From: Phascolarctobacterium faecium DSM 14760
GTDB taxonomy: Bacteria; Bacillota; Negativicutes; Acidaminococcales; Acidaminococcaceae
DNA length: 64,000 nucleotides
Reading direction: 5' to 3'
Assembly: GCF_003269275.1 (NCBI RefSeq)
Contig: NZ_QLTS01000001.1
Coordinates: 714,768 to 778,767 of the forward strand
Shown: positions 1-64,000 of the stretch, piece by piece
Numbering within the stretch: position 1 is the first letter of the stretch
Layout of the letters: the number at the start of each line of letters is the position of its first letter
The notes under the pieces: model-generated
What the model saw: the letters and a program-made list of their open reading frames with translations, nothing else
Database searches by the model: none
Told to the model about the DNA's origin: nothing
Position numbers and translations under genes: made by a program

Positions 1-244
1 CTTCCATTTCAATATTATCAACACCGTTGCCGGCGCGGCCAACCACCTTTAAATTAGTGGCGTGCTTATAAAATTCTTCATTGATCTTAGTAACGCTGCG
101 AACTACGATTGCATCATATTCAGGAATGATCTTCAGCAGTTCTTCCCTTTCGATATCAAAACGCACGTCTACATCAAAATCCGGCACTGCCTGCAGCAAA
201 GCCACACCCTTGTCGGAAATTTTTTCAGTTACAATAATTTTCAT
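1..244 (-). CDS. serA: D-3-phosphoglycerate dehydrogenase, N-terminal part (cut by window edge)
   Basis: The first 81 codons of a minus-strand gene start at an ATG at 244-242 and run off the left edge. The product opens MKIIVTEKISDKGVALL and contains the substrate-domain motif VVGRAGNGVDNIE, typical of 3-phosphoglycerate dehydrogenase, the first step of serine biosynthesis (3-phosphoglycerate to 3-phosphohydroxypyruvate, NAD-dependent, cytosolic). A GGAG ribosome-binding site lies about 8 bases upstream. The gene follows a T-box leader whose probable specifier is a serine codon, which agrees with the assignment. The catalytic domain is outside the window, so another 2-hydroxyacid dehydrogenase is formally possible. 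Confidence 0.85.
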   Translation of the reverse strand, partial: MKIIVTEKISDKGVALLQAVPDFDVDVRFDIEREELLKIIPEYDAIVVRSVTKINEEFYKHATNLKVVGRAGNGVDNIEME

Positions 245-526
245 TGTCCATCGCTCCATTCACCTGTAAAATAAAAAACTCCCGGCTTGATCAATTACAA
301 TCAAGGACGAGAGTTCTACTCACGTGGTGCCACCTTTTTTCGCCGCACAGCGCGGCCTCATTGCCGATATATCGGTCGGACCCGGACAGGTTGCTACCCC
401 TGTCTCCTCCGGAGCGGAATTCAGTTTTTAGACGTTACGGCTTGCACTGACCGCCGCTTCTCTTTGCCGCCTGCCAACTTACTTTTCTCCATCGTCGGAT
501 AAATGAACTATGTAATTTTCAAGCTT
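245..526 (-). promoter_or_regulatory. T-box leader upstream of serA
   Basis: The minus-strand leader carries the conserved T-box core GGTGGCACCACG at 324-335, followed by a terminator hairpin with a T tract just before serA. Earlier in the leader, GGAG and CTCC segments can form the base of a stem I whose internal loop contains AAAAGTAAG on one side and TGAATTCCG on the other. This places UCC (418-416, serine) or UUC (419-417, phenylalanine) as specifier; UCC fits the serA target. T-box leaders read uncharged tRNA and prevent termination when the amino acid is scarce. The T-box core is seen directly; the specifier is inferred. Confidence 0.85.
277..315 (-). terminator. T-box intrinsic terminator before serA
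   Basis: Inverted repeat AACTC-CCGGCTTGAT against ATCAAGGACGAGAGTT with a short loop, followed on the minus strand by a T run (278-273). It overlaps the T-box core side, as expected for mutually exclusive terminator and antiterminator structures. Confidence 0.75.
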
Positions 527-532
527 GTATCA

Positions 533-561
533 ATTATAGTCCGACACTTTTGGCTTGTCAA
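533..561 (-). promoter_or_regulatory. Sigma-70 promoter of the serA T-box transcript
   Basis: Minus-strand TTGACA (561-556), 17-base spacer, TATAAT (538-533): a perfect consensus promoter that places the transcript start near 526, just before the T-box stem I. Confidence 0.85.
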
Positions 562-592
562 GCAGCACAAAAATGTTTTTGTGTAATACATC

Positions 593-814
593 TTACAGTT
601 TTTCCAACATTTTTATCAAAGGATAAATACCAACTGTCAAAGCAACAGCCATGCTGACACTGTCAATATCTATTTTGCCAATGTACAGGCTGTTCAGCCC
701 TGCAGCAAAGATCATCGTCAGCCAGAACATAGCGTACAATGCCACAAAAATCTGCACCCACCAGGGCTGCTCCTTATAAAGCGGCTGTTCCTGTTCGTTA
801 TTATTCTCGTTCAT
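593..814 (-). CDS. Small two-helix membrane protein of unknown function
   Basis: A 73-residue product. The ATG at 814-812 has a strong AGGAGG site 7 bases upstream and lies inside the end of rmuC, overlapping it by 14 bases, so the two genes are translationally coupled. The protein has a short acidic, Asn/Gln-rich N terminus, then two hydrophobic segments (about residues 19-39 and 47-65) split by a short GKIDID turn. I do not recognise a family. An upstream in-frame extension exists but lacks a good ribosome-binding site. Function unknown; co-transcription with rmuC is likely. Confidence 0.65.
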   Translation of the reverse strand: MNENNNEQEQPLYKEQPWWVQIFVALYAMFWLTMIFAAGLNSLYIGKIDIDSVSMAVALTVGIYPLIKMLEKL

Positions 815-1988
815 GCAAAACCTCCTCCTGCCACTCCAAAGTATCTTCTTCGTCTTTCCTGCCGTCAAGACGTTTATTGATTACACGGCTGCGTCTGGCT
901 GCAGCGTCGATATGCCCGCTGGCTTCCTGCAGTTTCTTTTTTGTTTTATCGAGCAATAAGCTGAAAGTCACAAAATCCTGCTTAACGGCAGCGATCGTTC
1001 GCCAGACTTCACCAGTACGTTTTTCGATAGCCAAAGTTTTAAAACCCATTTGCAGACTGTTGAGCAGCGCTGCCAAGGTAGTCGGCCCTGCCACGCAAAC
1101 GCGGTACGTTCTCTGCAGCTCATCCAGCAGTCCCGGCAAATTTACCGCTTCGGCAAACAGCCCCTCGATCGGCAAATACATGATCGCAAAATCAGTCGTC
1201 TGCGGCGGACACAAATATTTATTCTGGATATCCCTGGCTTCACTTTTCAGCCGCCGTTCAAGCTGCTTGAGCGCAATATCGGCAGCAGCTGTATCAGCCT
1301 GCTCGCGCGCCTCCAGCAGGCGCTGAAAATCCTCCTGCGGAAATTTAGCATCAATCGGCAGCCATACCGTTTCATCCTTGCTGCCCGGCAGCTTCAGCGC
1401 AAATTCAACCCTTTCCGCACTGCCCTGCTTCACAGCAACATTTTCGGCAAATTGCTCCGGTGCCAGCAAATCACGCAGCAAAACTCCCAGCTGCATTTCG
1501 CCCCAGATACCACGGTTCTTTACATTAGAAAGGATGCGTTTCAAATCGCCGACACCGCCGGCCAGGGTCTGCATTTCACCTAACCCTCGATGAACCTGCT
1601 CCAACCGCAGGCTGACCTGCTGAAAGGATTCTCCCAACCGCCGTTCCAAAGTCGACTGCAGTTTTTCATCAACAGTCAGGCGGATCTGTTCCAAATTAGC
1701 CGCAGTGCTTTCCGTCAGCTTTTCCAGTTTTTTATCCAGCTGCTCTCCCAAACGGTCAGAAGCTGCCTGACTTTCCATTCTGGCCGCACGGGCCAGAGTG
1801 TTTTGTTCGCTGCGCAGATCGCGTACATTCTCATAAAAACGTCGTTCCAGGCTTTCCAGCTGACTGTTCACCTCAGCTCCCAGTTCTTGTCCCTGCTGCC
1901 GCCGTGTCTGCAGAAGCCGCCACAGCATTATGAAAATCACCGCCTGCATTAAAACCAGCAGCAATAATAGTATCGTTTCCACTGTCAT
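801..1988 (-). CDS. rmuC: DNA recombination protein RmuC
   Basis: About 395 residues. An N-terminal membrane helix (about residues 3-23) is followed by a long coiled coil (about 30-150) and the RmuC nuclease-like domain, recognisable from VKNRGIWGEMQLGVLL, LPIDAKFPQEDFQRL and IMYLPIEGLFAEA. RmuC family proteins limit inversions and rearrangements at repeats, and the domain is related to restriction-type nucleases. Length is usual for the family. The start could be ATG at 1988 or an in-frame TTG at 1994; AAGGAAAGAGAG lies upstream of both. A small membrane protein gene overlaps the 3' end. Confidence 0.92.
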   Translation of the reverse strand: MTVETILLLLLVLMQAVIFIMLWRLLQTRRQQGQELGAEVNSQLESLERRFYENVRDLRSEQNTLARAARMESQAASDRLGEQLDKKLEKLTESTAANLEQIRLTVDEKLQSTLERRLGESFQQVSLRLEQVHRGLGEMQTLAGGVGDLKRILSNVKNRGIWGEMQLGVLLRDLLAPEQFAENVAVKQGSAERVEFALKLPGSKDETVWLPIDAKFPQEDFQRLLEAREQADTAAADIALKQLERRLKSEARDIQNKYLCPPQTTDFAIMYLPIEGLFAEAVNLPGLLDELQRTYRVCVAGPTTLAALLNSLQMGFKTLAIEKRTGEVWRTIAAVKQDFVTFSLLLDKTKKKLQEASGHIDAAARRSRVINKRLDGRKDEEDTLEWQEEVLHERE

Positions 1989-2074
1989 AGCCAAACTCTC
2001 TTTCCTTGATATTTATTAATTTATTATAGCAGATTAGCAAGTATTCTACACTGTCTTTTCTTATTTTTACATAT

Positions 2075-2127
2075 TTACGTTACGATCCAGTTGGTGATAT
2101 AATTATTAATAATTAATTGTTTAATTA
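2075..2127 (+). promoter_or_regulatory. Promoter and probable TetR operator of the efflux operon
   Basis: TATAAT at 2098-2103 with a weak -35 (TTACGT, 2075-2080) at 17-base spacing. Directly downstream, over the expected start site, lies the palindrome TAATTAA-TTGT-TTAATTA (2110-2127). An operator at this place would fit autorepression by the TetR product encoded next. The promoter is seen in the sequence; its use by this TetR is inferred. Confidence 0.5.
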
Positions 2128-2148
2128 ATATTCAAAGGAGTGTTCTAT

Positions 2149-2754
2149 ATGAATCCAGTTGAAGCATCTGCCTCTTCAGCAGAAAAAATTCTTTTAGCAG
2201 CAACCGATTTATTTGCAGCTAATCACTTTAATGGCGTTTCCATCAAAGAAATCGCAAAAAAATCCGGGGTCAACAGCGCTTTGATCTCTTACTATTTCGG
2301 CGGCAAAAAAAATCTTTATCAGGAAGTTCTCAACGAACAGTCAAATTTATTTTTAAATCTGATCGCCCGAGTCAGCAGTAAGGACATAGCTCCTCTGGCT
2401 AAGCTGCGCGAATATATCACTGCAATTTCCGAGGTACAGAAGCTGCATCCTCACCGTATCCATCTCATTTACCGCGAGCTTTTGACCCCCACTTTTATGT
2501 GTGACAGCTTTATTAAAAACCGCTTATACAAAATCCATAAATTTATGTCCGAGCTGGTTACAGAAGCCATAGCTGACGGCAGTATCCGTAATAATATGCA
2601 GCCTACACATGTAGCTTTTACTTTGGAAAGCATCATCGTTTTCTTTTTTCTCACACATGATCAGATCCGTGATCTGGGACATTTTGAAAATGGTACTGAA
2701 AGCACTTATTTGGAAGAAGCTTTAAACACTTATTTGTCTTCCATTACCAATTAG
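2149..2754 (+). CDS. TetR family transcriptional regulator
   Basis: A 201-residue protein starting at ATG 2149, 8 bases after AAAGGAG. The N-terminal helix-turn-helix shows the TetR pattern (residues about 10-55: AAEKILLAATDLFA-like entry, GVSIKEIAKKSGVNSALISYYFGGKKNLYQEV). The C-terminal ligand domain resembles the CecR/AcrR-type regulators with a C-terminal DUF1956-like region. It is the first gene before an RND membrane-fusion protein and pump, 17 bases apart, so it most likely represses that operon and is released by a pump substrate. The ligand is unknown. Confidence 0.9.
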   Translation: MNPVEASASSAEKILLAATDLFAANHFNGVSIKEIAKKSGVNSALISYYFGGKKNLYQEVLNEQSNLFLNLIARVSSKDIAPLAKLREYITAISEVQKLHPHRIHLIYRELLTPTFMCDSFIKNRLYKIHKFMSELVTEAIADGSIRNNMQPTHVAFTLESIIVFFFLTHDQIRDLGHFENGTESTYLEEALNTYLSSITN

Positions 2755-2771
2755 TTCAGGAGGGCACCGAC

Positions 2772-3893
2772 ATGTCGATCAAAGAAATTTTCAGCAAGCT
2801 TCCATTTACAAAACGTCATTTGTATATTTTGGCAGCAACAGTGGCTATATTGCTGCTGTACCATATAATCAGCAATGTTTTCGCCAAGCCCGATATAGTA
2901 AAAGAAGTTCCTTATGTCCGTACTGTAACCGTCGGTAAAAAAACTGTCGATAATACATCTTCCTATCCCGGCGAGGTACGCGGTCGTTATGAAAGCGATC
3001 TGGCCTTTCAGGTTGCCGGTAAAATCATCAGCCGCAGCGTCAATTTAGGCGATACAGTAAAAACCGGCGATATCCTGATGCAAATCGACCCCAAAGACAT
3101 CGAGCAGAGTTTTGAAGCCAGCCAGGCAGCTGTAACAGCCGCCGAAGCCAATTATAAGCTGGCCCGCGACAATGCATCCCGTTACACGGCCTTATACAAC
3201 AGCGGTGGTGTCAGCAAAGCCATGATGGAGCAATATAATACGCAGATGGAAGCGGCCGCTTCCAGCCTGCGTCAAGCCCAGGCCCAACTGATCACCAACA
3301 GTAACCAATTATCCTATACGCAGCTTATTGCAGACCATGACGGCGTAGTAGCCAATGTAAGCGGCGAAGTGGGTCAAGTAGTAGCTGCCGGAACTCCTGT
3401 TGTGACAGTTGTCCAAAGCGGCGAACAGGAAATCCAGATCTATGTCCCTGAAAACCATTTGGATAAAATCTATCCTCAACAGTCAGCCAAGATCAATTTC
3501 TGGGCTTTAGAAAACGTTTCGGCAGATGGTTATATCCGCGAAATAGCACCAATGGCTGACAGCGTTACCCGTACCTACAAAGTTCGTGTAGCCGTAACGC
3601 AAATGCCTGCAGCAGTCAAATTGGGGATGACTGCCAAAGTACACCTGCAAAACGGTACTGACAGCAGTATTTTGCTGCCGGCCACCGCCATTTATCAAAC
3701 AGGAGGAAACCCTCAGGTCTGGCTCGTTACCAATAATAAAGTACATACCCATGAAGTTTCTATCGGCGGTTATGAAGGCAATAACGTCAGGATCTCTGAC
3801 GGTCTGCAGCAGGGAGATATCGTCGTTGTCGGCGGCGTCAACAAACTGGCAGAAGACCAAAACGTCCGTCTGGAAGCTGGTGTCAGCCAATGA
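2772..3893 (+). CDS. RND efflux periplasmic adaptor (membrane fusion protein)
   Basis: A 373-residue HlyD/AcrA-family protein. It has one N-terminal membrane anchor (about residues 17-36), a lipoyl half-motif (LAFQVAGKIISRSVNLGDTV), a helical hairpin (about 110-185), the second lipoyl half (LIADHDGVVANVSGEVGQ), and a beta-barrel and membrane-proximal domain ending LAEDQNVRLE. It would link the inner-membrane RND pump to an outer-membrane channel. The stop overlaps the start of the pump gene (ATGA), so the two are translationally coupled. No TolC-like channel gene is in the window. Confidence 0.93.
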   Translation: MSIKEIFSKLPFTKRHLYILAATVAILLLYHIISNVFAKPDIVKEVPYVRTVTVGKKTVDNTSSYPGEVRGRYESDLAFQVAGKIISRSVNLGDTVKTGDILMQIDPKDIEQSFEASQAAVTAAEANYKLARDNASRYTALYNSGGVSKAMMEQYNTQMEAAASSLRQAQAQLITNSNQLSYTQLIADHDGVVANVSGEVGQVVAAGTPVVTVVQSGEQEIQIYVPENHLDKIYPQQSAKINFWALENVSADGYIREIAPMADSVTRTYKVRVAVTQMPAAVKLGMTAKVHLQNGTDSSILLPATAIYQTGGNPQVWLVTNNKVHTHEVSIGGYEGNNVRISDGLQQGDIVVVGGVNKLAEDQNVRLEAGVSQ

Positions 3894-6800
3894 AAAACAA
3901 CTGGGCCGCCTGGTCGATCAAACATAAGCAAATAATTTACTTTTTTATGTTTCTCTGTCTGGTCATGGGCATCTATTCTTATAATTCCTTAGGCCGCAGC
4001 GAAGACCCCAGTTTTACTATCAAGCAAATGGTAGTTTCGGCAGCCTGGCCGGGAGCAACCGCTAAAGAGGTAGAAGAACACCTGACAGACAAGATCGAAA
4101 AACAATTGCAGACAGTACCTAATATTGACAGGATAACCAGCTATTCACGTCCCGGAACTGCTGTTATCAATGTTTATCTGCAGGATACAGTACCGGTCAA
4201 AGAAATCAAACAGCGCTGGCTGGAATTGCGTAATATTGTCAATGATGGCAAAGGTGACTTGCCCGATGGTGCTTTAGGACCGTTTTTCAACGACCGTTTT
4301 GACGACGTCTATGGAAATATCTACGCAGTCACCTCTGACAGCTTCTCCTATGAGGAAATGCGCGTAGTAGCCGAAAATATCAAAGATAAATTCTTTCAGA
4401 TACCTGATGTCAAAAAAGTAGAACTAGTAGGAGTACAGCCTGAAAAAATCTATATCCAGATGTCTAATGCCAAGCTGGCACAGCTGGGCATACCGATCGA
4501 TACACTGGCTTCTACGATCCAGGCAGAAACAGCTGTCACACCGTCCGGCATGGCTGAAAGTGACAGCACTAATACCTATCTGCGTCTGACCGGTTCCCCT
4601 GATACACTGGCCAATATCAGCAATATTCCCATCCAGGCTAATGACCGTACCTTCCGTCTGGGTGATATTGCCGAAATCAAACGCGGCTATGCTGAACCGG
4701 CTGAACCGAAAATGTACTTTAATGGTCAGCCAGCCGTAGGTATCGCCATTTCTATGGAAGACGGCGGTAATAATATCAAATTGGGTGCAAATCTTGATCA
4801 GGCTGTTCGGCAAATCCAACAGGAACTGCCGCTCGGCTTCGAACTGGGACAAGTCGCCAACCAGCCGCAGGTAGTAAAAAACGCCATCGGTGAATTTACC
4901 GACAGCCTGCTTGAAGCCATCCTTATCGTGCTGGCAGTCAGTCTGCTCAGTCTGGGACGGCGCTGCGGCTATGTCATTTCGGTCTGCATACCGCTGGTAC
5001 TTTTAGGAACTTTTATCGGCATGTATGCCATGAACATCGATCTGCACAAAGTATCTCTGGGAGCGCTGATCATTTCTCTGGGCATGCTGGTAGACGATGC
5101 GATCGTTGTCGTCGAGCTGATGGAAGTCAAAATGTCAGAAGGCTGGGAACGCACTAAAGCGGCCAGCTATGCCTTTGAAACCTGTGCCATGCCGCTGCTG
5201 ACAGGTACACTGATTACCTGTACCGGCTTTATGCCGATATTTTTCGCCAAATCCAGTGCCGCCGAATTTGCTTCTTCACTTTTTCCTGTTATCTCAACAG
5301 CACTGCTGCTTTCCTGGGTCATTTCAGCAACTGTAGCGCCTGTTTTGGGACACGCCTGGATCAAGCCTAAACAGCTCATTAACGAAAACGATGTTTACAA
5401 TACTGCTTTTTATAAAAAGTTTCGCAGCGTCCTTTCCTGGTCGATGCTGCACCAGAAAATAGTTATTCTGAGCACGGTCAGTATCTTTATCGGTTCCCTG
5501 TTATTAGTCCCGCTGATCAAGCAGGAATTTTTTCCGGCTTCTGTGCGCCCTGAACTTCTGGTAGAGCTCAATTTACTTGAAGGCAGCAGTATCAAAGCCA
5601 CGGATGAAGCCGCCCTGAAACTGACCAATATGCTGAAGGATAATCCTGATGTTGAAAGCATCGGTTCTTATGTTGGAAAAAGTGCTCCGCGTTTCGTCCT
5701 CGTAATGGACCCTGTCCAACCGCGTAACAATTATGCACAGCTGGTAGTAGTTGCTAAAGATATTGATGCCCGTAAACGTTTAGAACCGCAAATACGCGAG
5801 CTTGTAGCAGCTAATCTCCCCAATGTCGTCAGTTATTCACGTTCTATCCCGCTGGGTCCGCCGGCAGCTTATCCTGTGATGCTGCGCGTAACCGGTCCGG
5901 ATGACAATATTGTTAAAGAATATGCCCAAAAAGTACGCACAGTTATGGCTCAGAATCCAGCCGTGACCATGACGCGTTTCGATTGGATGGAGCAAAACGG
6001 AGCTGCTAAACTTACCATCGACAACGATAAACTGCGGCAGATGGGATTGAGCCGTAAAGAAGTCGCCACTGCTTTGCAGGCCGAAATTTCCGGTTATACC
6101 GTAGCTCAATATCTGGAAGGAGACCAGGCTATTGACATGGTTTTCCGTCTGCAGCCTGTTGACCGCTCTACCGTCACCGAGCTTGAGACCTTAACTATCC
6201 CCACATCTGCAGGTGCGGTGCCGTTGTCACAGGTAGCCCGTCTCAGTTACGAATCAGAAAACGGTATGATCTGGCGCCGTAACCTGCTGCCGACAATCAC
6301 TGTCTGCGGCGGTATCGGCGAAGGCGTTACCGGCAACGATATCACGCAGCAGGTTTACGATGACCTTGCAGAACTGAGGCAAAATCTTCCGAATGGCGTT
6401 ACGATCGAAATCGGAGGCAGTTTGGAAGACAGCGCTAAAACTTTAGGTTATCTGTTAGAACCTGTACCTGTAATGCTGCTGCTCATGATGATACTCCTGA
6501 TGCTGCAGCTGAAAGATATCCGCAAGCTGTTTATCATTCTTTGTACAGCACCGCTTGGCGTAACAGGCGTTATGCTGGGATTGATAATTTTCAACGCACC
6601 GCTTGGTTTTATGGCCGAACTTGGTATCCTGGCCCTGACTGGTATCATCATTCGTAATTCTGTCGTGCTGATAGATCAGATAGACCTGCATTTGCAGGCC
6701 GGCAAATCTCCCTGGGAATCCGTACTGGAATCAGCTATCGTACGTTTCCGCCCTATTATGCTGGCTGCACTTACAACGATCCTGGGACTGATACCGATGT

Positions 6801-6925
6801 TTACCAGCCCCTTCTGGAATTCGATGGCCGTAGCTATTGCCTGTGGGCTGTCCGCTGCTACATTGCTGACCTTGATCGTATTGCCGGTCATCTATGCGGC
6901 TGTTTTTAAAATCAAACCCGAATAA
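3890..6925 (+). CDS. RND efflux pump, inner-membrane permease (AcrB/HAE1-like)
   Basis: 1011 residues, the usual length for a hydrophobe/amphiphile-type RND pump. The two-fold repeat is clear: TM1 near residues 15-33, a large periplasmic loop with porter-domain motifs (AAWPGATAKEVEEHL), TM2-TM6 including the proton-relay segment SLGMLVDDAIVVVE, then a second loop and TM8-TM12 with ALTGIIIRNSVVLIDQI. It exports drugs or other amphiphiles with proton motive force. It is the last gene of the TetR operon and is followed by a strong bidirectional terminator. Substrate range cannot be read from sequence. Confidence 0.95.
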   Translation: MKNNWAAWSIKHKQIIYFFMFLCLVMGIYSYNSLGRSEDPSFTIKQMVVSAAWPGATAKEVEEHLTDKIEKQLQTVPNIDRITSYSRPGTAVINVYLQDTVPVKEIKQRWLELRNIVNDGKGDLPDGALGPFFNDRFDDVYGNIYAVTSDSFSYEEMRVVAENIKDKFFQIPDVKKVELVGVQPEKIYIQMSNAKLAQLGIPIDTLASTIQAETAVTPSGMAESDSTNTYLRLTGSPDTLANISNIPIQANDRTFRLGDIAEIKRGYAEPAEPKMYFNGQPAVGIAISMEDGGNNIKLGANLDQAVRQIQQELPLGFELGQVANQPQVVKNAIGEFTDSLLEAILIVLAVSLLSLGRRCGYVISVCIPLVLLGTFIGMYAMNIDLHKVSLGALIISLGMLVDDAIVVVELMEVKMSEGWERTKAASYAFETCAMPLLTGTLITCTGFMPIFFAKSSAAEFASSLFPVISTALLLSWVISATVAPVLGHAWIKPKQLINENDVYNTAFYKKFRSVLSWSMLHQKIVILSTVSIFIGSLLLVPLIKQEFFPASVRPELLVELNLLEGSSIKATDEAALKLTNMLKDNPDVESIGSYVGKSAPRFVLVMDPVQPRNNYAQLVVVAKDIDARKRLEPQIRELVAANLPNVVSYSRSIPLGPPAAYPVMLRVTGPDDNIVKEYAQKVRTVMAQNPAVTMTRFDWMEQNGAAKLTIDNDKLRQMGLSRKEVATALQAEISGYTVAQYLEGDQAIDMVFRLQPVDRSTVTELETLTIPTSAGAVPLSQVARLSYESENGMIWRRNLLPTITVCGGIGEGVTGNDITQQVYDDLAELRQNLPNGVTIEIGGSLEDSAKTLGYLLEPVPVMLLLMMILLMLQLKDIRKLFIILCTAPLGVTGVMLGLIIFNAPLGFMAELGILALTGIIIRNSVVLIDQIDLHLQAGKSPWESVLESAIVRFRPIMLAALTTILGLIPMFTSPFWNSMAVAIACGLSAATLLTLIVLPVIYAAVFKIKPE

Positions 6926-6930
6926 ATAAA

Positions 6931-6971
6931 ATAAAGCAGACTGCGAGCTACAGCTCGCAGTCTGCTTTATT
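6931..6971. terminator. Bidirectional terminator between RND pump and XRE gene
   Basis: AATAAAGCAGACTGCGAGC pairs with GCTCGCAGTCTGCTTTATT around a 3-4 base loop, with A runs on one side and T runs on the other. It separates the convergent efflux operon and XRE gene. Confidence 0.9.
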
Positions 6972-6983
6972 ATTGCAACAGCT

Positions 6984-7310
6984 TTAATCCTTTTTCAAAA
7001 TAACACGTGCCAGTTTGCAAATAACCTTTAATTCTTCCATATCGGCTCTTTCAAGCACTGTTTTCAACTCATCATTAAAAATAACCTGACTGTTGCTGAC
7101 AGTATCACTCAAAAATTCATCAACAGAAGTGTTCAAGGCATTAGCTATGGCAACCAGTGTCTCCAGTCCAATTTTAGTATGAGCAGTTTCAATATTGCTC
7201 ATATGCGGTTTGGAAATGCCGATCTTCTCTGCCAGATCTTTCTGCAGAACACCTTGCTTGATCCTCGTCAATTTGATTCTTTTGCCGATGGAACAGTAAT
7301 CAATCATCAT
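6984..7310 (-). CDS. XRE family helix-turn-helix regulator
   Basis: A 108-residue protein with a Cro/CI-type helix-turn-helix at residues 8-63 (KRIKLTRIKQGVLQKDLAEKIG, SKPHMSNIETAHTKIGLETL). The C-terminal tail of about 40 residues (ELKTVLERADMEELKVICKL) could dimerise. The ATG at 7310 is 8 bases after GGGGAGG. It is monocistronic and surrounded by AT-rich intergenic DNA; no target is evident. There are no phage genes nearby, so a host regulator of the SinR/SlrR type is likelier than a prophage repressor. Confidence 0.85.
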   Translation of the reverse strand: MMIDYCSIGKRIKLTRIKQGVLQKDLAEKIGISKPHMSNIETAHTKIGLETLVAIANALNTSVDEFLSDTVSNSQVIFNDELKTVLERADMEELKVICKLARVILKKD

Positions 7311-7494
7311 GAATAAGCCTCCCCATATATTTTCCTAATATTCATATTAGCATATAAATTTCACTATCAGGTATGCAAAATTTGCTATGCATAAATTATA
7401 TAACATAAAATTTAATTTTGTAAAGTTCTTGAACCCTATTTATTGTTTATTTTTGATGTTTATATACTAGAGTATATTGAAATTAACAAAAATT

Positions 7495-7517
7495 AAAGCA
7501 CAACCCAGTTGTGCTTT
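7495..7517 (-). terminator. Terminator at the end of the aromatic operon
   Basis: AAAGCACAA-CTGGG-TTGTGCTTT hairpin followed on the minus strand by AATTTTTGTT. It lies about 45 bases after the aroQ stop. The remaining AT-rich DNA up to the XRE gene (7311-7494) shows no gene. Confidence 0.8.
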
Positions 7518-7559
7518 ACATCTTTTACATCTTTTACTTCTTTTTCAGTTTTTATAAGC

Positions 7560-7991
7560 TTAACCCTTTTCCGCCAGCGCTCTGAGCGCTAAAGCATAAC
7601 CCTGGAAACCCAACCCGCATATCTGCCCCAGGCAGGCAGCAGCCGTTACTGATCTATGCCGAAATTCTTCCCTGGCATGGATATTGCTCAAATGCACTTC
7701 TATCGTCGGCAAAGCCACTGCTTTTATAGCATCCAGCAAAGCTACACTGTAATGCGTCAATGCCGCAGGATTGATAACGATACCGTCAAATTTTCCATAA
7801 GCCTGCTGGATCAGCGTGACTAATTCACCTTCAAAATTACTTTGCCTTACTTCTACTTCCACATTTAATGCCGCAGCTTCCTGCCCGATATATTCACACA
7901 AGGCTGCATAATCCTGTTGACCATAAATATTTTTTTCACGTACGCCCAACATATTGATATTCGGACCATTCAAAACCAAAATTTTTTTCAT
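7560..7991 (-). CDS. aroQ: 3-dehydroquinate dehydratase, type II
   Basis: 143 residues, the normal size for the type II enzyme, which converts 3-dehydroquinate to 3-dehydroshikimate in the cytosol. Family motifs are present in order: ILVLNGPNINMLGVREKNIYG with the catalytic Tyr, EVRQSNFEGELV, GIVINPAALTHYSVALLDA, and VEVHLSNIHAREEFRHRSV with the catalytic His and Arg. It is the last gene of the aromatic operon; its ATG overlaps the aroK stop as ATGA. Confidence 0.96.
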   Translation of the reverse strand: MKKILVLNGPNINMLGVREKNIYGQQDYAALCEYIGQEAAALNVEVEVRQSNFEGELVTLIQQAYGKFDGIVINPAALTHYSVALLDAIKAVALPTIEVHLSNIHAREEFRHRSVTAAACLGQICGLGFQGYALALRALAEKG

Positions 7992-8488
7992 CAGCTTTCT
8001 CTCCTTGCCAACTCCAGTAATGCCTGTAACGCTGCTTCCCGCTCACCGTTATTATCTATGATATGATCGTGATACCTGCGGTATAGTTCGATTCGTTCCG
8101 CATACAAGTCAAAAACTTTCTGCCGCCCTGCTGCTAATAAAGGGCGGCTTTCTGTATCTATGTCCTGTACAATTTTTTCTGGCAGCCTGTCTATAAAAAC
8201 GATAATGCCGCCGTTTTTTAATACCTCGATATTCTCTGAGCGTTTGACTACACCGCCGCCGGCAGCGATCACACACCCTTCCAATTCTGACAGATGCCTG
8301 ACTGCCCTGGTTTCAGCATCGCGGAAGCACGCTTCGCTGACTGCGAACAGCTCCTTGATAGTCTTGCCTTCCAGCTTTTCAAGCACATTATCAGCATCAT
8401 AAAAAGGACGCTTCAGATGCTGCGCCAACAATCTGCCCAAAGTTGATTTCCCGCAGCCCGGCATTCCGATCAAGACGATATTTTTCAT
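7991..8488 (-). CDS. aroK: Shikimate kinase
   Basis: 165 residues. The Walker A motif GMPGCGKSTLGRLLA (residues 8-22) is followed by the shikimate-binding DADNVLE, FRDAE and AAGGGVV segments and the lid-region arginine (TESRPLL). It phosphorylates shikimate to shikimate 3-phosphate with ATP. Stop and start codons overlap those of aroQ and aroE, so the end of the operon is tightly coupled. Confidence 0.95.
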   Translation of the reverse strand: MKNIVLIGMPGCGKSTLGRLLAQHLKRPFYDADNVLEKLEGKTIKELFAVSEACFRDAETRAVRHLSELEGCVIAAGGGVVKRSENIEVLKNGGIIVFIDRLPEKIVQDIDTESRPLLAAGRQKVFDLYAERIELYRRYHDHIIDNNGEREAALQALLELARRES

Positions 8489-9306
8489 AGCTGTTTTTCC
8501 ATCTCAGCGGCAACTTTTAAAATGACATCGTTTGAAATTTCTCTTTGCAGCCAGATCTCCTCTGCTGCTACAGCCTGAGCTACCAGCATAAGCATCCCGT
8601 TCACAGCCTTTTTACCCAGCTGCTCTGCCTGCTGCAAAAACAAAGTTTTAGCGGGATTATAAATCAGATCGACCGCTGTTTCAAAATGCTCGACAGTTTC
8701 CAGACCTACCGGCGATACATCGGTCTTGGGATACATCCCAACAGGAGTGCAATTGATCAGTAAATCACCGGTATAACGCTCTAAATGTACGTAGTTGACG
8801 AATTGCGTCGGTACACTACTGCACAAGGTTTTCATATACGGAGCTATGCTTTGAGTATTACGGGAAACTAAAAATATCTTAGAAACACCGTGATCGATTA
8901 AATATTGAAGTACAGCTCTTGAAGCGCCGCCCGTACCTAAAACAGCCGCGCTTTTGCCCTGTACTTCGATGCCGTTATTTTCCAGCAAACGCCCAAAACC
9001 TGCATAATCGGTATTATAGCCGCGAATTGCACCGTTATGAAAATGGATCGTATTAACGGCTCCAATAGCCTGCGCTTCCATACTTAAAGTAGTCAAAGCA
9101 GCCATTACATTGATCTTGTGCGGAATGGTTACATTGACTCCGCAGTATTTACCACGCAATTCATGCACGCTCGCATATAATTCTTCAGGAGGTATCTCCA
9201 GCAGATCATATGTTCCTTCGACACCCAATTCTTTAAAGATCAGCTGATGTATCTGCGGTGATAAACTGTGTCCCAAACGCGCTCCAATCAAGCCAAAATG
9301 AACCAT
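8485..9306 (-). CDS. aroE: Shikimate dehydrogenase (NADP+)
   Basis: 273 residues. The N-terminal substrate domain has the GARLGHSLSPQIH motif and the catalytic lysine and asparagine region (VNVTIPHKINVM, GAVNTI). The C-terminal half has the nucleotide-binding loop VLGTGGASRAVLQYL. It reduces 3-dehydroshikimate to shikimate. A GGAGG site lies 8 bases upstream of the ATG at 9306, and the stop overlaps the aroK start. Confidence 0.95.
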   Translation of the reverse strand: MVHFGLIGARLGHSLSPQIHQLIFKELGVEGTYDLLEIPPEELYASVHELRGKYCGVNVTIPHKINVMAALTTLSMEAQAIGAVNTIHFHNGAIRGYNTDYAGFGRLLENNGIEVQGKSAAVLGTGGASRAVLQYLIDHGVSKIFLVSRNTQSIAPYMKTLCSSVPTQFVNYVHLERYTGDLLINCTPVGMYPKTDVSPVGLETVEHFETAVDLIYNPAKTLFLQQAEQLGKKAVNGMLMLVAQAVAAEEIWLQREISNDVILKVAAEMEKQL

Positions 9307-9318
9307 AACACAAACCTC

Positions 9319-10443
9319 CTATCTACCATCGGCAGGATAATTGCCTAATATCTTACAATATGCACAGCTGTCGGAAAGCTGTTCTAATGCCTGACGTACT
9401 CTTTCTTCACGCAGGTTGCCTACCAGGTCGATATGGAAGAAATATTCCCATGATTTACCTTCGATCGGCCGGGATTCCAAATTCATCATATTTAAACCGC
9501 TGTGATAAAAATGTCCTAAAGTCCTGTATAATGACCCCGGTTCATGTTTTACTGCCACTACTACCGTAATTTTATTAGCATTAGGCGCCTGTTCCGCTTC
9601 GTTAGAAATGACGATAAACCGGGTATAATTATTGGAATTATAGTTGATATTGGCGGCAAGAATCTGCAGCCCATACATTTCCGCAGCCTGCTTACCAGCC
9701 ACCGCCGCCAAATGCTTATCCTGCTTTTCCCTCACTGTTTCTGCACTTTTAGATGTGCTGAAATAAGGCACTAACTCCATCTGCGGATACTGATGAAAAA
9801 ACTCTTTACTTTGTGCAAAGCCCTGCGGATGTGAATAAACAGTAGTAACATCTTCGAGCTTAGCACCTTGAACGCCCAAGAGATTGTGCTCTATTTTCAC
9901 GCACTGCTCACCAACAATAGAACAATCGTGATGCCGCAGCAGATCATAAACTTCGGTAATACCTCCGGTCGAAGAATTTTCGATCGGCAAAACACCGTAT
10001 TTGATCTCACCGTTTTTGACCGCCTGCACTACATCCTCAAACAAAGCATAATGATGTCTGTTTATATGCTGTCCTGCAAAATATCTCTCCAAAGCCTGAT
10101 GACTGTAAGACCCCGGCATTCCAAAACAGCCAACCTCCATGACCTCCTCCTGCGGCAGAACTCGCGGCTCTGCCAGCAGTACATGCTCCAAAGCCCTGCT
10201 CTGCTCCATGATGGTCGTCATCATCGCTGTAACAGCCGGTGCATACTCTTTATGCTGTAAACGCATACAGGCCTTTGAGAGCACCTGAGCTTCCCGAGCC
10301 GCATCAAGCACCGGCAGCCCCTGCTGTTTTTTATAGGCCGCAACTTCCAGCACTGCCTCCATCCGTTCTTCCAACGCCGCAACCAGCTGGGCATCGATCT
10401 TGTCGATACGGCGGCGGATCGCCTCTAAATCCAATTTTTCCAT
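9319..10443 (-). CDS. pheA: Bifunctional chorismate mutase / prephenate dehydratase
   Basis: About 374 residues with three domains: AroQ-type chorismate mutase (1-85, LEAIRRRIDKIDAQLVAALEERM), prephenate dehydratase (about 105-285, GMPGSYSHQAL, YGVLPIENSSTGGI, and the catalytic TRFIVIS), and a C-terminal ACT domain (about 295-370, HEPGSLYRTLGHF, NLESRPIEGK) that typically binds phenylalanine. It makes phenylpyruvate from chorismate. ATG 10443 has GAGG 7 bases upstream and begins 2 bases after the aroC stop; an alternative GTG at 10449 overlaps that site. Confidence 0.95.
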   Translation of the reverse strand: MEKLDLEAIRRRIDKIDAQLVAALEERMEAVLEVAAYKKQQGLPVLDAAREAQVLSKACMRLQHKEYAPAVTAMMTTIMEQSRALEHVLLAEPRVLPQEEVMEVGCFGMPGSYSHQALERYFAGQHINRHHYALFEDVVQAVKNGEIKYGVLPIENSSTGGITEVYDLLRHHDCSIVGEQCVKIEHNLLGVQGAKLEDVTTVYSHPQGFAQSKEFFHQYPQMELVPYFSTSKSAETVREKQDKHLAAVAGKQAAEMYGLQILAANINYNSNNYTRFIVISNEAEQAPNANKITVVVAVKHEPGSLYRTLGHFYHSGLNMMNLESRPIEGKSWEYFFHIDLVGNLREERVRQALEQLSDSCAYCKILGNYPADGR

Positions 10444-10445
10444 GC

Positions 10446-11543
10446 TCACACCTCACCGTCAATATCAGCAGTCAACAGCATATCTAAAACAGTCCAGGCC
10501 GTAACACCTTCCACGACAGGTACTGCCCGCTGCACGATACAGGGATCATGACGACCTTTAATTTCCAATACCGTATTCGTATGCTCAGACACATTTATCG
10601 TTTTCTGCGGCAGGGAAATCGAAGGCGTTGGCTTGAACCCTACCTTGAATACAACAGGCATGCCATTGGTAATCCCACCCAAAATACCGCCGTTATTATT
10701 AGTTTCAGTTCGCACAGAATCTCCATCATAATACAGCGGATCATTAGCCTGTGAACCGGTGCTGCGGCAGAAACCGAAGCCCATACCAAACTCCAGCCCC
10801 TTTACCGCCGGAATAGAAAACAGCACATGTGCCAGACGGCTTTCCAGTGAATCAAAAAATGGTTCGCCCAAACCAGCCGGCAAATTAAGCGCCATGCACT
10901 CAATACTGCCGCCAATAGAATCCTGACGCTCACGCGCTTCCAAAATCAGCGCCTGCATCTCTGCCCCACGTACATCGTCCAATACGGCAAATTCCTTCTG
11001 CCGCAGACTCATCAATAATTCAGTCTCTTCTCCCAATGGGTCAAACTTCCTGTCAAAAATCTCACCCACATTATTGATATGTGCCCCTATAACAATGCCA
11101 TACCGAGCCAGAGCCTGCTTGGCAACAGCTCCCATAAAAACCAGCGGCGCAGTCAGTCGTCCGGAAAAATGCCCGCCGCCACGGTAATCATTGAAGCCTT
11201 TATATTTGATCTTACCGGAATAATCAGCATGCCCCGGTCTCATATTATCTTTTAGAATACTGTAATCCTTAGAATGACTATCGCTGTTAGGGATCAGCGC
11301 ACACAAAGGTGTCCCCGTCGTCCGCCCTTCAAAAACACCACTCTGGATCAAAAAAGCGTCTTTTTCCTGACGCTGTGTCGAAAGCAGATTGCGGCCCGGA
11401 GCACGCCTTTCCATCTCGCGTTTAATAAAATCAATATCAATTCCCAGCCCCGGTGGCAACCCGTCAATCACAAGACCAATAGAAGCACCATGGGATTCGC
11501 CGAAAATCGTCATTTTTATTTTTCTGCCATAAACACCGCTCAT
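10446..11543 (-). CDS. aroC: Chorismate synthase
   Basis: 365 residues, the usual length. Signature motifs include FGESHGASIGLVIDGLPPG at the N terminus, RMRPGHAD-type (NMRPGHADYSG), the FMN-site GGGHFSGRLTAPLV, and DSIGGSIECMA. It converts EPSP to chorismate and needs reduced FMN. The start overlaps the end of aroA (ATGA), consistent with a single coupled operon. Confidence 0.96.
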   Translation of the reverse strand: MSGVYGRKIKMTIFGESHGASIGLVIDGLPPGLGIDIDFIKREMERRAPGRNLLSTQRQEKDAFLIQSGVFEGRTTGTPLCALIPNSDSHSKDYSILKDNMRPGHADYSGKIKYKGFNDYRGGGHFSGRLTAPLVFMGAVAKQALARYGIVIGAHINNVGEIFDRKFDPLGEETELLMSLRQKEFAVLDDVRGAEMQALILEARERQDSIGGSIECMALNLPAGLGEPFFDSLESRLAHVLFSIPAVKGLEFGMGFGFCRSTGSQANDPLYYDGDSVRTETNNNGGILGGITNGMPVVFKVGFKPTPSISLPQKTINVSEHTNTVLEIKGRHDPCIVQRAVPVVEGVTAWTVLDMLLTADIDGEV

Positions 11544-12853
11544 ATACTTTCACCCGTTCCCACAGTTTTGATCATTCCGCCTAAGGCTGTAAAATCCTGC
11601 CAAAATTCAGGATATGATTTTTGAACACATTCGCTGCCACTAATAATAACCGCCTTTTCGCAAACCAGACTCGCTACCGCTAAACTCATCGCGATGCGGT
11701 GATCGTTCCAGGAATCAACGCAGCCGCCCTGCAGACCTTCCGGCCGCCCATTGATAATCAGCCCGTCAGACAGTTCTGTAACTGCAGCTCCCAGTTTATT
11801 CAATTCACTGGTCATCGCTGCCAGACGGTCACACTCTTTAATACGCAGCCGTCCTGCATTGATGATTTCAGTTGTACCTTCACTGACCGCTGCCAGTACC
11901 GTTAAGACAGGAATGATATCAGGACAGTCTGCCGCATCGATAACTACACCATTAGTCGACGCACTCGAGGCCGTATGATTACCTTCGGCATCACAGGTTA
12001 TTTTTCCTCCCATCCGGTTGATAATATCCGCAACGACCATATCCCCCTGCAACGAGTCCCTGTTTAGTCCAGTACAGGTAATCTGCCTGCCCAGCGTGCC
12101 GGCTACAAGCCAGAACGCCGCCTGAGACCAGTCACCTTCCACCATGTTCCTGCCGCAGCGATACTTCTGACCGCCGCCGATATGATATTTATAATAATTT
12201 TCGTGTTCGATAACGATTCCGTATTTTGCCAGACACGACAAGGTCAGATCCACATAGCTCTGCGACTCCAGTGCAGAAGTAATTTTCAAAACAGAATCGC
12301 CTGCAAGCAGCGGCAAAGCAAACAGCAGACCGCTGATAAACTGCGAGCTGACATTACCGGGAAGCTCGTAATCGCCGCTTTTCAGCACACCGTTCACCGT
12401 CAAAGGCAAATACCCGTTAGAGGCAGTTGTATAAGACAGCCCCTGCCTGTCAAAAATATCATAATAAGCCTGCAGCGGACGCGTTACCAGCTTTCCGTGA
12501 CCAGTAAATGTCAGCGGCTCACCGCACAATGCCCCCAGAGGGATCATAAACCTCAATGTCGAACCTGATTCTCCGCAATCGACAGTACTTTGCGAAACTC
12601 GTACATTACCACTGCCATTAATAGCCAAAGCTGTGCGTCCTGATCTTTCTGAAGGAACTTTTTGAAAACCGATCCCCAATGCAGTCAGACAGCGTAGAGT
12701 AGCTTCCATATCGTCAGACATACTGATATTATCAACAATACTGGTTCCCGCCGACAGTCCGGCACAGATAATTTCCCTGTGCCCCATGCTTTTAGATGAC
12801 GGCACGCAAACACTGCCGTTGAGCTTTGCCGGTGTAATCTTCAATGTCGTCAT
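11540..12853 (-). CDS. aroA: 5-enolpyruvylshikimate-3-phosphate synthase
   Basis: 437 residues forming the two-domain EPSP synthase fold. Visible motifs: VPSSKSMGHREIICAGLS (substrate-binding lysine and serine), DCGESGSTLRFMIPL, GNVSSQFISGLLFALPL, and the C-terminal RIKECDRLAAM and WNDHRIAMSLAVA segments. It condenses shikimate 3-phosphate with phosphoenolpyruvate. The sequence resembles class II-like divergent enzymes less than class I; glyphosate sensitivity cannot be judged here. Confidence 0.95.
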   Translation of the reverse strand: MTTLKITPAKLNGSVCVPSSKSMGHREIICAGLSAGTSIVDNISMSDDMEATLRCLTALGIGFQKVPSERSGRTALAINGSGNVRVSQSTVDCGESGSTLRFMIPLGALCGEPLTFTGHGKLVTRPLQAYYDIFDRQGLSYTTASNGYLPLTVNGVLKSGDYELPGNVSSQFISGLLFALPLLAGDSVLKITSALESQSYVDLTLSCLAKYGIVIEHENYYKYHIGGGQKYRCGRNMVEGDWSQAAFWLVAGTLGRQITCTGLNRDSLQGDMVVADIINRMGGKITCDAEGNHTASSASTNGVVIDAADCPDIIPVLTVLAAVSEGTTEIINAGRLRIKECDRLAAMTSELNKLGAAVTELSDGLIINGRPEGLQGGCVDSWNDHRIAMSLAVASLVCEKAVIISGSECVQKSYPEFWQDFTALGGMIKTVGTGESI

Positions 12854-12861
12854 GCGCTCTC

Positions 12862-13923
12862 CTATCCAATATAGGCAGGTATATCCTGCCAGTCTATTTT
12901 ATGCAGGCGTCCGACGCCTATTTTTTCAATAATTACCAGGTTAATTTTTTTACCGCTCTTTTTTTTATCCAAAGCCATTGCCTGTAAAATTTCCTGAGCA
13001 TCAAATACTGCAGTTACCGGCAAAGCAAACTTTTTCAGTACGCGGCTCAACTCCTCTGCAGTACCTGCTGCCGTAAGTCCCAGCTTCTCCGTTTGACGCG
13101 TCATTTGTACCATACCGATGCCAACGCCTTCACCGTGAGTATAAGTAGTAAAACCGCAGCATTTTTCAATAGCATGTCCGATAGTATGCCCAAAATTCAA
13201 CAGCATACGTTCTCCTGTGTCAAATTCGTCTTTTTCAACGATCCGCGCCTTGATATTACAGCAGGTCTCAATAATACTGTCCGCCTGCTCCAGCAGCTCC
13301 TGATCACTTTTAACAGCAGCGATCTGAGCAAACAGACCGGCATCGCGAATACAGCCGTATTTGATCGCCTCAGCCAAACCATCATGCAAAAACCGCAGCG
13401 GTAAAGTTTTCAATAAATCCGGATCTATAAATACTGCTTTTGGCTGATAAAAGCTGCCTGCCAGATTTTTGCCTGACGGCAGGTCAATAGCCACCTTGCC
13501 TCCTACGCTGCTGTCGATCTGCGCTAAAAGCGAGGTCGGTACCTGAATAAAATCAATGCCGCGCAAAAAGGTAGCTGCCGCAAATCCGCCTAAATCGCCC
13601 GGCACACCACCGCCCAAAGTCAGGATCAAATCACTGCGCGTCAAGCCTGCCCGTGCCAGTTCGTCATAAACCTGACCCAGCACAGTTAAATTTTTACTTT
13701 GCTCACCGGCGGCAAAAACTATCCTCGTAACCTCAAACCCGCTGGCAGCCAGGCTGCGTTCCAGCCTCTCGCCATATAAGGGATCTACGTTGCTGTCGCT
13801 GATGATTGCCGCTTTTACCGCCTGAGAAAGCACTCTGGCCTTTGCCCCGATCTGATCCAGCAGCCCGGCTGCGATTTCAATATTATATGTTTTCTCACCT
13901 AACGCTACTGTAATCGTACGCAT
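12862..13923 (-). CDS. aroB: 3-dehydroquinate synthase
   Basis: 353 residues. NAD- and metal-binding motifs of the family are present: TLGGGVPGDLGGFAAATFLRG, QVPTSLLAQIDSSVGGKVAIDL, ENLAGSFYQP-like (KNLAGSFYQPKAV), and the metal ligands in LNFGHTIGHAIE and YTHGEGVGIGM. It cyclises DAHP to 3-dehydroquinate. The ATG at 13923 overlaps the tyrA stop by one base (TGATG). Confidence 0.95.
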   Translation of the reverse strand: MRTITVALGEKTYNIEIAAGLLDQIGAKARVLSQAVKAAIISDSNVDPLYGERLERSLAASGFEVTRIVFAAGEQSKNLTVLGQVYDELARAGLTRSDLILTLGGGVPGDLGGFAAATFLRGIDFIQVPTSLLAQIDSSVGGKVAIDLPSGKNLAGSFYQPKAVFIDPDLLKTLPLRFLHDGLAEAIKYGCIRDAGLFAQIAAVKSDQELLEQADSIIETCCNIKARIVEKDEFDTGERMLLNFGHTIGHAIEKCCGFTTYTHGEGVGIGMVQMTRQTEKLGLTAAGTAEELSRVLKKFALPVTAVFDAQEILQAMALDKKKSGKKINLVIIEKIGVGRLHKIDWQDIPAYIG

Positions 13924-14795
13924 CAGTACAAATCCTTTCTTTTAATCGCAGCTTCCCGCATCATTTCCTGCAGGGCCTGCGCGTCGGCAGCTGTCAGCGC
14001 TTCGCGCCAGCGTTCCAACTGCTGGCTGAATGCAGCTAATTCCTGCAGAACGTTTTCCCGGTTCGCCAAAAACAAATCGCTCCATAAATACGGATTGATA
14101 TCTGCGACCCTTGTTCCATCGCGAAAACTGCCGGCAATAAAATATTTCGTATTTTCATTATAAGAAGCACTGTTGATCAGCGCTACCGCTAAAGCATGAG
14201 GCAAATTACTGGTATAGGCGATAATGCGGTCATGCTCAACGGCATCAACCTGCACTACCTGCCCGCAGCCAATCGCGCCTGCAAAGCTGCTCAGCCATTC
14301 GATCGCCCCACTGCTGTTAAAAGCTGCCGGCACCACGATATAATTGGCACCGTCAAAAATCTCGGCCTGGGACATACCCAAACCGCTGCCTTGACGGCCG
14401 GCCATCGGATGCCCCGCAATAAATTCCATCCTTCCGGTAAGCAGTCGCTGCACGTCCTCAGGCAAGCTGCCTTTAATGCCTGTAGCATCGGTTATCAAAA
14501 CATCACTCTGCAAAAAAGGCACCGCACTTTTTACAAAATCCAGCGTAGCTGCCGGATAAACCGAACAGATCACTACATCTGCCGCCTGCAGTCCTGGGCC
14601 TGCCCCACAAAGAGCTTCGTCGATAACAGCCTGTTCCTGAGCCTGCCGCAGCACCTTGCCGTCAGTATCGACACCGATGATCTTCTTTACGCCCAGGCGC
14701 CTCAGCGCTTTGGCATAAGAACCGCCGATAAGTCCCATACCTACCACAGCAAAAGTAAGCTGCTGCCAATCCGTGCTTCTAAAACCACTTTCCAC
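13923..14795 (-). CDS. tyrA: Prephenate dehydrogenase
   Basis: About 290 residues. A Rossmann motif GMGLIGGSYAKAL opens the protein, followed by the catalytic GHPMAGRQGSG histidine region and DAVEHDRIIAYTSNLPHALA. It oxidises prephenate to 4-hydroxyphenylpyruvate for tyrosine. It has no C-terminal ACT domain, unlike many Gram-positive TyrA proteins, so feedback control may rest on the leader and the DAHP synthases. GTG at 14795 is 8 bases after GAGG; another GTG at 14804 overlaps this site and is less likely. Confidence 0.92.
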   Translation of the reverse strand: MESGFRSTDWQQLTFAVVGMGLIGGSYAKALRRLGVKKIIGVDTDGKVLRQAQEQAVIDEALCGAGPGLQAADVVICSVYPAATLDFVKSAVPFLQSDVLITDATGIKGSLPEDVQRLLTGRMEFIAGHPMAGRQGSGLGMSQAEIFDGANYIVVPAAFNSSGAIEWLSSFAGAIGCGQVVQVDAVEHDRIIAYTSNLPHALAVALINSASYNENTKYFIAGSFRDGTRVADINPYLWSDLFLANRENVLQELAAFSQQLERWREALTAADAQALQEMMREAAIKRKDLY

Positions 14796-14845
14796 TACGT
14801 TCACCTCGTTAAACTTTCTCCATTCTACAATCCTACGATAATTTG

Positions 14846-14881
14846 AACGGCTTCTTGTTTTTTATCAAGCAAACAGCCGTT
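14846..14881. repeat. Inverted repeat between aroF and tyrA
   Basis: AACGGCT(TCTTG) and (CAAGCAAAC)AGCCGTT form a hairpin in the 99-base gap between the first DAHP synthase gene and tyrA. On the operon (minus) strand it has no T tract, so it may act as an RNA stability or processing element; on the plus strand it has a short T tract. Confidence 0.5.
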
Positions 14882-14903
14882 TTTAACATTATTATACTAT
14901 ATC

Positions 14904-15917
14904 CTACATCTCTCTGCCGATTATTTGCGCAATGCCCTTCAATTCACCCATCAGGTGTGCAAAGCGTTCCGGCTTCAGTGATTGTGCCCCGTCACACAGT
15001 GCATGCTCGGGATCGTTATGTACCTCAATGATCAATCCGTCTGCACCGGCTGCGATAGCAGCTTTGGCCATCGGTTCAACCATCCACCACATGCCGGAAG
15101 CATGGCTCGGATCAATGACGATCGGTAAATGGCTTAGTTTTTTTACTGCCGGGATCGCGCTCAGATCCAAAGTATTACGGGTATAAGTTTCAAAGGTACG
15201 GATACCGCGTTCACACAAAATAACATTATCATTACCGCCGGCCATAATATACTCAGCCGACATGATCCATTCTTCTATCGTCGCTGATAAACCACGTTTC
15301 AGCAAAATTGGTTTATTTGTCTTGCCAAGCTCCTTCAAAAGCTCGAAATTCTGCATATTCCGGGCCCCTACCTGAATAACATCCACATCTTCCACGAAAC
15401 GTTCGATTTTATCAGCTGACATGATTTCGGTAACGATCGGCAGGCCAGTTTCCTGTTTAGCGATTTTTAAGAGCTCCAATCCCTTTTCTTTCAATCCCTG
15501 GAAAGAATACGGTGAAGTACGCGGCTTGAAAGCTCCGCCCCTCAGCATAGCGGCTCCGCCGAGCTTTACCGACTTAGCAACGGAAATGATCTGCTCTTCG
15601 GTCTCTACCGAGCATGGACCGGCCATAACGATGATTTTTTTGCCGCCGATCTTGATCCCGTTGACATCCACTACGCTGTCTTCCGGATGGAACATCCTGT
15701 TTGCCCGTTTGAACGGCTCCTGCACACGCATGACCTTTTCTACCCAATCGTTAACGCGCAGCAGATTGATATCTAAAGTACTGGTATCTCCGATAACGCC
15801 CAGGATCGTCATATTCACGCCGACGATCTCATTGATCTGGAAGCCGTTATTGATCAGTCCGTTTTTAATCTTCTCACATTCCTGCATCGGTGCGCCTGGT
15901 TTCATTACAATAATCAT
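14904..15917 (-). CDS. aroF: DAHP synthase (type I-beta), copy nearer tyrA
   Basis: 337 residues. The N-terminal 70 residues form a ferredoxin-like regulatory domain ([20 protein letters not shown]), then the barrel with [31 protein letters not shown], and [11 protein letters not shown]. It condenses erythrose 4-phosphate with phosphoenolpyruvate. The regulatory domain matches the Thermotoga-type enzyme known to be inhibited by tyrosine or phenylalanine. A paralogue of the same length lies 48 bases upstream in the operon; the two proteins are very alike from residue 70 onward and differ most in the regulatory domain. Confidence 0.95.
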   Translation of the reverse strand: MIIVMKPGAPMQECEKIKNGLINNGFQINEIVGVNMTILGVIGDTSTLDINLLRVNDWVEKVMRVQEPFKRANRMFHPEDSVVDVNGIKIGGKKIIVMAGPCSVETEEQIISVAKSVKLGGAAMLRGGAFKPRTSPYSFQGLKEKGLELLKIAKQETGLPIVTEIMSADKIERFVEDVDVIQVGARNMQNFELLKELGKTNKPILLKRGLSATIEEWIMSAEYIMAGGNDNVILCERGIRTFETYTRNTLDLSAIPAVKKLSHLPIVIDPSHASGMWWMVEPMAKAAIAAGADGLIIEVHNDPEHALCDGAQSLKPERFAHLMGELKGIAQIIGREM

Positions 15918-15965
15918 TTTTGTTCTCTCCTTTTAATTTATATGGTTAAATTTAATTATAACCTG

Positions 15966-16979
15966 TTATAGCTCACGTCCAACGGCTCCTGCTATGATCT
16001 TCAGATCCTGCATCAACCTGCCGAAGCGTTCAGGTTTCAGGGATTGAGCTCCGTCACATAACGCATGCTCAGGATCATTATGCACTTCAATGATCAGTCC
16101 GTCAGCACCTACGGCTACTGCTGCCTTAGCCAGCGGCTCTACCATCCACCACATACCAGCCGCGTGGCTGGGGTCAACCACCACCGGCAAATGACTGAGT
16201 TTTTTTACTGCCGGGATCGCGCTCAGATCCAAAGTGTTGCGAGTATAATTTTCAAAGGTTCGGATACCACGCTCGCATAAAATAACACTATCATTACCGC
16301 CGGCCATAATGTATTCAGCCGACATCAGCCACTCCTCTATCGTCGCAGACAAACCGCGTTTCAGCAAAATCGGTTTATCTGTCTTGCCCAGCTCCTTCAA
16401 AAGCTCGAAATTCTGCATATTGCGGGCGCCTACCTGAATCACATCCACATCTTCTACAAAACGTTCGATCTTATCTGCTGACATAATTTCTGTAATGATC
16501 GGCAGCCCGGTAACAGCTTTAGCCTCCTTTAATAAATCCAGTCCGATTTCCTGCAGTCCCTGGAAAGAGTATGGAGAAGTACGCGGCTTAAAAGCGCCGC
16601 CACGCAGGATCGCAGCGCCCATTTGCTTCACATCCTCCGCCACGCCGATAATCTGTTCCCGCGTCTCTACTGAACAAGGGCCTGCCATTACCGTGATCTG
16701 TTTGCCTCCCACCTTCACCCCGCATACATCTACGATACTGTCTTCCGGGTGAAACATCCTGTTAGCACGTTTATAAGGCTCCTGCACACGCATAACCTTG
16801 TCAATGCAGTCATATACTCTCAGCTGATTCATATCGAAGGCAGCCGTATCGCCTACTACACCGAACAGGGTAAAATTAGCACCGCGGCTTTCATGGATCT
16901 GAAAACCCTTACCTTCCATCAAGCTTTTTACTCTCAATTCCTCTTCTGCGGGAATCCCCGGTTTCATTACTATAATCAT
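15966..16979 (-). CDS. aroF: DAHP synthase (type I-beta), first gene of aromatic operon
   Basis: 337 residues, same architecture as the next gene: ferredoxin-like regulatory domain (1-70) and the class I-beta barrel ([43 protein letters not shown]). It is the first structural gene after the aromatic-rich leader peptide and attenuator. Differences from the paralogue cluster in the first 70 residues ([24 protein letters not shown]), which suggests the pair may respond to different end products. ATG 16979 is preceded by AAGGAGTGGAGATAA. Confidence 0.95.
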
Positions 16980-17028
16980 TTATCTCCACTCCTTAATTTC
17001 ATTTTTATTTACACAAGATAATAAAAAA

Positions 17029-17055
17029 AATCAGGCCTCGTAAGAGAGCCTGATT
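17029..17055 (-). terminator. Attenuator terminator in the aromatic operon leader
   Basis: AATCAGGC and GCCTGATT pair (with a further GAG/CTC extension), followed on the minus strand by eight T residues, 50 bases before the first DAHP synthase ATG. It lies between the leader peptide stop and the operon, where a conditional terminator is expected. Confidence 0.85.
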
Positions 17056-17088
17056 AAAAATTCATCTTCTTATTTACAGCAGCATATC

Positions 17089-17232
17089 TCAGCTACAGTA
17101 TCGGCATCTGTTTACGGTAATAGAATTATGCAGTTTTGAGCAAGTAAAATAACCAGCGCTAAAATAAAAATAGCCCCGGCTAAAGTCAAAAGCATATTCA
17201 TTTACCCAATTAGTTCTCAAAACAGATTCCAC
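17089..17232 (-). CDS. Aromatic-rich leader peptide (probable attenuation peptide)
   Basis: A 47-codon reading frame from GTG 17232 to TGA 17089. AGGTGG lies 7 bases upstream of the GTG. The peptide carries 11 aromatic residues: W9, Y13, F15, F17, Y21, F22, Y23, F24, Y28, F29 and Y45; ten of these lie within residues 9-29. It is between a consensus promoter and an intrinsic terminator, directly upstream of ten genes for tyrosine and phenylalanine synthesis. That arrangement is the classic form of ribosome-mediated attenuation: stalling at Tyr/Phe codons when charged tRNA is low would favour an antiterminator. An alternative antiterminator pairing (near 17100-17105) is only tentative. Another frame, 17201-17112, encodes a hydrophobic 29-residue peptide but is preceded by no good ribosome-binding site. 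Confidence 0.8.
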   Translation of the reverse strand: MESVLRTNWVNEYAFDFSRGYFYFSAGYFTCSKLHNSITVNRCRYCS

Positions 17233-17280
17233 GATCAACCCACCTAATTTAAATTTCTTGTGTAAAACTTAATTGTTGTT

Positions 17281-17309
17281 ATTTTAGACCCGTATCAAAA
17301 AGGTGTCAA
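17281..17309 (-). promoter_or_regulatory. Promoter of the aromatic amino acid operon
   Basis: Minus-strand TTGACA (17309-17304), 17-base spacer, TAAAAT (17286-17281). It would start a leader transcript of about 295 bases ahead of the first structural gene. Confidence 0.85.
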
Positions 17310-17377
17310 GCAAAAGCATAAAATTCAAAAAAATTAATTTTTATGCACCGTCTATTGTAAACAATGTTACAACAAAA

Positions 17378-18124
17378 TCAATGGAGCACACCGTTGATGC
17401 CACTTCCCAAAGTCATTACCCCGCCTATCAATACTACAAGCAGCGCAATGCGCTTAAATAAATGCTGATTGATACGGAAAAACATTTTTTCTCCCAGCCA
17501 CCAGCCTAAAAGTACTGCCGGCAACACATACAGCGACAAAGCAATCAAATTTCCACCCTGAAATGTACCCGCAACAAAAAAACTGCCTAAAGTACAAAAA
17601 CTGCCGATAGCAAAGATCCAGATCATATTGGCGCGCAGCAAATTTTTCTCCATATTCTCACTCAAAAAATATAAAGCGATCGGCGGCCCGCTGATACTGG
17701 TAGTCGCACTGAAAAAACCGCTTAAAAAACCAGCAGAAACACGTCCCAGCTTTTTATTTTTGACCTCAGGCACAAAATTTAATTCCATCAAAAGCGTTAC
17801 AAGCAAAAGCGCTATCCCTAATAAAATCTTTAAATGATTAGCATCAGCCACTTTCAGCAGATACGCTCCGGGAATAATCCCCAACAGACTGCCGGCAGCT
17901 GTTATCAAAACTGTCGGCCACTCAAATTCTCCCCAGGTACGCCACATCATGATCACCCGCACAATAACACCGGCGATAATAACAAATACAACTGTCTCTT
18001 TCGGCCCCATGACCATCGTTAATACAGGAGCTGCGATCAGCGCAAAGCCAAAACCAGTTACAGTACTGAAAAAAGTAGCAGCAAATAATATCAACGAAGC
18101 AACTGTCAAGACAAAATAATCCAT
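17378..18124 (-). CDS. TauE/SafE family permease
   Basis: 248 residues from the ATG at 18124, which follows GCGGAGAG. Eight or so hydrophobic segments are arranged as two related halves, with the family motifs ATFFSTVTGFGFALIAAPVL and GFLSGFFSATTSISGPPIALYFLS. Members export or import sulfite, sulfoacetate or other organosulfur or carboxylate anions. It stands alone, so the substrate is not indicated. An in-frame extension upstream (to 18172) lacks a ribosome-binding site. Confidence 0.88.
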   Translation of the reverse strand: MDYFVLTVASLILFAATFFSTVTGFGFALIAAPVLTMVMGPKETVVFVIIAGVIVRVIMMWRTWGEFEWPTVLITAAGSLLGIIPGAYLLKVADANHLKILLGIALLLVTLLMELNFVPEVKNKKLGRVSAGFLSGFFSATTSISGPPIALYFLSENMEKNLLRANMIWIFAIGSFCTLGSFFVAGTFQGGNLIALSLYVLPAVLLGWWLGEKMFFRINQHLFKRIALLVVLIGGVMTLGSGINGVLH

Positions 18125-18174
18125 GGTTTCTCTCCGCTCTTTTCTGAAATAGATATCTGCATTATAACACAAAA

Positions 18175-18202
18175 AAGAAGCCCCTACAAAACGGAGCTTC
18201 TT
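18175..18202 (-). terminator. Terminator after hybrid histidine kinase
   Basis: AAGAAGC and GCTTCTT with inner CC/GG pairs form a hairpin followed on the minus strand by TTTTTTGTG, 10 bases past the kinase stop. Confidence 0.75.
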
Positions 18203-18211
18203 CCAGTCGTC

Positions 18212-21049
18212 TTATTTCAGCCATTGACGTATTATTTTTTTCAAAAGCTTTAGTTCAAACGGCTTGGCTATGTGTGCATTCATCCCCGCGGCCAGCGCCA
18301 TTTTCACGTCTTCCGAAAAAGCATTCGCAGTAATGGCAATAATCGGAATCCGGGCCGCATCACTGCGAGAAGCAGCTCTGATTGCTCTTGCCGCTTCATA
18401 GCCATTCATAGTTGGCATCTGGATATCCATAAAAATCAAATCATAATATCCTTCAGGCGCCGCCAGGAATTTTTCCAATGCTTCTGCACCATCACCAGCG
18501 GATTCACAAGTCAAGCCCAACAGCTTCAAAAACTCTAAAGCAATTTCCAGATTGATTGCATTATCCTCAACTACCAATACCCGTTTACCGCTATAATCAA
18601 TATCAGCAGCATTTTCGTTATCACCGGCAGGTTGTTCATACTCGACCGCAACTCCGTTCTGACGCTGCACCTTCAGACAAACAGAAGCAGTGATCTTACT
18701 GCCCTTACCAACACAGCTCTCAACATCGATCGACCCGTTCATCAGTTTTGCCAGGTTCAAACTGATCGTCATGCCCAGACCAGTTCCCTGTATTTTACTG
18801 ACCCGAGAATCTTCTGCTCTTATAAACGGCTCAAAAATACGCTCGATAAAACTTTGTTCCATCCCAATGCCGTTATCTTCTACAATAAAATCAAAAACAG
18901 CCAGATCATGCGGTAACGGCTTAACAGTAACCGTCAGCTTTACCACACCTTCATCAGGCGTATATTTAACGGCATTGGACAACAGATTAAGTAATATCTG
19001 CTGCAGTCTCAACGCGTCACCCAGCACAGTTATATTTTTCAGTGCCTCTGTTTCCACAATCAGCTGATGCCGTTTCTCCTCAACAGCAGGTTTAATGATA
19101 TCTAATGCTTCCTCAACTTTTTCTTTTAATAAAAATGCTTCCGAGTTCAATTCTGTTTTGCCGCTTTCGATCTTCGACATATCCAGAACCTCATTCAACA
19201 GCTCCAGCATATGTTTGCCAGAAGTGACAATTTTTTTCAAATAATCATCTACATGATCTTTGTCGTCGCAATGTGCCGCTAAAGCCGCCAGCCCCATAAT
19301 AGCATTCATCGGCGTTCTGATATCATGCGACATTTTTGAAAAGAATTCACTTTTGGCCTGATTGGCCTGTAAAGCCAGCTGATATGCGTCACTGATGATT
19401 TGTTTATTTGCTTCCTCCTGCATCGTGCGTTCATGGATATCGCGCATCGTCAAAAGCAGCCGTTCTTTTAATTTACCAAAATATGAAAGCTTAACTTCTT
19501 TATATCTGTACCCGTCTTTAGCGGATGAACGGAAATACAGCATAACAGCATCTTCCTGCTCCAGGCACTTCAGCAAACTATCAATACTCCAGCTTTTTAA
19601 ATGCTCACAATCTTCTTCACAAACAAACTCTTTTATAAATACCGGCAGCTGTTCATTAATGCTGCCACGCAGCGGCAAACCGTAATGAGCGCAATAACCG
19701 GCAAAACGCATCACATAATCACCACTGTTTAAATCACAGATGCAAACAGCATCATAGTCATGTTCTATCGTAAAATTATAAATAGACTGCAACTCGATTT
19801 TTTCAAGCTCCATTCCTTTTTGCTCGCTGATATCCTCAATGATACCAATGACAAAAGTCGGCTGCTGCTGATCATCCCATGACATAACAGTCATTGTTAC
19901 CCGCACCCAGCACTGCTTGTTCTTGTCACAGAATGTGGAAGATGCAGTTTTAGCCCCATTATGAATAGCTTCGTACATCGCATAGCAATCTGCCTTACTT
20001 TCACCGCTCACAAAATCTTCCACAAAGCTTTCCGGAATATTCCTGTATTCCATACTACAGTTAAAATATTTACTGGTTCTTACCGGCATAACTTCCAGAC
20101 GTTTTTGCGGATAATAATAAAAATGGAAAATTTTTGTTCCTTCCAGAACCTGGCGCAGCAGTTCCTGAGTACCCTTATCCTGCTCCAGCAATTCCTGATT
20201 AAGCAGCTCCATCTGCTTTCTGTTATCAATATCCAGAAAAACACTTTGAATAACACGTTCTCCGTCAATATTTTTGATATATTCACCGCTGCCAATGATC
20301 CAGCAATAAGTACCATCGGCCCTCAGCGCCCGATATTCAAAAGACTGTTTCCCCTTGCCCAGCAGTATCGCGTTCATGCTCTGATATACTCTATCACAGT
20401 CTTCCGGCGCAGCCAGATCTTCTATCCGCCAGGATTTACGCTTCCAGAATTCTTCTTTTTCATAACCAAAAATCCTGATAGCTTCCATATTGGCATTTTG
20501 AAAAACAATACTTCCGTCAGCCTGTGGCCTGTATTGAACGATACCGCACAATACGGACTGAAACAGCTCGTCATAATAATCACGTTTACGTACAACTTCT
20601 ATCAGCTGCCTGCTCTTTTCGATATTGGCCTGTCTTAAGACCTCAACATCGCTGGCATTCTGATGATAACCGCGAATATAATAAGCATTATCGTCTTCTT
20701 TATATAACTTGCCGCTGCAGCGAATAAAAATTGTGCCCCACCATGGATGCTTCCAGCGATACTGAACCTCTACCAGCCTTTTGGTCGTCAGCATCTGTTC
20801 AATATATTTCTGCACTATTTCCAGATCTTCTGCAAGCACGCCTTGCGCAAAATGTTTATAATTATCTTCCAGCGATAAACTCTTCTGCAGCCCTAAAAGT
20901 TCTAACATTTTATCATCGGCATACAGACGCACGTCAGTATTATTTTTGTTTATTTCCAAAAGCCATAAACCAATATTACTGATTTCCAATATTTCCTGCA
21001 TCCAGCTGGAACTGTAAAAAATATCTTCTTTTAAGCCGCTAGAGTCCAT
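18212..21049 (-). CDS. Soluble hybrid sensor histidine kinase with receiver domain
   Basis: 945 residues with no clear membrane segment. At least three PAS-like domains fill the N-terminal 550 residues (for example YRWKHPWWGTIFIRC, FEYRALRADGTYCWIIGSGEY). These are followed by a HisKA domain with the phospho-accepting His in KMSHDIRTPMNAIMG (around residue 573), an HATPase domain (LLSNAVKYTPDEG, DNGIGMEQSF, GTGLGMTIS), and a C-terminal receiver (VLVVEDNAIN, with the acceptor Asp in DLIFMDIQMPTMNG around residue 872). No cognate output gene is adjacent. Signal unknown; phosphotransfer to another protein is expected from the hybrid layout. Confidence 0.93.
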   Translation of the reverse strand: MDSSGLKEDIFYSSSWMQEILEISNIGLWLLEINKNNTDVRLYADDKMLELLGLQKSLSLEDNYKHFAQGVLAEDLEIVQKYIEQMLTTKRLVEVQYRWKHPWWGTIFIRCSGKLYKEDDNAYYIRGYHQNASDVEVLRQANIEKSRQLIEVVRKRDYYDELFQSVLCGIVQYRPQADGSIVFQNANMEAIRIFGYEKEEFWKRKSWRIEDLAAPEDCDRVYQSMNAILLGKGKQSFEYRALRADGTYCWIIGSGEYIKNIDGERVIQSVFLDIDNRKQMELLNQELLEQDKGTQELLRQVLEGTKIFHFYYYPQKRLEVMPVRTSKYFNCSMEYRNIPESFVEDFVSGESKADCYAMYEAIHNGAKTASSTFCDKNKQCWVRVTMTVMSWDDQQQPTFVIGIIEDISEQKGMELEKIELQSIYNFTIEHDYDAVCICDLNSGDYVMRFAGYCAHYGLPLRGSINEQLPVFIKEFVCEEDCEHLKSWSIDSLLKCLEQEDAVMLYFRSSAKDGYRYKEVKLSYFGKLKERLLLTMRDIHERTMQEEANKQIISDAYQLALQANQAKSEFFSKMSHDIRTPMNAIMGLAALAAHCDDKDHVDDYLKKIVTSGKHMLELLNEVLDMSKIESGKTELNSEAFLLKEKVEEALDIIKPAVEEKRHQLIVETEALKNITVLGDALRLQQILLNLLSNAVKYTPDEGVVKLTVTVKPLPHDLAVFDFIVEDNGIGMEQSFIERIFEPFIRAEDSRVSKIQGTGLGMTISLNLAKLMNGSIDVESCVGKGSKITASVCLKVQRQNGVAVEYEQPAGDNENAADIDYSGKRVLVVEDNAINLEIALEFLKLLGLTCESAGDGAEALEKFLAAPEGYYDLIFMDIQMPTMNGYEAARAIRAASRSDAARIPIIAITANAFSEDVKMALAAGMNAHIAKPFELKLLKKIIRQWLK

Positions 21050-21086
21050 AATAGTTCCTCTTTCTATTTCAAACTTCTTATTGTCT

Positions 21087-21115
21087 ACATTATACCTTAC
21101 TCTTAAACAATTTCC
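21087..21115 (-). promoter_or_regulatory. Promoter of the hybrid kinase gene
   Basis: Minus-strand TTGGAA (21115-21110), 17-base spacer, TATAAT (21092-21087), followed 38 bases later by the kinase ATG. Confidence 0.7.
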
Positions 21116-21168
21116 AATATTTGTTCTTTAAGAAATGTTTTTTAGCATCCACAAATAACGCGCAAAAA

Positions 21169-21197
21169 AAAAGACTCTCGCCCAAACGAGAGTCTTT
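21169..21197 (-). terminator. Terminator after cvfB
   Basis: AAAGACTCTCG and CGAGAGTCTTT with a 6-base loop, followed by nine T residues on the minus strand, immediately after the cvfB stop. Confidence 0.92.
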
Positions 21198-21199
21198 AC

Positions 21200-22105
21200 T
21201 TATTTTTCGCTTTGCAGTCCTTTTTCAGTCAGCATAGTCCAGCCTTCTTCCTGCACGATCAGGCCTTCCTTCATTAAATGCCCCAAAGCACGTTTGAAAG
21301 CTGCTTTACTGATACCAAATTTTTCCTTAATGATTTCCATCGGTGTAGTATCACAGTAAGGCATTTTACCATTCCGTTTATGTAAAAAATTTAAAATATC
21401 TTCCGCATCGGCGATCATAGCATTTTCTTTTTGCTGGCGTAAGGACAGATTTACCCTGCCATCCTCACGAATATAAGTAATGCGAGCCGTGATCTCCTGA
21501 CCAAAATCCAAACGCCCGCCGGGAACTTCACTGCGATGCAGAAACGCCAAAAAGCGCTGATTAGTAAAAATGAAGAAGCCTTCCGGCAGGATATTATAGA
21601 TAGTACCTGTCACGCTGTCGCCGACCTTGACACCAACAGCAGGTTTGGAAGCCTTCAGCATTTCTTCTTCCACCCGCATACTGACAGCAGGGCGTCCTGT
21701 TTTATCGCGATACAGCTTTATCCAGACCAGCTGACCCGGCGACACATGCCCTCGCATTTCGCTGTACGGCAAAAATACACCGCGTTCAGCGCCGATATCC
21801 ACAAACCCGCCGTCCTTGGTCACACTTAAAACCTTAACGTAACCGATCTGCCCTTCGCGCATTTTCGGTAATTTCTGGCTCGCCGTCAAACGACCATGCG
21901 GATCTTTATACAAATAGACTTTAACTTCATCGCCAACATTGACCGCTTCCGTCTGCTGCAGCTTATGCAGCAGGATATCATCAGAAGTATCGCCCGTACC
22001 AGCGTCAAGGAAAGCGCCCATTTCGCCCAGACGTGCCACTTTTAAAGTAACAACGTCACCCGCACGATATTTAAGCTGCTTTGCCATGTCTTTTTCATCA
22101 GTCAT
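21200..22105 (-). CDS. cvfB: CvfB/YitL-like S1 RNA-binding protein
   Basis: 301 residues from ATG 22105, which overlaps the rsfS stop by 8 bases and follows GGAGAG. The protein has two or three S1-like barrels (GDVVTLKVARLGEMGAFLDAGT, GQIGYVKVLSVTKDGGFVDIG, GDSVTGTIYNILPEGFFIF) and a C-terminal winged-helix part (EIIKEKFGISKAAFKRALGHLMKEG). This matches the CvfB/YitL family of about 300 residues, RNA-binding proteins linked to virulence-gene expression in Gram-positives. A longer upstream frame inside rsfS is not credible. Confidence 0.88.
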   Translation of the reverse strand: MTDEKDMAKQLKYRAGDVVTLKVARLGEMGAFLDAGTGDTSDDILLHKLQQTEAVNVGDEVKVYLYKDPHGRLTASQKLPKMREGQIGYVKVLSVTKDGGFVDIGAERGVFLPYSEMRGHVSPGQLVWIKLYRDKTGRPAVSMRVEEEMLKASKPAVGVKVGDSVTGTIYNILPEGFFIFTNQRFLAFLHRSEVPGGRLDFGQEITARITYIREDGRVNLSLRQQKENAMIADAEDILNFLHKRNGKMPYCDTTPMEIIKEKFGISKAAFKRALGHLMKEGLIVQEEGWTMLTEKGLQSEK

Positions 22106-22460
22106 TTTTGCTCTCCACAAATTCTTCCGACGGAGCATCAGCCCACAGTTGTTCCAGATTATAGAACTCGCGTTCTTCTTCAATAAAGATATGCGCAACA
22201 CAATTACCATAATCCAACAAAATCCAACGACCTTCAGCATAGCCTTCTTTGTGAGTAACAAAAATGCCTGCCTCCGCCAATTTATCTTCGATATTGTCAG
22301 CAATAGCTTTAACTAGAATATTATTTCCAGCGCTGGCAATAATAAAATAATCAGTTACAGGAGAAATGTTCTCCATATTCAGCAGCAAAATATCCTTTGC
22401 TTTTTTATCGCAGGCTGCCGCCGCGATCTTGTGTGCAATTTCTTTAGTAGTAAAATCCAT
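22098..22460 (-). CDS. rsfS: Ribosome silencing factor RsfS
   Basis: 120 residues. ATG 22460 follows AAAGGAGG by 7 bases. The family pattern KAKDILLLNMENISPVTDYFIIASAGN, VKAIADNIEDKL and EGRWILLDYGNCVAHIF is complete. RsfS binds L14 on the large subunit and blocks subunit joining in starvation. It sits between the LCP gene and cvfB, as is common in Firmicutes. Confidence 0.95.
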   Translation of the reverse strand: MDFTTKEIAHKIAAAACDKKAKDILLLNMENISPVTDYFIIASAGNNILVKAIADNIEDKLAEAGIFVTHKEGYAEGRWILLDYGNCVAHIFIEEEREFYNLEQLWADAPSEEFVESKND

Positions 22461-22473
22461 CTTTTCGCCTCCT

Positions 22474-23466
22474 TTATTCTTGTTCATCTTCATCATCTTT
22501 CATATAGGGAATGCCGATTTCGTCCAAAGATTTTTGAACTTCCTCGCGTGATGTAGCCCAATAGCTGATACCTTCTGTATCGTCAAAATTACCATACAGC
22601 ATACCCGACTTGACCTTTTCGTCACCAAACAGCTTAAAGCTGTTTGCAGCCTTGATCATCGTCAAAGTGTTCATATCGGTCTCCACATGTCTGTCAACAG
22701 TCGAAAACAGCGCCGGGATCTTAGTCACCGTATCGATATTGAAAATCTGTGCTGCCGCCGCTTTCATAAACTTCTGCTGCCTTTGCACGCGGCCAATATC
22801 ACCCAGCTCATCTTTGCGGAAACGCACATATTCGCCTGCCCGCTTACCGTCCAGATGCTGATAGCCATGTTTAATATCAATAACAAGATCGGCATAAGGA
22901 TCTTCATAATACATATCCTTTTCCACATATAAATCAACGCCGCCGATCAGATCGATAACATCAATAAACGCACGCCAGTCCACTAAAACATAATAATGGA
23001 TCGGTACCTGCAGCAGATTGGCTACCGTTTGCTTGGCCATCATCACACCGCCGTAAGCATAGGCTGCATTCAGCTTATCCCAACCAGCCCGGCCCGGGAT
23101 CTGCACCTTGGTGTCACGCGGCAGCGAAAGCAGCGCAACCTTATTATCGCCGGGGTCAAAGCTGGCCAGCATCATCGCGTCAGTTCGCTTTGGTTCATCC
23201 GGAGCAGCATCACTGTCACCGTCATCTATACCCAAAAGCAAAATATTGATGCGCTTGTTCAATTTTTCATTTTGGGTTATCTTGTCGCTGGCACCAACAA
23301 CATCAACCTTCGGCGGATTGATAAAATTGTCATAGATCCAGACTGTTCCCCAAAAAGCTCCCGTCAGCAGTACCGCCAAAACCAACAGTACAAATACCAG
23401 CCTGCCCCAACGTAATTTACGTTTCTTGCGGACAGGCCTGATTTCTCTATTTTCTTCCACAGACAT
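22474..23466 (-). CDS. LytR-CpsA-Psr (LCP) family cell-wall ligase
   Basis: About 330 residues. A basic cytoplasmic tail is followed by one membrane helix (about residues 23-45) and an LCP domain with NILLLGIDDG, RTDAMMLASFDP, LLSLPRDTKVQIPG, KLNAAYAYGG and FRKDELGDIGRVQRQQKF, including the catalytic arginines. LCP enzymes attach phosphate-linked polymers to peptidoglycan. ATG 23466 is 6 bases after AGGAG; an ATG at 23472 abuts this site and is less likely. The gene lies 9 bases after yqeK. Confidence 0.9.
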   Translation of the reverse strand: MSVEENREIRPVRKKRKLRWGRLVFVLLVLAVLLTGAFWGTVWIYDNFINPPKVDVVGASDKITQNEKLNKRINILLLGIDDGDSDAAPDEPKRTDAMMLASFDPGDNKVALLSLPRDTKVQIPGRAGWDKLNAAYAYGGVMMAKQTVANLLQVPIHYYVLVDWRAFIDVIDLIGGVDLYVEKDMYYEDPYADLVIDIKHGYQHLDGKRAGEYVRFRKDELGDIGRVQRQQKFMKAAAAQIFNIDTVTKIPALFSTVDRHVETDMNTLTMIKAANSFKLFGDEKVKSGMLYGNFDDTEGISYWATSREEVQKSLDEIGIPYMKDDEDEQE

Positions 23467-23475
23467 TGGCATCTC

Positions 23476-24063
23476 CTACAAATTCAATTTAAGCCTTTTA
23501 AACTTAGCCGCCAATTCGTTATACCCCTCTATGCAATGAGGGTGTACCAAAAGGTCGTATTCCAGCAAATAACGTATCGTCTGCGCATAAGCCTTTATCA
23601 TGGCCTGTTCCAGGTCAACCTTAGCCAGCCGGCGCATTTCCTCGATACCTGCAAAATCACGGGTCGGCTCCAGCAGATCAGCCAGATAGACAACCATCGC
23701 CATCTTGCTCATGCCTGCCGCACCAGTAGTATGAAAACGGATAGCATCCAAAATTTCCTGATCGGTAACGCCGTATTTTTCCCGGGCGTAATATACGCCC
23801 AGTTTGGCATGCAGTAAAATAGGCTGATTCCTTTCGACATCATCCATCGGTAAACCCAAAGCAATTGTATGCATCAAAAGATCACGCGTAGGTATCTCAC
23901 GCCCGCAATCGTGCAGTAATGCCCCAACGCCAACCTTTTCCTTATCCAGTCCGTAAAAAACTGCCAGTTCAAGAGCAGTATCGTATACAGCCAAAGAATG
24001 TTTAAAACGCTTATGAGGCAAAGATGCTTTAAGAAGTTTTTTCATTTCTGTGATATCCAGCAT
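23476..24063 (-). CDS. yqeK: YqeK, HD-domain bis(5'-nucleosyl)-tetraphosphatase
   Basis: 195 residues from ATG 24063, with AGGAG 8 bases upstream. HD-domain metal-binding motifs are seen: RFKHSLAVYDTALELA, ALLHDCGREIP, HAKLGVYYAREKYGV and RFHTTGAAGMSKMAMVVYLADLLEP. YqeK proteins hydrolyse diadenosine tetraphosphate symmetrically. The usual nadD-yqeK-lcp-rsfS order is kept. Confidence 0.93.
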   Translation of the reverse strand: MLDITEMKKLLKASLPHKRFKHSLAVYDTALELAVFYGLDKEKVGVGALLHDCGREIPTRDLLMHTIALGLPMDDVERNQPILLHAKLGVYYAREKYGVTDQEILDAIRFHTTGAAGMSKMAMVVYLADLLEPTRDFAGIEEMRRLAKVDLEQAMIKAYAQTIRYLLEYDLLVHPHCIEGYNELAAKFKRLKLNL

Positions 24064-24086
24064 GATAACAACTCCTCTCACTACCA

Positions 24087-24695
24087 TTAAGACTGGTAGA
24101 GATGCTCCTCTAAAATATACTTTTCTACACTTTCCGGTACCAGACCCTTAATAGAAAGTCCTCGTCTGACACGTTCACGAATGCCAGTCGAAGAAATATC
24201 TACTTCAGGAGTATCCAAAAGTATAATTTTATTCTTAGCAGGCTCGCCAAAAAATTCGCAAACCTTGTCAATAGTCTGCCCATAACCGGGCCTGTCAGCA
24301 GCTATAAAAGTCACTTCTGCCAGCAATTCCCTGATGCGGTGCCAGGTGTTCAGCATCGGCACAGCGTCGGCACCAATAATAAAATACAGCTCATATTCTG
24401 AATAGCGGGCCTTTAACTCCATAACCGTATCATAAGTATAGGAAACTCCGCTGCGCTGCAATTCAATATCAGTAACTTCAAAATAAGGATAAGGCTCCGT
24501 TGCCAGCTCCGTCATCCGATAACGGTCAGCAGCAGGTGCAAACTCCAGACCAACCTTATGAGGCGCAATAAACGCAGGAACAAAAATTATTTTTTCCAAG
24601 CCCAAATGCTCGTAAATAAACTTGGCTGTCTGCAGATGCCCCAAATGAACAGGATCAAAAGTGCCGCCCATAATGCCAAGCTTTTTGCTCTTCAC
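24087..24695 (-). CDS. nadD: Nicotinate-nucleotide adenylyltransferase
   Basis: 202 residues starting at GTG 24695, downstream of GGAAGGTGG. The nucleotidyltransferase motif GIMGGTFDPVHLGHLQTA is near the N terminus and VDISSTGIRERVRRGLSI near the C terminus. It makes nicotinate adenine dinucleotide from nicotinate mononucleotide and ATP. It leads the nadD-yqeK-lcp-rsfS-cvfB operon. Confidence 0.94.
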   Translation of the reverse strand: MKSKKLGIMGGTFDPVHLGHLQTAKFIYEHLGLEKIIFVPAFIAPHKVGLEFAPAADRYRMTELATEPYPYFEVTDIELQRSGVSYTYDTVMELKARYSEYELYFIIGADAVPMLNTWHRIRELLAEVTFIAADRPGYGQTIDKVCEFFGEPAKNKIILLDTPEVDISSTGIRERVRRGLSIKGLVPESVEKYILEEHLYQS

Positions 24696-24725
24696 TCGTT
24701 TACCCACCTTCCTTATTATCACTAT

Positions 24726-24755
24726 ATTATACCAAAAACAGGCAAGCTTGCACAA
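24726..24755 (-). promoter_or_regulatory. Promoter of nadD operon
   Basis: Minus-strand TTGTGC (24755-24750), 18-base spacer, extended -10 TGGTATAAT (TATAAT at 24731-24726). It is divergent from the importer promoter at 24822. Confidence 0.65.
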
Positions 24756-24821
24756 CTATATTAGAGATTTTGCAAAAAGGAAATTTTTTAATGCTATAAT
24801 CTAAATATTTTTCGGCCGATA

Positions 24822-24878
24822 TTGACAAAGATATAGCCTAATGTGGTATCCTAATAGTTAGCAAACGCTAACTATTAG
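24822..24878 (+). promoter_or_regulatory. Importer promoter with perfect palindromic operator (GTTAGC site 1)
   Basis: TTGACA at 24822-24827 and an extended -10 TGGTATCCT (24844-24852, spacer 19). Starting at the end of the -10 is a perfect inverted repeat with 12-base arms, CTAATAGTTAGC and GCTAACTATTAG (24851-24862, 24867-24878), around AAAC. It covers the expected start site and runs into the ribosome-binding site, so a bound repressor would block transcription. Confidence 0.75.
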
Positions 24879-24887
24879 GAGGCTTAT

Positions 24888-25841
24888 ATGAAAAAATTTG
24901 TATTAGCATTTTTTGTCTTACTTTTAGCCTTAACAGGCTATTTTTTATTTGCTCAAAGCGAATCAAAATTGAGCGGTCCAGGGACATTAACTGTTACCGA
25001 CAGTATCGGAAAAACAGTTGTCATGCCGGAACACCCACAAAGAATAATATTTTTAAACCCCTCCAATCTAGAAATTTACACTGCTATCGGAGGAAAGGCG
25101 GCTGGAAAAGCCACCAGCGATTCCTATCCTGAAGACATAAAAGAACAAATCAAAGATATTCCCGATGTTGGAGCTATTTATGCCCCTCACGTCGAAAAAA
25201 TAATGTCACTAAAGCCTGATCTCGTTATCGGCACTAACGTTCCATTTAACGTTTTGCTCATTGAACCATTCAAAAAAATCGGCGTTCCTGTTTACATCAA
25301 CAGCATCACATCTTACGAAAATGTTTTAGATACCATTTCTTTTTACGGTCAAATAGCAGGCCATGAACAGCAAGCGCAAATCAAACGCGAAGAAATAGAA
25401 AAAAATTACTCAGCGCTTGTAAAAGATGCAGCTCCTGCTTCTGGTCCTAAAACAATGATCATCTTCGGTTCATCAGACAGCTTCAACATGGCTACATCTC
25501 AAAGCTTCAGCGGCGATCTTCTAAAACGCCTCGGTGGTCGTAACATCGCCGATGCCGCACCAGTCAAAGATTCAGCCTACGCACCTCTGAGCCTGGAATA
25601 TATCGGCAAAGAAAATCCCGATCTTATCCTGATCATCACCATGGATCAGGGAACAAAAATTATTAAAAAGCTTAGAAACGACATGCAAAACAATGTTCTA
25701 TGGCACGATATCAATGCCGTAAAAAAAGGCCACGTCTATGAACTGCCGTCAAACTTATTCCTGGTAAATCCAGGCACGCACACTATCGACGCTATGAAAA
25801 TCATGAAGCAATATCTTGATAAAGCAGGTGGCAGCAATTGA
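24888..25841 (+). CDS. FecB/BtuF-type substrate-binding protein (iron complex, heme or corrinoid)
   Basis: 317 residues with an N-terminal membrane segment (residues 3-22), either a signal anchor or an uncleaved signal peptide; there is no lipobox cysteine. The two-lobed class III fold is suggested by VVMPEHPQRIIFLNPSNLEIYTAIGG, IMSLKPDLVIGTNVP and the long joining helix. It would deliver a ligand from the periplasm to the adjacent FecCD-type permease. The TonB-dependent receptor downstream suggests an iron, heme or cobalamin ligand; sequence alone does not choose. AGGAGG lies 7 bases before the ATG, inside the end of operator site 1. Confidence 0.88.
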   Translation: MKKFVLAFFVLLLALTGYFLFAQSESKLSGPGTLTVTDSIGKTVVMPEHPQRIIFLNPSNLEIYTAIGGKAAGKATSDSYPEDIKEQIKDIPDVGAIYAPHVEKIMSLKPDLVIGTNVPFNVLLIEPFKKIGVPVYINSITSYENVLDTISFYGQIAGHEQQAQIKREEIEKNYSALVKDAAPASGPKTMIIFGSSDSFNMATSQSFSGDLLKRLGGRNIADAAPVKDSAYAPLSLEYIGKENPDLILIITMDQGTKIIKKLRNDMQNNVLWHDINAVKKGHVYELPSNLFLVNPGTHTIDAMKIMKQYLDKAGGSN

Positions 25842-26842
25842 ACCCGATCAGCCTCGAAAAAAGAAATAAATTACGTATAATAATTTTCTGTGCTTTAGGC
25901 ATATTTTTACTCCTCTCTTTCTTTATAAGTATTTCCTGCGGCGCTATAACGATCACCTATACTGATATATATACTGCACTTACAGGAGGTGGCACTGCTG
26001 ATACTACCCGTATCGTCAACGTACTGCGTCTGCCGCGCACACTGGTCACAGCATTGACAGGGGCCAACCTGGCGCTTGCAGGCTGTATCCTGCAGGGCGT
26101 ATTGCGCAACCCTCTGGCTGACCCCGGTATCATCGGTGTCAGTGCCGGAGCCGGGCTGTTTGCTATGTTCCTGATGATTTTAGCCCCCGAAGCAATGAAC
26201 CTTGTACCTGCCGCCGCTTTTATCGGCGCTGTTTTATCTACTGGCCTGGTATTTTTCCTTGCCTGGGAAAAAGGCATCAATCCACTGCGTATGATTTTAG
26301 CCGGCGTAGCCATCGCCGCTTTTTTCGGTGGTGGTATGACTGCTTTGAGCGTATTTTATTCAGAACGTATACAGGGTACAGTCATGTGGATGGCAGGCGG
26401 ATTTCAAGGCCACAGCTGGAGCCATGTCGAAATGATCCTGCCTTATAGTTTTATAGGTATTCTGGGAACACTTCTATGTGCAAGGCAGCTTAATGCCCTG
26501 CAGCTAGGCGAAGAAGTTGCAAAAAACCTTGGTATTCGTGTTGTACGTATCCGCACTCTGCTGATCATTCTTTCGGCTTTGCTGGCAGCATCAGCAGTCA
26601 GCGTAGCCGGTATGCTCGGTTTTGTCGGACTGATAGTCCCGCACATCATGCGTCTCATAGTTGGCTCTGACCATGAATATCTGCTGCCATGCTCGGCAAT
26701 CAGCGGCGCAGTTATCGTAACCCTGGCAGATACTGCCGCACGCACCCTGTTCACTCCGCTGGAAGTACCGGTAGGTATTTTTATGTCATTCCTGGGCGCA
26801 CCCTTTTTCCTGTATCTATTAAAACGGAGGATGAGAAAATGA
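25838..26842 (+). CDS. FecCD/BtuC family ABC permease
   Basis: 334 residues with about ten membrane segments and the family motifs LRLPRTLVTALTGANLALAGCILQGVLRNPLADPGIIGVSAGAG (positions about 52-95) and GMLGFVGLIVPHIMR. The start is TTG at 25838 overlapping the stop of the binding-protein gene, with AGGTGG upstream; no usable in-frame ATG is nearby. It forms the membrane channel of the importer. Confidence 0.93.
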   Translation: MNPISLEKRNKLRIIIFCALGIFLLLSFFISISCGAITITYTDIYTALTGGGTADTTRIVNVLRLPRTLVTALTGANLALAGCILQGVLRNPLADPGIIGVSAGAGLFAMFLMILAPEAMNLVPAAAFIGAVLSTGLVFFLAWEKGINPLRMILAGVAIAAFFGGGMTALSVFYSERIQGTVMWMAGGFQGHSWSHVEMILPYSFIGILGTLLCARQLNALQLGEEVAKNLGIRVVRIRTLLIILSALLAASAVSVAGMLGFVGLIVPHIMRLIVGSDHEYLLPCSAISGAVIVTLADTAARTLFTPLEVPVGIFMSFLGAPFFLYLLKRRMRK

Positions 26843-27639
26843 ATACCGCGGCAGCCACACTAAAAGCACAAAATATTACTCTGCAATATGGAGCTCATAA
26901 AATAATCGATGATCTGAATATCAGCTTTCCCAAACCCGAGATCGTATCTATCATTGGCCCCAACGGCAGTGGTAAATCCACCCTGTTAAAAGCACTCTGC
27001 CGGCTGCTCACGCCATATGCAGGTACAGTTTATCTGAACGGCAGCGATATTAACGCTATGAACACCGAAAGCGTAGCGCAGATAATTTCTGTACTGCCGC
27101 AATCCTCTCACGCTCCTTCCGACATAACTGTAGAAGAACTGATACGATATGGCCGTCTGCCCTACCAGAAATTCTTTGATTCACTAAAGAAAGAAGACCT
27201 TGCCGCAGTAGAAGAAGCGATAAAAATCACAGAACTGGATAAGTTCCGCAGCCGCTCTATCAATACACTTTCAGGCGGCGAACGCCAAAGAGCCTGGCTG
27301 GCAATGGCACTGGCCCAACAGCCGCAGCTCCTGCTTTTAGATGAACCTACTACCTATTTAGACGTACACCATCAGCTGGAATTGATGGAATTAGTAGTAC
27401 GGCTGCATTACGAAAAACAGTTAACAGTCATTATGGTACTGCATGACCTTAACCATGCAGCTCGTTACAGCCAGCGTTTAGTCGCTGTCAAAAACGGCCA
27501 AATAGTTGCAGACGGGCAAGTAAGTGAAGTTTTTACCGAGCCAGTCATCGAACATCTTTATGACGTAAAAGCTCTGATCACCACTCTGCAAAAGGACGAA
27601 AACTGTTATCCTGTCTGCTTCCCCTACACTGTTTCGTAA
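26839..27639 (+). CDS. FecE/BtuD-type ABC ATPase
   Basis: 266 residues from ATG 26839, which overlaps the permease stop (ATGA) and follows GGAGG. Walker A GPNGSGKSTLLKALC, Q-loop LPQSSHAPS, signature LSGGERQRAWLAMALAQ, Walker B LLLLDEPTTYLD and the switch His (VLHDLNHA) are all present. It powers the importer. The next element downstream is operator site 2. Confidence 0.95.
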   Translation: MNTAAATLKAQNITLQYGAHKIIDDLNISFPKPEIVSIIGPNGSGKSTLLKALCRLLTPYAGTVYLNGSDINAMNTESVAQIISVLPQSSHAPSDITVEELIRYGRLPYQKFFDSLKKEDLAAVEEAIKITELDKFRSRSINTLSGGERQRAWLAMALAQQPQLLLLDEPTTYLDVHHQLELMELVVRLHYEKQLTVIMVLHDLNHAARYSQRLVAVKNGQIVADGQVSEVFTEPVIEHLYDVKALITTLQKDENCYPVCFPYTVS

Positions 27640-27647
27640 AAATTACA

Positions 27648-27734
27648 AATAAAGTTAGCTAAAGCTAACTTTATTATTGACAAAATTGTGAAGTTATGTA
27701 ATAATCAACGTGGTTAGCGATCGCTAACCACGTT
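27648..27734 (+). promoter_or_regulatory. TonB-receptor promoter flanked by two palindromic operators (GTTAGC sites 2 and 3)
   Basis: Site 2: AATAAAGTTAGC/GCTAACTTTATT around TAAA (27648-27675). Then TTGACA (27677-27682), 16-base spacer, TAATAA (27699-27704). Site 3: AACGTGGTTAGC/GCTAACCACGTT around GATC (27707-27734). Each has perfect 12-base arms and a 4-base centre, like site 1. The two sites bracket the promoter, and site 3 starts just past the -10, just as site 1 does. Confidence 0.75.
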
Positions 27735-27808
27735 TTTGTTTATGAGGCCAATTTATAAATACCTCATAGCAAATAAATATATTTCCATACGTAAGGGAGT
27801 GTAATGAG

Positions 27809-29830
27809 ATGGGTAGTTTTAAGAAAAACAGGGAGGTATTATTAGCCCTATGTCTATGCAGCGCACTCGTCAATAATGTCTACGCTGCGGAAACAAGCAA
27901 AAGTCAGAACGACTTGGAAAAATACGTTCTGGACGAATATGTTGTAACAGCCACCAAAACAGCATTATCTGAAAAGAAAGTCCCAATGGCAACAGAAGTC
28001 ATCACCCAGGAAAAAATCAAAAATCTTGGCGCCTACAGTGTCCGTGATGCTTTAAGAATGTCTATTGGTCTTGACGTTCAGGAAACCGGAATGACCGGTA
28101 ATGTTGTTCAAATCAGAGGCATGAATAATTCCCACGCTTTGATTTTGATCGACGGCAGACGGATGGCAGGTGAAAACACCAGTGTTACAGCTAACGTATA
28201 CGAACTGAGCCGTATCAATATCAACGACGTGGAACGTATAGAAATAGTTCGCGGCCCCGGCAGCGCACTATACGGCAGCGACGCTATGGGCGGTGTCATC
28301 AACATTATCACTAAAAAAGCAACCGATCCCAGCGCGAGCATCGGCGTATATACAGGTTCCAAAGAAATGGGAACCAATATGACCTACGCTTCAGGAAAAC
28401 AAGGAAATCTTAGCTTTAAAATTAGTGGTAATCTTGAAGATATCCGCAAACAAGTATCAAAGTCAGATGGCGTCAGCACAAACATGTACGGTCCACGACG
28501 CTACCTTAACCTTTCTGCAAACTACGACCTTGGCAAAAACAGAGGCCTCGACTTTGACGCCTCTTTTATGAAAGAACAGTTTACAGCCTTTGATTCCAGC
28601 AATATCGAATGGTATAACAATAATCGTTCTGATTACAGCATAAATTATTACGGTAAAGATGACAAAAACAATTATAATATCAGGGCTTACTATAATACAT
28701 TAAAAAAGGCAAACCAAAAACGTCCCAGTTCTAACTGGAATGGCATCGACTGGACAGACTGGGATCGCAGCGAATACAACACTTTAGTTATCGAAGGAAA
28801 AAATTCTTCTAAATTGACAGATCAGCATACCTTGACATACGGCGCAGAATACAGCAATCTTGGTAATAAAGGAACTCGTCTAGGCGCCGGCGGGGACAAA
28901 GTTTACCAAGATACTCTCTACGGAATAAGCAAATATGGTTCCGAGAAAAATCTGGAAACCTATTCAGCTTATATCCAGGACGAATGGCAAATCAACGACC
29001 GTTTCTTCGTGGTTCCTTCCATCCGTTTTGATAACCACAGCAGCTTCGGAAGCCATGTTTCCCCTAAAATAGGCAGCACTTATAATTTAAGCGACAACAG
29101 CCGTTTAAAAATCAACTACGGCAAAGGTTATCGCGCGCCAAGCATTGCCGAGCTCTATTATTCAATGGATCGAACCATGGGATCTATGCGCGTCCAGGTT
29201 TTGGGAAACCCTGATCTGGAACCAGAAGAATCGACTTCTTTTGACATCAGTATCGAAGGCGAAAAAGGCAAAGCTTTTACTAAACTCGGATATTTCCATA
29301 ACAACGTAAAAAACCTTATTGAAAGCGGCTCTGTGCAGACTATCATTGGTCCCGGTATGCCGCCTTCAATAATTATGAGAACACAATACGAAAACATTTC
29401 TGAAGCAGAGATCGACGGTATTGAAGGGGAAGTTGGTTACAGTTTTAATAATAACTGGCAAGTCAAAGCAACCTATACTTATTTAGACGCCCGTGACAAA
29501 TCAGATAACAGCTTTTTAAACGGACGCGCAAAACACAACGGTACGGTACAATTAGTTTACAGCGACAATAAACCAAATCCATTAACAGCAACCTTGTGGA
29601 GCCAGTGGTATGTAGACTATTTATCCAGAACCACCAATAACAGCATAACTTATGATAACGAATATACCTATAACACTCTTAATTTTATCGTCAACAAACA
29701 GTTTACTAAAAACTTCCGAGCCTATGCCGGCGTCGATAATATTTTTGATAAAACCTTCAATATTGACGATAATCATGCTTACGATATTGATGGCCGTACC
29801 TGGCGTCTTGGAGCTGAATGGACATTCTAA
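27809..29830 (+). CDS. TonB-dependent outer-membrane receptor
   Basis: 673 residues. A signal peptide (1-26, ending NNVYA) precedes a TonB-box-like DEYVVTATK, a plug domain (about 60-165, GLDVQETGMTGNVVQIRGMN, ERIEIVRGPGSALYGSDAMGGVINIITKK) and a 22-strand-type barrel ending in WRLGAEWTF with terminal Phe. It takes up a large ligand such as a siderophore, heme or corrinoid across the outer membrane. Operators on both sides of its promoter match the one at the ABC importer, so the two are probably co-regulated. No tonB/exbBD is in the window. Confidence 0.95.
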   Translation: MGSFKKNREVLLALCLCSALVNNVYAAETSKSQNDLEKYVLDEYVVTATKTALSEKKVPMATEVITQEKIKNLGAYSVRDALRMSIGLDVQETGMTGNVVQIRGMNNSHALILIDGRRMAGENTSVTANVYELSRININDVERIEIVRGPGSALYGSDAMGGVINIITKKATDPSASIGVYTGSKEMGTNMTYASGKQGNLSFKISGNLEDIRKQVSKSDGVSTNMYGPRRYLNLSANYDLGKNRGLDFDASFMKEQFTAFDSSNIEWYNNNRSDYSINYYGKDDKNNYNIRAYYNTLKKANQKRPSSNWNGIDWTDWDRSEYNTLVIEGKNSSKLTDQHTLTYGAEYSNLGNKGTRLGAGGDKVYQDTLYGISKYGSEKNLETYSAYIQDEWQINDRFFVVPSIRFDNHSSFGSHVSPKIGSTYNLSDNSRLKINYGKGYRAPSIAELYYSMDRTMGSMRVQVLGNPDLEPEESTSFDISIEGEKGKAFTKLGYFHNNVKNLIESGSVQTIIGPGMPPSIIMRTQYENISEAEIDGIEGEVGYSFNNNWQVKATYTYLDARDKSDNSFLNGRAKHNGTVQLVYSDNKPNPLTATLWSQWYVDYLSRTTNNSITYDNEYTYNTLNFIVNKQFTKNFRAYAGVDNIFDKTFNIDDNHAYDIDGRTWRLGAEWTF

Positions 29831-29901
29831 TCAGAAGATACCTATTTAATACTTCATTGGATACTCTAACTATTTTCAACTTTTATAACTGCTGAACAAA
29901 T

Positions 29902-29939
29902 AAAAACAGCTGACCCTAAAATAAAGGTCAGCTGTTTTT
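29902..29939. terminator. Bidirectional terminator after TonB receptor
   Basis: AAAAACAGCTGACC and GGTCAGCTGTTTTT with a 10-base loop, T tract on plus and A tract allowing use on minus. It lies 71 bases past the receptor stop and 60 bases before the BI-1 stop. Confidence 0.9.
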
Positions 29940-30003
29940 TACATTCACCAACAAAATCTCCCGCATCTATAAACAATCTATCTGTTATCAAAACATGCAA
30001 CTT

Positions 30004-30702
30004 TTAACGCTTCTTACCAAAAATCTGCAGCAACCGTAAAAACAAGTTAATAAAATCCAAATACAAAGTCAAAGCACCCAGCACCGCAAATTTAGCAATA
30101 CTGCTTTCATCGTCATCTATGCTGTGAGCGATTTTTTTAAGCTTTTGCATATCGTAAGCAGTAAGGCCAACAAAGATAACGATCCCCACATAAGTAAGAA
30201 TCCACATCATAGTGTCATTTTTCAAAAACATATTGACGACCGAAGCGATGATCAGACCAATCAAAAGCATAAACAAGATACTGCCCATTTTGCTTAAATC
30301 CTTTTTAGTGACATAACCAAAAAGAGCGGTGGCGCCAAAAGTACCTGCCGTTATCCCAAAAGTCGTTGCAATGGACTCCTGCGTATACATAAGAAAAATT
30401 GCCGACAGTGTAACGCCGGTTACAGCTGAATAAACAAAAAACAAAAAGCTGGCCATACTCGCACTCAGCGAATTGATTTTGCTGCTGATGATCATAACCA
30501 ATACGATCGGCGCAAACAAAAACGCATAAAACGTTATTTGACTGCCAAAGATCAGATTTAACAATGCCGGAGAATGTGCCGTATAATAGGCGACTATCCC
30601 CGTTGATAAAAGTCCAAAAAACATCCACCCATAAACCTGGGCAAAAAAGCTTTGTACAATACTTGTACGCTTAACTGATTCCACATATGATTGATTTTCC
30701 AT
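30004..30702 (-). CDS. Bax inhibitor-1 / YccA family membrane protein
   Basis: 232 residues with seven hydrophobic segments and family features: KRTSIVQSFFAQVYGWMFFGLL, TVGVTLSAIFLMY-like, GYVTKKDLSKMG, and the C-terminal ALTLYLDFINLFLRLLQIFG. Proteins of this type are inner-membrane calcium leak or stress proteins; YccA modulates FtsH in E. coli. It is a single-gene unit with its own promoter. Confidence 0.92.
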   Translation of the reverse strand: MENQSYVESVKRTSIVQSFFAQVYGWMFFGLLSTGIVAYYTAHSPALLNLIFGSQITFYAFLFAPIVLVMIISSKINSLSASMASFLFFVYSAVTGVTLSAIFLMYTQESIATTFGITAGTFGATALFGYVTKKDLSKMGSILFMLLIGLIIASVVNMFLKNDTMMWILTYVGIVIFVGLTAYDMQKLKKIAHSIDDDESSIAKFAVLGALTLYLDFINLFLRLLQIFGKKR

Positions 30703-30731
30703 AAATTTACCCTCCTTAAAATACTAATTAT

Positions 30732-30760
30732 ATAATACTAAAAATACTCCACTTTTCCAA
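30732..30760 (-). promoter_or_regulatory. Promoter of the BI-1 family gene
   Basis: Minus-strand TTGGAA (30760-30755), 17-base spacer, TATTAT (30737-30732), with AAGGAGGG just before the ATG at 30702. Confidence 0.6.
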
Positions 30761-30766
30761 ATTTAG

Positions 30767-31741
30767 TTAATTGCAAAAAAACATACATTGATTAACCAAA
30801 GCACTGATTTCTTTCCCAATAATTTTATTGGAACTAACTGTGCTGTTCGTATGTGTAGTGCCATTTTCTTTTACTTCGCCTTTATACTTGGAATAACCGG
30901 CATTAATATCGCTGATTCCAGACGTGTTGATACTGACCCCTATACTGCCGCTGCTGGCTTTGGAGTCTGAACTAGACGTATTTATATTTTTGCCGGATGT
31001 AATATTGACATCGCCTTTTGCAGCAAGACTGACATCTTCGCCGCTGACATCACTGCCTTTGATGTTGATATCTTTTTCAGAAGCAGTGATGTTGACATTG
31101 CCGTCGGCTTTGACTGTGCTGCCCTGAACAATAGTTGTACTACTACTAGATTCAGTTTTTGACTTTTGGCTGCCGATGCTGATATTAAGGCTAAAATCAT
31201 CAGCATTGAAGCCATCTTTTAACCCGTCCTTAGTTTGATTCAAAACGCTGTCTTTTCCACTTTTGGTCAGGTCGTTTACTTCTTTGCCAACGATCAGCGC
31301 TTTTAAGCAATCGTCTTTAACGCTGTCTGCTTTTTTGATGGTATCATGTACGCTCTCGGCTACTGATAACGCAGGTGTGGTGAGCGACACCGTTAAGCCG
31401 CTCTTTTTATATTCGTGTTTTTCCTGGGCGTTGTAGGTGTTGTCGGCGCTTTCGATAGTGACGTTTTGCCCGGTCAGGTTGATGTCTTTGCCTGCCAGCA
31501 CATCGCTGGCACAGATGCTTACGTCTTTACCTGCTTCGACATTGACGCTGCCCTTGATACTGCCGACAGTGCTGCCAGCCTGTTCAATGATCGTTAATTT
31601 TAATAAAAAAGTTTTTTGTGATTTTTTAATCAAAAATTTAACAGAATAGAATATCCCAACAAGTAAAATCAACATCCAAATATACGGTGGAAAAATATGC
31701 AGCAATTTTAATCCTCCAGTTATCAGCATCCCGAAAAACAT
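30767..31741 (-). pseudogene. Orphan chimera: membrane segment fused to a filamentous haemagglutinin fragment
   Basis: 324 codons. The first 45 residues form a membrane segment similar to the start of the immunity-like protein at 31787-32167: LKLLHIFPPYIWMLILLVG against IKVFYILPKYFWVVIIVIG. Residue about 52 on is haemagglutinin-repeat sequence, EQAGSTVGSIKGSVNVEAGK and onward, nearly identical to part of the large exoprotein for about 60 residues and then more diverged but collinear. It ends soon after GTTHTN. There is no signal peptide or TPS domain, so it cannot be a working exoprotein. It reads as a recombination product or stored module derived from a lost second exoprotein and immunity gene. 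It may be translated, but I infer it is a relic. Confidence 0.65.
31403..31586. repeat. 184-bp near-identical direct repeat, copy 1 (orphan module)
   Basis: Matches 34317-34500 inside the large exoprotein gene with only about ten mismatches and no gaps. Sequence on the 31587 side is AT-rich and unrelated to the exoprotein. Sharp loss of identity at that end marks a recombination joint. Confidence 0.85.
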
Positions 31742-31786
31742 TGTTCTTACCTATCGCTTTTCACTTACATATTTGAGTTGTAAGTG

Positions 31787-32167
31787 TTATCTAAACAATA
31801 AAAACATTAAAAATATTATTACAAAAAGAAATTCTAAAATTTCTAAGATTTTATTTTTTAAAGGTCTACTTTGATAATCTTTTTCTTTGTAATTCTTATA
31901 ATACAAAATACTAGTAAAAAATATTATTAACAACGGTATAATACATTTTATCAACAATCGTGATTCATAAAAAATTTTCGTAGTCAAACTGTCAACTGCA
32001 AGTAAACAAATCAAGAATCCCAAAATATAAAACAATTTATTATATTTATGCTTACTCATATTTTTATCTTTGATGAATTTATGGCTTATGGCACAAATCC
32101 CGATAACTATAATAACTACCCAAAAATACTTTGGTAAAATATAAAACACTTTAATCCCCCATTCCAT
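31787..32167 (-). CDS. Small four-helix membrane protein, candidate immunity protein
   Basis: 126 residues. The ATG at 32167 lies inside the exoprotein gene, overlapping its end by 17 bases. Four hydrophobic segments are visible (about residues 12-30, 43-60, 70-90, 104-125) with Lys-rich loops. DNA here is far more AT-rich than the upstream exoprotein body, as is the last part of the exoprotein gene. A small gene overlapping the 3' end of a TpsA gene with matching composition is the usual form of a CdiA-CT/CdiI pair; a polytopic immunity protein would fit a toxin acting at the inner membrane. The immunity role is inferred; I recognise no family. Confidence 0.6.
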   Translation of the reverse strand: MEWGIKVFYILPKYFWVVIIVIGICAISHKFIKDKNMSKHKYNKLFYILGFLICLLAVDSLTTKIFYESRLLIKCIIPLLIIFFTSILYYKNYKEKDYQSRPLKNKILEILEFLFVIIFLMFLLFR

Positions 32168-35100
32168 TCCAATCTTTCATATTAGATGCATATGAATTAA
32201 CTAAAGTAATATATCCTGTTTCAACAGGAATTGAAATAATTGGAGGCACATTATTCTCTAGCTTGTTTCCAACAATATGGAATACCACAGCCTTTGTTAA
32301 ATCAATTCCACTATTTAGAAGAAAACTAGCATCATCTATACGATTATTATAATTATCATAAATCTCAAAAGGTACATTCCCATATTCTACTATACCTCTT
32401 ACAACTTTTATTGGTCCTACAACTTGTCCCGCAACAACTTGCACTCCAGTACTAAACACATCAGGCAAATATTTAACAACATTATAAATACCCAAAAACG
32501 CTTTAGCATCTTCTAAATTCTGATGTAATCCTTTAGCTGGATCAACAACAAAACTTACTCCACTATCATCAAACTTGGTTAAAGTAGACAGCGCGTTCAT
32601 AAACGCCTTTTCCATATCTTCAGCTGCTTTTGGATCATTTTTGATATTATCCAAGCTCATCTTATAATATGCTTCTATAACCTTAACCTTATCTTCCTGA
32701 TTTTCAGCCTTTCCAAAATCACGAACAAAATTTTCTTGTTGCTCATGTGTCAAATGATTAAACTTTTCTACATCCAACGCACTGGCCACACTATTATGTG
32801 AGTTCAATTTTGCTAATTTGGATGCAGCAGACGCCGCTATGCTCACAATAAGCTGTTTTACTGTGGGGTCTTTCACATCACGCAAAATATTTTGCAGAGC
32901 TTCTGTTGTTGCCACACCAGCTGCTCCAGATAAAAAATCTCCACTGGCAAAATATGACGTTAATGCCCCTGCTGCAATATTCAGCATTGCTTTTTGCTCC
33001 AGTGTAAGTTTTAAGGTCATATCACCGATAACTGAATGTGCCATCTGACTAAATAAATTTGCCATTTCACGGCGTTCTTGTACTTCCTGCTCATCAAAAA
33101 TTTTACCAAGAGAATTCAGTGTATTTTTGGTATCCCTATTCAGGTCTTCAATATTTTGTTTTTGATTTTCTTTGTCCGTTATTTCGATAGTTCCTTCTGC
33201 TACGCCTGATTTAGTCGTACTGCTGTCTTCATCTGAGACTTCAACCCCCGTTTCAGGGCCTCCTACAGTATTAGTATGTACCTTTCCATTTTTATCTTTG
33301 TTCTGACTGATACTGCCGCTAAATCCATCGCTCTTACTGCTGTATTCAGCCTTGTTATCCACATCTTCCCAAGTCAGCGTGCCAGTAGTCAGCTTATTTT
33401 TATCAGGCGTTGCATCGCTGTCTATTATACCACCTTTAAGGCCGGTGTTTTTATCGACTGTGATATCAAACCCGCCTTCTCCGGCGTAAATACCACTTTG
33501 GTCGGTTACACTACTGTATTTGGAATCAGTGTCTGTAGTATCTTTACCAAAAGCAATACCGCTGCCCTGTGGTTTTTTATCTATACCGATATCAATACCA
33601 AAGTTTTTATCTTTAGCTGTATAGTTATCAGTATCCTGCTGGCTTTCAACATTCAGATTCCCGCCTATCTCTGCTGTTACTTTATCACCGCTCACCTTAC
33701 CGCCTTTGATATTCACATCTTCTCCGCTCGTGATAGTGAGGTCTTTATTGGCTGTAATATTAGCATTTGTATGCGTCGTTCCGTCACTATCTACAGTACT
33801 GCTGCCTTTGCCATAGTTAATACCGCCGCCAATAATACCACTAACACCAAAGTCTACCGACGCCCCAAAGCTTTTGTTACTGGCGTCAAACTCATTGTTA
33901 GTACTGTTTTCTGAAGAAGTAATGTTGATATTTTCTTTGGCGTCTAAAGTTACGTTTTCTCCGCTTACATTGCTACCTTTGATGTTGATATCTTTTTCGG
34001 TAGCAGTAACAGTAATATCACCGCCTGCTGCAACATTACTGCCTTTGGCAACAGTAACTTCACTTTCCAGTTTGGATTTAGAAGAAGCCGAACCAATGCC
34101 GATGCTGATCTTGAAGGCCGCACTTTCATCTTTGGCATCTATATTATCTAAAGTATTAGAGATATTATTAACATTTTTCTGCAGATCATGCAGCGTATTC
34201 AGTTCATATAGAGCTTTTAATTTTTCATCTTTTACTTCTGTGGCACGTTGTATCGGATCAGTTATTTTCTGAACGGCTTCAACCGTTTGTCCACCCAACG
34301 ACACAGTGATACCTGTCTTTTTATATTCGTGTTTTTCCTGTGCGTTGTAGGTATTGTCGGCGCTTTCGATAGTGACGTTTTGCCCGGTCAGGTTGATGTC
34401 TTTGCCTGCCAGCACGTCGCTGGCACTGATGCTTACGTCTTTACCAGCTTCGACATTGACGCTGCCCTTGATACTGCCTACAGTGCTGCCAGCCTGCTCA
34501 AAGTTTTGGTTGTCGTACTGGTCTTTGCGTTTTTCTTTGCCGATGGTAAATCCCAGTCCGCCTCCTGACAGCAGTCCCGATTTTTTGACTTGTTTTTTAT
34601 AGGTCGAAGACGAGGTATCTTCGGCTGCTATGATGTTGACATTACCGCCGGCTGTGATGTTGACGTCGTTATCGGCAACTACATTGGAAGCCGTGATATT
34701 AGTATCCTTACCACTTGTCAAATCAACGCTGTCGCCGCTGATATTGCTGCCTACATTGTAGTCTGCAGCTTTGGCGTCATAGATATCGGTTGTTTTACTG
34801 GAGAGGAAACCGATTTTTTTCTTGTGTTCTTCAAATATACTTTCGTGATGTTCCGTCATGGTATTCAGATTGACCGAACCTGCTGCATCGGCAGTAATTT
34901 TGCCCTGTTCGCTGGCAATATTACTGGAGATGATATTGATATCGCGGCCGCTTTGCAGGCTGATATCGCCTCCGGCAGACATACTGCTGCCCTGGACTTT
35001 TTCGTCGTCGGTCATTACGCGGTTGTAGTAGAAGCCGCCGCGGTGCCCAATTTCGGCATCCTCCATTTTACGGTCTTTGACGGCCTTAAGCTCTATGCTG

Positions 35101-38100
35101 CCGCCGGCTTCAGCTGTGATGCTGTCCGTTGCCGTTACATGCGAGCCTGTTAAAGCAAGATCGCCTCCCGCCTGTAGCTGCACGTTTTTGCCGCCGACAA
35201 GGGCGCTGTTATTGTTGATGTTGATACGTTTATCCCGATCAGTACCCACTACGGCGACACGGTCGCCGGTAGCGATGCTGCTGATATCGATTTTATTGCC
35301 GGCTGTGATGGACGTATTGCCATCTGCCGCCGTTACCGAGCCTTTCAGTTCAACGTTTTGGCCTGCTTTAAGTTTTAAATCGCCGCTGGCCGTGATGCTG
35401 CCGACCTGATCAACAGTTACCTGATGCAGTTCACGGTACTGTACGTCACTGGTCGTAGTTTCGTTGACAATGTTGTTGCCGGCTTCCAGGCTGATATTGG
35501 TGCCGCTGATGGTGCCTCCGGCATTGATAATATCCTGTTTGCCTGTAAGCGCAAGCTCCTTCCCTGCTTTGACAGTACCGCCCAGATTATTGATGCTGCC
35601 TGCGGTAATATCACTGCGGTCAGAAGCAACGATACTGCCGGTATTGGTAAGCGTATCACCTGTTACCAGATGGATATTGCCGCCGGCCAGTAATGCGCCG
35701 TCAGGTTTAAGCTCGCCTTTACGCACAGAAGCCAGATAAACGACTGGTACCAGTACATTTTGTCCGTTGACTTCCTGTTCTACCATCCAGACGATGTCGG
35801 TCGTTAGATTGGCCATTTGTTCAGCTGTCAGCGCTACACCTACCGTCAGGTCAAATTTATCGGCTGCTATAGCAGCATTGTTCATCAGCTCTTTAAATTG
35901 TTCTTCATCACTGGTAAAGCCTGCCAGATACTGTTTTCCTGTCAGGTTCAATATCTGATCGCGAATCAGCTGCTGTTCAGTGAAGCCATCACCCAGGCGT
36001 TTCATGACCTTTTGCGGGTCGCGGCTGATGCGTTCGAACAGATAGTCGCTGGAAAGGAAATTTTTATAATTGGTAAATCTTGGGTCCATTTCAATAAGAT
36101 AGCCAGCAGTAGAGTCGGCCGGTTTTAGAAGCGGATTTTTAGAAGTGAGGTCACTGATTTGGGGCACACTGACAGACGGCTCGATCCCTGCCGGATTCTG
36201 GGCCGTTGGCGTATAGGTGACTGTTAAGTCTTCGTATTGGGCATCAATAGTGCGATTGACAGTAGTGGTGCCTACAGTAGTAGTATTATTGCCGCCGGCC
36301 GAAATAACGCTGTCGGCGCCGCCGTCAATCAGCTCACGGGTATGCAGATAGTAAGGTGAACGGTCTTGACCATAAACATAGTGACAATGACGGTGCCATC
36401 TTCTATGCTTTTTATATTTCCAGTATTTGACATCAGTACCAGTCTCAGTGGTACGTTTTATATTTTTATAACCAATGTTGGTAAGGCTGGCTGCTGCCAG
36501 GTCAAGATCATGACCGGCTGTGATAAAGCTGTATTCATTATCAACAGTATCGGCGTCAATAGTCATATCAGCACCGGAAAGAATATAGGCGGCAGGGCTG
36601 TCCAGATAAATGGTGCCATCCTGCACAACGCGATGAAAATAGCGCCGGGCATTATAATATTTGCCAGACAGGCTGAAGCCCGGTAAAGCTATATCATGAT
36701 CTGTTTCTGTTACGTCCCAGCCGGTAATGAATTCACGCTTTTCATTAGTCAGGCTTCCGGCAGCAATATGCACATTTTTATCGCCCCTGATAGTGGAGGA
36801 TTGGTTCAGCAGCTCGGCCGTTTTACCTGTTCCGCTGCCAATCGTTACATCGCCCCGTGCATAAACGGAAGCAGAATTGAGGTTTTGCAGTTTATTTTTG
36901 ATCGTCAGGTCAATATCAGCTCCTGAAAAAATGACGCCGCCATTATTGGTAAGGTTATTGGCATTGACAACAGTACCATTACCGCCGATCATCACTCCCT
37001 GTATCTGGGTGATGTCTTTCACGGTATTTATATCAAGTTTTGCTGCTGCCGAAATAGTTCCTGTATTTTTAAGGTCATTCGCGGCAGTTACAGCAATGCT
37101 GCCTTTTTGGGCAACGAGTTTTCCTGCCTGCAATGCATCGCCGCCAGACGAGACAGTACCGCTGCCATTGGCAAGAATGATATCTCCATATTGGCGGAAG
37201 GCAGATCCGGCAGTGAAATCGGCATTACCATCAGTAACTGCGATTTGCCCATGCTGACGCAAGGTGCCTTTAGTATCAAAAGTAAAGTCACCTTCGCTGC
37301 TGATCGTGCCATACTGGCCGCTATTACCTTGCACCGCCAGCAAAGTCCCCCCCTGCTGTACAGATATGTTTCCATATTGGTAAAGATCGCTGCCGACGTT
37401 TATATTTAAAGCGCCTTTTTCCAGACGCACGCTGCCAGTTTGCGTAAAATCTCTGGCCGCAGTAAGGTTTATTATACCGGTTTCGCTGCCAATAGTACCT
37501 GTACTGAGCAAATCACCTTTCGTCTGCAGCTGCAGATCCGTACCGGCCAAGATCTGCTGGCTGTTATAGATATCTCCGCCAGCCGTAATGCTGACGGACC
37601 CTTTTTGAGCGGCAAGCCTGCCATGCTGAGCAAGTTTACCGTCAGATGCCAGCGTTATCCCTGAACCGGAAGCGTTGATATTGCCAAAGTTCTTGATGCC
37701 GGCATCAGTATCATTGGCTACCAGCGTTATTTTGCCGGCATACATGCCGCCTACTGAGGCAATGTCAATAGTGTTGTCCATACCGGCCGTACTGTTATTT
37801 AATTTTTGCGTTTGCAGGTTTTGGGCATCAACGCTGTTATGTCCGGTAACAACATTTATTTCATCCCCGCCCCAAACACCTGCGGTAACGGCTGCATCAG
37901 CGCTTACAATATCCAGACGATCGGTAGTTTTGGCGTCAAGCCCCTTCCCGGTAATGATCACGCTGCCGCCATTGACCTGATAGGCATCAAGTCCGCCATT
38001 CATTACCGGTTTGCCTGTAGTAAACACGGCATGGCTTGTATTGATAAAGCCGCCATTATCCACAACGATTCCATTGGCGTTGGCAATAACAACACCGGCT

Positions 38101-40439
38101 CTGTGACCGGCAACTTCAATAAATCCGTTGATGCTGCTGGGATTGGCGCTTGTTACTTCGTTGAGGATGATTTTGGCCGGACGCAGCCCTAACCGATAGT
38201 TGTAATCAACATAACCACCCAGCTGGGTATTTACATATTCTGTGGCATTATTTAAAATAAGCCCGCTTTTATTGACGTCAAACCATGTATATAAGTTACG
38301 CGAAACGCCGTCACTGTTAGCGGATGCGATTTGAACGATATCAATGCCACTGTTGGTTTTCTCAACGATCGGCTTATATTCTGTTGCGGCATTTTTATCG
38401 GCTTCTATTTTTACAAAATCTGAAGCTGCAGCTTTGTCAGTGCTGACACCGGTATCCGGAGCCGTAAATTGCGGTATTTTATCGGGCTGCTCGGGCGGGA
38501 TATCAACAACATTACTGCCGGTAAGCGTGCCCTCGTTAGTAAAATTATCCGGCAGATCGACATTTTTCTGTGCAGAAATCCGTCCTGTAGTCTGGTTGGC
38601 AGCGCTGCCGGCAGTAAAGATGATATCATTTTGAGCTAAAAGTACGCCTGCGTTATCGATCACGCCTGCAATAACACTGATATCGCCGCCGGCGCGCAAA
38701 ACAGCATTTTTCGCCAGGGTAAGGCTGCCGTTATCAGTATTCGTAATGTCAAGATCGGTACCGGCATCAATGGTGCCGGTCAAAGAATTTTGTTTGCTGC
38801 TTAGAGAAAAAGCCTGCCTGGCTTTCAGAAACCCGCCATCGTTCTTTAAATTATCTGCTGTTATCGTCAGATTTCCGTTTTGGGCAGAGATAGTACTGTT
38901 TTCGTTGCTGATATCTGCAGCAGTCACTTCTGCTGCCTGTGAAGACAGAATGATACTGTTACCTGCGTTAACGATTTCCTGCGCAGTAAGTTTCAGGTCG
39001 CCCGATGTACGCAGTATACTGTTTTGTCCGCTGCCGGCTGCTGTATTGCTTAAAGTACCGCTAAGAACAACAGTTGTCACTCCCGTACCGCTTTGGTCGA
39101 TACTGCCCTGATTGATCACATCTTTACCGCTGACTGTGATTGAGGCAGCACTGACAGAACCGCTATTTGTAAAGAGTCCGGCTGTAGTCGTTAAACTGCC
39201 TTCACTGCTGACAGCTCCGGCATTAGTGATAGTATCGGCAGCTGTCAAAGTCATTTTTGCTGCGGCATTAACAACAGGTTCCGGCTCCGCTCCATCGTCT
39301 GTTGCGCTGGTTGGTCTGTAGATGCCGGCTGTAAGCTGTTTATCTGCAATAATGTTTTTAGCGTTTGCTGTAAAATCAACTCCGGCAGTTACATCATCAG
39401 CAAATTCTATGGTATCTGAACTTTGCAGCTCAATATTTTTCTGAGCTGTAACCCTGCTGAGGACACTGCTTTCTCCGTTTTCTGTTTCTACGCTTTGGAT
39501 AAAGGTTATTCTGCCATTGACATTAAGCAAAATACTGCCGGCTTCGCCGACAGCTTCCATAACGCCTGCATTTTTTACGCCGACACCGTTTTCTGTACCC
39601 ACCATCGTTATTCTGCCGGCATACATACCGCCCAAAGCAGAAACATCAAGCGCCAGGGCTGGTTTTGCTGTTGCTGCTGACATCTGCTCTGCTTGCAGAT
39701 CGCTGTAGTCTACTTTGTTGGCACCGGTAACTACATTCAGTTCTTCGGCCTGCAAGGTTCCGTTTATTTTTACAGCCCGGCTGATCAGGTCAATTCGCGG
39801 CGTAGTACTGCTACCGTTAATAAAACCTGTTTCTGCACCAGCGGTATCTGTTTCAATTCTATCAGCAAAAGTGATTTCGGAAGCATTGTTAACTGTAAAT
39901 CCTTCTAAATTTCCGGCAGCATCAATAGTGGGCACGCCAGTCGTCAAAACTACCCTGTTAGTATTGATAAAGCCTACTCCGGCGGCATTGATGCCGTTGG
40001 GATTGGCTATGATAAGGCTGGCCTGTTGTCCGGCAATCTCCAACATACCGTTTAACTCCGATAACTTACTGCCTGTAACTTCGTTCAGAATGATACCAGC
40101 CGGGCCGTTTGTAAGATTGCTGTTACCGCTTATGTTACCTGCCAGTTGTGTATTTATCGCATTTTGACTGTTATTAAAAACAATGCCTTCCTTACCTACC
40201 TGCAGGTCGCTAAACTTGTTGTGCGACAGTCCGCCCGGCCCTTGTGGATTATTTATATTGACGACAACTGTACCGACAATATTCTGTGAATTTACCTGCT
40301 GTCCTGCAGCAGGTGCAGACACTGTAGTATTAGTATTGGCAAAAACAACCGTGCTGAAATAAGGCTGTGACGAAAAACTTAACAAAAGCAGTGAAGCAGT
40401 GATTTTTTTTGCCAGTTCTTTTCTTCTATAGTTACTCAT
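32151..40439 (-). CDS. Large TpsA exoprotein (filamentous haemagglutinin / CdiA-like)
   Basis: 2762 residues. Signal peptide 1-34 (VVFA cut site), TPS secretion domain about 35-300 (GPAGIILNEVTGSKLSELNG, IIANPNGINAAGVGFINTNR), then a second TPS-like domain about 705-930 (PAKIILNEVTSANPSSINGF, VIANANGIVVDNGGFINTSH). Residues about 930-2450 are haemagglutinin repeats (GSVNVEAGKDVSISASDVLAG). Residues about 2470-2541 resemble a pre-toxin region (LEQKAMLNIAAGALTSYFAS, ASAASKLAKL). The last about 210 residues are encoded by AT-rich DNA and include hydrophobic stretches (LGIYNVVKYLPDVFSTGVQV), a candidate toxin tip. The transporter gene lies 17 bases upstream. Adhesin or contact-dependent inhibition are both possible; the overlapping small membrane gene favours the latter. 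Frame is open throughout. Confidence 0.93.
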   Translation of the reverse strand: MSNYRRKELAKKITASLLLLSFSSQPYFSTVVFANTNTTVSAPAAGQQVNSQNIVGTVVVNINNPQGPGGLSHNKFSDLQVGKEGIVFNNSQNAINTQLAGNISGNSNLTNGPAGIILNEVTGSKLSELNGMLEIAGQQASLIIANPNGINAAGVGFINTNRVVLTTGVPTIDAAGNLEGFTVNNASEITFADRIETDTAGAETGFINGSSTTPRIDLISRAVKINGTLQAEELNVVTGANKVDYSDLQAEQMSAATAKPALALDVSALGGMYAGRITMVGTENGVGVKNAGVMEAVGEAGSILLNVNGRITFIQSVETENGESSVLSRVTAQKNIELQSSDTIEFADDVTAGVDFTANAKNIIADKQLTAGIYRPTSATDDGAEPEPVVNAAAKMTLTAADTITNAGAVSSEGSLTTTAGLFTNSGSVSAASITVSGKDVINQGSIDQSGTGVTTVVLSGTLSNTAAGSGQNSILRTSGDLKLTAQEIVNAGNSIILSSQAAEVTAADISNENSTISAQNGNLTITADNLKNDGGFLKARQAFSLSSKQNSLTGTIDAGTDLDITNTDNGSLTLAKNAVLRAGGDISVIAGVIDNAGVLLAQNDIIFTAGSAANQTTGRISAQKNVDLPDNFTNEGTLTGSNVVDIPPEQPDKIPQFTAPDTGVSTDKAAASDFVKIEADKNAATEYKPIVEKTNSGIDIVQIASANSDGVSRNLYTWFDVNKSGLILNNATEYVNTQLGGYVDYNYRLGLRPAKIILNEVTSANPSSINGFIEVAGHRAGVVIANANGIVVDNGGFINTSHAVFTTGKPVMNGGLDAYQVNGGSVIITGKGLDAKTTDRLDIVSADAAVTAGVWGGDEINVVTGHNSVDAQNLQTQKLNNSTAGMDNTIDIASVGGMYAGKITLVANDTDAGIKNFGNINASGSGITLASDGKLAQHGRLAAQKGSVSITAGGDIYNSQQILAGTDLQLQTKGDLLSTGTIGSETGIINLTAARDFTQTGSVRLEKGALNINVGSDLYQYGNISVQQGGTLLAVQGNSGQYGTISSEGDFTFDTKGTLRQHGQIAVTDGNADFTAGSAFRQYGDIILANGSGTVSSGGDALQAGKLVAQKGSIAVTAANDLKNTGTISAAAKLDINTVKDITQIQGVMIGGNGTVVNANNLTNNGGVIFSGADIDLTIKNKLQNLNSASVYARGDVTIGSGTGKTAELLNQSSTIRGDKNVHIAAGSLTNEKREFITGWDVTETDHDIALPGFSLSGKYYNARRYFHRVVQDGTIYLDSPAAYILSGADMTIDADTVDNEYSFITAGHDLDLAAASLTNIGYKNIKRTTETGTDVKYWKYKKHRRWHRHCHYVYGQDRSPYYLHTRELIDGGADSVISAGGNNTTTVGTTTVNRTIDAQYEDLTVTYTPTAQNPAGIEPSVSVPQISDLTSKNPLLKPADSTAGYLIEMDPRFTNYKNFLSSDYLFERISRDPQKVMKRLGDGFTEQQLIRDQILNLTGKQYLAGFTSDEEQFKELMNNAAIAADKFDLTVGVALTAEQMANLTTDIVWMVEQEVNGQNVLVPVVYLASVRKGELKPDGALLAGGNIHLVTGDTLTNTGSIVASDRSDITAGSINNLGGTVKAGKELALTGKQDIINAGGTISGTNISLEAGNNIVNETTTSDVQYRELHQVTVDQVGSITASGDLKLKAGQNVELKGSVTAADGNTSITAGNKIDISSIATGDRVAVVGTDRDKRININNNSALVGGKNVQLQAGGDLALTGSHVTATDSITAEAGGSIELKAVKDRKMEDAEIGHRGGFYYNRVMTDDEKVQGSSMSAGGDISLQSGRDINIISSNIASEQGKITADAAGSVNLNTMTEHHESIFEEHKKKIGFLSSKTTDIYDAKAADYNVGSNISGDSVDLTSGKDTNITASNVVADNDVNITAGGNVNIIAAEDTSSSTYKKQVKKSGLLSGGGLGFTIGKEKRKDQYDNQNFEQAGSTVGSIKGSVNVEAGKDVSISASDVLAGKDINLTGQNVTIESADNTYNAQEKHEYKKTGITVSLGGQTVEAVQKITDPIQRATEVKDEKLKALYELNTLHDLQKNVNNISNTLDNIDAKDESAAFKISIGIGSASSKSKLESEVTVAKGSNVAAGGDITVTATEKDINIKGSNVSGENVTLDAKENINITSSENSTNNEFDASNKSFGASVDFGVSGIIGGGINYGKGSSTVDSDGTTHTNANITANKDLTITSGEDVNIKGGKVSGDKVTAEIGGNLNVESQQDTDNYTAKDKNFGIDIGIDKKPQGSGIAFGKDTTDTDSKYSSVTDQSGIYAGEGGFDITVDKNTGLKGGIIDSDATPDKNKLTTGTLTWEDVDNKAEYSSKSDGFSGSISQNKDKNGKVHTNTVGGPETGVEVSDEDSSTTKSGVAEGTIEITDKENQKQNIEDLNRDTKNTLNSLGKIFDEQEVQERREMANLFSQMAHSVIGDMTLKLTLEQKAMLNIAAGALTSYFASGDFLSGAAGVATTEALQNILRDVKDPTVKQLIVSIAASAASKLAKLNSHNSVASALDVEKFNHLTHEQQENFVRDFGKAENQEDKVKVIEAYYKMSLDNIKNDPKAAEDMEKAFMNALSTLTKFDDSGVSFVVDPAKGLHQNLEDAKAFLGIYNVVKYLPDVFSTGVQVVAGQVVGPIKVVRGIVEYGNVPFEIYDNYNNRIDDASFLLNSGIDLTKAVVFHIVGNKLENNVPPIISIPVETGYITLVNSYASNMKDWNGMGD
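34317..34500. repeat. 184-bp near-identical direct repeat, copy 2 (in large exoprotein)
   Basis: Partner of 31403-31586; encodes residues about 1980-2041 of the exoprotein (AGSTVGSIKGSVNVEAGKD to EKHEYKK). Such a tract could support homologous exchange between the main gene and the orphan module. Confidence 0.85.
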
Positions 40440-40456
40440 TATTTACCCTTCTTTGC

Positions 40457-42166
40457 TCAAAATTGGTAGTACACCTGAAATCCTAAAGCTGTTTTCGATG
40501 TTTTAAAGCCTTCAGGTTTATAGATCGGCGTACCGATAAATGCGTCATACTGCAGGCCTTTAAGCAAATTGCCCCTGATGCCGAAAACGGCTCCTGCCAG
40601 ATTTTTCCCAAGCAGATATTCGTCTGAAGGTCCCCAAACATGTCCCAAATCCAGTCCAAGATAAGGCTCCAAACTCAGTTCAGGTATCGCAACACTCAGC
40701 TCATTGCGAATAATTATCCCATTTTCTGCAGAAAGAGTTTGCTCTCCATCAAATCCCCGCACCGTATAACGTCCGCCAATGCTGAACTGGTCTGCACCAT
40801 ACAGAACATCGGTCGTATACTGACCGCGGAGGTTAAAAGTATACCGCCCCTGTACCTTGCCCAATTTTACAGGCGCAGCAATATTCAGATTCAAACCATA
40901 TAAACTGTAGCGTGTAGTAGCAGTGCCTTCAACCTGATCTGTCAAACCCGGTTCCGCCTGCCACCATGGCATACCCTTTTGATAATATAGCAGCATATCT
41001 ATCGTGCTTGATCCCCAATACTGCCTGTGCAGCAGGCCGAGCTGATAAGCAGTGGTTTCCTGACGCTGCACTTCTATTTCCGTATCATTGATAAAGCTGT
41101 GACGTTTACGTTTGATAAGTTTAAATTGTCCCTGCGTCTTACGGGTCCGGTCACGGTATAAAAGCTTCTGTACACTGATTTCCATTCCATCTGTCTGACC
41201 GCTCGACAGGAATGGCACAATACTGGGAACAGTTTGATAAAAGCGGTTACGATATTTACTGACACTGAAAGTATAGTCTTTATATGGAAGCGAATAAGAA
41301 AAATAATAATTTTTAGTACCATAGGCACTGTCATTGCCCTCTGCGTCTTTGGTATAGCTATAACTCATAATATCATTCAATCCAGTTGGGTTATATAAGG
41401 CAATATTAGCAGTAGCCTGCAATCTGCCAGTACTTTCAGTACCTGAATCATCTATGGATAATCCAACAGTCCACGGTTTATCGCCACGCTTGACATCTAT
41501 CACAACATCACTTTCACCAGGATTAGTTCCCGGAACCAGTTGCATGGTAACATCCTGATTGGGTACACGTTTCATTTGCTCCAGTCCCTGCTCCAAATCA
41601 CGGATATTTAATAGTTTACCGGGACCGGCAGGAAATGCGTTGCGCCAGGTACCCCATGTATCCTGTGCGAAACGGATATCATGTATAGTACCCGGAATAA
41701 TAATAAATTTTAATGTACCAAGAGATAAGTCCTGTTCGGGAATAACTACTCTGCTTGTAACATAACCCTTATCAATGATGCTTTCGGATAACAGTTTTGC
41801 TAAAATATTTATTCCTTCAACACCAATACGATGATGCTCGTACTGTTTTAATACTTGATTCGTCCAGTTAAAACTGGCTTTATATTTTTTATTTGCACAT
41901 TCTATTTCTATCTTTCTGATCAAAAAGCTTACTTTTTCTTTTGGTAACTGTACTGCTTCCGCTGTTTCCGTCTGTGGAGCCAAATTTACGTTAGGCGCGT
42001 TAATGCGCTCACGTTCTTCCCTGGCCTGCCTTTTGGCACTTTGCTGCTGTTCGATCTGATCTATCCGGCTTTGCTGTGAGAGCATATCTGCCGGTGCTGC
42101 CTGTACCTGAACAGCGTTGCAGCTCAAAATTAAAACAATCCCCGTTTTTACTAAAACTTGTTTCAT
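40457..42166 (-). CDS. TpsB outer-membrane transporter (FhaC/ShlB/CdiB family)
   Basis: 569 residues from ATG 42166, with AAGGAAG 8 bases upstream. Signal peptide (1-23, VQVQA), a Gln/Arg-rich periplasmic segment, two POTRA-like repeats (about 75-225), and a beta-barrel with the conserved loop-6 motif YTVRGFDGEQT and C-terminal FQVYYQF with terminal Phe. It exports the TpsA protein encoded directly downstream in the same operon. Confidence 0.94.
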   Translation of the reverse strand: MKQVLVKTGIVLILSCNAVQVQAAPADMLSQQSRIDQIEQQQSAKRQAREERERINAPNVNLAPQTETAEAVQLPKEKVSFLIRKIEIECANKKYKASFNWTNQVLKQYEHHRIGVEGINILAKLLSESIIDKGYVTSRVVIPEQDLSLGTLKFIIIPGTIHDIRFAQDTWGTWRNAFPAGPGKLLNIRDLEQGLEQMKRVPNQDVTMQLVPGTNPGESDVVIDVKRGDKPWTVGLSIDDSGTESTGRLQATANIALYNPTGLNDIMSYSYTKDAEGNDSAYGTKNYYFSYSLPYKDYTFSVSKYRNRFYQTVPSIVPFLSSGQTDGMEISVQKLLYRDRTRKTQGQFKLIKRKRHSFINDTEIEVQRQETTAYQLGLLHRQYWGSSTIDMLLYYQKGMPWWQAEPGLTDQVEGTATTRYSLYGLNLNIAAPVKLGKVQGRYTFNLRGQYTTDVLYGADQFSIGGRYTVRGFDGEQTLSAENGIIIRNELSVAIPELSLEPYLGLDLGHVWGPSDEYLLGKNLAGAVFGIRGNLLKGLQYDAFIGTPIYKPEGFKTSKTALGFQVYYQF

Positions 42167-42221
42167 CAAATTTGCTTCCTTTATTTTATTTCATTTATTT
42201 TAGTTTAATAATTTGTAACTT

Positions 42222-42250
42222 TATATAATTAATTATACTCTTGCTGTCAA
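42222..42250 (-). promoter_or_regulatory. Promoter of the two-partner secretion operon
   Basis: Minus-strand TTGACA (42250-42245), 17-base spacer, TATATA (42227-42222), then about 55 bases of AT-rich leader before the tpsB ATG. The rest of the gap to 42437 is AT-rich without a gene. Confidence 0.65.
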
Positions 42251-42386
42251 GATTTCCTTATAATATAATTTTTTATTTGTTTTCGTTTGTATTAAGTATA
42301 TTAACTATTCTAAAAAAATTTTGTATCAAACATAAATTTTCTCGTTTTTGTATAAAATTCGCTTATCAAAAAAGTGGCAAAAAAAA

Positions 42387-42414
42387 AAGACTGACCTGAA
42401 AACAGATCAGTCTT
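42387..42414 (-). terminator. Terminator of the MacAB-like operon
   Basis: AAGACTGAYCTG and CAGRTCAGTCTT around a TTTT loop, followed by a run of T on the minus strand; 23 bases past the small membrane gene stop. Confidence 0.9.
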
Positions 42415-42437
42415 CTATATCAATTTCAGTTAGAAAT

Positions 42438-42638
42438 TTAGAAAAAAACTTTCAGCAGATACTGAACGCCAATAATGATGGCAACTAAAAGCAGCAGTGC
42501 TTTAGTACGGTCTTTTAAATCAAAAACAGTTTTAGGCCTTCTTAGATAATCTAAGAAGGCCTGCATTTTTTCGTGACAGGTTACTTTTTTAGTGATATTT
42601 TGCTTAACTTCATGCTCACTGCAATAATTTTTACTCAT
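42438..42638 (-). CDS. Small single-helix membrane protein after MacB-like permease
   Basis: 66 residues. The ATG at 42638 overlaps the permease stop (ATGAGTAA, 8 bases). The N-terminal half is polar with Cys and His residues (NYCSEHEVKQ, VTCHEKMQAF); the C-terminal half has one hydrophobic helix (ALLLLVAIIIGVQYLLKVFF). No family recognised. The tight overlap and shared terminator suggest an accessory protein of the exporter. Confidence 0.6.
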   Translation of the reverse strand: MSKNYCSEHEVKQNITKKVTCHEKMQAFLDYLRRPKTVFDLKDRTKALLLLVAIIIGVQYLLKVFF

Positions 42639-43845
42639 AGCGCAACGCCTCGATAGGATCTAAAAGTGCAGCTTTACGTGCAGGATAGATGCCGAAGAAC
42701 AAACCAATGCCAACGGAGAATACCACCGCAATGATAATAGTCGGTATGGAGATCACCGTTTGCCAGCCGGCAAAATAGCTGATGGCATAGGAGGAACCGA
42801 TACCTAAAATCACACCCAGTGTACCGCCGACAACGCCGATCACCATAGCTTCGATCAGAAACTGCAGCAGAATATTGTTGTAAGTCGCTCCAAGTGCTTT
42901 ACGGATACCTATTTCCCGTGTCCGTTCGGTAACAGAAACCAGCATGATATTCATAATACCGATACCGCCGACAAGCAGGCTGATAGCAGCTATGCAGCCT
43001 AACAGCAGGGTAATGGTATTAGCAGTTTCCATCATTGTTTCCATCAAAGCTGCCAAATTACGTACGGTGAAGTCATCATCGTCGCCTGCTTTGATTTTGT
43101 GCCGCTGGCGCAGCAGCTGTTCTACTTCGCCCTGCACCTGGTCGATAACATTTTCATTTTCGGCCTGGATCGTGATCCTGTTTATATGGGTAATACCCAT
43201 CATGCGGTTTTGCGCCGTTGTCAGCGGTATGTATACCACGTCATCCTGATCCTGACCGCCAGCCGATTGACCTTTGGCTTCCAGGACACCGATTACCTGA
43301 AACGGTGCTTTATTGATACGCAGAGTTTTGCCAACAGCATCGCCTTCGGGGAACAGATTATCGACAATCGTCTGTCCGATAACACAAACTCTGGCTCTGC
43401 TGCTGAGATCACGTTCAGTCATATTACGGCCTTCAGCTAATTTATAGCTGCGGATATCCAATACATTAGGTGTCGTTCCTTCAACACTGGCAGTCCAGTT
43501 TTGGTTGCCGACAACTAATTGATAAGATGAAGAAACAGCCGGGGCAATATAAGCAATGCCTTCGATCTGTTTTTCGATGGCGTAAGCATCTTCCGCCGTC
43601 AGACGCGCACCCTGACCGGCTGCCAAGCGTGCGCCGCTGGCGGTACGTCCGCCGGACATAACGATAAGCAGGTTACTGCCCAGACTGGAAATGTTGTTTT
43701 TGACCTGTTCCTTAACGCCAAAGCCCAAACTGACCATGGCAATAACAGCGCCGACACCGATAATTATTCCCAAAAGCGTCAGCAATGTACGCAGCTTATT
43801 GGAAATCATTCCGTCAATGGCCATTTTGATAGATTCGTTAAACAT
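42631..43845 (-). CDS. MacB-like ABC transporter permease
   Basis: 404 residues from ATG 43845, which overlaps the ATPase stop by 8 bases. One membrane helix near the N terminus (SNKLRTLLTLLGIIIGVGAVIAM), a periplasmic MacB-type core domain (about 50-280), then three helices near the C terminus including VGGIGIMNIMLVSVTERTREIGIRKALGAT. The ATPase is a separate protein, unlike the fused E. coli MacB. Members export peptides, macrolides or lipoproteins by mechanotransmission. Confidence 0.92.
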   Translation of the reverse strand: MFNESIKMAIDGMISNKLRTLLTLLGIIIGVGAVIAMVSLGFGVKEQVKNNISSLGSNLLIVMSGGRTASGARLAAGQGARLTAEDAYAIEKQIEGIAYIAPAVSSSYQLVVGNQNWTASVEGTTPNVLDIRSYKLAEGRNMTERDLSSRARVCVIGQTIVDNLFPEGDAVGKTLRINKAPFQVIGVLEAKGQSAGGQDQDDVVYIPLTTAQNRMMGITHINRITIQAENENVIDQVQGEVEQLLRQRHKIKAGDDDDFTVRNLAALMETMMETANTITLLLGCIAAISLLVGGIGIMNIMLVSVTERTREIGIRKALGATYNNILLQFLIEAMVIGVVGGTLGVILGIGSSYAISYFAGWQTVISIPTIIIAVVFSVGIGLFFGIYPARKAALLDPIEALRYE

Positions 43846-44533
43846 GGTCAGCCCTCCATTCGTCGCTGACCAGCTTACCGTCACGCATAGTTAAAATCCG
43901 TTTGGTCTGCTCGGCGATATCCGGCTCATGTGTGACCATGACTACCGTCTTGCCATTATCATTCATTTTTTTAAAGATATCCATAATTTCATAGCTGGAT
44001 TTGGTATCAAGATTACCGGTAGGTTCGTCCGCCATAATAATGGCCGGGTCATTGATCAGTGCGCGTGCAATAGCCACACGCTGACGCTGACCGCCTGACA
44101 TTTCCGTTGGATTATGGTCGATCCTGTCACCCAGCCCAACTGCTTCCAAAGCTGTTTTAGCCCGTTCCAGCCTTTCCTCTTCGCCAATACCGGCATAAAC
44201 TAAAGGCAAAGCTACATTTAATTGTGCTGACAGTTTCGGCAGCAGATTAAAGTTCTGGAAAACAAAGCCGATTTTAGCATTGCGCGTACGCGCCAGTTCA
44301 TCGTCACTATAGCCGGCGACTTCTTTGCCATCCAGATAATATTGTCCGGAGGTTGGTCTGTCCAGGCAGCCCAGAATATTCATCATTGTTGATTTACCAC
44401 TGCCGGACGGTCCCATAATAGAAGTAAATTCACCGACACCGATTTCTACGCTGACGTGATCGAGCGCATGGACTACGGCATCGCCCATAACATATGTTTT
44501 CATAATATCTTCAAGCCTGATTACAGCAGTCAT
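43838..44533 (-). CDS. MacB/LolD-type ABC transporter ATPase
   Basis: 231 residues starting at ATG 44533, 7 bases after AGGAGC. Walker A GPSGSGKSTMMNILG, Q-loop FVFQNFNLLP, signature MSGGQRQRVAIARALIND, Walker B IIMADEPTGNLD and the His switch VTHEPDIAEQ are present. It drives the permease encoded by the next gene. Confidence 0.95.
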   Translation of the reverse strand: MTAVIRLEDIMKTYVMGDAVVHALDHVSVEIGVGEFTSIMGPSGSGKSTMMNILGCLDRPTSGQYYLDGKEVAGYSDDELARTRNAKIGFVFQNFNLLPKLSAQLNVALPLVYAGIGEEERLERAKTALEAVGLGDRIDHNPTEMSGGQRQRVAIARALINDPAIIMADEPTGNLDTKSSYEIMDIFKKMNDNGKTVVMVTHEPDIAEQTKRILTMRDGKLVSDEWRADHV

Positions 44534-44555
44534 ATGCGCAGCTCCTTTCATTTTA

Positions 44556-45635
44556 TCAGTGCATCGGAGGGCCACCCATGCGATTACTGTTAGTTTGCGT
44601 TGCTTTAGCGGCCTTGACCAAAATTTTATCGCCTTCTTTAAGTTCAGGGCTGCTGACTGCGACCTTATCGTCACCGCTCAGACCGACTTCAACATCTACG
44701 TTGCGGATCTCTTTTGTTGCTTCATTATAAACCTGTACATAACGGCTGCTGCCTTCAGTACGCAGGCAATTAGCCGGTACCATCAGTACACCGTCTGCTT
44801 CATTGACAATAATATTTGCGCGGGCTGTCATTGTTGGCAGCAATTTACCTTCCGAGTTGGCTACATCTACATAAACGGTGTAATAAATAACATTATTTTC
44901 GGTAACAGCTTTACGGGATACCAGTCTTACTATACCTTCAAATGTTCTGTCCGGATAGGAATCAACTGTAAAGTTTACTTTCTGCCCTACTTTTACCTGT
45001 CCGATATCAGATTCATCAACCATGGTTTCGATCTGCATATTATCCAGATTGGCAATAGACATGATGACCTGAGGTTCGGAAATACCAGAGCTGATCGTCT
45101 GACCAACGGGGGTAGGTTTGCCTATGACATAACCGGAAATCGGTGTAGTAATGACAGTATCATTAACATTAGAGGTAGCCTGGTCATAATTTGCTTTCGC
45201 AACTGTATAATCGGCTTCTGCCAGATCATAATCAGATTTTGAAATAGCTCCTTTGGCCAGCAGTGCACTGTAACGATTATAAGTCGCTAAAGCATTTTCC
45301 ATTTTGGCCTGCATTTGTGTTTGTGTTGCCGCCAGCGAAGTATCATCTAAACGTACCAGTACCTGTCCGGCATTGACATGATCGTTCTCTTCAACACAGA
45401 CTTCAACGATACGGCCGGTTATTTTGGAACTGATATCGACATTATCTACGGCACTTAAACTGCCGGTAGCTGATATGCTGTCCGATAAATGTCCATATTC
45501 AACGGTCGCCGTCCGCACCGTTTCTTTAACTTCGGTACTGCTTTTATAATAACCATAGCCAAAATAACCGATCGCTATCACAGCTATCAAAAATCCCAGC
45601 AGATACTTATTACGTTTTATCCATGCTAACATCAT
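44556..45635 (-). CDS. MacA-like periplasmic adaptor (membrane fusion protein)
   Basis: 359 residues. One N-terminal membrane anchor (about residues 10-28), split lipoyl domain (ISSKITGRIVEVCVEENDHV and VITTPISGYVIGKPTPVGQT), a helical hairpin (about 100-155) and beta-barrel domains. It would connect the MacB-like permease to an outer-membrane channel. It starts the operon, with its own promoter 59 bases upstream. ATG 45632 is an alternative start directly after the one chosen. Confidence 0.92.
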   Translation of the reverse strand: MMLAWIKRNKYLLGFLIAVIAIGYFGYGYYKSSTEVKETVRTATVEYGHLSDSISATGSLSAVDNVDISSKITGRIVEVCVEENDHVNAGQVLVRLDDTSLAATQTQMQAKMENALATYNRYSALLAKGAISKSDYDLAEADYTVAKANYDQATSNVNDTVITTPISGYVIGKPTPVGQTISSGISEPQVIMSIANLDNMQIETMVDESDIGQVKVGQKVNFTVDSYPDRTFEGIVRLVSRKAVTENNVIYYTVYVDVANSEGKLLPTMTARANIIVNEADGVLMVPANCLRTEGSSRYVQVYNEATKEIRNVDVEVGLSGDDKVAVSSPELKEGDKILVKAAKATQTNSNRMGGPPMH

Positions 45636-45693
45636 ACATCCCTCTTTACTTTCGTAAAATTAACAATTCTTATCAGCTCGTACTATGTTTAAA

Positions 45694-45722
45694 ATTATAA
45701 CTTATTCCATTCTTTTGGTCAA
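45694..45722 (-). promoter_or_regulatory. Promoter of the MacAB-like operon
   Basis: Minus-strand TTGACC (45722-45717), 17-base spacer, TATAAT (45699-45694). Confidence 0.8.
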
Positions 45723-45804
45723 AACCTATGATAACGAAATTCTGTGTTTTTTTAATGACATTTTTTGCAAAAAGTATGACAAAAAAGTGATTTCTAAAAA
45801 CAGA

Positions 45805-45837
45805 AAAAGCAGTCTGCGCTGGGCGCAGGCTGCTTTT
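45805..45837. terminator. Terminator after proA
   Basis: AAAAGCAGTCTGCGC and GCGCAGGCTGCTTTT with a TGG loop; A and T runs on both sides. It follows the proA stop by about 10 bases on the minus strand. Confidence 0.88.
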
Positions 45838-45847
45838 AGTTTAAAAA

Positions 45848-47104
45848 TCAACCACGTATTTGTCCGTCGCCGCTGATAAGATATTTGCTGCTGGTTAGCT
45901 CCGGCAAAGCCATTGGTCCGCGTGCATGCAGTTTTTGTGTACTGATGCCAATTTCAGCGCCGAACCCGAATTCAAAGCCGTCTGTAAAACGTGTTGAAGC
46001 ATTAACATAAACTGCAGCAGCATCGACACGCTGCTGGAACGTGCGGGCATGGTTATAGTCACTGGTGACGATACATTCAGAATGTTTAGTCCCATATTTA
46101 GCAATATGTGCAAGAGCCTCTTCCAATCCGCTTACTATTTTTACTGATAAACGCAGATCTCCGTACTCTGTGGCCCAATCTGCTTCTGTAGCTGCCTGGA
46201 TTCGTTTATCAAAAGCCTGCGTCTTACCACAGCCGATAATAGTGACGCCGGCGGCAAAATATTCTGTCAGCATCTGCGGCAAAAATTCAGCAGCAGCGTC
46301 TTCATGCACCAGTAATGTTTCCATAGCATTGCAAACTGCCGGACGCTGTACTTTAGCATTGATCGCAATCGCACGCGCCATATCATAGTCTGCACCTGCA
46401 TCCACATAAGTATGACAGACACCGATGCCTGTTTCGATGACAGGAACCGTTGCATTCTGTACCACTGCCTGAATAAGTCCAGCACCGCCGCGGGGAATAA
46501 CTACGTCGACCAGTCCGTTCATTTTTATTAAATCAGTTACTGCCTGACGATCACTACTGTCAACGAACTGTATTGCTCCAGCAGGGATACCTGCCGACTC
46601 TGCCGCTTGCGTCAGTATGCCGGCAATGACAATATTAGACTGCAGCGCTTCGCTGCCGCCCTTCAAAATAACCGCATTACCTGATTTTACGCACAAACCG
46701 ATCGCATCAGCCGTAACATTCGGCCTGGCTTCATAAATAATCCCGATCACGCCAAGAGGAACACGTACCTTAGTCACAGTTAAACCGTTAGGCAGCCTGC
46801 GCCCGTCTAAAACGTTACCGACAGGATCTTCAAGCTGCGCTACCTGACGCAGACCTTCAGCCATAGCGTTGATACGTACCTGGGAAAGCGCCAATCTGTC
46901 TAACATCGATTCTTTCATATTATTAGCACGGCCGGCTTCCATGTCTTTGGCATTAGCCGCCAAAATTTTCGCAGCCCCTGCTTCAAGCGCGTCTGCCATC
47001 GCCAACAGAGCTTTATTTTTGATCACGGTAGAAGTTACTGCCAGTTCACCGGCCGCACGATGTGCCGCTTCGGCTTTAGTACGCACCATTTCATAAGTTG
47101 TCAT
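45848..47104 (-). CDS. proA: Gamma-glutamyl phosphate reductase
   Basis: 418 residues of aldehyde-dehydrogenase fold. NADP-binding and catalytic motifs include VPLGVIGIIYEARPNVTADA, KGGSEALQSN, and the catalytic cysteine in QRPAVCNAMETLLVHED. It reduces glutamyl 5-phosphate in proline synthesis. It follows proB by 12 bases in an obgE-proB-proA operon. Confidence 0.96.
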   Translation of the reverse strand: MTTYEMVRTKAEAAHRAAGELAVTSTVIKNKALLAMADALEAGAAKILAANAKDMEAGRANNMKESMLDRLALSQVRINAMAEGLRQVAQLEDPVGNVLDGRRLPNGLTVTKVRVPLGVIGIIYEARPNVTADAIGLCVKSGNAVILKGGSEALQSNIVIAGILTQAAESAGIPAGAIQFVDSSDRQAVTDLIKMNGLVDVVIPRGGAGLIQAVVQNATVPVIETGIGVCHTYVDAGADYDMARAIAINAKVQRPAVCNAMETLLVHEDAAAEFLPQMLTEYFAAGVTIIGCGKTQAFDKRIQAATEADWATEYGDLRLSVKIVSGLEEALAHIAKYGTKHSECIVTSDYNHARTFQQRVDAAAVYVNASTRFTDGFEFGFGAEIGISTQKLHARGPMALPELTSSKYLISGDGQIRG

Positions 47105-47116
47105 GTCAGATACCTC

Positions 47117-48250
47117 CTAACCTAAAATAACCAGATCATCACGATGAATAACCTCATCGTAATTTTTATGGCCTATTTTATCTTCTATTTCCGAAGTTTT
47201 TGCACCTTTGATCTGCTCCAGCTCGGCTGAAGAATAGTGACTTAACCCGCGGGCCAGTTCGTGCCCTGCCATATCGACAACGCTGACGGTATTTCCCGCT
47301 TCAAACTGTCCTTCAACTGCCGTGATTCCTGCCGGTAAAATACTGCAGCCGCCGGCTTTACGCACGGCCTTAGCACAGCCTTCGTCAATAACAAGTTTGC
47401 CCATGATACGGGCGCCAAAAGCCAGCCAGCGTTTACGAAACTGCAGCCTGTTTTCTTTCGAAACAAAAACTGTACCTATATTTTCACCTTGCAAAATACG
47501 GGCTATGGCATATTTTTCATCACCGCGGGCAATTGCCAGATGGATACCTGAACTGGTAGCGGCTTTAGCCGCCTGGATCTTGGTAAACATCCCTCCTGTA
47601 CCCAAACTGCTGCCAACACCACCGGCACTGGCCTCAATTTCAGGAGTAATATCACTGACGATACTCACCAGTTTCGCATCGGGATGTGTCTGTGGGTTTG
47701 CGGTATATAATCCGTCCACATCAGAAAGGATAACAACCAGATCAGCATCGACGATACCGGCAACCAGAGCCGACATATTGTCATTATCGCCTATTTTCAA
47801 TTCATCTAAAGCTACAACGTCATTTTCATTGACAATAGGAATTACCCGGTTTTTCAGCAGCTCCATAAAGGTGTTGCGGGAATTTGTATAGCGGTGCCTG
47901 TCCAAAGATTCTGTTTTAGTAAGCAGCACCTGCGCTACGATCTGTCCATATTCGGCAAAAAGCTTCTCATAGGTGTGCATTAAAATACCCTGCCCCACAG
48001 CAGCAGCAGCCTGCTTGCCGGGAATAGTCTTTGGTTTTTCGGACAGGCCCAGACGGTCTACCCCTACAGCAACGGCACCGGAAGTAACAAGGATCATTTC
48101 TTTACCCTGATTCTGTAAGTCGGCAAGTTCCCGGGCCAGTCGGTCTATCTGTTCAAAATTACGTTTACCGTTAGCGTAAGTTATGGTACTGGTACCAACT
48201 TTCACTACGATACGTTTAGCTTCTTTAAGTGCAGAGCGGTCAAAAGTCAT
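47117..48250 (-). CDS. proB: Glutamate 5-kinase with PUA domain
   Basis: 377 residues from ATG 48250. The kinase domain (1-260) has IVVKVGTSTITYANG, ILVTSGAVAVGVDRLGL, NENDVVALDELKIGDNDNMSA and VGSSLGTGGMFTKIQAAKAAT. A PUA domain follows (about 280-365, GKLVIDEGCAKAVRKAGGCSI). It makes glutamyl 5-phosphate. The start lies 25 bases after the obgE stop. Confidence 0.95.
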   Translation of the reverse strand: MTFDRSALKEAKRIVVKVGTSTITYANGKRNFEQIDRLARELADLQNQGKEMILVTSGAVAVGVDRLGLSEKPKTIPGKQAAAAVGQGILMHTYEKLFAEYGQIVAQVLLTKTESLDRHRYTNSRNTFMELLKNRVIPIVNENDVVALDELKIGDNDNMSALVAGIVDADLVVILSDVDGLYTANPQTHPDAKLVSIVSDITPEIEASAGGVGSSLGTGGMFTKIQAAKAATSSGIHLAIARGDEKYAIARILQGENIGTVFVSKENRLQFRKRWLAFGARIMGKLVIDEGCAKAVRKAGGCSILPAGITAVEGQFEAGNTVSVVDMAGHELARGLSHYSSAELEQIKGAKTSEIEDKIGHKNYDEVIHRDDLVILG

Positions 48251-48275
48251 CCAGCTCAATCCCCTCGTTAAAATC

Positions 48276-49571
<1,296 letters not shown>

Positions 49572-49631
49572 TTAAATATTCAGCATAAATGTCTCGTTAA
49601 ATTTAACGCCTGCCTACTTATCTATTTCCTT

Positions 49632-49661
49632 ATTATAATACAAAAAGGCCAGTGAAAGCAA
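49632..49661 (-). promoter_or_regulatory. Promoter of obgE-proB-proA
   Basis: Minus-strand TTGCTT (49661-49656), 18-base spacer, TATAAT (49637-49632); leader of about 80 bases to obgE. The -35 lies close to the end of the upstream hydrolase gene. Confidence 0.6.
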
Positions 49662-49668
49662 AGTTTCT

Positions 49669-50223
49669 TTATTTACTATTATCTTTTTCCAGCCAGGTTC
49701 TAAGCAGCGGAGCAGCATATGTTCCCATCGCCCTGTAAACGGCTGCCGTCGGGTGTACGCCATCCAGATAAGCATCCTTCAGTTCTGCAGCAGTCAGTCC
49801 AACAGCAGGCTGCAGATCCAGCAGCAATGTCCGCTCTGCAAAACGTGCGCTTATTACATCCCGCAGCGGTAAAATATATTCGTTTAACCTGCTTTCCGCC
49901 GTTACAAGCGGCAAAACAATACCCAAATCAAAGTTTTTACTCTGACAATATCTCAAGGTTTTATCCAAATCTTCCAGAATAAATTTCTGCGGACGCATTT
50001 GAATGATATCATTAGCTCCTCCCAGAAACAAAATATGTTTAATATGAGCCGGCAAAGGCATTGTTTTCAGGCGGGATAAAATATCGTCTGTACAATCCCC
50101 GCATACTCCATAATTCAAGAATTTATCTCCGGTGAGTTTTTCAGCTTCGGCAAGCCACGATATACGCGGGCCAAAAGGGAAACCATAAATCAAAGAATCA
50201 CCAAAACATGCCACTGTCTGCAT
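49669..50223 (-). CDS. SGNH/GDSL-family hydrolase
   Basis: 184 residues from ATG 50223, with AGGTGG just upstream. Block I ACFGDSLIYGF (catalytic Ser), the GGANDI block (Asn), and DGVHPTA (Asp and His) give the SGNH set. No signal peptide. Related proteins are arylesterases, lysophospholipases or carbohydrate esterases; the substrate is unclear. It resembles G-D-S-L lipolytic enzymes of the TesA type. It is unlike the second SGNH protein at 52334-52999. Confidence 0.85.
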   Translation of the reverse strand: MQTVACFGDSLIYGFPFGPRISWLAEAEKLTGDKFLNYGVCGDCTDDILSRLKTMPLPAHIKHILFLGGANDIIQMRPQKFILEDLDKTLRYCQSKNFDLGIVLPLVTAESRLNEYILPLRDVISARFAERTLLLDLQPAVGLTAAELKDAYLDGVHPTAAVYRAMGTYAAPLLRTWLEKDNSK

Positions 50224-50391
50224 TTTTCCACCACCTGCCAATTCTTAATGGCATTTTATCAAGACTTCTCGTAAAAAGCAAAATAATTTTTTGAGGTTTA
50301 GCTTGAAAAACTTTTAGTCCTAATATAATTATGTAATTATATTAAACAGATTATGTAATCATTGTAAGATGCAAACCCTATTGCAATAATG

Positions 50392-50516
50392 TATTATATA
50401 GACAAGGCAAAAGCATTTAATGCAATTACCTCCTCCCTTCTCTCTCAATTATTTTCATCCTTTCAACCTCAAAAAGCGGTTGCGACTACGGTGGTGCGAG
50501 TCGCAGCTGTTTTTTG
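50392..50516 (+). ncRNA. Candidate small RNA with terminator and CU-rich loop
   Basis: The 335-base gap 50224-50558 holds no evident gene. On the plus strand a -10-like TATTAT (50392-50397) is followed by about 110 bases and a terminator: GCGGTTGCGACT (50476-50487) pairs with AGTCGCAGCTGT (50499-50510) and a T run follows. Between them is CCTCCTCCC near 50435, a C-rich single-stranded motif able to pair with ribosome-binding sites. The -35 is poor. Terminator is seen; the RNA itself is inferred. Confidence 0.4.
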
Positions 50517-50524
50517 GTTTTATA

Positions 50525-50563
50525 AATAAAAGGTTCCGTACTTAACGTACGGAACCTTTTATT
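50525..50563. terminator. Bidirectional terminator overlapping the secreted-protein gene stop
   Basis: AATAAAAGGTTCCGTAC and GTACGGAACCTTTTATT around a 5-base loop. The stop codon of the minus-strand gene (50561-50559) lies inside the stem. Confidence 0.9.
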
Positions 50564-51161
50564 TATTTTGTGCATTGGTATTTACCAGTATAGCATCTTT
50601 AAACTGTAAATTTTTGACAGTCGTTTCTAAAAATGTTTTTTCGTCCGCTGTCAAAGCCCGTTCTTTACTCATTATCATCAGATAAATCAAATTACCGTTC
50701 TTAAGGGTGGCATAAATCTGTCCGTCATATTTCTGCCCTACGCTGTCAGCTATATAGCTGCTGAATTTAATAAAATACATCTTCCCATTCTGCAGCTCAC
50801 CTGCGACTACCGGCTCCTGCCAACCGCTGTTTTGCAGATTTTCCGCAAAATAGTCCTTCATCACTCCGCCAGGTCTATAATTCAGGTCGGGCAATTCTTT
50901 TGTCAATTTACTGCTTTCCACCATAACATGCATTGTCATCGATTTATTAACAGGGTCACTTATTGAAAGCTGCGCGACCTGAACCCCAAGTTCGTCATTT
51001 GGATCGGTCGGCCTTTCCACAACTGTTACTGCATACTGTTCAGGCAAGCTGACAGTACAACCACCATCAGTCACTTCATATGTTCTTTCAGCAGCGCAGG
51101 CAACCCCTATTGAAAATATAAAAATCAAACTCATCGATAATAAAATTTTCCGCAGCATCAT
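50559..51161 (-). CDS. Secreted protein of unknown function
   Basis: About 200 residues. Signal peptide (about 1-23, ending GVACA or ACAA before ERTYEVTDG). The mature part is a mixed alpha/beta domain rich in polar residues with FIKFSSYIADSVGQKYDGQI and LIYLMIMSKERALT, which resembles PsbP/DUF1795-like folds; this is a weak fold-level impression. The first of two adjacent ATGs is used. Own terminator; no clear operon partner. Confidence 0.7.
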   Translation of the reverse strand: MMLRKILLSMSLIFIFSIGVACAAERTYEVTDGGCTVSLPEQYAVTVVERPTDPNDELGVQVAQLSISDPVNKSMTMHVMVESSKLTKELPDLNYRPGGVMKDYFAENLQNSGWQEPVVAGELQNGKMYFIKFSSYIADSVGQKYDGQIYATLKNGNLIYLMIMSKERALTADEKTFLETTVKNLQFKDAILVNTNAQNK

Positions 51162-51244
51162 ACCACTCCGTTCTTAAGTGTTCTGTTTACCATTATAACA
51201 GAAAGTAAGGTTCTTTGTATAAACAAAAAACCTTACTGAAAACT

Positions 51245-51793
51245 TTATTTTAATGAATCTTCCACATCACGCAATCTTCCCTTACCAATATTCTGATACA
51301 GATTATCATAACGTTCTTCTGCTAAATTTCGTCCTTCTTCCATAGCTTTTTTTATATCTTCAAAATACGAATTTACTGCAGCAGGTGACCATGTCTGCAA
51401 TTCACATAACGCATACTTTCTAAAAAGTTCCGCATTAGCCCGTTCTCTTTTAACAGCATGTGGATATTTAAAGGCTAATTCATTCATCCACTTTTCTTCT
51501 ATATCAACGATCCTTTCGATCTGTGGATTGTCCCGCAGGGTTGGTATCTGATCACCAATCAAAGCATATTTTTCAGTCATAACATTACGTCCGTCTTTTT
51601 TCGCTGTTTCCAAATCGCACAGCCACAAAGCAACTGTTTTATCCGATAAAACAGAATATGTCATACGGCGCATTTCCTTAAATGCAGGTATGGTATTAGC
51701 AGGAACAGCTTCTTCCGCATTGACACTCATAAACATTTCGGTCTCCAAATCAATGATCCGCTGCATGATCTCATTTCTCTGCATATTTTTCAC
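51245..51793 (-). CDS. DUF4125 family protein, paralogue 2
   Basis: 182 residues, soluble and helical. It shares with the preceding gene the landmarks EMF-[S/I]-V at the start, GRN-[V/L]-MTEKYA, IVDIE-[E/R]-KW and CELQTW near the C terminus. These agree with the DUF4125 pattern I know from family alignments (GRNL, EKYARM, ELETYS). Function unknown. The start overlaps the stop of the other paralogue by 4 bases, so the two are co-translated; a heterodimer is possible. It is the last gene of the hpdB-downstream transcription unit. Confidence 0.75.
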   Translation of the reverse strand: MKNMQRNEIMQRIIDLETEMFMSVNAEEAVPANTIPAFKEMRRMTYSVLSDKTVALWLCDLETAKKDGRNVMTEKYALIGDQIPTLRDNPQIERIVDIEEKWMNELAFKYPHAVKRERANAELFRKYALCELQTWSPAAVNSYFEDIKKAMEEGRNLAEERYDNLYQNIGKGRLRDVEDSLK

Positions 51794-52341
51794 TCCTTTA
51801 CGGCAGCACGCTTTTGTGCTAAAGCTTCAACTTCCTCCAAATCTTTAAATCCTAAATTACCATACAGATATTGGTAACGTTCTTCAACTAAATTACGTTT
51901 TTGTGTCGCGGCTAAAAAGATATCACGATAATATAAATTTAAAGTTGCATCAGAATACGTTTCCAATTCGCAAACTGCGTATGTAGTAAAGCCGCCTTCA
52001 ACAGCTATTGTCAAAGGATATTTTTTATGTACTTCAGAAAGCCATTTTCTTTCGATATCTACTATTTTGTAAATCAGTTCATTTTCATTTAACGATGGTA
52101 TCAAATTTTCCATACGGGCATATTTTTCTGTCATTAAGTTACGCCCTGCCGCCGCTGCCGTTTCCAGGTCCTGTAAATACGATGTCAGTGTATCAGCCGC
52201 TAAAACCGAATGGCTCATTTCACGCATCAGATAAAAAGTTTTCAGCATTTCCTGGCAATCAGCTGGTTCACTGGCTTTAACAGCGATAAACATCGCTGCT
52301 TCACGGGCGATAATCTTTTCCAAAAGCTGTTTTCTATCCAT
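51790..52341 (-). CDS. DUF4125 family protein, paralogue 1
   Basis: 183 residues. DUF4125 landmarks: AREAAMFIAV, TFYLMREMSHSVL, GRNLMTEKYARMENLIPSL, IVDIERKWLSEVHKKYPLT and CELETYSDATLNLYYRDIF. No signal peptide or membrane segment. It overlaps the SGNH gene end by 8 bases and the second DUF4125 gene by 4. Cellular role unknown; position after an MFS carrier and the hpd genes suggests a link to that pathway, which is inference. Confidence 0.78.
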   Translation of the reverse strand: MDRKQLLEKIIAREAAMFIAVKASEPADCQEMLKTFYLMREMSHSVLAADTLTSYLQDLETAAAAGRNLMTEKYARMENLIPSLNENELIYKIVDIERKWLSEVHKKYPLTIAVEGGFTTYAVCELETYSDATLNLYYRDIFLAATQKRNLVEERYQYLYGNLGFKDLEEVEALAQKRAAVKE

Positions 52342-52999
52342 TTACAACACCGTCCTCAAATAAGCTTATCTGCTGCAGTAACAATCGTGCCAGTAAATTT
52401 GCCGCTTCTCTGGTAGGATGGATACCATCACTGCCAAAAATACATTTCCCATCCAGACTTTTTATCCTGTCATACCAGTCCAGTAGATTAACGCTTTTAC
52501 CAAGCATTAATCTTGTCAGCAGGTTATTATACAGAACGATCTTTTTTTCTAAACCTGCATGTTTTAACAGATGGACTTTCTCTACAGGAGGATTATTGAT
52601 AACAATCACTTTGCTCCCTCTGCTCTTGGCAAAATTTAGAAAAAGCTGCAGATTATTTTTATATTCATCAGGCGTTACCCAAGGGTCACGACCGTATTGT
52701 TCAGAGTAAAGCGGCCAGATTTTTCTTCCTTCCGCCGGCCATAAATCTACCAGACCCAATTGTAATATCGTATAATCCGGGCGTAAAAATTCTATTTCAT
52801 TGGCCTCGCCTTTTATAAGACTTAAACTTGTATTAGCATGGCGGCAGCGATTTACCAGACATACATCCTCGGTAAAATTTGCGCTGAGCATTCTGCGCAG
52901 CTGCTCGGGATATGTTCCTGCGTAATCGAGTTCTACATTAAAGCTGTTTTTTGCATATCGCGGTAAACCGTAGCTGTCGCCAATTACCAATACTTTCAT
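52334..52999 (-). CDS. SGNH-type hydrolase-like protein
   Basis: 221 residues. MKVLVIGDSYGLPRY gives the nucleophile block, LQLGLVDLWP replaces the usual GxND block (Asp in place of Asn), and SDGIHPTREAANLLA gives the Asp/His pair. No signal peptide, so cytosolic. Esterase or acyltransferase activity is possible, but the changed third block leaves activity uncertain. It overlaps the DUF4125 gene and lies 55 bases after the MFS gene. Confidence 0.78.
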   Translation of the reverse strand: MKVLVIGDSYGLPRYAKNSFNVELDYAGTYPEQLRRMLSANFTEDVCLVNRCRHANTSLSLIKGEANEIEFLRPDYTILQLGLVDLWPAEGRKIWPLYSEQYGRDPWVTPDEYKNNLQLFLNFAKSRGSKVIVINNPPVEKVHLLKHAGLEKKIVLYNNLLTRLMLGKSVNLLDWYDRIKSLDGKCIFGSDGIHPTREAANLLARLLLQQISLFEDGVVNG

Positions 53000-53054
53000 A
53001 TTTCCAGCCCCTAAACAAATATTTTCTAAATACAGTACTGTTTTAAAATCTTAT

Positions 53055-54362
53055 TTATTCTGTATAGTCTTCGTTTTCTTCTAAAACTACACCCTGTTGA
53101 TCAGGCACTTTTATTTTCAGCGGTAAAATAAAAGCTATAATCGCCGAAAGAACAAAAGAACAGAGAGCAAATTTGATAGAAGCAATAAAGTTACCAGTAG
53201 TATCGGCAAGATATCCGCCCATAAAGCTGCCCAGCGCCGGTCCTATACCCATAACAATCAGGGTGGCAAGCCCCCACAATTTGCCCAGACTGACGCGCCC
53301 ATAGATAGCACCGGCATAACCAACGACGCCACCCGGTTCAATTGCCCAATAAACTGCAAACAGTACGCAGATCAAAGCACCCAAAGTGGTAGACTGCGGT
53401 CCCATTGTCATAAGCAGCAAACAAGCTACTGCGCCTACAGCCGGGCCGAAAATAAGCATTGTTTTTCTGGCTTTGATCTCATTTTTCATCGCTACAACTA
53501 ATTTATCAGATACGATACCCAAAAGCGGCATCGTAAAGATACCGGCGATACCAATGATGATATAAAGGTTAGTTGCATTATCTAAAGTCATTTTCAAATC
53601 TTTGGTCCAATAAGTAACGACCTGAGTCCAAATCAAAAATTCAGCAACCATACTGGTCAAAAATGCCAGAATCGAACCCCAAATCGGAAACGTGCTAAAA
53701 GCCTCTCCAATTTTCCAGGGATACTCTTGTTGGGCTGCCGTGCCTTTAGCAGGTGGAACTTCGCCAAAAGCATGTAAGCCATACTGTTCCGGGTTCTTTT
53801 TTGCCAGTAATGCTGCCAGTAAAAGTGCTACGAGCGAAATCCAACCCAAAATTGTCATTGCATCACGCCATTGTCCTGCATTTTCGACCAGCATCGGTTT
53901 CACGCCCAAACTGAGTACAATCTGCGCCATTGGGGCACCGGCAAAAGCAATACCCCACATTTTGGCATAATATTTTCCAACGAACCATTTACGAATGGAA
54001 ATGGTAGATGATACCCACAGCATACCTGTTCCGATACCGGCAAAAATAGCATAAGCCGCATAATAAGAATATAAAGATTCAACCTTCGCTGTCAGATAAA
54101 AACCCAGCATACAAAAAACTGCGGCAATAGTATAAACAGGTTTTGTACCCCATTTATCCAAAATCATACCGCTAAAGAACGCTGTAATGGCATAAATGCT
54201 CATCATCAGCGAATAGCCTAACGATACCTGTGCCCCGGTCCAACCCATCGTCTGCGACATTGGCCCGGCCAGGATAGCAAAAGTAGAGCGGTAACCAAAC
54301 AGGCAAAATACTGCCAGCCACGCAGCAACGACTACAAAATAAGAGGTTTTTTTCGCATCCAT
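53055..54362 (-). CDS. MFS transporter, OFA (oxalate/formate antiporter)-like
   Basis: 435 residues from ATG 54362, 9 bases after AAGGG, with 12 membrane segments. The OFA-like pattern is seen in FGYRSTFAILAGPMSQTMGWTG, SGMILDKWGTKPVY and GMLWVSSTISIRKWFVGKYYAKMWG. Members carry small carboxylates. As the gene follows hpdBC, it could import 4-hydroxyphenylacetate or exchange it; MFS carriers are also found near other arylacetate decarboxylases. Substrate is inferred from context only. Confidence 0.88.
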   Translation of the reverse strand: MDAKKTSYFVVVAAWLAVFCLFGYRSTFAILAGPMSQTMGWTGAQVSLGYSLMMSIYAITAFFSGMILDKWGTKPVYTIAAVFCMLGFYLTAKVESLYSYYAAYAIFAGIGTGMLWVSSTISIRKWFVGKYYAKMWGIAFAGAPMAQIVLSLGVKPMLVENAGQWRDAMTILGWISLVALLLAALLAKKNPEQYGLHAFGEVPPAKGTAAQQEYPWKIGEAFSTFPIWGSILAFLTSMVAEFLIWTQVVTYWTKDLKMTLDNATNLYIIIGIAGIFTMPLLGIVSDKLVVAMKNEIKARKTMLIFGPAVGAVACLLLMTMGPQSTTLGALICVLFAVYWAIEPGGVVGYAGAIYGRVSLGKLWGLATLIVMGIGPALGSFMGGYLADTTGNFIASIKFALCSFVLSAIIAFILPLKIKVPDQQGVVLEENEDYTE

Positions 54363-54444
54363 ATAAACCATCCCTTCGTCTCACAAATCTATAAAAGATT
54401 ATGAGTTAATAGTAATTACAAATTTCAGCTCCATTTTGAAAAGA

Positions 54445-54470
54445 GGCGGATGCAGGCTCCTGCATCCGCC
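54445..54470 (-). terminator. Strong hairpin between hpdC and the MFS gene
   Basis: GGCGGATGCAGG pairs perfectly with CCTGCATCCGCC, almost no loop, followed on the minus strand by TCTTTTC. It could be a leaky terminator that lowers expression of the MFS-SGNH-DUF4125 genes relative to hpdBC. Confidence 0.7.
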
Positions 54471-54507
54471 AACTTACTTTAGTTAAGGAGGAAGTATTGT
54501 AATAGAC

Positions 54508-54771
54508 TTATTTACTTGTAAACTGTTCGCAATATACGGCTTTCAAATCACCGTAAGTCCAGTCTTTTTTCTTAAAGCCATCGCAGATACCAATGTTGTT
54601 TTCGTCAGCTTCTATAAAGCATTTGCAGCATTTACATTTAGCAATAGGCGTAAACATCGGACAGGTTTCGCTGTCAATAAGGATAATACTGTCGTTATTG
54701 GCATGGCAGATACCTTTAGCAACGTCAATAGGGGTAAAATTACGGCAATCAGCATGATTATTTTTAGCCAT
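54508..54771 (-). CDS. hpdC: 4-hydroxyphenylacetate decarboxylase small subunit
   Basis: 87 residues. The ligands for two [4Fe-4S] clusters expected of HpdC are present: His6, Cys9, Cys22 and Cys37 for the first, and Cys46, Cys49, Cys63 and Cys81 for the second. Sequence blocks DCRNFTPIDVAKGIC, KCKCCKCFIEAD and DWTYGDLKAVYCE match the family, whose usual length is about 85. Extra cysteines 48 and 51 are unusual. HpdC binds HpdB and is needed for activity and regulation. The ATG follows the hpdB stop by 6 bases. Confidence 0.93.
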   Translation of the reverse strand: MAKNNHADCRNFTPIDVAKGICHANNDSIILIDSETCPMFTPIAKCKCCKCFIEADENNIGICDGFKKKDWTYGDLKAVYCEQFTSK

Positions 54772-54777
54772 TGTGAC

Positions 54778-57492
54778 TCACACTCCTTCGTATTCGGTTC
54801 TTGCAACAACTTCGTCCTGGATCGGTTTACCGATTTCTACCCAGTATTGAGTAAAGCCGGCTACACGTACCAACAAATCACGATAGTTATTAGGATGTTT
54901 TTGAGCATCTTTCAAAACTTTAGAATCGACGATATTAAATTGAATATGGAAGCCGCCTTTTCTCATGTAAGAACGGGTCAGATCCAACAATTTCTTAGAA
55001 CCTTCGATACCTTTTACTGCATTCGGATGCAGTTTCAGGTTCATCTGTGAGTTTTGAGATCTGCTGTGATCCCAGCAAGTAGCGGATTCAAATAATGCAT
55101 AGGCACCATTGCGGTCAGTACCAGGATATGCAGACATAGAAGCGTCAGCAAAAGTAGTACCGGAAAGACGCCCGTCAGCAGATGCAAGTGTTGCTGCACC
55201 TTGCGGAGCATGGGTAGATACAGACATCTGGCAAACATAGAACGGCTTAGCGTACAAGGATTCATATTTATCGCCGCAGCCACAGTACCAGTCTTCAAAT
55301 TCAGCCAGAATTCCATCGACTTCAGGAATATCGTTGCCATATTTAAAGGATCTCAGGCAATCTGCGTGGATCTGATCGTAACGTCCGTCATCATCATCAC
55401 GTTTTTCCTGAGCTTCAAGCGAGAAGCTGCCGATTTCATCAGCATTTTTGAAGCCAAAGTTATTAATAAGCGCATCTGTAAGTTCTTCCAGAGTATATTT
55501 CTTATCTTCAAACACCAATTTTTTAATATTGTACAAAGAATTGACCATATTGATAGTGCCAGTGTCTTCAATGTTATAAGTAGCATTGTAGCGGTAGCCC
55601 ATATTGCCAATATGCTGGCCTTTTGCCAGGCAGTCAGGTTTCAGGAAGGAATTTACCAGCGACATGTTATGTTTACGCCATACATCATGCTGAATATTAT
55701 TGGTAGTTACAAGGCAATCGATGACGATATCATAATATTCAAGGAATTGTTCATACAATTCTTCATAAGTTTTAAATGTTTTGTTATGAGGTGGCAGAAC
55801 CTGCAAATCAATACGTCTGTCATAGCCATTGGTAAGAACCATTTCCAAAACTTTCGGATTGGAAATAAAATGTACACCTACGGAAGTCGGCTGGCCTGCG
55901 CCGCCCGGGATCCAATATTTCTTGCCATTCAATTCCAGTTCTTTCCAAATACCAGGCGAAGTTTCCAAACATCCGCCGATCGAGAAGGCACGGGCATCTT
56001 CCAGGTTCATACCTTCCGGCCCGTAATTTTTCATGATAAATTCGATACCGCCGCGATTATTCATCCAGGCCGGATAACCGGTACCGCTCTTTTCGCACTC
56101 TACAGCTTTCAACAGAAATTCTTCCGGCAATTTATCATCATACAGTACTGACAGTGTCGGTTGTGTGGTCTGACAAGTCATACCAGCTTCCAGCAGTAGC
56201 ATTTCCAGTCTGTTGGCAGCCGGCTGACCGTCACGGGTCAAACCTCCCAGGCAGACATTATTGAAAGTATTGCCGGAAAGTACGCCGCCAACAACACCCA
56301 TTGAAGCAAAACAATCAATACAGGTCATTTTTACACGGTAGCATTCTAAAAGTTCCAATACCTCAGCTTCAGTGATACGTCCGGCTTCCATATCCTGCTC
56401 AAACCATGGCCATAATACCTGTCCAATACGTCCGGGCGACATACCTGAAATAGCATCTTCATTAACAGAAGCCATATGGACCATATAAATCATTTGCAGA
56501 GCCTCACGGAAATTACGTGGTTGTTTATGAGCGATATGCTCCATGATCTCAGCTATCTCTTCATATTCTTTCTTTTGTTTAGCATTTTTCTCAGTTGCAG
56601 CCAAACGTTTGGCTTCATCAGCATAATGCAGATGCCATGTTTGGATACCTTCCAAAACAAGTTTGACCGCTTCGTAGAAATACAGCCTGCTCATACCGAT
56701 AATGCCATCACCGTCAGGACGTCCTGCAGTTTCTGCAATACCTTCTTCACACATTTTGATCAAACCGTCATAACCATATTGCAGCGGATAGAAATAATTG
56801 ATTACTTCACGGCCCTGCGGCAGTGTATAGCCGGAATCAAACATACAAATCAGGCTGCGCATAACAGCTTCTTTAATCGGATATTCCGGAACCATTTGTT
56901 CATAACGATGACCGACATCATCCACAGATTTGCCAACCCACTCACGAGCCAGTTTAGTTAAAACACGAACTTCGTCTTTGCGGATACCATATTTACCGGC
57001 AATGGAAACAACGTTACCAAAACTTTCAGTTACGTTGCCGCCACCAGCGCCATAAGCACTGACCTGGTCAGCACTGGCAGAACCGGAAGCTAAAGCGGCC
57101 TGGTACAGTTCGTCTTCCTTCGCCATAAAGAATCCTTCAGATAACCACGGCATCGGGAAAGAACCACGATAGTACTGGGTCTTAGCACCAACAAGCAACT
57201 CACCTGGATAAATACTGGGAGTCAAATGCTCGAAGCCCGCCTTTAATGCTCTGCCGCGGCGCACTTCCATAATGTCACCCTCATTAGCCTGAAATACACG
57301 GTTATACCAATAGGGAAATTCGCAGGTTACAGAAGACAATGTCTGCAGATAAATATCTTTCAACTTAGCAGCTCTTTCTGTAGCCCCTTCTTTTACTTCG
57401 CGGTCAACCATCTCTTTCGGCGCTTCACCGCCAGCTTGGAGATTCAAGGACATACCTTGCTCTTCCAATACGTCAACGAGTTTTCTTGCCAT
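54778..57492 (-). CDS. hpdB: 4-hydroxyphenylacetate decarboxylase large subunit (glycyl radical enzyme)
   Basis: 904 residues. It decarboxylates 4-hydroxyphenylacetate to p-cresol. Residues corresponding to those described for the Clostridium enzyme (Cys503, Glu505, His536, Glu637, Gly873) are at Cys508, Glu510 (GGCLETSPG), His541, Glu642 (YNIEDTGT) and Gly879 (RVAGF), at a constant offset of five and six. That pattern and the neighbouring small subunit separate it from indoleacetate or phenylacetate decarboxylases and from pyruvate formate-lyase. hpdC follows; the activase gene is upstream behind a terminator. AGGAGG precedes the ATG. Confidence 0.95.
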
Positions 57493-57702
57493 AATAAATC
57501 CTCCTTTTTTACATAAAATTCACTATAAGACCTGCAGCATTTTTAGAAGCAGTCATCCATTCAGTATTCACGCTTGCTGCATCCTTAGGTTGCCTTAAGT
57601 GTACTATGCGAAAAATCTTAAGTATTGAGCCGCCAGTAGGAGTTATAAGTCTGAAAAAATCAAACGCTGCTACACCTCAGGTACTAGCAGGTCCTAAACA
57701 CA

Positions 57703-57755
57703 AAAACAGCGGCAGCACACTGGTCCAAGCAAAACCAATGCGCTGCCGCTGTTTT
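57703..57755 (-). terminator. Terminator between hpdA and hpdB
   Basis: AAAACAGCGGCAGC and GCTGCCGCTGTTTT, 14-base arms with a 25-base loop, T run on the minus strand. It ends the hpdA transcript, so hpdB needs its own promoter in 57493-57702, where I see no clear consensus promoter; CCTTAGG and CCTTAAG lie at 57583 and 57593. Confidence 0.85.
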
Positions 57756-57766
57756 ATTGAGGAATT

Positions 57767-58747
57767 TTAAAATGGGGTGTCAGAACCAACATAGGCTTTG
57801 ATGCCTAAATCAAGCAGCACCTTCTGCAAAGCTTCTAATTTTTCAGGAGGCGTAGCTTCATACATACTGTAAGGATAAACCATACCACAAGACTTCCATT
57901 TTGAATCGCCAAGACGATGGAATGGCAGAAGATTGAATTCCGTTAAACCAACACTGTGCATAAACTCTGCAATGGCCGCCATATTTTCTTTACTGTCATT
58001 AAAGCCTTCGATAACAGGCGATCTCAAGACCAGTCTTCCCGGCCAATCTGATTGTGCCAATGCCGCGATATTTGCTAAAATAAGTTCATTTGGAACTCCG
58101 GTTTTCTCTTTATGCTTATCAGAATCCATATGCTTCAGATCATTAAATGCAAAATCAACATATTTCATAGTTGTCAAATAGGTTTCCTGAGGGAAAAATC
58201 CGCTCGTTTCAATCGCTGTATGGATATAAGCATTACGGCACTCCTTCAGTACCGCCTGCAAAAAATCTTTTTGATACATAGGATCGCCGCCGCTGAAAGT
58301 AGCCCCACCTTTACCAGACCAGTAATGCCTGTCACGGTCAAAAATTTTCATCAGTTCGGAAACCTTCATATCTCTGGAAGCCGGGACAAAAGCTTCCTGT
58401 AAACAAGCATCCACACATTCATGACTTTCACAATGTCTGCACTTTTCCCAGTCTATTGCCAGGGGTATTTCTTTTTCATCGCTGATAGAGATTGCCTGAT
58501 GCGGGCATTTTGGGATGCACCGGGTACAGTCTTGAGTCCTGTTGATGCATTTCATTACCCTAAATAAAGTCCGTACACGATTCTCTAAACCTTCCGGATT
58601 CGCACACCATTCGCAGCGCAGCGGACATCCTGATAAAAATACCAGCGTACGGCAACCGGGACCGTCATGTACAGAATAAGACTGGATATCAAAAATACGA
58701 CCTGACAAATCCTGTTGAACACCTATAGGGGATAATGATCTTGCCAT
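57767..58747 (-). CDS. hpdA: 4-hydroxyphenylacetate decarboxylase activating enzyme (radical SAM)
   Basis: 326 residues from ATG 58747. The radical SAM motif is GCPLRCEWC (CxxxCxxC). Two ferredoxin-like cluster motifs follow in an insert (CTRCIPKCPHQAI and CRHCESHECVDAC), as in glycyl radical activases for non-formate substrates. It uses S-adenosylmethionine to generate the glycyl radical in HpdB. It is a separate transcription unit, directly upstream of hpdB on the same strand. Confidence 0.94.
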   Translation of the reverse strand: MARSLSPIGVQQDLSGRIFDIQSYSVHDGPGCRTLVFLSGCPLRCEWCANPEGLENRVRTLFRVMKCINRTQDCTRCIPKCPHQAISISDEKEIPLAIDWEKCRHCESHECVDACLQEAFVPASRDMKVSELMKIFDRDRHYWSGKGGATFSGGDPMYQKDFLQAVLKECRNAYIHTAIETSGFFPQETYLTTMKYVDFAFNDLKHMDSDKHKEKTGVPNELILANIAALAQSDWPGRLVLRSPVIEGFNDSKENMAAIAEFMHSVGLTEFNLLPFHRLGDSKWKSCGMVYPYSMYEATPPEKLEALQKVLLDLGIKAYVGSDTPF

Positions 58748-58857
58748 AAAAATCTTCCTCTCTGCCAAAAGCTTTGCGTATCATTACTTTCTGTTTCGAT
58801 TGTACAATATTTTCCAGCTGACTTCTTGAGCCTTAGGCCGTATTATTAAATACAAAA

Positions 58858-58891
58858 AAGCCATAGGACTAATACTTTAGTCCTATGGCTT
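58858..58891 (-). terminator. Terminator of the regulator operon
   Basis: AAGCCATAGGACTAA and TTTAGTCCTATGGCTT around a short loop, followed by TTTTTTGTATTT on the minus strand, 8 bases past the response-regulator stop. Confidence 0.9.
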
Positions 58892-58899
58892 CATACCGA

Positions 58900-59820
58900 T
58901 TATTTATCTTTTAAACTTTTCATAAACAATTCATCATTGACGATTTGCTCCAATAATCTTACCACATCATCCGGGTAGGCATATTGGCTGCATTCCTGCC
59001 GCAATTTTAACAATGCTTTGTTATCATCGCCGTTTTCACTTACTAAAATACTGCCATAGCGGTCTAAAACAAAACTGATACCGGCCAGCTTTTCTAAATG
59101 GTATTCATTAATTTTTCTCTGCAGGGTTTCATCAACACCGTTCAAATAGCCGCGAATATACAGCAACAGTGGTTTAACCCATTTGTCCATTTTCAGCGGC
59201 TCTAAAAAAGTCATTTCATCCTCGGGGACAGTCCCCTTCTGTTTACATAAAGTAGCGATGATATCCTGTATCCGTACCAGCAGCAGTCCCTGCTCAGTTT
59301 CATTTTTAGATAGATTGAGATAGTCACACAGCTTACGGCAATAATGAAATTTGCGGTCAGCAACAACCACAGCTTCCGATGGTAAACACTGTTTCAGCAA
59401 AACATTCAGGCTCTCAATAACTGTGCCTCTGCTTTCCATTTCATCAAACATGCTTTTTTTACCAAATAAACTGTCTAAAATAGCATGCAGTTCATTGTAG
59501 TCTACAGGTTTTACCAAAAACTGGTCAGCGCCTATTTTATAGCCATGAATCCTGTCCGCAATATCATTAAGAACAGTAATCATTACCACGGGGATATGCT
59601 GCGTTTTTGTATTTTCTTTTAATTCCCTGCAAACTTCATATCCACTCATTCCCGGCAGCATGACATCAAGCAGGATAATATCCGGCAGATATCGTTCAGC
59701 TAAACTGATAGCATCTTTCCCCTGCTGGGCAGTAACAGTTTCATAGCCCCAGCTTTCAACAAAATCTTTAAACAAGTCCAGGTTTTTAATATTATCATCT
59801 ACTATCAAAACAGTTTTCAT
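58900..59820 (-). CDS. Response regulator with unrecognised C-terminal domain
   Basis: 306 residues. The receiver domain (1-120) opens TVLIVDDNIKNLDLF and has the acceptor Asp52 in IILLDVMLPGMSG, with Lys in FLVKPVDYNEL. The remaining 180 residues are helical (LLKQCLPSEAVVVADRKFHYCRKL, YLNGVDETLQRKINEYHL) and fit no DNA-binding class known to me. It lies 16 bases downstream of the kinase, so the kinase is its likely partner; output could be protein binding. Confidence 0.85.
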   Translation of the reverse strand: MKTVLIVDDNIKNLDLFKDFVESWGYETVTAQQGKDAISLAERYLPDIILLDVMLPGMSGYEVCRELKENTKTQHIPVVMITVLNDIADRIHGYKIGADQFLVKPVDYNELHAILDSLFGKKSMFDEMESRGTVIESLNVLLKQCLPSEAVVVADRKFHYCRKLCDYLNLSKNETEQGLLLVRIQDIIATLCKQKGTVPEDEMTFLEPLKMDKWVKPLLLYIRGYLNGVDETLQRKINEYHLEKLAGISFVLDRYGSILVSENGDDNKALLKLRQECSQYAYPDDVVRLLEQIVNDELFMKSLKDK

Positions 59821-59836
59821 TTACGCACCTCACCTT

Positions 59837-60325
59837 TCACTGTTTCTTCATTCCCTGCTGCAGCGGAATCAAAAAAATTACTTCCGTTCCTTCACCTAAA
59901 GCACTTTTTAAATAGACATATCCACCATGCATCTCAACCATCTTTTTTACCAGTGGCAGACCCAGTCCTGTACCTTCGTATTCACGGGTATAAGAACTGT
60001 CGACCTGTTCAAATTCCACAAATACTTTTTTCTGATCCTGCTCGGCTATACCTATACCATTATCGCGCACAATAAATTCGGCAACATCTTCACGCTTATA
60101 AACATAGATTTCTATCTGCCCGCCAGTTCCGGTAAACTTTACTGCATTTGATAACAGATTATATAAAATCTGTTTTAGCTTGGCCGCATCAGCTTCGATC
60201 ATAAAATCATCAGGTTCAAATTTCAACTTTACTTTTAACTGTTTACTTGTCACATAACTTTTCACGTTTTCCACAGTCTGCAAAACAATTTCTTTCAAAT
60301 AAAATTCGCTGTAATTAAGAGTCAT
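59837..60325 (-). pseudogene. Sensor histidine kinase, C-terminal (ATPase) fragment after frameshift
   Basis: This frame carries the HATPase domain: ILYNLLSNAVKFTGTGG, RDNGIGIAEQDQKKVF, GTGLGLPLVKKMVEMHGGY. It continues upstream in frame to about 60412, where it restores the end of the HisKA domain (FSSSTHLLQLINDILDISK). The other part of the kinase (60406-61863) ends early in a different frame. One missing base in a run of five A (60417-60413, minus strand) explains the break. If the base is truly absent, the kinase is inactive as a single chain; otherwise this is one gene, 59837-61863. Confidence 0.8.
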
Positions 60326-60405
60326 TTTCCCGCTGGCGATCTTGGATATATCCAGAATATCATTGATCAGCTGCAGCAGATGAGTACTGCTGCTGAAAAT
60401 ATTAG

Positions 60406-61863
60406 CTACATATTTTTCTGTTTCTGATTCAGTTCACCTAATATATCGTCCTTTAAAATTTCAGAAGAACCGATTATAGCATTTAGCGGAGTTCTCAATT
60501 CATGACTGATATTCGCCATAAACTGGGATTTCGCCACATCTACTTTCTTCAGCTCATTCAATGCCTCCTGTAAATATTTAGTTCTTTCCGCAACATTAAG
60601 TTCAAGCTGCTCATTGTTTTTTTGCAGTTCAAACGCCAGTTGCTTCTGTTGCTGATGCTCACATTCCAATTGCTCTAAATACAGTTTGCTCTCCTGTTTC
60701 CTAAGTTCTAACTGAGTTGTAAACTTTTCAAACATCTCCTGCAGCATAGCACCTTCGTCATCCTTTTTCCCATTAAGTACTGCTTTGTTACCAAAATTCT
60801 TTTCATAATAATCTCTAGTCAAATCGGTAACATGCACAATCGGACAGCTTATTTTTTCAGCCAGCAGCTGCCCTAAAATAAGCATGGCCCACAGACATAA
60901 GAAAAAAAGACCTAAGACATACTTATAATTATTACTGACAATTCCCGAAAATTTTTCTTCTGGGATGCCAATTCCTACAACAGCGATTGGTTCATCAGCA
61001 CTGTTAAAAATTTTCTGATCTAAAAAAACATGTATTTCATCATCGACATCCACTTTTCCAAAATACTGTTTATCGTCTTCCAAATATTTACCTGTTTCAT
61101 GCGGGGCCCTGCTGCCGACAAAATTACTTTTAGTATCAGTCTGAATATTCGAGGCAATCCTTATCCCGTCAATGGAAAAAGCCAGAAATGAATTATCCAG
61201 ATTTCTGCTGTAGCGCTCAGCAAAGTAGTTATCATTATTAAGTACATCACATAATACAATAGCTCCGATAACGTCGTTATCAGCAGATTTATCTCTGATC
61301 GGTACTACAACTATACCCATCAGAGCTTTATGCAGATACTCCTGCGCCCCCGGAGACTGGTTAAGTATTTTGATCGAAAAATTGTCATATTCAAATGAAT
61401 CTTTAGTAAACAGTTCTTCAAGCCCGACAACTTCTTCTGATACATGCGTTTTCCCAAACAGCATGCTGCTGGCAGCCAGGATTTTAACAGCACTGCCATC
61501 TGGATATAACAGATAGGGAGAACTGCTTGCCAATATACGGTTCTCTCGATCTACAATAACTACATAGTCAAGATAATTAAAATTACGTTTTAAATTATTT
61601 AAAGCCATAGCAAGTCTGTTTCTATCATCATACATGGCTTTATTAATATCTGAATCACCTGCGAAAAGCAATCCTGCTTTTCTCATCTCGTCCATCCTGT
61701 TTTCCATATCATTACGAACAGTTTTCATCGCAACCTGTAAATAGTTGCGTTCATTCTCCTGGATCTGTCTGTCAAAAAAATGCTGCGTTGAAAGTACTAA
61801 TAAAAGCATGGGTACCAATAGCAAAACCAAAACAAAAATACTCAGTTTTTTCTTTATGCTCAT
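60406..61863 (-). pseudogene. Sensor histidine kinase, N-terminal part (frameshifted)
   Basis: 485 codons. Two membrane helices (about residues 7-27 and 310-335) enclose a Cache-like periplasmic domain of about 280 residues. A HAMP-like segment and coiled coil follow (about 340-440), then HisKA with His454 in FMANISHELRTPLNAII. The frame stops 31 codons later at TAG (60408-60406), before the ATPase domain, which lies in another frame just downstream. It is 23 bases after the LuxR regulator gene and 1 operon with the response regulator. It probably senses a ligand relevant to the hpd pathway; this is inference from position. Confidence 0.85.
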
Positions 61864-61886
61864 CTTCTTTGCCCCATTCGATTTTA

Positions 61887-62609
61887 TTACGCATTAGGTA
61901 CTATCCTGCAATACTCCAAAATCAACTGCATCCGATCTTTAATATCAAGTTTGCTCAGGATATTGCTGACATGTGTTTTTATGGTTTTTTCACTGATAAA
62001 AAGCTGTTCTGCAATCTGTTTATTACTCAATCCCTGACAGATAAGCATTGCCACTTCTGCTTCACGCCTGCTCAAAATACCGTTAAAAACATTTAGATCA
62101 GCTTCAGTTTTTTCCGCCCCAATATTTTCAACAACATTTAAATCAAAATTTACCAGAGCCATTGTCTGCACCAGCAATTCCCCTATCCGCTGCAGCTTAC
62201 GCTGAGGCATTAAGGGTATATTATAACGTTCTATAATTTCCTGAGGCACTGTCTGCGCCTCTGTAGCAATGCCACCGCCGTAGGCAATAGCAACCAGCTT
62301 GTTATTATAATAAACAGGGCACATAAAATACGTTAACCCCAAATAACACGTAAACAATTTTATCTGCTGAGTTTTTTTGAGAAAACACATTGATTTTTCT
62401 TTTTCCTGCTGACAGCGTTTTTTATTATTTTGAATTATCTGGTGACAAAGAAGACTTGAGTTTGACCACACTGTTAATGGAGTGCCTTCTAAATCAAAAA
62501 AGCATAAACTGATATTATCAACACGGGCAAAAGAATCCTGAAAGGTTTGTAATTTTTCCTTCCCAATAAATTTCAACCACTCCTGTGAAGAAAAAGTGTT
62601 GCGCATCAT
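61887..62609 (-). CDS. LuxR-type regulator with PocR-like sensor domain
   Basis: 240 residues from ATG 62609, 6 bases after AAGGAG. The N-terminal 160 residues resemble the PocR ligand domain, with the Cys-containing pattern CHQIIQNNKKRCQ and FTCYLGLTYFMCPVYYNNKLVAIAYGGG. The C-terminal GerE/LuxR helix-turn-helix is complete (LSRREAEVAMLICQGLSNKQIAEQLFISEKTIKTHVSNILSKL). PocR domains bind small organic ligands. It leads the kinase and response-regulator genes and lies beside the hpd genes, so it is a good candidate activator of arylacetate use. A longer in-frame start lacks a ribosome-binding site. Confidence 0.88.
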   Translation of the reverse strand: MMRNTFSSQEWLKFIGKEKLQTFQDSFARVDNISLCFFDLEGTPLTVWSNSSLLCHQIIQNNKKRCQQEKEKSMCFLKKTQQIKLFTCYLGLTYFMCPVYYNNKLVAIAYGGGIATEAQTVPQEIIERYNIPLMPQRKLQRIGELLVQTMALVNFDLNVVENIGAEKTEADLNVFNGILSRREAEVAMLICQGLSNKQIAEQLFISEKTIKTHVSNILSKLDIKDRMQLILEYCRIVPNA

Positions 62610-63021
62610 TTTCATCTCCTTAAGTACAACATCAAAACAACTATACGGCAGTGTAAAATGATTATATCGTTTCAATTGCCTTTTTACAACAAAACAAATA
62701 TAATCTCAAAGAATTCCAAATACTTATATTGCATATTTATTCCTTTAATATCACTTACAAATATTTGCATACTTTGCACTAAAAAATCTTTAAAAGCATC
62801 CATATACCAACCATGTGAATATTTTCGGCTTATACTTATATTTTAATAGAAGTCTCTATCTGCAAATAGACTGCCAAAGTTAGAATTATGGTATTTATTT
62901 TACTCCTTAGGGATGATTATAGAAACAAACACCAGGCTATATTACAACCAAAGATGTATAAAATTACTCCTACAGTTGTAATATTCGAGCATAATTTAAG
63001 AAATCTTTGCTAAGTAAAAAT
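62610..63021. other. Noncoding region upstream of the PocR-LuxR gene
   Basis: About 410 bases, AT-rich. On the minus strand a TATAAT occurs at 62921-62916, with CCTTAGG (62904-62910) just downstream. ATTACAAC and GTTGTAAT (near 62979 and 62946) form a wide inverted repeat. No credible gene: a 62-codon frame on the plus strand has no ribosome-binding site. Confidence 0.5.
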
Positions 63022-63050
63022 AAAAACCACCCGTAAAACGGGTGGTTTTT
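63022..63050 (-). terminator. Second of two tandem terminators after rpmA
   Basis: AAAAACCACCCG and CGGGTGGTTTTT around a 5-base loop, T run on the minus strand. It backs up the terminator at 63092-63119. Confidence 0.88.
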
Positions 63051-63091
63051 ACAAATACTGCCATACTTATCTGCTGCTATTTTTTTAACAA

Positions 63092-63119
63092 AAAAGCACT
63101 CACATAAGTGAGTGCTTTT
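63092..63119 (-). terminator. Terminator directly after rpmA
   Basis: AAAAGCACTCAC and GTGAGTGCTTTT with a 4-base loop and T-rich sequence beyond on the minus strand, 10 bases past the rpmA stop. Confidence 0.9.
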
Positions 63120-63128
63120 AATTTTAAA

Positions 63129-63422
63129 TTACATTGCTGCTTCTTCTACCGGATAAACACTGATTTGACGTTTGTCGCGGCCTTTACGTTCAAATTTAAC
63201 ACGGCCTTCGATAGTAGCGTAAATGGTGTAATCCTTACCCATACCAACATTGTTGCCGGGATGGAATCTGGTACCACGTTGGCGTACGATAATGCTGCCG
63301 GCAGTTACCAATTGGCTTTCGTGAGCTTTAGTGCCCAAACGTTGAGCATTGGAATCACGACCATTGTGAGAGCTACCGGTACCTTTTTTATGAGCATGCA
63401 ATTGCAGGATCAGTTTAAACAT
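63129..63422 (-). CDS. rpmA: Ribosomal protein bL27, with cleavable N-terminal extension
   Basis: 97 residues. The L27 body [20 protein letters not shown] is preceded by [10 protein letters not shown], which corresponds to the Firmicute-type extension (MLKLNLQFFA in Staphylococcus) removed by Prp. The Prp gene lies immediately upstream. L27 lies near the peptidyl-transferase centre, and its N terminus is needed for function after cleavage. Confidence 0.96.
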
Positions 63423-63428
63423 TGCGAT

Positions 63429-63755
63429 TCACCTCCTGTATGTATGAATGCGAACGTACTTCGGATACTGCTCTGCTACTCCCAGCAAACCATATTCCAT
63501 AGTTGCCAGAATAGCCTGAGTCAATTCATTCGGAGTATTATTCAAGTTTACTTCTAAAATGCCGTCTTCTTCATCTACGTGATATGACGGCTGACATTTC
63601 AAATGCTGTTCCAATCCAAGGATTGGTGTCTGCGTCAAAACAGAAACCGCCCCACAGACGATATCTTCGCCTGCTGCTGCAAAGCCTGCGTGACCGCTGA
63701 CCTTATAGCCTGTTATCAATCCCTGTTCGTTCTTAAATAAATCTACTGTAATCAT
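63429..63755 (-). CDS. prp: Ribosomal-processing cysteine protease Prp
   Basis: 108 residues. The family's catalytic His and Cys are in VSGHAGFAAAGEDIVCGAVSVL. It cleaves the N-terminal extension of L27. It lies between rplU and rpmA, 5 and 6 bases from each, the standard Firmicute arrangement. Confidence 0.94.
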   Translation of the reverse strand: MITVDLFKNEQGLITGYKVSGHAGFAAAGEDIVCGAVSVLTQTPILGLEQHLKCQPSYHVDEEDGILEVNLNNTPNELTQAILATMEYGLLGVAEQYPKYVRIHTYRR

Positions 63756-63760
63756 TGCTG

Positions 63761-64000
63761 TTAAGCTTCGATTTTAGAGATTTCAACTTTAGTGAACGGT
63801 TGACGATGACCTTGGCGTTTGCGGTAGTTGGATTTTGCTTTATATTTAAAAACAAAAATCTTCTCAGCCTTACCATGTTCAACAACTTTAGCAGTTACTT
63901 TAGCGCCGTCAACAACGGGTTTGCCGATTTTAACATCACTGTCAGCAACAACAGTCAAAACTTCGTCAAAAACGACTTCACTGCCAGCTTCAACGTCCAA
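63761..64000 (-). CDS. rplU: Ribosomal protein bL21, C-terminal part (cut by window edge)
   Basis: 79 codons enter from the right edge, so the N-terminal about 20-25 residues are missing. The L21 signature is present: [56 protein letters not shown]. It precedes prp by 5 bases in the rplU-prp-rpmA operon. Confidence 0.94.

Follow-up and report, generated by a model that had tools for sequence, protein, structure and literature searches.

Amino-acid operons of Firmicutes are usually ascribed to control by T-boxes, TRAP or repressors; attenuation by leader peptides is usually held to be mainly proteobacterial and actinobacterial. For genes of aromatic amino acid synthesis, the aroR leader that precedes aroF in Corynebacterium glutamicum acts on limitation for Phe and not for Tyr, according to the passage of a review that covers Neshat 2014 (PMC11802643). 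A second candidate, the uORFC-13-1 motif, has been proposed before aroF from 24 sequences, all of them from Acholeplasma or environmental, with at least one Phe codon (PMC8632094). Leader-peptide attenuators for His have been described in the B. cereus group, Peptostreptococcaceae and Erysipelotrichales, with HisR recorded instead for the Negativicutes in the same work (PMC9413887, PMC2965389). A reading of the locus described below, made from its sequence alone, had named the gamma-proteobacteria for known ribosome-mediated attenuation of aromatic genes and knew of no case in diderm Firmicutes. In line with the second statement, no description of such a leader in Negativicutes or Clostridia was found in a literature search that had most subscription papers outside its reach. 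The first was too narrow, because precedents lie beyond the gamma-proteobacteria in C. glutamicum aroR-aroF, as the review summarises it (PMC11802643), and in the proposed uORFC-13-1 of Acholeplasma (PMC8632094).

The locus lies in a 64,000-nucleotide stretch of the genome of Phascolarctobacterium faecium DSM 14760, hereafter the window, and a promoter, an aromatic leader ORF, a terminator and a ten-gene operon are confirmed on its minus strand. The sigma-70-type promoter, TTGACA-17 bp-TAAAAT (17281..17309), matches 11 of 12 consensus positions and lies where the sequence-only reading had placed it. Between it and the first structural gene stands an ORF with a Shine-Dalgarno sequence, AGGTGGG (17239..17245), 6 nt before a GTG start; the ORF, for which translation is predicted, runs for 47 codons from GTG at 17232 to the stop codon TGA at 17089 (17089..17232), is identified from the sequence and from relatives, and reads MESVLRTNWVNEYAFDFSRGYFYFSAGYFTCSKLHNSITVNRCRYCS. 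Its 5 Tyr, 5 Phe and 1 Trp residues are concentrated in codons 9-29 (W9, Y13, F15, F17, Y21, F22, Y23, F24, Y28 and F29, that is 4 Tyr, 5 Phe and 1 Trp), with the eleventh at Y45. Thus the sequence-only reading counted correctly ten aromatic residues between positions 9 and 29 and the YFYF run at 21-24; its tally of ten Tyr/Phe codons and one Trp codon holds for the whole ORF but not for codons 9-29, which have nine Tyr/Phe and one Trp, the tenth Tyr/Phe codon being Y45. An intrinsic terminator ahead of the structural genes, AATCAGGCTCTCTTACGAGGCCTGATT-TTTTTT (17029..17055), is present where it had been placed, with -14.6 kcal/mol for the stem and a run of six U, and its 5' arm and loop (17054-17039) double as the partner of an antiterminator. 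When the P. faecium genome was scanned with leader profile A1, the leader ORF matched at E 1.1e-17. Since dinucleotide shuffles of the intergenic region contain an ORF with a Shine-Dalgarno sequence and at least 7 aromatics in 12 codons in 0.65% of cases, the ORF of one sequence is suggestive and not conclusive, and comparison must decide.

The ten genes behind the terminator, which had been called aromatic, were named as such by protein-family models, in the order aroF, aroF, tyrA, aroB, aroA, aroC, pheA, aroE, aroK, aroQ. Two DAHP synthase genes come first, aroF copy 1 (15966..16979) and copy 2 (14904..15917), both by NF006421 and TIGR01361. They are followed by tyrA (13923..14804), whose best models are prephenate dehydrogenase, below the equivalog cut-offs, and by genes for 3-dehydroquinate synthase (aroB, 12862..13923, TIGR01357), EPSP synthase (aroA, 11540..12853, TIGR01356), chorismate synthase (aroC, 10446..11543, TIGR00033) and chorismate mutase-prephenate dehydratase (pheA, 9319..10449, NF008865 and TIGR01805). 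The operon continues with shikimate dehydrogenase (aroE, 8485..9306), which scores 196.5 bits with TIGR00507 against a cut-off of 200.2, shikimate kinase (aroK, 7991..8488), for which the scores of the shikimate kinase models are under their cut-offs, and type II 3-dehydroquinate dehydratase (aroQ, 7560..7991, TIGR01088). The tandem DAHP synthase genes (14904-16979) are 79% identical to each other; copy 2 clusters with the single aroF of Phascolarctobacterium and copy 1 branches outside, and their products may be isozymes that differ in feedback sensitivity.

Conservation of the leader was examined in 52 loci of the Acidaminococcaceae, here taken to include Phascolarctobacterium, Acidaminococcus and Avacidaminococcus, that had sufficient readable DNA upstream of aroF, the window among them. 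Codons for the regulated amino acids are both enriched and conserved: an aromatic-rich leader ORF was found upstream of aroF in 52/52, 38 of the 52 passed a density criterion of at least 7 aromatics in 12 codons plus a Shine-Dalgarno sequence, as compared with 0.05 expected from dinucleotide shuffles, and a terminator precedes aroF in all but one. The sequence-only reading had staked itself on conservation of the aromatic codons in relatives, and they are conserved in every family locus, with Tyr and Phe interchanging position by position. For instance, three adjacent columns of the leader have Tyr:Phe ratios of 31:15, 44:4 and 15:34. Such swaps at the same position are expected if tRNA load matters and the peptide does not. 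A chance origin of the leader ORF from AT-rich DNA was considered and ruled out by the shuffles.

Downstream of the aromatic codons lies the antiterminator 5' element, CGUAAACAGAUGCCGAU (17100..17116), identified by its spacing in relatives and by its pairing with the 5' arm and loop of the terminator. The element, CGUAAACAGA(U)GCC, recurs in this pairing when the RNA is folded up to the terminator loop, and in the window 17116-17100 pairs with 17054-17039 through CGUAA/UUACG, AGA/UCU, GCC/GGC and GAU/AUC. It starts 29 nt past the F29 codon, and in nearly all family members it begins 27-30 nt past the last Phe codon of the GYF motif; the offsets vary with the extent of the motif match and are mostly 29 nt when set to the same Phe codon. 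The stop codon, by comparison, may lie as far as ~35 nt downstream of the element or as far as 17 nt upstream of it, a shift of more than 40 nt among relatives. Because the spacing of the element is nearly constant across relatives, the VNRC tail of the window peptide is explained as an RNA element. Thus the leader that the sequence-only reading proposed to fold does hold an alternative pairing, conserved among relatives and exclusive with the terminator.

Quantitatively, the element when placed by position has a duplex energy better than 95% of shuffles in 26 of 38 distinct family sequences, with a pooled p of 3e-26 that is only indicative, as the sequences are related. Shuffles of the whole leader-to-terminator region of single sequences give p-values that are mostly weak and not significant. 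Covariation of the element inside the family is slight because the element is nearly invariant there. Outside the family, Clostridium pairs an AAUGAGU element with GCUCAUU in the terminator (e.g. CUAAUGAGU with GCUCAUUAG), and in f26, another family of Negativicutes (L237-L239), the element CUACGGGUAA pairs with the terminator UUACCCGUAG; as these pairs are unlike that of the Acidaminococcaceae, different sequences pair at the equivalent place. A cross-clade test adds only modest support, with -13.5 kcal/mol for cognate pairing as compared with -10.7 kcal/mol for the terminators of other clades.

The effect of a ribosome on this pairing was estimated with a footprint model, in which the ribosome covers 17 nt upstream of the start of the A-site codon and 13 nt downstream of it. 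In the model the median number of expected antiterminator pairs among 46 family loci is 5.98 for a ribosome standing at the last Phe codon, as against 0.03 for one at the stop codon (Wilcoxon p 1.3e-6), and in the window it falls from 3.9 to 0.0. The stop codon position masks the element and the sensor position frees it in 35 of the 46 loci, including the window, so that a ribosome that has reached the stop codon would in most cases cover the element. The order is reversed in 7 of the 46, mainly because the stop codon is ~14-17 nt upstream of the element, just past the assumed footprint. In nearly all states of the full-length RNA that were tested, the terminator prevails at equilibrium, and the switch must therefore be kinetic, decided during transcription; known attenuators likewise decide while the RNA is being transcribed. 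Free, untranslated RNA forms a median of 6.9 expected antiterminator pairs in the model, and an extra hairpin of the trp type that would mask the antiterminator arm in untranslated RNA is not predicted. Such a hairpin is not required of every attenuator in the trp/pheA class, and its absence thus marks a variant. Since the free RNA is predicted to form the antiterminator, an untranslated leader should give read-through, unlike that of the trp operon.

The computed results on the parts and how they are conserved, on the alternative pairing and on the geometry fit a model in which the whole aro-tyrA-pheA operon is very probably controlled by a ribosome-mediated transcription attenuator that senses the charging of tRNA-Tyr and tRNA-Phe. 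A ribosome would begin to translate the 47-codon leader behind RNA polymerase and, with charged Tyr- and Phe-tRNA at hand, would reach the stop codon and cover the element CGUAAACAGA-GCC (17116-17100), whereupon the terminator at 17055-17029 would form and transcription would end. When Tyr- or Phe-tRNA is short, the ribosome would stall at the Tyr/Phe codons 13-29 and leave free the element, 29 nt past the last Phe codon, which could then pair with the nascent 5' arm and loop of the terminator (AUCA-GGC-UCU-C-UUACG), such that the polymerase would continue into aroF. We infer the coupling of translation to transcription and the sensing of both Tyr and Phe; sensing of Trp is the least certain. 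The sequence-only reading of the leader as a Tyr/Phe attenuator finds good support in the comparison with relatives.

A further element of the leader is a hairpin within the ORF, P1, which spans codons 17-28 (UAGCCGGGGCUA-UUUUUAUUU-UAGCGCUGGUUA, 17150..17182) and was recognised by pairing, covariation and a covariance model. Its loop holds aromatic codons (YFYF), and a U-rich UUUU follows 3'. Because U-rich codons come after the hairpin, P1 may be a pause site that would probably hold the polymerase until the ribosome catches up. Across 38 diverse sequences the paired cells of P1 are standard in 84%, as compared with 24-44% when the partner is slid, and its covariation score was reached by 0 of 500 shuffles. 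Furthermore, the Ser codons of the P1 stem are AGC in 66/66 cases while Tyr codons alternate freely between TAT and TAC, which argues for a constraint on the RNA. A covariance model of P1 scores 56.8 bits at the leader, with the runner-up place in the window at 17.8, and a search of 517,562 bases of AroF loci with a P1-only model gave 24 matches up to E 0.1, each of which is on the coding strand and falls shortly before the aroF match, although some of these loci were in the training set. A second, weak match of the P1 model in the P. faecium genome (28.3 bits, E 0.02) was judged to be chance, with no aromatic gene and leader there.

The leader is not confined to the Acidaminococcaceae. A leader profile built from 27 leaders matched in 82 of 201 Negativicutes genomes, and 41 of the matches, in 40 genomes of which 39 are outside Acidaminococcaceae, share the strand of an aroF gene and end 87-209 nt before it. 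Where a strong match has an identifiable downstream gene, that gene is an aromatic gene every time. Matches in G177, G210, G018 and G021 were judged to be chance, with no aromatic gene and leader. Of 79 AroF loci, the majority from other Bacillota, the density criterion selects 36 where 0.23 are expected, and aromatic leaders are present in Clostridium magnum, C. tyrobutyricum, C. oryzae, C. tetanomorphum, Lachnospiraceae and Oscillospiraceae. Thus the scope of diderm Firmicutes suggested by the sequence-only reading was right as to the Negativicutes, which do carry the leader, and too restricted as to the other Bacillota. In Negativicutes relatives with split aro operons, extra copies of the leader stand ahead of other aromatic genes, named here from their translations: aroA-aroC-aroK (L195), aroA-aroC (L196), aroK (L198), tyrA-aroA-aroC (L199), tyrA (L200) and pheA-aroK (L201). 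This arrangement suggests a dispersed attenuator regulon. In another genome of the same order (L204, G124:C1:1819000-1826500), three leader matches follow one another at intervals of ~2 kb, and two or more of them stand immediately ahead of an aroF gene.

Other designs apparently exist as well. Family f26 has a distinct short aromatic leader, QYFYWFFIQRTGKELF, before aroF, and some other leaders before aroF retain just a short aromatic run, e.g. MTNQISLTAKQYFYWFFIQRTGKELFVMR. Short leaders in which Tyr/Phe codons form dense runs also precede aroF in many Oscillospiraceae, in other Clostridia and in a single Lentisphaerota MAG (L063, L066, L091, L100, L102, L105, L110 and L111); these are apparently aromatic attenuators of other designs. 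Two Acholeplasmatales loci from the rumen (L046, L048) were considered as candidates for uORFC-13-1 and set aside, as aroF abuts the preceding gene there and has no leader.

The length of the peptide motif raises another explanation, namely a TnaC-like nascent-chain arrest in which FSxGYFYFSAGYF would stall in the exit tunnel in response to the level of free aromatic amino acids and not to empty A-site codons. The motif, of about 13 residues, is kept from Negativicutes to Clostridium and exceeds a plain run of regulatory codons. Nevertheless, arrest by the peptide is improbable: Tyr and Phe interchange freely in the leader, the invariant AGC of the Ser codons points to the RNA of P1 and not to the peptide, and leaders such as MTNQISLTAKQYFYWFFIQRTGKELFVMR preserve just the aromatic run. 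Less probable again, to the point of being very unlikely, is that the leader ORF is a true small protein gene and the terminator its own. It has a promoter, a Shine-Dalgarno sequence and a terminator, and some homologues reach 50-60 codons. However, both the length (34 to 60 residues) and the sequence of the C-terminal part vary among homologues, the stop codon shifts freely against the RNA element, the ORF is linked to aromatic genes, and a search of the leader peptide against NCBIfam and Pfam gave no match.

A T-box or other metabolite-binding riboswitch working the same terminator, with the aromatic ORF incidental, is about as improbable as the small protein gene, for although T-boxes precede aroF in other Negativicutes, the leader site has no match to T-box RF00230 at gathering score and nothing credible in Rfam at a relaxed threshold, the ORF and antiterminator take up most of the leader RNA, and the 13 T-box matches of the P. 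faecium genome, 8 of them above the family cut-off, are all away from the aro leader. These matches precede leuS, valS, leuA, the acetolactate synthase small subunit gene, ileS, serA, thrS, pheS, glyQ and others, as named from translations. One T-box leader (98 bits) lies in the window at 300-504 on the minus strand, before a gene that appears to be serA (D-3-phosphoglycerate dehydrogenase) and runs past the left window end. The match at pheS (L257, G000:C1:532312-532516) reaches 87.5 bits, short of the gathering score of 93. Taken with the aro leader, it indicates that in this genome a Phe T-box probably serves pheS and a translated leader the aro operon, and two sensors of Phe-tRNA may coexist in one cell.

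Outside the set of strong leader matches, a T-box was found upstream of aroF in 5 of 15 Negativicutes loci inspected, and as either a T-box or a leader can precede aroF within one class, two sensors of tRNA charging exchange places at the same gene. A wider proposal, which we offer tentatively and which leans a little to the doubtful side, is that the leaders with P1 form one unnamed family of cis-regulatory RNAs of Bacillota (Negativicutes, Clostridium, Lachnospiraceae and Oscillospiraceae), in which the sensor codons would lie in the loop of a conserved, polymerase-pausing hairpin opened by the reading ribosome, and that this family spread to separate aro, tyrA and pheA units and replaced T-boxes. 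An AroF tree labelled by P1 did not separate a single origin from transfer. If a conserved Tyr/Phe attenuator extends across a large part of the Negativicutes and Clostridia and trades places with T-boxes at one gene, the way in which one sensor of tRNA charging replaces another would become directly testable, and the many natural variants of one attenuator would allow a study of ribosome-polymerase coupling in anaerobic gut bacteria. The leader would also be a regulator to disable in strains of Clostridium or related bacteria engineered for aromatic products.

The class of mechanism is already known from E. coli pheL and C. glutamicum aroR; the lineage, a mixed Tyr/Phe sensor over ten genes, the conserved hairpin P1 that encloses the sensor codons and the constant distance to the antiterminator look new. 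As in the E. coli pheA (pheL) and pheST leaders, a ribosome would choose between terminator and antiterminator and Phe codons would sense (PMC11802643), but the E. coli leaders control pheA or pheST only, as compared with mixed Tyr/Phe codons and a ten-gene operon here, and unlike pheL this leader has no separate hairpin predicted to mask the antiterminator arm in untranslated RNA. The likeness to C. glutamicum aroR lies in the placing, ahead of a DAHP synthase operon, of a short ORF that contains Phe-Tyr-Phe codons, at which stalling raises transcription in the review's account (PMC11802643). By the description in that review, aroR, from Actinobacteria, has one Phe-Tyr-Phe run, whereas the ORF here has about ten aromatic codons arranged around a conserved internal hairpin. 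The uORFC-13-1 motif is similar, again by description, in having a proposed uORF with one or more Phe codons, a promoter, a terminator and an extra paired substructure before aroF (PMC8632094). The His attenuators of Firmicutes likewise have a leader peptide in place of a T-box in some lineages, for His there and for Tyr and Phe here. Like the T-box RF00230, which stands before aroF in other Negativicutes families, the leader would be a sensor of tRNA charging that acts on a terminator; unlike this leader, the T-box, of which there is none at this site, binds tRNA directly and without translation.
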